NCBI GenBank assembly: GCA_009692985.1 | Contig: SHYF01000029.1 | Span: 1-14,034 of the forward strand | From: Dehalococcoidia bacterium | GTDB taxonomy: Bacteria > Chloroflexota > Dehalococcoidia > Lucifugimonadales > SHYF01 | Direction: 5' to 3' | DNA length: 14,034 nucleotides | Shown: in pieces, positions 1 through 14,034 of the stretch | How positions within the stretch are numbered: the stretch's first letter is position 1 | Layout: each line of letters opens with the position of its first letter | The notes under the pieces: model-generated | Told to the model about the DNA's origin: nothing | What the model saw: only the letters and a program-made list of their open reading frames with translations | Database searches by the model: none | Position numbers and translations under genes: made by a program

Positions 1-1
1 T

Positions 2-127
2 TCGGAGGCGGATGATGCCAGCGTCATAGAGGCGTGGCGTAAGATCCGGCGCATCCTGTTCGTCCGCGCCTTGCGCCGCCATCGCCAGAAAAGGATAATG
101 GCGCTATCGCTGGAGGCGAGGCCGTGA
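2..127 (+). CDS. C-terminal end of an unidentified protein (partial)
   Basis: An open frame enters from the left edge and runs 41 codons to a TGA at 125-127. The visible tail is rich in Arg, Lys and Ala (for example EAWRKIRRILFVRALRRHRQ) and is probably helical. I do not recognise the family. Its stop overlaps the GTG start of the next gene in a GTGA arrangement, typical of translational coupling, so the two are probably co-transcribed. The overlap and a good Shine-Dalgarno inside its last codons are the main reasons to believe this frame; it could still be a chance open frame. Confidence 0.5.
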   Translation, partial: SEADDASVIEAWRKIRRILFVRALRRHRQKRIMALSLEARP

Positions 128-627
128 CCGACTATTACGCCGCGTTGCCCACATGCATGGGATGGATGGGAGTCCTGGCTTCCGAGCGGGGCATACGGCG
201 GCTGGCGCTGCCTCAGCCATCGCCGCAACGGGCGGTGGAGGCGTTGCAGGCCGACGTGAGCAGCCTCGAGATGGCTCCGGCCCGCTTTGAGGGGTTGCGG
301 CGAGAGTTGGAAACGTGTTTCAGCGGAGATTCGACGGAGTTCATTGAGGAGCTGGACCTGGATGGGGCACCGCCCTTCTTTTTGAAGGCGTGGGCCGCGT
401 GCCGCTCCATTCCCAGGGGCGAGACGCGGAGCTACGCATGGCTGGCAGTCCGGGCCGGAAGCCCTGGCGCTGTGCGCGCCGCGGGGCAGGCCATGGCCCA
501 CAACCCTATCCCCATCATCATCCCGTGCCACCGGGTCATCGCCAGCAACGGCGACCTGTGCGGCTACGGTGGCGACCTGGATATGAAGCAGCGGCTGCTG
601 GACCTGGAGCGCGCGCCCCGCTTGTGA
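124..627 (+). CDS. ogt: Methylated-DNA--[protein]-cysteine S-methyltransferase
   Basis: This suicide repair enzyme moves the alkyl group from O6-alkylguanine (and O4-alkylthymine) in DNA to its own cysteine. The 167-residue product has the usual Ogt/AGT size. The C-terminal domain carries the hallmark PCHR motif at residues 134-137, with Cys135 as alkyl acceptor. Upstream of it, SIPRGETRSYAWLA (95-108) matches the helix-turn-helix DNA-binding part, and RAAGQAMAHNP (118-128) supplies the arginine finger and the conserved Asn. The N-terminal domain is poorly conserved, as is usual. The start is GTG at 124, with GGAGG at 112-116, seven bases upstream. It overlaps the preceding gene by 4 bp, so it is probably its operon partner. 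A repeat separates its end from the convergent SRPBCC gene. The family is certain; Ogt versus the C-terminal domain of Ada is judged only by domain content. Confidence 0.93.
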   Translation: MTDYYAALPTCMGWMGVLASERGIRRLALPQPSPQRAVEALQADVSSLEMAPARFEGLRRELETCFSGDSTEFIEELDLDGAPPFFLKAWAACRSIPRGETRSYAWLAVRAGSPGAVRAAGQAMAHNPIPIIIPCHRVIASNGDLCGYGGDLDMKQRLLDLERAPRL

Positions 628-652
628 GAGCTGACCTCTTCTACCATCCTCC

Positions 653-716
653 TGCCCCCTTTCCTTCGCTACGCTCAAGGACAGGCTCCGCGGCTTTGCC
701 CATCTGGACTCCCCTT
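653..716. repeat. Dispersed GC-rich repeat, copy 1 (partial)
   Basis: This lies between two convergent genes. It shares the block CCCCCTTTCCTTCG with the copy at 4699-4862. The following GCTCAAGGACAGGCTCCG and a ...CATCTGGACT ending correspond to that copy's second half. The double-hairpin core of the other copies is missing here, so this is a partial or diverged member. Confidence 0.6.
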
Positions 717-754
717 GTTCAGCACTCTGGTAGGTCGTCAGGTGCGAAGGTCCT

Positions 755-1183
755 TTACTCCGCACTGCTTGCTTCCGCAGCCCCCTTTAAGGCCGCCAGC
801 TCGTCGGTCAGGTCGCGCCGGACGGAACGTTGCATAAAGCGCACTACCAGCGACCCAATAAGCCCCCCATACTCTCCGCTCATCGTCACCTCGGTCTTGA
901 CACCGGTAGGCTGTAGCCGATAGCTGTGAGTGACTCGGAACCCTGGCCCTTTGACCAGCAGGACCAGTCGCTCAGGCGGATGCACTTCCACGACAGTTGA
1001 GGTGAACTGGTCTTTGTCCACCTTGAGCCTTATGCGGCTCCCCACCTGTAGCGGGCCTTCGTCCAGGAGTCGGGCCTCTTTGACCCTGGGCCACCACCGC
1101 GTGCGGGCAGGGTAGTCCACCACCGCCTTCCAGACCTGGTCTTGCGACCCCGCTATTAGAGTGACTTCTTGGATCGTCCCCAC
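755..1183 (-). CDS. SRPBCC family protein (polyketide cyclase/START-like)
   Basis: The product has 142 residues, the usual size of a single SRPBCC (Bet v1-like) ligand-binding domain. Typical traits are the opening beta strand, then GSQDQVWKAVVDYPARTRWWP (about 12-32), VGSRIRLKV (47-55), the strand pair around PPERLVLLVKG (69-79), a central HSYRL strand, and a long C-terminal helix ending RRDLTDELAALKGAAE. Such proteins bind hydrophobic ligands or act as cyclases and dehydrases; the substrate cannot be read from sequence. The start is GTG at 1181-1183, with AGGAGG at 1190-1195 six bases upstream. It is the last gene of the leftward core-MetE/OsmC group. Confidence 0.85.
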   Translation of the reverse strand: MGTIQEVTLIAGSQDQVWKAVVDYPARTRWWPRVKEARLLDEGPLQVGSRIRLKVDKDQFTSTVVEVHPPERLVLLVKGPGFRVTHSYRLQPTGVKTEVTMSGEYGGLIGSLVVRFMQRSVRRDLTDELAALKGAAEASSAE

Positions 1184-1210
1184 GTGCCACCTCCTGCTTG
1201 AATCCTGTCG

Positions 1211-1408
1211 TCAAAGCTCCGGCGAACGCTTGGTCAGGGCGAAGAAGAGAAACCATGCCGTTATGATGCCAGCGAAAATTAGGAATATCTCCCTGTGTTC
1301 AATAGTTGGATGCACTACCAGATAGACAACCGCCCAGGCGTGCAGCAGATAAGCCCACCGGCGAGGTTTTAACGGTGGTGTCCCAAATCCTTCGCAGTGT
1401 CTCCTCAT
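1211..1408 (-). CDS. Possible small two-helix membrane protein, or fragment of one
   Basis: The frame ends 27 bases before the SRPBCC start. From about position 1357 down to the stop it encodes two convincing hydrophobic helices (WAYLLHAWAVVYLVV and IFLIFAGIITAWFLFFAL), followed by a polar tail, TKRSPEL. The first part of the frame overlaps the OsmC-like gene in another frame and looks like shadow sequence. The only ATG (1406-1408) lies inside the overlap and has no Shine-Dalgarno. It may therefore be the 3' remnant of a membrane gene joined out of frame to the OsmC-like gene, or a small overlapping gene with an unusual start. The family is not recognised. Confidence 0.3.
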   Translation of the reverse strand: MRRHCEGFGTPPLKPRRWAYLLHAWAVVYLVVHPTIEHREIFLIFAGIITAWFLFFALTKRSPEL

Positions 1409-1850
1409 CGGCGTCGGCCTGGACAAATAGTTTGGCCCTTATGCCGCTGAACCCGGAGTGGCCGTCCTGGGCTATGCCGAAGAATGTGAAGACGTTGTTC
1501 TGCTTGGCGTCCAGGGCAACCTCCAGGTTGCGTATAGCTATGCCTTCCTTGGAAGCGTTTAGAACAAACCCATTGGCCAGACAAGCGCCGTAGGCCCCCA
1601 GCACGTACTCCATGGAGTTAGGGGCCTCGTCCTTGCCGGCCAGGTGGGCTGGCTCGTCCACTATGAATGTATGGTTGCGTACAAACGACTTGAACTTGAA
1701 CCCGCCCAGCCACTGGGTGCGTGAGAACTTGGGGGCGTATTTGGCATCTGGATTCTCCGCTATTGTCTTCACCGACTCCCGGAATGCCCCGATGTCTACG
1801 CCGTTGATAAAGCGCTCTTGCTTGCTATCCATGTTGGGTTTGGCTTGCAT
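1299..1850 (-). CDS. OsmC family protein
   Basis: OsmC/Ohr-type proteins are small thiol peroxidases or related stress proteins that reduce organic hydroperoxides. The 183-residue product shows the OsmC pattern: FKFKSFVRNHTFIVDEPAHLAG (51-72), the conserved PNSMEYVLGAYGACLANGF helix with Cys90 at the peroxidatic position, the second strand/helix section FSGIRAKLFVQADADEETL (134-152), and TSPVG (162-166), where other members carry a second Cys or a Ser before Pro-Val. Here that residue is Ser, so a two-cysteine mechanism is doubtful. After SPVG the tail (LSAARLGGCLSG...) does not resemble the usual short beta-strand ending. Its ATG overlaps the stop of the core-MetE-like gene by one base (TAATG), implying coupled translation. 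Confidence 0.82.
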   Translation of the reverse strand: MQAKPNMDSKQERFINGVDIGAFRESVKTIAENPDAKYAPKFSRTQWLGGFKFKSFVRNHTFIVDEPAHLAGKDEAPNSMEYVLGAYGACLANGFVLNASKEGIAIRNLEVALDAKQNNVFTFFGIAQDGHSGFSGIRAKLFVQADADEETLRRIWDTTVKTSPVGLSAARLGGCLSGSASNY

Positions 1851-3025
1851 TACGCGTATGCCTTCCGAAGCTGCTTGGCCGCAGTGGCGATGGTCTGGAG
1901 CTTATGGAAGGCCACGTCCGCTGGGTTCATGGGCCGCTCAGCAAAGGTGCCAAACCCGCAGTCGGGGTTCAGGTATATCTGATCGGGATGGAAGTATTTG
2001 AGCGCCTCCTTCACCTTGGCCACTACCGTCTCCGGCCGTTCCACATCATCGGACCTGGGGTTGACCACACCCAGCCCCATCTCCCGGATCCTCGGGAACC
2101 GCCCGAAGGCGGCCATCTCTCCTGCCCGGAGCGTGGCGTACTCCAGAACAAGCTGGTCCACATTCATGGTCAACAGGTACATCACCATCGGCTCGTAGCT
2201 GCCGGAAAGGAGGGCTTCCTCTTTTCTGCTCCAGTTGCCACGGCACACGTGCACCCCCGTTTGTATGCCGTCAACGCCGCGGGTGACGGCATTCATGAGT
2301 TGCACTGCCCACACCATCTCCTGCTGAGGATTCCCGGACGAGGCAGCCATGGATGCGCACATGAATGTGCGCTCTTTGACATCCGGGCGAAACATCACAT
2401 CCGTCAGCACCGGCTCGTCAAACTGCACGAAGGCAACGCCGGCGTCCCGCAGCTCAATAAGCTCCTGCCGCAGGATCTGTACAAGCTCCGTTGCCAGGCT
2501 CTCCATGGTGGGATAGGCGGCATCAGAAACGCCTTTCACCCACATGGAGCGCGTGAGCAGGTACGGCCCAGGCAAAGCCACCTTTATGGGCTTATCAGTA
2601 TGCTTGCGCAGGAACTGGTATTCGTCAAGAGCCAGCGACTGACGCCTCTTCACCTTGCCAACCACGGTGGTGTTGTGGATGGCGAAGGCGGGAGCATCCT
2701 GGCTGCGCAGGATCTGGTCAAAGGCAGCTTTGTCCTCCACGTGGTTCATCAGCTCCGCCAGGCTCATCAGCTTTGCGCCGTCCAGCTTCTCCACTACAAA
2801 CGAGTAGAAGTTGTCGCGCCGCTGCTCGCCGTCGCTGACTATGTCTACCCCAGCGTCATCCTGATACTTCAAGCATTCCAACACCGCCTTGTCCGCCTGG
2901 ACATTGAACTCCTTGGCGCTCAGCTGGCCAGACTGGTGCTGGCGCAGCGCCCTGAGCAGGTAAGGCGGTCTGGGCCAGCTTCCCACCACTGTTACGGGGA
3001 ACAGAGGGACTCCGGGAATCGCCAT
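1850..3025 (-). CDS. Core-MetE-like, cobalamin-independent methionine synthase family protein
   Basis: This matches the catalytic C-terminal barrel of MetE without the N-terminal domain: 391 residues against about 750 for full MetE. Features are the opening FPVTVVGSWPRP (9-20), the FDEPVL segment with Asp204-Glu205, and the zinc ligands His259 and Cys261 (GVHVCRGNW), Glu295 (LVLEYA) and Cys356 (LNPDCGFG). Known relatives transfer a methyl group to homocysteine (core-MetE of Dehalococcoides, which uses a corrinoid methyl donor) or open epoxides with coenzyme M. A thiol-activating zinc enzyme is secure; the substrate is not. I start at ATG 3023-3025, because AGAGGAA at 3031-3037 sits five bases upstream and the family's opening strand begins there. 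An in-frame extension to 3175 lacks family sequence. Confidence 0.85.
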   Translation of the reverse strand: MAIPGVPLFPVTVVGSWPRPPYLLRALRQHQSGQLSAKEFNVQADKAVLECLKYQDDAGVDIVSDGEQRRDNFYSFVVEKLDGAKLMSLAELMNHVEDKAAFDQILRSQDAPAFAIHNTTVVGKVKRRQSLALDEYQFLRKHTDKPIKVALPGPYLLTRSMWVKGVSDAAYPTMESLATELVQILRQELIELRDAGVAFVQFDEPVLTDVMFRPDVKERTFMCASMAASSGNPQQEMVWAVQLMNAVTRGVDGIQTGVHVCRGNWSRKEEALLSGSYEPMVMYLLTMNVDQLVLEYATLRAGEMAAFGRFPRIREMGLGVVNPRSDDVERPETVVAKVKEALKYFHPDQIYLNPDCGFGTFAERPMNPADVAFHKLQTIATAAKQLRKAYA

Positions 3026-3131
3026 TGTTATTCCTCTAGAAGTTTGTGGTTTGCAGTAGCCCCAGGCTAGGTCCGCCATAGTGGCACAGCAACCATTGGA
3101 TAGCACAGGACAGGGTACCATTCGGAGTGCT

Positions 3132-3160
3132 ATTGTAGAAGGCCTGTTACCAAGCGCCAA
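3132..3160 (-). promoter_or_regulatory. Candidate sigma-70-type promoter of the core-MetE-like operon
   Basis: Read on the minus strand, TTGGCG (3155-3160) is followed after 17 bases by TACAAT (3132-3137), about 100 bases before the core-MetE-like start. The -10 box matches 5 of 6 consensus positions and the -35 box 4 of 6. It lies in the intergenic region shared with the divergent gene at 3241. No equally good box was seen for the plus-strand gene. Confidence 0.4.
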
Positions 3161-3240
3161 AGAAAGGGGCCGCAATGCTGCGGTAGCTGCCCCAGGCTCA
3201 CTATTCCCCCCCTACCGGGGGTTCAATGCGGAGGGTATCT

Positions 3241-3582
3241 ATGGCAGTGAAGGAACTGGTGGAACGCAGGGTTCGCAAAGGGTACGAGGGCTGGGTGTGG
3301 CACATGCTCAGGGATCTGCGGGCCGAGGCACTGAGGACTCACGGCTATCTATATGGCGAGAGCTGGCGTTCAGCGGACGATCCCAGGGTATTCATGAACC
3401 TCAGCGTTTGGGGTTCGCTGGAGCAGTGGCAGGCCTGGGCCCAAAGCGATGAGCGAATGAAGGCAGAGGAGCGTATCAACCGCCTGTTGCGGAAGCCAGG
3501 TGTGGTAAAGGTATTTGAAGATGCTGTGGACCCGTTCCTGGAGGAACCACGAACCGGCGGCATCCAGCGCCCCAGGCAATGA
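3241..3582 (+). CDS. Antibiotic biosynthesis monooxygenase (ABM) domain-like protein
   Basis: The 113-residue product fits the dimeric ferredoxin-like ABM fold. A first helix, KGYEGWVWHMLRDLRAEALRT without its last residue (13-32), leads into GYLYGESWRSADDPRVFMNLSVWGSLEQWQAWAQSDE (35-71). This is the typical 'strand, W, strand, W-x-x-W, SDER' pattern of ABM and heme-degrading-like proteins. These enzymes oxidise small aromatics or polyketides without cofactors, or degrade heme; many are uncharacterised. The start is ATG 3241, preceded by GGAGGG at 3230-3235. An earlier ATG at 3226 would overlap that ribosome site and is less likely. It stands alone on the plus strand, divergent from the core-MetE group. 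Confidence 0.72.
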   Translation: MAVKELVERRVRKGYEGWVWHMLRDLRAEALRTHGYLYGESWRSADDPRVFMNLSVWGSLEQWQAWAQSDERMKAEERINRLLRKPGVVKVFEDAVDPFLEEPRTGGIQRPRQ

Positions 3583-3641
3583 CCCCAAGGATAGAGCGCC
3601 CTACGTGATGGCAGAACGCCATGGCCGCTCTCATCCCAAAC

Positions 3642-3760
3642 CCTCACCCCCTGTGTCCCCCTCTCACGCCTCAGGCGGGAGAGGGGGAGGAGAAAGAAGC
3701 TGGGGGGACACCCCCCAATCCCCCTGCCAGAGAGGGGTTCGCCCTTCTGGACTCTCGCTG
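3642..3760. repeat. Dispersed double-hairpin repeat, copy 2
   Basis: This lies between the convergent ABM-like and peroxiredoxin genes. Two inverted repeats are visible: TCCCCCTCTC with GAGAGGGGGA (3656-3688), and TGGGGGG-ACA-CCCCCCA (3701-3717). The same two-hairpin order appears in copy 4. The end, GGTTCGCCCTTCTGGACT, resembles the ends of copies 1 and 3. On the minus strand the second hairpin is followed by a T-rich stretch, so it may help end the peroxiredoxin transcript. Confidence 0.75.
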
Positions 3761-3771
3761 GGCAAGTCTGC

Positions 3772-4239
3772 CTACTTTGCACCTAGGGTCTTGAGAAACT
3801 CCAGAGACTCGGTAGCATGTTGCTCCGTGTTCTGGGTATCCTGAATGATGTGGCGGATAACGCCTTTCTTATCTATCACAAAGGTAACGCGACTATCCGT
3901 CATGCGTTCTTCGTTGTACACGCCGAATGCTTTGGCGGCTGCAAAGACGGGGAAGTCCGCCACCAGCGGGAACGTCAGGCTGCAATGGTCGGCGAAGGCC
4001 TTCTGAGGTGGAGCGGCGTCGGTGCTGGCACCCAGGACCTGGGTGTCTAGCTGCTGGAACTCCGAGAGCAAGCTCTGGAACTTCCGCAGCTCGCGCTCTC
4101 AGCCACCGGTGAACGCACGGGCATAGAAAGCAAGGACCAGGTTCTGCTTTCCGCCAAAGCCCTGGAGAGGCACCTCTGTGCGGTCTGCTGCGCGGAAGCT
4201 CACGTTCGGAACTTGGTCACCAACTTTGAGCAGCGGCAT
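3772..4239 (-). CDS. Selenocysteine-containing peroxiredoxin (AhpE/BCP-like), UGA at codon 47
   Basis: The gene encodes a 155-residue thioredoxin-fold peroxidase that would reduce hydroperoxides. ATG 4237-4239 has AGGAG six bases upstream (4246-4250). The frame is interrupted only by TGA at 4099-4101. Sequence before it (MPLLKVGDQVPNVSF..., NLVLAFYARAFTGG) and after it (ERELRKFQSLLSEF...) is colinear with peroxiredoxins. The TGA falls exactly on the peroxidatic cysteine of the T-x-x-C motif (mycobacterial AhpE has AFTGIC, this gene AFTGG-UGA). Arg117 of the active site (DSRVTFVID) is present. Pro of the PxxxTxxC motif is Ala40, and Cys86 is the only cysteine. A stem-loop starts at the TGA. 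Selenocysteine insertion is the best reading; sequencing error or a nonsense mutation at this very codon is the alternative. Automatic calling would start at a TTG near 4071 and lose the catalytic third. Confidence 0.85.
4064..4101 (-). promoter_or_regulatory. Candidate bacterial SECIS element with its UGA codon
   Basis: Just after the in-frame TGA the transcript can fold. GAGAGC (4100-4095, including GA of the TGA) pairs perfectly with GCTCTC (4069-4064). Inside, CT..GGA (4089-4083) pairs with TCC.AG (4079-4075) around a small AGU loop at 4082-4080. An alternative inner pairing, AGCT with AGCT (4091-4088 with 4074-4071), competes. The apical loop is 16 bases downstream of the UGA, within the short spacing used by bacterial SECIS hairpins to bind SelB. 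The fold was drawn by hand, without energy calculation. Confidence 0.5.
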
Positions 4240-4310
4240 GTTGATCTCCTTTGAAACCCTTTGAGGATACATCAGTATAATCTAAAAAGGGTAGAATGGG
4301 GTAATAAGAT

Positions 4311-4355
4311 TGGAGCGGGGGACGGGATTCGAACCCGCGACAACCTGCTTGGTGG
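4311..4355 (-). pseudogene. tRNA-Gly 3'-half remnant (attachment-site-like)
   Basis: Read on the minus strand, this has CCA (4313-4311), discriminator T (4314), the acceptor 3' strand CCCCCGC (4321-4315), a T arm GCGGG-TTCGAAT-CCCGT (4338-4322), a short variable region, and the anticodon 3' stem GCAGG (4348-4344) with a loop ending xCCAA. U73 and this acceptor are typical of tRNA-Gly. Upstream of the anticodon loop the match stops. No D arm and no pairing GCGGGGG acceptor strand was found up to the LLM gene, and the loop lacks U33. It is therefore a 3' fragment, the form left when elements integrate into tRNA genes, rather than a working tRNA. Confidence 0.65.
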
Positions 4356-4479
4356 TACAGGCCTAGCCCGACGGCGCCAAGGCAACCTCGATCGAACCGT
4401 CCGAAGATACCTTACAACCCGTCCAATTCTTGAGAACCGTTCCTCAGTTGTTCGCTGCAACTTCCTTAGGAGGCGTTGA

Positions 4480-4692
4480 ATGGCAAACTTAGCAGATTTC
4501 TGGAACCGTTTGAGCAAGGGCCCAGCGATCCTTTTCCTCGGACAAGACTACTTCAAGGTTGAGAGTGGCAATGATCCTCTACTGATCGAGATTCAGAACA
4601 AGTTTGGGGGTTCGATGACAAGCGGGCCCCACTACGATCTTCTGCTGGAAAGCACGGCTAAGCAGTCTGGAGATGCAGCCCTAGCATGGTGA
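4480..4692 (+). pseudogene. Truncated 5' end of a SIR2-like/STAND-type protein gene
   Basis: ATG 4480 has an excellent Shine-Dalgarno (AGGAGG, 4468-4473, six-base spacer), so this is the genuine start of a gene. It ends after 70 codons at TGA 4690-4692, and repeat copy 3 begins within a few bases. The peptide begins MANLADFWNRLSKGPAILFLGQD and continues with a DPLL segment and ...GDAALAW. The GPAILFLGQ strand-loop recalls the nucleotide-binding start of SIR2-like proteins in large bacterial multi-domain ATPases, some of which act in phage defence. That is my recollection of the pattern, not a search result. No continuation in any frame was established downstream. It is probably a gene broken by insertion or deletion; a real 70-residue protein is less likely. 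Confidence 0.5.
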
Positions 4693-4698
4693 TGAAAA

Positions 4699-4862
4699 CC
4701 CCTTCGACCATCCCCCTGACCCCCTTTCCTTCGGTCTACTCAGGACAAGCCTGGACAGGAAGGAGGTGGAAGTTATATCTGGGGGATACCACCAGACCCC
4801 CACCCCTTCGGCTTTGCTCAGGGCAGGCTCCGGGGCTTCGCCCCTCTGGACTTTCCTTTTTC
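4699..4862. repeat. Dispersed GC-rich repeat, copy 3 (two modules)
   Basis: Module one is ACCCCCTTTCCTTCGG plus a CTCAGGACAAGC stretch. Then comes CTGGGGG-ATA-CCACCAG, which is the second hairpin of copies 2 and 4 with one mismatch. Module two begins ACCCCTTCGGC, followed by CTCAGGGCAGGCTCCGG and the hairpin GGGGC-TTC-GCCCC, ending CTCTGGACTTTCC. It begins immediately after the truncated SIR2-like frame. Confidence 0.7.
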
Positions 4863-5241
4863 CGCAACCTGTTAGCGGTTCGCCGGGAAATACACCTAAC
4901 TGGGGTTTCACCAATGGGACCTCCCCCGGACAACCGTGTGCTCCGAGCCTGGCCAGAGTACAAACTATAGACGCCGTGGGCTGAGGCTACAAGGTGACTT
5001 GTCCCGATTGCCTTGAGGTGGCGAAACCCAGCAGGTGGGTGGGTATATGGCGGCCTGACATCTTAGGATGTGGGCAGACGCTGGCTGGGCGGCCCTTACG
5101 GGCTGCCCATTTGGAGCAGTACGCATACCTGTGGCCACCATGCGCTATGAGGCGCAAAAGGCCTGCCGATGCACCAAATCAAACAACCACCGTTCGCGAC
5201 ACTGTAGCGCCTGCAACTGCGCTGATTCTGTCGTATCCAGA
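4863..5241. other. Region without recognisable gene
   Basis: No open frame here has a Shine-Dalgarno plus recognisable protein sequence; plus-strand frames at 4994-5266 and 5068-5361 look random and run into the LLM gene. No tRNA, RNase P, SRP or tmRNA signature was found. One strong hairpin, GGGCGGCCC-TTAC-GGGCTGCCC, lies at 5087-5108 without a following T-run. With 4311-4862 this stretch looks like degraded accessory DNA. Confidence 0.5.
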
Positions 5242-6333
5242 CTACTTCAACACCAAAGGCGTATAGGACTTGCCGCCGAAATCCATCTCGATTGGTCTTT
5301 TGTCCCGGTGGACCTTGGGCAGAACATGCTCAGCAAGGAGTTCCATCTGCTGGGTCTGTAACCCCAAGTTGTCCAGTTGCCCGTACCGATAGGAGGGAAG
5401 CCAAACGATCGCCAAGTCAACGCCGGCTGATTCGAGTCTCCTCAGGTCCTCCACCATTTCACTCACATGAGTGAGAGTATATGTGGATACGTAGGGCCTC
5501 TCCTGTCCCTCCGGCAGCGCCTGGTGACTCCCCCCACTCTCTACGACAGGTTTGATGCCCGCAGTCACAACACCCTTTGATACCTGTTCGTTCGCGTGGC
5601 CGCGGTCGGTGGTCAGGTGCCCCCTTGTGTAAACCATGATGAAAGGCTTCCCTGATCGCCCCCGCTCCTTCCACAGCCGGTTAAGGTCCGCCATGTCGCT
5701 TTCAAAGGCACGCTGGCCCTCTGCCTCCTTATCAGAATTGTCAATGGCTCCCTGATACCTCTCGGCAACGCGGCGGCGGGGCCTGGGCCCGCGAGACCCA
5801 TACAGTATGGGAGGATGTGGCTGCTGGGCGGGACGAACGGATATTGTCCGCTCGTCGAAGTTGACATACTTGCCGTGGAAGGATGTCACTGGATTGGACC
5901 AGAGCTCCTTCATGCACGCCAGGTACTCGTCGGCCCTTTCTCCCCTCTCGCGTGAGTTCATACCCAGGTCACGGAACTCGAGCTCATTGTAGCCGCTGCC
6001 GGCGCCTACTATTAACCTGCCGCCGGATAGGGAGTCCAACGTGGCGGCTACTTTTGCCTGCTGTATAGGGGGGCGATATGGTATGACGCATACCGACTGG
6101 GTGAGAATGGGCTTCCAGCCTTGCATGTTGGTCACAGCAGCCACGTAGGTCATGGCAGTCCAGATGTCCATGTAGCCATTGCCCATACCTACGTATTGGC
6201 GCGGAGTCATCATCACGTGGTCAACAAAGGAGAACGCATCCAGGCCCAACTCTTTGCCTTTCTCACAAGTCGCCAAGATCCGTTCTCCTCGGAACCAGCG
6301 AGCGTAGTTTGGCAACATCATTCCAATTTTCAT
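5242..6333 (-). CDS. LLM class flavin-dependent oxidoreductase (luciferase-like)
   Basis: The 363-residue TIM-barrel enzyme belongs to the bacterial luciferase-like superfamily, which uses FMN or coenzyme F420. Signatures are the opening strand MKIGMMLPNY, then GLDAFSFVDHVMM (30-42), the central IPYRPPIQQAKVAATLDSL (84-102), and GGRLIVGAGSGYNELEFRDLG (104-124), the most conserved motif of the family. RPAQQPHPPILYGS follows in the second half. The length is normal. ATG 6331-6333 has AGGAG six bases upstream (6340-6344). The substrate and the choice between F420 and FMN cannot be read from sequence. A possible -10 box, TATACT (6376-6381), stands upstream without a good -35. It is the last gene of the long leftward run. 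Confidence 0.9.
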   Translation of the reverse strand: MKIGMMLPNYARWFRGERILATCEKGKELGLDAFSFVDHVMMTPRQYVGMGNGYMDIWTAMTYVAAVTNMQGWKPILTQSVCVIPYRPPIQQAKVAATLDSLSGGRLIVGAGSGYNELEFRDLGMNSRERGERADEYLACMKELWSNPVTSFHGKYVNFDERTISVRPAQQPHPPILYGSRGPRPRRRVAERYQGAIDNSDKEAEGQRAFESDMADLNRLWKERGRSGKPFIMVYTRGHLTTDRGHANEQVSKGVVTAGIKPVVESGGSHQALPEGQERPYVSTYTLTHVSEMVEDLRRLESAGVDLAIVWLPSYRYGQLDNLGLQTQQMELLAEHVLPKVHRDKRPIEMDFGGKSYTPLVLK

Positions 6334-6762
6334 ACCTATCTCCTAACATGATCCGGCGCTATTTGCAAATGTCGCAGTATAAAGGAAGAACCTTCATAGA
6401 ACCGAATAACAGCCAATCCACAGCAACCTGAGCTTGGCCTCTCGCAAAAGCTACCGTTTCCTCTCCAGCGAGCTTTGTCTCAAAAGTCCTTGACCTCACC
6501 CCCTGTATCCCCCTCTCCGTGTCGGAGAGGGGGAGTTTTGAATCTGGGGGATACCCCCAGACCCCCAGCGGGAACCGAGGTTCCCTGCACCTTCCTGCCT
6601 TTTGAGACAACGCCTCTCCAGGGGAAGGGTGGGGCTGAATGAATCCAACCACGCCCCCAGTAAACATAGCTACACAATTACCGTTGCCGCCCTTCATACT
6701 AAACGGGCATGCTAAACGGGGCTGGATAGCACAGGCAGTAGCTGTTGCCAATGCACTCTTGC
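6334..6762. other. Intergenic region holding a MITE-like repeat
   Basis: These 429 bases between the crotonase end and the LLM start hold the element at 6475-6610. No supported gene was found. A near-tandem pair CTAAACGGG occurs at 6699-6707 and 6712-6720. The 13-mer TGGATAGCACAGG at 6723-6735 also occurs at 3097-3109, upstream of the core-MetE-like gene. Confidence 0.55.
6475..6610. mobile_element. MITE-like element with 12-bp terminal inverted repeats (repeat copy 4)
   Basis: TTGTCTCAAAAG (6475-6486) and CTTTTGAGACAA (6599-6610) are perfect inverted copies enclosing repeat copy 4. Inside are TCCCCCTCTCCG-TGT-CGGAGAGGGGGA (6508-6534, perfect 12-bp stem) and CTGGGGG-ATA-CCCCCAG (6544-6560). 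No transposase is encoded, and 136 bp is a MITE size. The 9-mer CCTCTCCAG occurs on both sides (6460-6468 and 6613-6621), but 6 and 2 bases away from the ends, so it is not a clean target duplication. Confidence 0.55.
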
Positions 6763-7566
6763 TTACTTCTTTTCGAAATCCGCCTTCCGCCTTTGTGCGA
6801 AGGCCATCAGGCCCTCGGCTGCCTCAGATCCCCGCAGGTTGTAGCGGTTAAGGATCCCAGCTGCCATCTTTGAATCGTCATCTCCAGTATAAGCCGCCCG
6901 CCATATGGCCTCCACCGAAAGCTGTGTCGGAAGCGGCGGCATCTCAGCAATGATCTCCGCAAGCCCGGTGGCAGTTGGCATGAGCTCTTTTAGTGGCACT
7001 ACTTGGCTCACTATTCCTATGCGGTGAGCCTCCTGGGCATCCATTCGTTCCTTCTTGCCCAGCAGTGCCAGCCGCATGAGTCTTTCCAATGGCACGCCTC
7101 TGCGCCTAAGGTCAAGGACTTCTCCCGTTATCATCAAGCCTAGCTCCAGATGAGTGTCAAAGAAGGTGGCGTTGTCTGAACAGATACAGATATCCGTATC
7201 TGTTATGAAATGGAGACCACCCCCCACCACCATACCGTTCACCGCAGTGATCGTTGGCTTGAAGCAGTCGTTCTGGCGAGCCGTGACACGCAGCCTGCCT
7301 CCAGACTCTGCGAAGCGCACTTCAGGGTCCATTTCTGGTTTCCCAGTCGCCGTCCTTGCCCGCACGTCCATCCCGCTGGAAAAGGCTCTCTCGCCCGCGC
7401 CAGTCAGTACCACCACCCGGATGTTGGAATCCGACTTGATGTCCTTCCAGGCCTGATACATCTCCCCGCTCATATGCGGGCTGATAGCGTTGAGCATTTG
7501 CGGCCGGTTCAGGGTAAGATACGCGATATGACCCTTCTTCTCGTATATGACCGTTTCGAACTCCAT
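6763..7566 (-). CDS. Enoyl-CoA hydratase/isomerase (crotonase) family protein
   Basis: The 267-residue crotonase-fold protein acts on acyl-CoA thioesters. LTLNRPQMLNAIS (17-29) is the classic opening. The two oxyanion-hole segments are AFSSGMDVRA (61-70) and AVNGMVVGGGLHF (108-120). The segment ATFFDTHLELGL (133-144) aligns with the usual A-x-F-x-x-P-E-x-x-L-G but has His139 where the first catalytic Glu of hydratases sits. The second Glu region (GGTQRL in hydratases) is EVLDLRRR. It may therefore be an isomerase, hydrolase or other crotonase-fold activity. ATG 7564-7566 has AAGGAGG four bases upstream. It follows the permease gene by 76 bases and is probably co-transcribed with it. Confidence 0.88.
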   Translation of the reverse strand: MEFETVIYEKKGHIAYLTLNRPQMLNAISPHMSGEMYQAWKDIKSDSNIRVVVLTGAGERAFSSGMDVRARTATGKPEMDPEVRFAESGGRLRVTARQNDCFKPTITAVNGMVVGGGLHFITDTDICICSDNATFFDTHLELGLMITGEVLDLRRRGVPLERLMRLALLGKKERMDAQEAHRIGIVSQVVPLKELMPTATGLAEIIAEMPPLPTQLSVEAIWRAAYTGDDDSKMAAGILNRYNLRGSEAAEGLMAFAQRRKADFEKK

Positions 7567-7642
7567 GTTGCCTCCTTCTAGCTGTAACGTCTAATCACCA
7601 AGATTGCCTAAGATGCAGCTGCTGTTTCTAGATTCTTCAAGG

Positions 7643-8548
7643 CTACCTGCCACGCAACTTTGGATCCCACAGGTCCCGCATCGTATCGCCAAAGAAGTTG
7701 AACCCCAGCACCAGCACCATTATTGCAGCTCCAGGAACTATGACCAGCCAGGGAGCGCCCAAGGCGTGCTGCTGAGCCGCGCCGGAGAGCATCCGGCCCC
7801 AAGAAGGGTGTGGCGGCGGCACCCCCAAGCCCAAGAAGCTAAGGGAAGCTTCCAGAAGTATCGCTCCGCCCAAGCCTACAGATGCCAAGATCAGGTATGG
7901 AGCAAGCGAATTGGGAAGGATGTGACGGAATATTATGCGCATAGGGGACGCTCCGATAACCCTAGCTGCATCTACGTATACGTTCTCTTTCAAGGAAAGC
8001 ACAACCCCATAGCTAATGCGCGCTGCCCTTGGACAAAAAGTGATGCTGATGGCGAAGATTAGCTTATCCACGCCCGCACCCAATACAGCTACGATGGCTA
8101 AAGCTAACAGTATTGCAGGCAACGCTAGCAGTGCGTCCATTATCCTTTGCAGAATCATGTCTACCCATCCACCCAAATAGCCACTGACAATGCCCAAGAG
8201 ATACCCTGATGATGTTCCCAACGCAATCGAAAAGAAGGCTATGTACAATGAAATACGCGTGCCATTCACGATCCGGCTATAAACGTCCCGTCCCTGCTCG
8301 TCGGTGCCAAACCAATGGCTGATGCCAAATCCCTGAAGACGCTCAGCCGCGCTCCCTTCGTTCATGTCATACCTATCTACCCAGGGAGCCAAGGCCCCGG
8401 CAAACAGTGCAATAAGGCAAATCAGCAGCCCCACAGCGCCAAGTGGTTGCCGGCGGGCCAACCTCGCAGCCTGGCTGAGCCGCCTTAAAATTCGCTGGAA
8501 GACGCTTCCTTCAACCGCTATGGTTCGGGCTACGGTCGGGCTGGCCAT
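7643..8548 (-). CDS. Peptide/nickel-type ABC transporter permease, DppC family
   Basis: This is the second inner-membrane permease of a family-5 (Opp/Dpp-type) uptake system. The product has 301 residues. A cytoplasmic N-terminus with basic residues precedes the first membrane helix (LGAVGLLICLIALFAGALA, 36-54). The DppC hallmark HWFGTDEQGRDVYSRIVNG follows at 78-96. The ATPase-coupling EAA loop is YVDAARVIGASPMRIIFRHI (191-210), and the end is the typical NFFGDTMRDLWDPKL. The start at ATG 8546-8548 has GAGGTG just upstream. The 39-base gap to the DppB-type gene supports one operon. The substrate is unknown: members carry peptides, nickel, sugars, opines and other compounds. Confidence 0.92.
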   Translation of the reverse strand: MASPTVARTIAVEGSVFQRILRRLSQAARLARRQPLGAVGLLICLIALFAGALAPWVDRYDMNEGSAAERLQGFGISHWFGTDEQGRDVYSRIVNGTRISLYIAFFSIALGTSSGYLLGIVSGYLGGWVDMILQRIMDALLALPAILLALAIVAVLGAGVDKLIFAISITFCPRAARISYGVVLSLKENVYVDAARVIGASPMRIIFRHILPNSLAPYLILASVGLGGAILLEASLSFLGLGVPPPHPSWGRMLSGAAQQHALGAPWLVIVPGAAIMVLVLGFNFFGDTMRDLWDPKLRGR

Positions 8549-8587
8549 GGATCACCTCAACGCCCAGACTCCCAAATCACTCTGGCG

Positions 8588-9541
8588 CTAGCTATAGCTG
8601 ATTCGCGGGTCCAACCATCCATAAAACAGGTCTACTAACAGGTTGATAAGCATGAAAGTTACAGCAAGCACCACCACCAAACTCTGAACCACGCTGTAGT
8701 CGTGGGTTTGGATGGATTGCACCAGCCAAGACCCTATCCCAGGGATTCCAAAGATAAACTCCAGGACCACTGTTCCCCCTAGCAGCCCTGCAAAGGAGAG
8801 CCCAGTAAGAGTGACGACGGGTATCAGGGCGTTCTTCAAGGCGTGCCGAAAAACCACTATACTTTCTCGCAGCCCCTTGGCGCGAGCGGTGCGAATGTAG
8901 TCCTCCCCCATCACCTCAAGCATTGTGGAGCGGGTCATCCTGGCCGTGGTGGCCAGGCCGTGGGAGGCGAGGATTATGGCAGGCCACATAAGCTGCAATA
9001 TATTCTCTATGGGTTTATCCCAGATAAGATTGTAGCCGATAGGCGGTGAATAGTTGAACCATATCGCGCCCACCAGGACAATTAACAGGCCAACCCAGAA
9101 TGTCGGCGCCGTCAGGAAGAGAATACTGACGACTCGGAGCGCATAGTCTAACCAAGTGTTACGCCGAACCGCCGAAATAATGCCTATCGGCACCCCAATC
9201 AAGAGACTCATGAATTGCGCCATCAACGCTATCTGCAGCGTGAGTGGCAACCGTTGAAGGATCTGGTCCCCAATTGAAACACGGCTGACCAGGGACTCCC
9301 CGAAATTCCCTCTCACCATGTCCCACAACCAGGTCACGTATTGGACATGCAGGGGTCGGTCCAAGCCTAGCCTGTGCCGCAAAGCCTTGAGGACCTCCGG
9401 GTCAGCCTTGGAGCCTTCGTCGGTCAGGAGCATCAGAGCAGCGTCTCCGGGCACCACCCTCAGCAGCCCAAATATCAGGAGGCTCAGGAGCAGGGCAGTG
9501 GGAAAGATGAGAAGCAGCCTTCGGATAACGTATTTCCTCAT
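8588..9541 (-). CDS. Peptide/nickel-type ABC transporter permease, DppB family
   Basis: This is the first permease of the same importer: 317 residues with about six membrane helices. The family opening MRKYVIRRLLLIFPTALLLS is followed by VVPGDAALML (29-38), the periplasmic section LGLDRPLHVQYVTWLWDMVRG (58-78, shown by its ends LGLDRP and DMVRG), and GESL. The EAA coupling loop is GEDYIRTARAKGLRESIVVF (212-231), and the C-terminus is DLFYGWLDPRISY. The start is ATG 9539-9541; its ribosome site is weak, so translation may rely partly on coupling to the binding-protein message 89 bases upstream. It lies between the binding protein and the DppC-type gene, the standard order. Confidence 0.92.
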   Translation of the reverse strand: MRKYVIRRLLLIFPTALLLSLLIFGLLRVVPGDAALMLLTDEGSKADPEVLKALRHRLGLDRPLHVQYVTWLWDMVRGNFGESLVSRVSIGDQILQRLPLTLQIALMAQFMSLLIGVPIGIISAVRRNTWLDYALRVVSILFLTAPTFWVGLLIVLVGAIWFNYSPPIGYNLIWDKPIENILQLMWPAIILASHGLATTARMTRSTMLEVMGEDYIRTARAKGLRESIVVFRHALKNALIPVVTLTGLSFAGLLGGTVVLEFIFGIPGIGSWLVQSIQTHDYSVVQSLVVVLAVTFMLINLLVDLFYGWLDPRISYS

Positions 9542-9630
9542 GCTTACAGCTTCTACTCCCGCCGCTATCTGATGCTATTCCCTGGCATGAAGGGACGTTC
9601 CCGCCCCTGTTGGGTCATTTGTAAGCCAGA

Positions 9631-11418
9631 CTAGTCTTGGAGCCACAAACGATCTCCTCGCCAAAAGCCGCTGGAAAAGTCGCCCGAGAAGCCCACAGTG
9701 AAGCCCTGCAGCCGATTCCACCAGTAGGCCTCTGCATACGTGCTAGGCGTGGGCGCGAGGCCCACATCCTTGATCACAATGATGTCCTGGATTTGGAAGA
9801 ACAGGGCTTTGCGCTTGGCTGGGTCTGATTCCGAGGACATTGCCTTAAACAGGCGGTCCACCTCTGGATTGCTATAGGCGAAATCGTTACGGGGTCCCCC
9901 TGTGATCCAGTACTGCGCTACAACCTCGTCGGGATCATTGGTGGTCATCTTGTAGTTATACGGATGCAACTGATAATTGGCCGCCGCAAACCGGCTTGCC
10001 TCGGTTGTGATGTCGTAGAGTTCAAACTTTACTCGGATATTCACCTTGGCTAACTGGCGCTGAACCTCCTCAGCGTATATCTGCTGGTTCCATCCCGTGG
10101 TCCGCCCCAACGCCAAAACATCTATCCCGTCGGGGTAGCCAGCATCCTTGACCAACTGCTTTGCTTGCTCGACCTCTTGCAGTTTTTTGGCGCCGGTGCC
10201 CCATCCTGGAACGATGTCCCATATCTGTCCCTTAGGCGTCCCGTAGAAGTCACTCGGGTTGAAGAAAAGCAGATGCTCAACATATTTTGTCCCGTACCGG
10301 ACCTGCCCAATATCACTGCGATCCAACGCTAGGTTGACGGCCTGTCTCAGTTTCAAGTTGTTCATCGGGGGCTTGGAGAGACCCAAGTACACCGCTGGCA
10401 TAGGGGCCACCCTTGGAACCGTGACGGTTTTTATTTTGTTTTCCGCCACCAGCTTGTTGTACTGGCTCACGATTTGGAGTGCCGTTTCGCCGTCGGCGCT
10501 CAGGTACTCGGTCTTGTGAGTGAGGAACGCAGCCGCCTGGGCGGTGGCATCGGCCAGTACGGTCACCTCCATCCCGTCCAAATAAGGTAATCCCGGCTTG
10601 AAGTAACTGGAGTTACGTTCAAATATCATGTTGGCCCCCGGGACGGCCTTGGCGAGGACAAAAGGACCAGACCCCATGGGCTTCTTCGCCAGATCGTCGC
10701 GGGTTGTTCCTTCTGGATAGATTGCGCTTGTGGTTATGGATAGGATCGTGGGGACAAACTCCGATGGCCGCAGAAGCCGGACTACTAGCTGAGTCTTGGA
10801 AGGGGTTTCTATGGACTGAACGTATTGGTTAATGACGCCAGAACGGGGTGACTGGAGTCCGTCGATCTGGCCCATGATCATCTTCAAGGAGAATGCCACG
10901 TCTGCGGAAGTCATCTCCTTGCCATTGTGAAACTTGATTCCCGGCAATAGATTGAAGACCATGGCCTTGCCGCCGTCTTCAAGAACCCAACTGGAGCATA
11001 TTTCACATTCGACCTTGTTCCCCTCGTAGTTGGCCAACAGATTGTTGTAAAGCCTGGGGAGCCAAGAACCATAGGCAAGTTGCACAGTAAGGAATTGTTG
11101 GTCATACGATGGGGGATAAGCGCCGTAAACGAGTTTGACAACGCCGCCCTTCTTGGGCTGAATGCCTGGTGTAGGCGTAGGACTGGCGGCAACCACGGCC
11201 ACGGATGTAGGCGTTGGCGTAGCTGCGGGCCCAAGCCGCGTTGGCGTAGGCGATGCCGCAGGCGCCAACGTTGCCGTGGCGGTGGGAAATGCCACGGCAG
11301 TAGGTGTAGGAGTAGGTTCCTCTCCAGGTCCGCAAGCCAGGACAAGTGTCAATAGGACAGAAATTGCTAATAAGGGGACTGCGCGCCAAATCCTCTTGTA
11401 AACATCATGGTATTCCAT
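9631..11418 (-). CDS. ABC transporter substrate-binding lipoprotein, family 5 (Opp/Dpp type)
   Basis: This is the extracellular solute-binding protein of the importer, 595 residues long. A signal peptide (basic YKRIWR, then hydrophobic VPLLAISVLLTLVL) ends in the lipobox LVLAC, with Cys29 as lipid anchor. Residues 30-88 form a low-complexity Thr/Pro/Ala linker (TPTPT, SPTPT), common in Chloroflexota surface lipoproteins. The mature domain opens GGVVKLVYGAYPPSYD and carries the SBP_bac_5 signature FNLLPGIKFHNGKEMTSADV (155-174). Features further on include GSGPF, LRQAVNLALDR and a C-terminal 'PSTYAEAYWWN' region. ATG 11416-11418 has GGAG upstream. The 165 bases before it show no strong promoter. 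The ligand cannot be inferred; the flanking acyl-CoA genes hint at an organic acid or amide. Confidence 0.93.
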   Translation of the reverse strand: MEYHDVYKRIWRAVPLLAISVLLTLVLACGPGEEPTPTPTAVAFPTATATLAPAASPTPTRLGPAATPTPTSVAVVAASPTPTPGIQPKKGGVVKLVYGAYPPSYDQQFLTVQLAYGSWLPRLYNNLLANYEGNKVECEICSSWVLEDGGKAMVFNLLPGIKFHNGKEMTSADVAFSLKMIMGQIDGLQSPRSGVINQYVQSIETPSKTQLVVRLLRPSEFVPTILSITTSAIYPEGTTRDDLAKKPMGSGPFVLAKAVPGANMIFERNSSYFKPGLPYLDGMEVTVLADATAQAAAFLTHKTEYLSADGETALQIVSQYNKLVAENKIKTVTVPRVAPMPAVYLGLSKPPMNNLKLRQAVNLALDRSDIGQVRYGTKYVEHLLFFNPSDFYGTPKGQIWDIVPGWGTGAKKLQEVEQAKQLVKDAGYPDGIDVLALGRTTGWNQQIYAEEVQRQLAKVNIRVKFELYDITTEASRFAAANYQLHPYNYKMTTNDPDEVVAQYWITGGPRNDFAYSNPEVDRLFKAMSSESDPAKRKALFFQIQDIIVIKDVGLAPTPSTYAEAYWWNRLQGFTVGFSGDFSSGFWRGDRLWLQD

Positions 11419-11583
11419 AGTTAATCTCCAAATCTGCTAGTTTTTCCCCGCCAATAAAGCTGTCCCATTGGTTTGGAACTGGTTTTCCATCCGCCGGTGC
11501 AAACCTACAACCACCAAGGCCTCGCCAAAATCGTTTCCGGAGCACCCGTGCCATGCCACACACTGGACTCCTGGGTCTTGCGG

Positions 11584-12813
11584 CTAAGTGTCGCCGCTAA
11601 GCCGGCCTGCCGTAGCGGGAGTAGGAGCGGGGCGCTCCTTTGTGCGGCTAATCCCAATGCGCCTGGCCAGAGTAACCTTGGCAATATTGAGACTACCAGC
11701 TCCATGCATGTGCTGCAGACTGTTGCGCTGCTCTACTTCTTGGAGCCCTTCCAGTGGTGCCAGTGGGTCCTTAGGGCCCAACATTGCGCCCATCCCCATG
11801 ACGTCACGCACGCGCCCGGCATTTCGAAGCCCGTAGTGTCGCCCGTACAAGGCACCGCATCCACCCTCCCAACCCACCACCACTCTCTTCTGATACATGT
11901 CGTAGGTCCGTTTCAGGAAGAGGCCGTGCAAATGAGCTTCAATATAGGCCTGCACAGTCTCCTCCTGAAGTACAGGATCACCTGCTGGGGTTTGCCCCAC
12001 GCGCTTCTGGCCACGCATGTAGTCAACTAGAGTCTCTACCACCGAGTCGGATGGAAATGCCGCCCCTTGGCCACCATGTTCCAACTCCAACCCAGTGTTG
12101 GCTACTTGCCACCCTTGGTGGTCCCCTCCTATGAGATGGTCCCCTGAAATACGGACGTTATCAAGGTATATGAAATGCTGCTCATTTCCATTGATGAGGG
12201 GCATCGTCGTTATGGTTAAGCCATCAGATGGGCATGGAATGATAAAAAAACCGAGGTTACGGTGACGTGGCGCACTCTTATCGGTCAACATTGGCCCCCA
12301 AAGAAAGTCCGGAATGCCACGACCGCTGATAAACACATTGGAACCATTCAAGACCCAGTCATCCCCGTCCTGCACCGCCGTGCTCTCGTAGCTAGCCAAA
12401 TCAGACCCGGAATGAGGCTCGGTAGACTTCTGCCAAGAGGTCTTCTCGCCCTTCAAAAGTGGGACCAGGAATTTTTGCTTTTGCTGCTCTGTTCCCCATA
12501 CCAACAGATTGGCGATTATTAGTCCGTCCTCGCGCCGCGGAATACGGTGGCGGTTGAATTCCTCATGAATTATTGTGTCGTGTGCCGCCGAAAGACCGCC
12601 GCCGCCGTACTGCTTCGGCGAAGTGGGGTGCAACCAGCCCTTTGCTCCCAACTTCTTACTTGCTGCTCGCCACAATTTCACCAGGTCCTCGTTGAAATCA
12701 GCCCTTCGGTCCACTGGCTCTTTCAGCTCCTCTGGGATGTTTGTCTTAAGCCAGTCCTGGACATCTTTGCGGAATCGCTCCTGATCATCAGTGTATTTCT
12801 GCTCGAAGTCCAT
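11584..12813 (-). CDS. Acyl-CoA dehydrogenase family protein
   Basis: This flavoprotein of the ACAD superfamily would oxidise an acyl-CoA at the alpha-beta bond and pass electrons to ETF. The 409-residue product has the N-terminal helical domain (GAKGWLHPTSPKQYGGGGLS, 56-75), the FAD/substrate segment TEPHSGSDLASYES (131-144), the beta domain (WVLNGSNVFISGRG, 153-166), and the C-terminal helical bundle ending SLNIAKVTLARRIGISRTKE. At the position of the usual catalytic Glu (YEGT in medium-chain enzymes) it reads MHGA, with His370. A Glu on the helix TGLELEH (240-246) might serve, as in isovaleryl-CoA dehydrogenase. The start is ATG 12811-12813 with GGAGGG at 12818-12823; the ATG at 12825 overlaps that ribosome site. 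It lies 86 bases after the dehydratase gene. Confidence 0.87.
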   Translation of the reverse strand: MDFEQKYTDDQERFRKDVQDWLKTNIPEELKEPVDRRADFNEDLVKLWRAASKKLGAKGWLHPTSPKQYGGGGLSAAHDTIIHEEFNRHRIPRREDGLIIANLLVWGTEQQKQKFLVPLLKGEKTSWQKSTEPHSGSDLASYESTAVQDGDDWVLNGSNVFISGRGIPDFLWGPMLTDKSAPRHRNLGFFIIPCPSDGLTITTMPLINGNEQHFIYLDNVRISGDHLIGGDHQGWQVANTGLELEHGGQGAAFPSDSVVETLVDYMRGQKRVGQTPAGDPVLQEETVQAYIEAHLHGLFLKRTYDMYQKRVVVGWEGGCGALYGRHYGLRNAGRVRDVMGMGAMLGPKDPLAPLEGLQEVEQRNSLQHMHGAGSLNIAKVTLARRIGISRTKERPAPTPATAGRLSGDT

Positions 12814-12899
12814 ACTACCCTCCATCTAAATCACGAAGCAACACGCACCATTTTGGGGAGTCCCCGCCCATCCAACACCTCCACTAGGCAATCCTTTTA

Positions 12900-13502
12900 C
12901 TACTCCGCAGTAACGGAAAACCCGCCCTGGTTGACCTTCGCTACGAGCTTGCCCTCTTGATTGTAGATTTCATAGGCCATGTTTACAAAGGCCCCCATCC
13001 CTATCTTCGTTTTTCTGACCCTTACGTTGACCAGTTTGTTGCCTCTGGATACGAGCCTGTCGCCTACACAGACGGGTTCGAAAAACTCTATGTCCAGATC
13101 GGTCACTACGCCCACTCTGGTTGGCGGCCTTGGCACCTCCGGAGCAACCGGATCCCCTTGCCGAAAGTTACGCGGGCTGTCAGCGTTTTTGTCATTCGTG
13201 GCGAAGCGCGTTGGCTCTCCGGGTCGCCAGAACTTGTACCCTAATGTTGTCTGCTTGATTTCGCTCCAGGGTACTACCACACCCTTGTAGCCGGCTTGCC
13301 GTGCTACATCTTCGTACCAGTATAAAGGGTTGCCTATCTCCCACGGCTCGCAAAACCTGACAACAGAGGTGTATTCTATTACCTCGTCCGCTACACGGTC
13401 GGCACCGGTAGAGAAATCACGGCCAATGGCAGCAATTGTATCGTCCCAAGTATACTTAGCGGTACCTCTGCTACGCTGTGATGGTTGTTCTTTTTCAGTC
13501 AT
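12900..13502 (-). CDS. FAS1-like dehydratase / MaoC N-terminal-domain protein
   Basis: This is a hot-dog-fold protein of the MaoC_dehydratase_N (FAS1-like) type, 200 residues. EYTSVVRFCEPWEIGNPLYW (43-62) and YEDVARQAGYKGVVVP (63-78) match the A-x-G-D-x-NP-Y and Y-x-x-x-x-PP pattern. DIEFFEPVCVGDRLV (137-151) and KIGMGAFVNMAYEIYNQEGK (166-185) match the hot-dog core. Relatives hydrate or dehydrate enoyl-CoA thioesters, often as a heterodimer with a second MaoC protein. No partner gene is visible here. ATG 13500-13502 has GGAG a few bases upstream. It heads the minus-strand run below the promoter at 13747-13775, together with acyl-CoA dehydrogenase. Confidence 0.82.
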   Translation of the reverse strand: MTEKEQPSQRSRGTAKYTWDDTIAAIGRDFSTGADRVADEVIEYTSVVRFCEPWEIGNPLYWYEDVARQAGYKGVVVPWSEIKQTTLGYKFWRPGEPTRFATNDKNADSPRNFRQGDPVAPEVPRPPTRVGVVTDLDIEFFEPVCVGDRLVSRGNKLVNVRVRKTKIGMGAFVNMAYEIYNQEGKLVAKVNQGGFSVTAE

Positions 13503-13746
13503 CGCAACTCCACTGGTTCGATAGCTAACTTCATTGAGTCACCGCCGGCGGGTCGCATGCGTGGATGAACCATCGGACCACACCGAGCCGGCTGTTTTGC
13601 TCCACGATTTCTTCTATACGCGAGCTTTTGACCGCTGGCTGGCCGCATCGTCACAGGACATTGCGACGGCGTTGATTCAAAGTCGGACTAACTTGGCCAT
13701 TGGTCTCCAGCGGACACACGCCGCCCCACGCCAAGCACACAGCTAA

Positions 13747-13775
13747 TTTGTATCACAGCGAGGCAATAGTGTCAA
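13747..13775 (-). promoter_or_regulatory. Sigma-70-type promoter upstream of the dehydratase operon
   Basis: Read on the minus strand, TTGACA (13770-13775, perfect -35) is followed after 17 bases by TACAAA (13747-13752), preceded by TG-A as in extended -10 promoters. Transcription would start near 13740. Confidence 0.65.
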
Positions 13776-13785
13776 GCCATGACAC
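13769..13785. promoter_or_regulatory. Palindromic operator candidate over the -35 box
   Basis: GTGTCA-AGCCA-TGACAC is a perfect 6-bp inverted repeat with a 5-bp spacer, overlapping the whole -35 hexamer of the promoter. Its position fits a repressor site blocking polymerase. No regulator gene is in the window. Confidence 0.45.
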
Positions 13786-13898
13786 ATATCGTTGGCAGGG
13801 CATACAAATGCGACGAAATGAACACAGTCAGCATCTCAAGCTCACCGATTGTGTTGTAGTATTGAGCAGCCACCCACAAACAGCTCTATCTTACAACG

Positions 13899-14034
13899 CT
13901 ACTTTATGTGAGGGGCGTATTCCGTTCCGATATGGCCCGTCTCTACCAGCTTCTCATATTCTGCGCCGCCGATGCCCAATACCTCGTTGTAAACGTACTC
14001 GTTATCCTCCCCCAACCGCACTGGGCCACGCCGC
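13899..14034 (-). CDS. CaiB/BaiF CoA-transferase family protein, C-terminal end (partial)
   Basis: The last 44 codons of a leftward gene that begins beyond the right edge end with TAG at 13899-13901. The tail contains GEDNEYVYNEVLGIGGAEYE followed by KLVETGHIGTEY. This is the characteristic ending of class III (CaiB/BaiF) CoA-transferases, which usually read GEHN-x-x-V-x-x-E-x-LG followed by a G-x-I region. Such enzymes swap CoA between carboxylic acids and would activate the substrate for the acyl-CoA genes that follow on the same strand. The intergenic promoter suggests the next genes can also be transcribed separately. Confidence 0.8.
   Translation of the reverse strand, partial: RRGPVRLGEDNEYVYNEVLGIGGAEYEKLVETGHIGTEYAPHIK

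Follow-up and report, generated by a model that had tools for sequence, protein, structure and literature searches.

A selenocysteine-containing peroxiredoxin predicted in a Dehalococcoidia bacterium, and the association of selenocysteine with the absence of the active-site proline among its relatives

The window, i.e. the whole stretch of 14,034 nucleotides that was analyzed, is contig C29 of an assembly of 1.3 Mb in 128 contigs (71% complete, 0.89% contamination). When TGA is read as selenocysteine (Sec, U), a frame on its minus strand yields a product of 155 residues, MPLLKVG...FYARAFTGGUERELRKF...KTLGAK, that contains one TGA only, at U47 (Table 1). The Pfam profile AhpC-TSA (PF00578) spans the TGA, matching residues 6-131 at 101.4 bits (cut-off 26), and the TGA aligns with the peroxidatic cysteine of AhpE from Mycobacterium tuberculosis (E 1.5e-23). 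These data bear out the first-pass annotation, which had described one open peroxiredoxin frame broken by a single TGA in place of the C of the T-x-x-C motif. Thr44 and Arg117 are present, and the residue at position -7 from U47, a Pro in PxxxTxxC, is Ala40. The membership of the protein in PF00578, where Pro at -7 is usual, is by profile score, and in the tree the Ala40 protein, which lacks the Pro at -7 of the PxxxT/SxxC motif, fell within a group of homologues that carry it.

Table 1. Positions, in window coordinates, of the peroxiredoxin gene and of its predicted features
Feature	Position	Strand	Basis
AAGGAG, ribosome-binding-site-like, ahead of ATG 4239	4251-4246	minus	sequence reading
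Sec peroxiredoxin gene, 155 codons and a TAG stop	4239-3772	minus	frame read with TGA as U, profile, homologues
Start ATG	4239-4237	minus	
Ala40 codon GCC, position of the active-site proline	4122-4120	minus	
Thr44 codon, catalytic Thr of TxxU	4110-4108	minus	
UGA read as Sec47, peroxidatic position of TxxU	4101-4099	minus	alignment, Sec machinery
Predicted bacterial SECIS hairpin, 7-base spacer after UGA	4091-4049	minus	folding, synonymous-site constraint
Cys86 codon, candidate resolving cysteine	3984-3982	minus	present in 17 of 18 subfamily members
Arg117 codon, conserved active-site Arg	3891-3889	minus	R in all 117 Sec rows and all 74 Cys rows
Stop TAG	3774-3772	minus	

Two further elements were observed next to the gene. 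The 3' end of a tRNA (T arm and CCA end) lies about 70 bases upstream of the ATG, at 4339-4311 of the minus strand, and the same 25-mer, without mismatch, forms the end of two intact tRNA-Gly genes in the assembly, with anticodons TCC (on C27) and CCC (on C48). No tRNA was called within the window, and the fragment may be an integration scar or a tRNA remnant. A short open frame of 70 amino acids on the plus strand (4480-4692), which diverges from the gene, reads by eye like the truncated N terminus of a protein.

The first-pass annotation had supposed that the cell makes selenoproteins and had proposed a search of the same genome for the sel genes, naming a lineage devoid of selB and tRNA-Sec as the finding that would speak against it. 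The search supported the supposition, as the complete set was located in the host assembly: selB on C61 (350 bits, cut-off 242), selA on C32 (571 bits, cut-off 268), selD on C31 (373 bits, cut-off 125) and a tRNA-Sec on C56 (65.6 bits, gathering score 47). ARAGORN called the latter tRNA-SeC with anticodon TCA, and the folded molecule shows a long variable arm and, on manual reading, an 8-pair acceptor stem and G73; the other match above the Rfam tRNA-Sec score in the assembly was an ordinary tRNA-Ser. The selD gene (L015, G000 C31 6464-7384) itself appears to encode a selenoprotein, as it has an in-frame TGA in the context HCAGUASK. A genome-wide reassignment of TGA, e.g. to Trp (table 4) or to Gly (table 25), would also produce in-frame TGA codons in the peroxiredoxin gene and in selD, but this explanation is extremely improbable given that the TGA occupies a Cys column, neither a Trp nor a Gly one, that TGA remains a stop codon and ends 3 of the 12 window genes checked, and that selA, selB and tRNA-Sec are present.

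The selA gene was found in 201 of the 250 genomes of the host's order. According to a hand count, 98 of the 113 order genomes listed with a TGA-containing peroxiredoxin also have selA, and the remaining 15, which gave no selA match, are incomplete assemblies (60-90% complete). In genus g44 of family f27 (G076-G085; genomes of 0.7-1.5 Mb, 55-89% complete), eight genomes are recorded as having no selA match, and the remaining two do not appear among the rows that have one. The sole genome of this genus that was read, G084, carries a Cys peroxiredoxin (L137). The genus has possibly lost the whole Sec trait.

Peroxiredoxin matches at E 1e-10 or better were detected in 234 of the 250 order genomes. 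Among the best 150 of these matches by E-value, 115, belonging to 113 genomes, contain an in-frame TGA and 35 do not (hand count), and in every one of the 87 TGA matches that were fetched and read the TGA stands at the peroxidatic column, as it does in L050, also read, the second copy of a genome of the same genus (G147). This genome, the nearest relative, has two Sec peroxiredoxin copies, L018 and L050, with one TGA each, and their products are 85% and 84% identical, respectively, to the window protein. The fetched loci, with identical sequences entered once, gave an alignment of 191 distinct sequences that have TGA (117) or Cys (74) at the site. Of the TGA sequences, 87 came from the order list, 2 from genome_contigs and 28 from a phylum-wide draw of 400 genomes, 382 of them with a match at 1e-15. 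These shares do not represent natural frequencies, because 40 of the stretches were picked by hand from the listed rows, half with and half without TGA. Homologues with Cys or U at this column, the support that the first-pass annotation had looked to, are therefore at hand. A Sec peroxiredoxin is expected to have an in-frame UGA at the peroxidatic cysteine together with Cys homologues, and both were found here.

Among the full-length Cys homologues, identity to the window protein reaches 74% (in P0002). P0002-P0006 and L053, which belong to the same subfamily and have the same length (61-74% identity), differ from the window protein by Cys at the site and by Pro at -7; the Cys codon of L053 is TGT, and P0002-P0006 were compared as proteins. 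Sixteen related loci lie in named genomes. Eight of these are Dehalococcoidia, Chloroflexi or SAR202 metagenome genomes, and the other eight, one Prochlorococcus and seven Paenibacillus/Bacillus, all contain Cys forms. The L018 protein is identical to L048 of "Dehalococcoidia bacterium isolate E14_concoct.bin.151_sub", and the L023 protein (G145, same order) to L054 of "SAR202-VI-29A". A viral origin was discarded, since neither of the two viral_contigs stretches that matched a pattern encodes a relative. When the eight loci L047-L054 were compared by eye, no neighbour common to all of them was seen that could be an operon partner, and we therefore put forward no reductase as a partner; L047 and L051, whose genomes belong to one genus, have a common upstream open reading frame that reads like RadA.

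As many as 29 of the 46 database homologues are only 92-105 residues long and correspond to the 3' piece, and the short homologues with visible sequence starts begin downstream of the active site. This fits the prediction that standard annotation would report a headless fragment of 99 residues. Such annotation hides the enzyme, the pieces being too short to include the active site, and the TGA-containing peroxiredoxin, with at least 113 of 250 genomes, seems to be a common defence against peroxides in this large uncultured order of Chloroflexota.

The comparison of the window gene with seven relatives gave pN/pS values of 0.18-0.31 for codons 1-46 and of 0.17-0.30 for codons 65-155. These low values before the TGA and after the hairpin region indicate that both halves are kept as protein, and purifying selection acts on both sides of the TGA. 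A pseudogene or a sequencing error would require a single substitution, from the Cys codon TGC or TGT to TGA, whether in the cell or in the base call, and a Cys homologue as close as P0002 exists, but the sharing of the TGA by the order matches and by the distinct sequences counted above, together with the selection on the codons downstream of it, refutes this as a general explanation and leaves it with a negligible likelihood.

The region just downstream of the UGA is predicted to form a bacterial SECIS hairpin, with 18 pairs in the consensus fold of nine sequences and an apical loop CUUG at 4072-4069, 27-30 nucleotides after the UGA. In codons 48-64, pS was 0.00 with respect to L018 (0.44 on both flanks) and 0.00 with respect to L050 (0.43 and 0.45 on the flanks), and it was 0.18-0.45 with respect to five further relatives (0.55-0.77 elsewhere), each comparison covering only about 11 synonymous sites in these codons. 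This synonymous constraint is the mark of an RNA element. In agreement with it, the 54 nucleotides after the UGA of 89 Sec genes folded more stably than their synonymous shuffles (mean z -1.79, 73% below -1), whereas the same stretch of 34 Cys homologues gave a mean z of -0.33 (18% below -1), and the next two stretches of the Sec genes gave means of -0.10 and -0.45. The difference between Sec and Cys genes had a Mann-Whitney p of 6e-8, calculated on rows that are related by descent and not independent. The predicted loops fell 21-29 bases past the UGA in 77 of 109 cases for Sec genes versus 16 of 54 for Cys genes. The fold of the window gene itself reached only a z of -1.05 against dinucleotide shuffles.

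Covariation in the hairpin was weak: one pair changed on both sides, a result matched by 389 of 500 shuffles. The changes are too few for covariation to serve as proof, and the hairpin therefore rests on energy and on synonymous-site constraint. The cells of the hairpin were paired in 93.8% of cases versus 27-46% in slid controls, partly because the structure was derived from the same sequences. A single SECIS consensus across distant genes was also discarded, as RNAalifold returned no common structure over 80 more distant Sec genes, over 54 Pro-less Sec genes or over 34 Cys genes. Bacterial SECIS elements are expected to have a G among the first two loop bases. This rule did not separate Sec from Cys genes (43 of 89 versus 18 of 34), and the lowest-energy loop of the window gene, CUUG, has its G outside the first two bases. 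The feature given in PMC1088965, a small apical loop containing G, is present in the CUUG hairpin, which follows the UGA directly as a stem-loop.

An AlphaFold2 model of the protein, with Cys in place of Sec, had a mean pLDDT of 93.2, and its best fold matches were the crystal structures of Bcp1 and AhpE (TM 0.84-0.90 by query length). Taken together, the computed results, which cover the frame, the site, the machinery in the same assembly, conservation, selection, the RNA constraint and the fold, make it almost certain that the gene encodes a functional AhpE/BCP-type peroxiredoxin that contains Sec, with Sec47 in the peroxidatic role; from them we infer its expression, the insertion of Sec in vivo and the peroxidase activity. 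SelA and SelD would make Sec-tRNA(UCA), which SelB, bound to the hairpin just 3' of the UGA, would deliver to give the enzyme of 155 residues. In line with established peroxiredoxin chemistry, the selenolate present at cell pH would attack the peroxide, with Thr and Arg stabilizing it. Sec47, held by Thr44 and Arg117, would accordingly be expected to reduce hydroperoxides and to become a selenenic acid, which would be resolved by a thiol, either that of Cys86 of the same protein or that of an external donor. Cys86 is the only other cysteine of the window protein. Within the subfamily all 10 Sec members and 7 of the 8 Cys members have it, compared with only 8 of the 184 other rows, and it may thus act as a resolving residue in this subfamily. 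Alternatively, the thiol may come from outside, as it must in many other Sec forms, 44 of the 117 Sec rows having no second cysteine in the aligned part.

The change of Pro to Ala that the first-pass annotation had noted as an oddity is real and belongs to a wider pattern across the Sec forms. The conserved proline of peroxiredoxins is described as a barrier to solvent in a structural paper (PMC3337327). In a set of 202 rows, it was absent from 80 of 117 Sec forms versus 7 of 85 Cys forms. The rows of the order and of genome_contigs, taken together with the database proteins, kept it in 28 of 89 Sec versus 44 of 50 Cys cases, and those of the phylum-wide draw in 9 of 28 Sec versus 39 of 40 Cys cases. 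It was likewise kept in all 120 listed relatives of one Cys paralogue (120 of the 6422 found). The tree of the 202 rows, built from few columns and without those around the active site, required a minimum of 15 changes for Sec/Cys and of 14 for Pro/non-Pro. P0039, P0041, P0042, P0044 and P0046 were included in the first tree and left out of this second one, and P0047 was left out as it has no motif.

A four-state model of correlated evolution was preferred over independence (LR 19.2, 4 df, p 0.0007), the estimated rate of Pro loss being 0.047 where the site is Cys and 0.816 where it is Sec, and a model in which only Pro gain and loss depend on Sec gave an LR above 6 in 20 of 20 bootstrap trees. 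When the phylum draw and the database proteins were analyzed alone (79 rows), the association stayed (LR 14.4), and so did its direction. Removal of the Pro-less rows with His39, the largest Pro-less group, also left the association in place (LR 18.1, 147 rows), but the rates were reversed in this set, with a fast regain of Pro in Cys rather than a fast loss in Sec backgrounds, and bootstrap trees 11 and 16 showed low rates of Pro loss in Sec (0.004 and 0.135). The rate estimates are thus unstable, which makes the order of events, Sec first and then loss of Pro, less sure than the association. From these sequence comparisons the proline appears to have been relaxed after the acquisition of Sec, and this is the least sure step. 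A second trait tied to Sec, E50Q, was discarded, as its independent pairs had no direction (0.8 versus 1.0).

The Pro-less Cys rows are seven: five of family f34 (L086, L087, L103, L123 and L124, from genomes G165-G169), L208 and P0015. The f34 rows fall inside the Pro-less Sec clade in the best tree, on a long branch, and selA is kept in four of the five genomes, which fits a reversion from Sec to Cys. By their sequences and placement, they look like Sec-to-Cys reversions in which the altered pocket has been retained.

The proline might have been lost by neutral drift in a few clades of Sec peroxiredoxins, without relation to selenium. In line with such drift, part of the Sec rows keep Pro and the seven Cys rows just named lack it, both gene trees are poorly resolved, and a sign test on seven independent pairs across supported branches was not significant (median p 0.25; 3.0 pairs agreed with the association, 0.1 opposed it and 3.9 showed no difference), a test that lacks power. 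Against drift stand the correlated evolution recovered in all bootstrap trees, the recurrence of the pattern in the phylum-wide draw and the retention of Pro throughout the listed close homologues of the Cys paralogue; the f34 rows are placed as expected for reversions, and none of the 191 rows has lost the Thr/Ser at -3 or the active-site Arg. We therefore consider drift a possible but rather doubtful explanation.

A dependence of the proline on selenium can be given a chemical rationale. In Cys enzymes the proline screens the reactive position. A selenolate is a strong nucleophile even when it is shielded less tightly than a thiolate has to be, and the proline may therefore have become dispensable. 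As the Pro codon precedes the UGA and is not part of the hairpin, the SECIS element would not explain its loss. Our proposal, about which we are evenly divided, is that Sec frees peroxiredoxins from a nearly universal proline, which would have been lost repeatedly and independently (to Ala, Val, Ile, Leu and others) to give a distinct class of active site, possibly with wider access for peroxides, and that the f34 reversions keep the altered pocket. If the pattern is real, the natural Sec/Cys pairs with up to 74% identity, with and without Pro, provide a clean test, both of the benefit that an enzyme draws from selenium and of the role of the proline in peroxiredoxins. Among the listed titles and abstract beginnings of open-licence papers on the active-site proline, Sec and PxxxTxxC, none described the loss of Pro in Sec forms, and no title listed for selenoproteins of SAR202/Dehalococcoidia in this literature dealt with this enzyme, which is weak evidence of absence.

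Among known systems, the 1-Cys peroxiredoxin AhpE of M. tuberculosis (PDB 1xvw, 4x0x and 5id2) is the best PDB sequence match, and it has the same fold as the window protein (TM 0.85-0.87 by query length) with the active-site Thr and Arg aligned. It differs by Cys where the window protein has Sec, at about 35% identity, and by keeping the Pro (FFPLAFTGIC in the alignment) that is Ala40 here. The top fold match is Bcp1 of Sulfolobus solfataricus (PrxQ/BCP type, PDB 3drn; E 7.1e-17, TM 0.87-0.90), which is 33-34% identical. In PrxQ-type enzymes the resolving Cys sits five residues after the peroxidatic one, and the window protein lacks it (UERELR). As to the AhpE subfamily, which is of the 1-Cys type, AhpE is the best PDB match by sequence and Bcp1 the best by fold, and a second cysteine, C86, is conserved in 17 of 18 members of the window protein's own subfamily. 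The latter was found in Chloroflexota (Dehalococcoidia/SAR202-type).

The Sec peroxiredoxins with TxxU, i.e. PrxU of Eubacterium acidaminophilum and metagenomic examples, likewise have UGA at the peroxidatic Cys, belong to PF00578 and depend on the bacterial Sec machinery. As the first-pass annotation had stated, they are a known class, and the literature confirms it: two reviews treat them, PrxU included (PMC9312934 and PMC13188914), and other articles count 43 of their genes in the Sargasso Sea (PMC1088965), 253 in GOS (PMC2398784) and 91 in 78 organisms (PMC5029168) and apparently five Cys-to-Sec events (PMC1794560). The motif that PMC13188914 gives for the TxxU family and calls highly conserved is PxxxTxxU, and that of the window protein is AxxxTxxU, PrxU being compared here by description. 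The window protein is thus an additional member of the established family of Sec peroxiredoxins. Any novelty would lie in the loss of the proline in Sec forms, since Sec peroxiredoxins as a class were known before.
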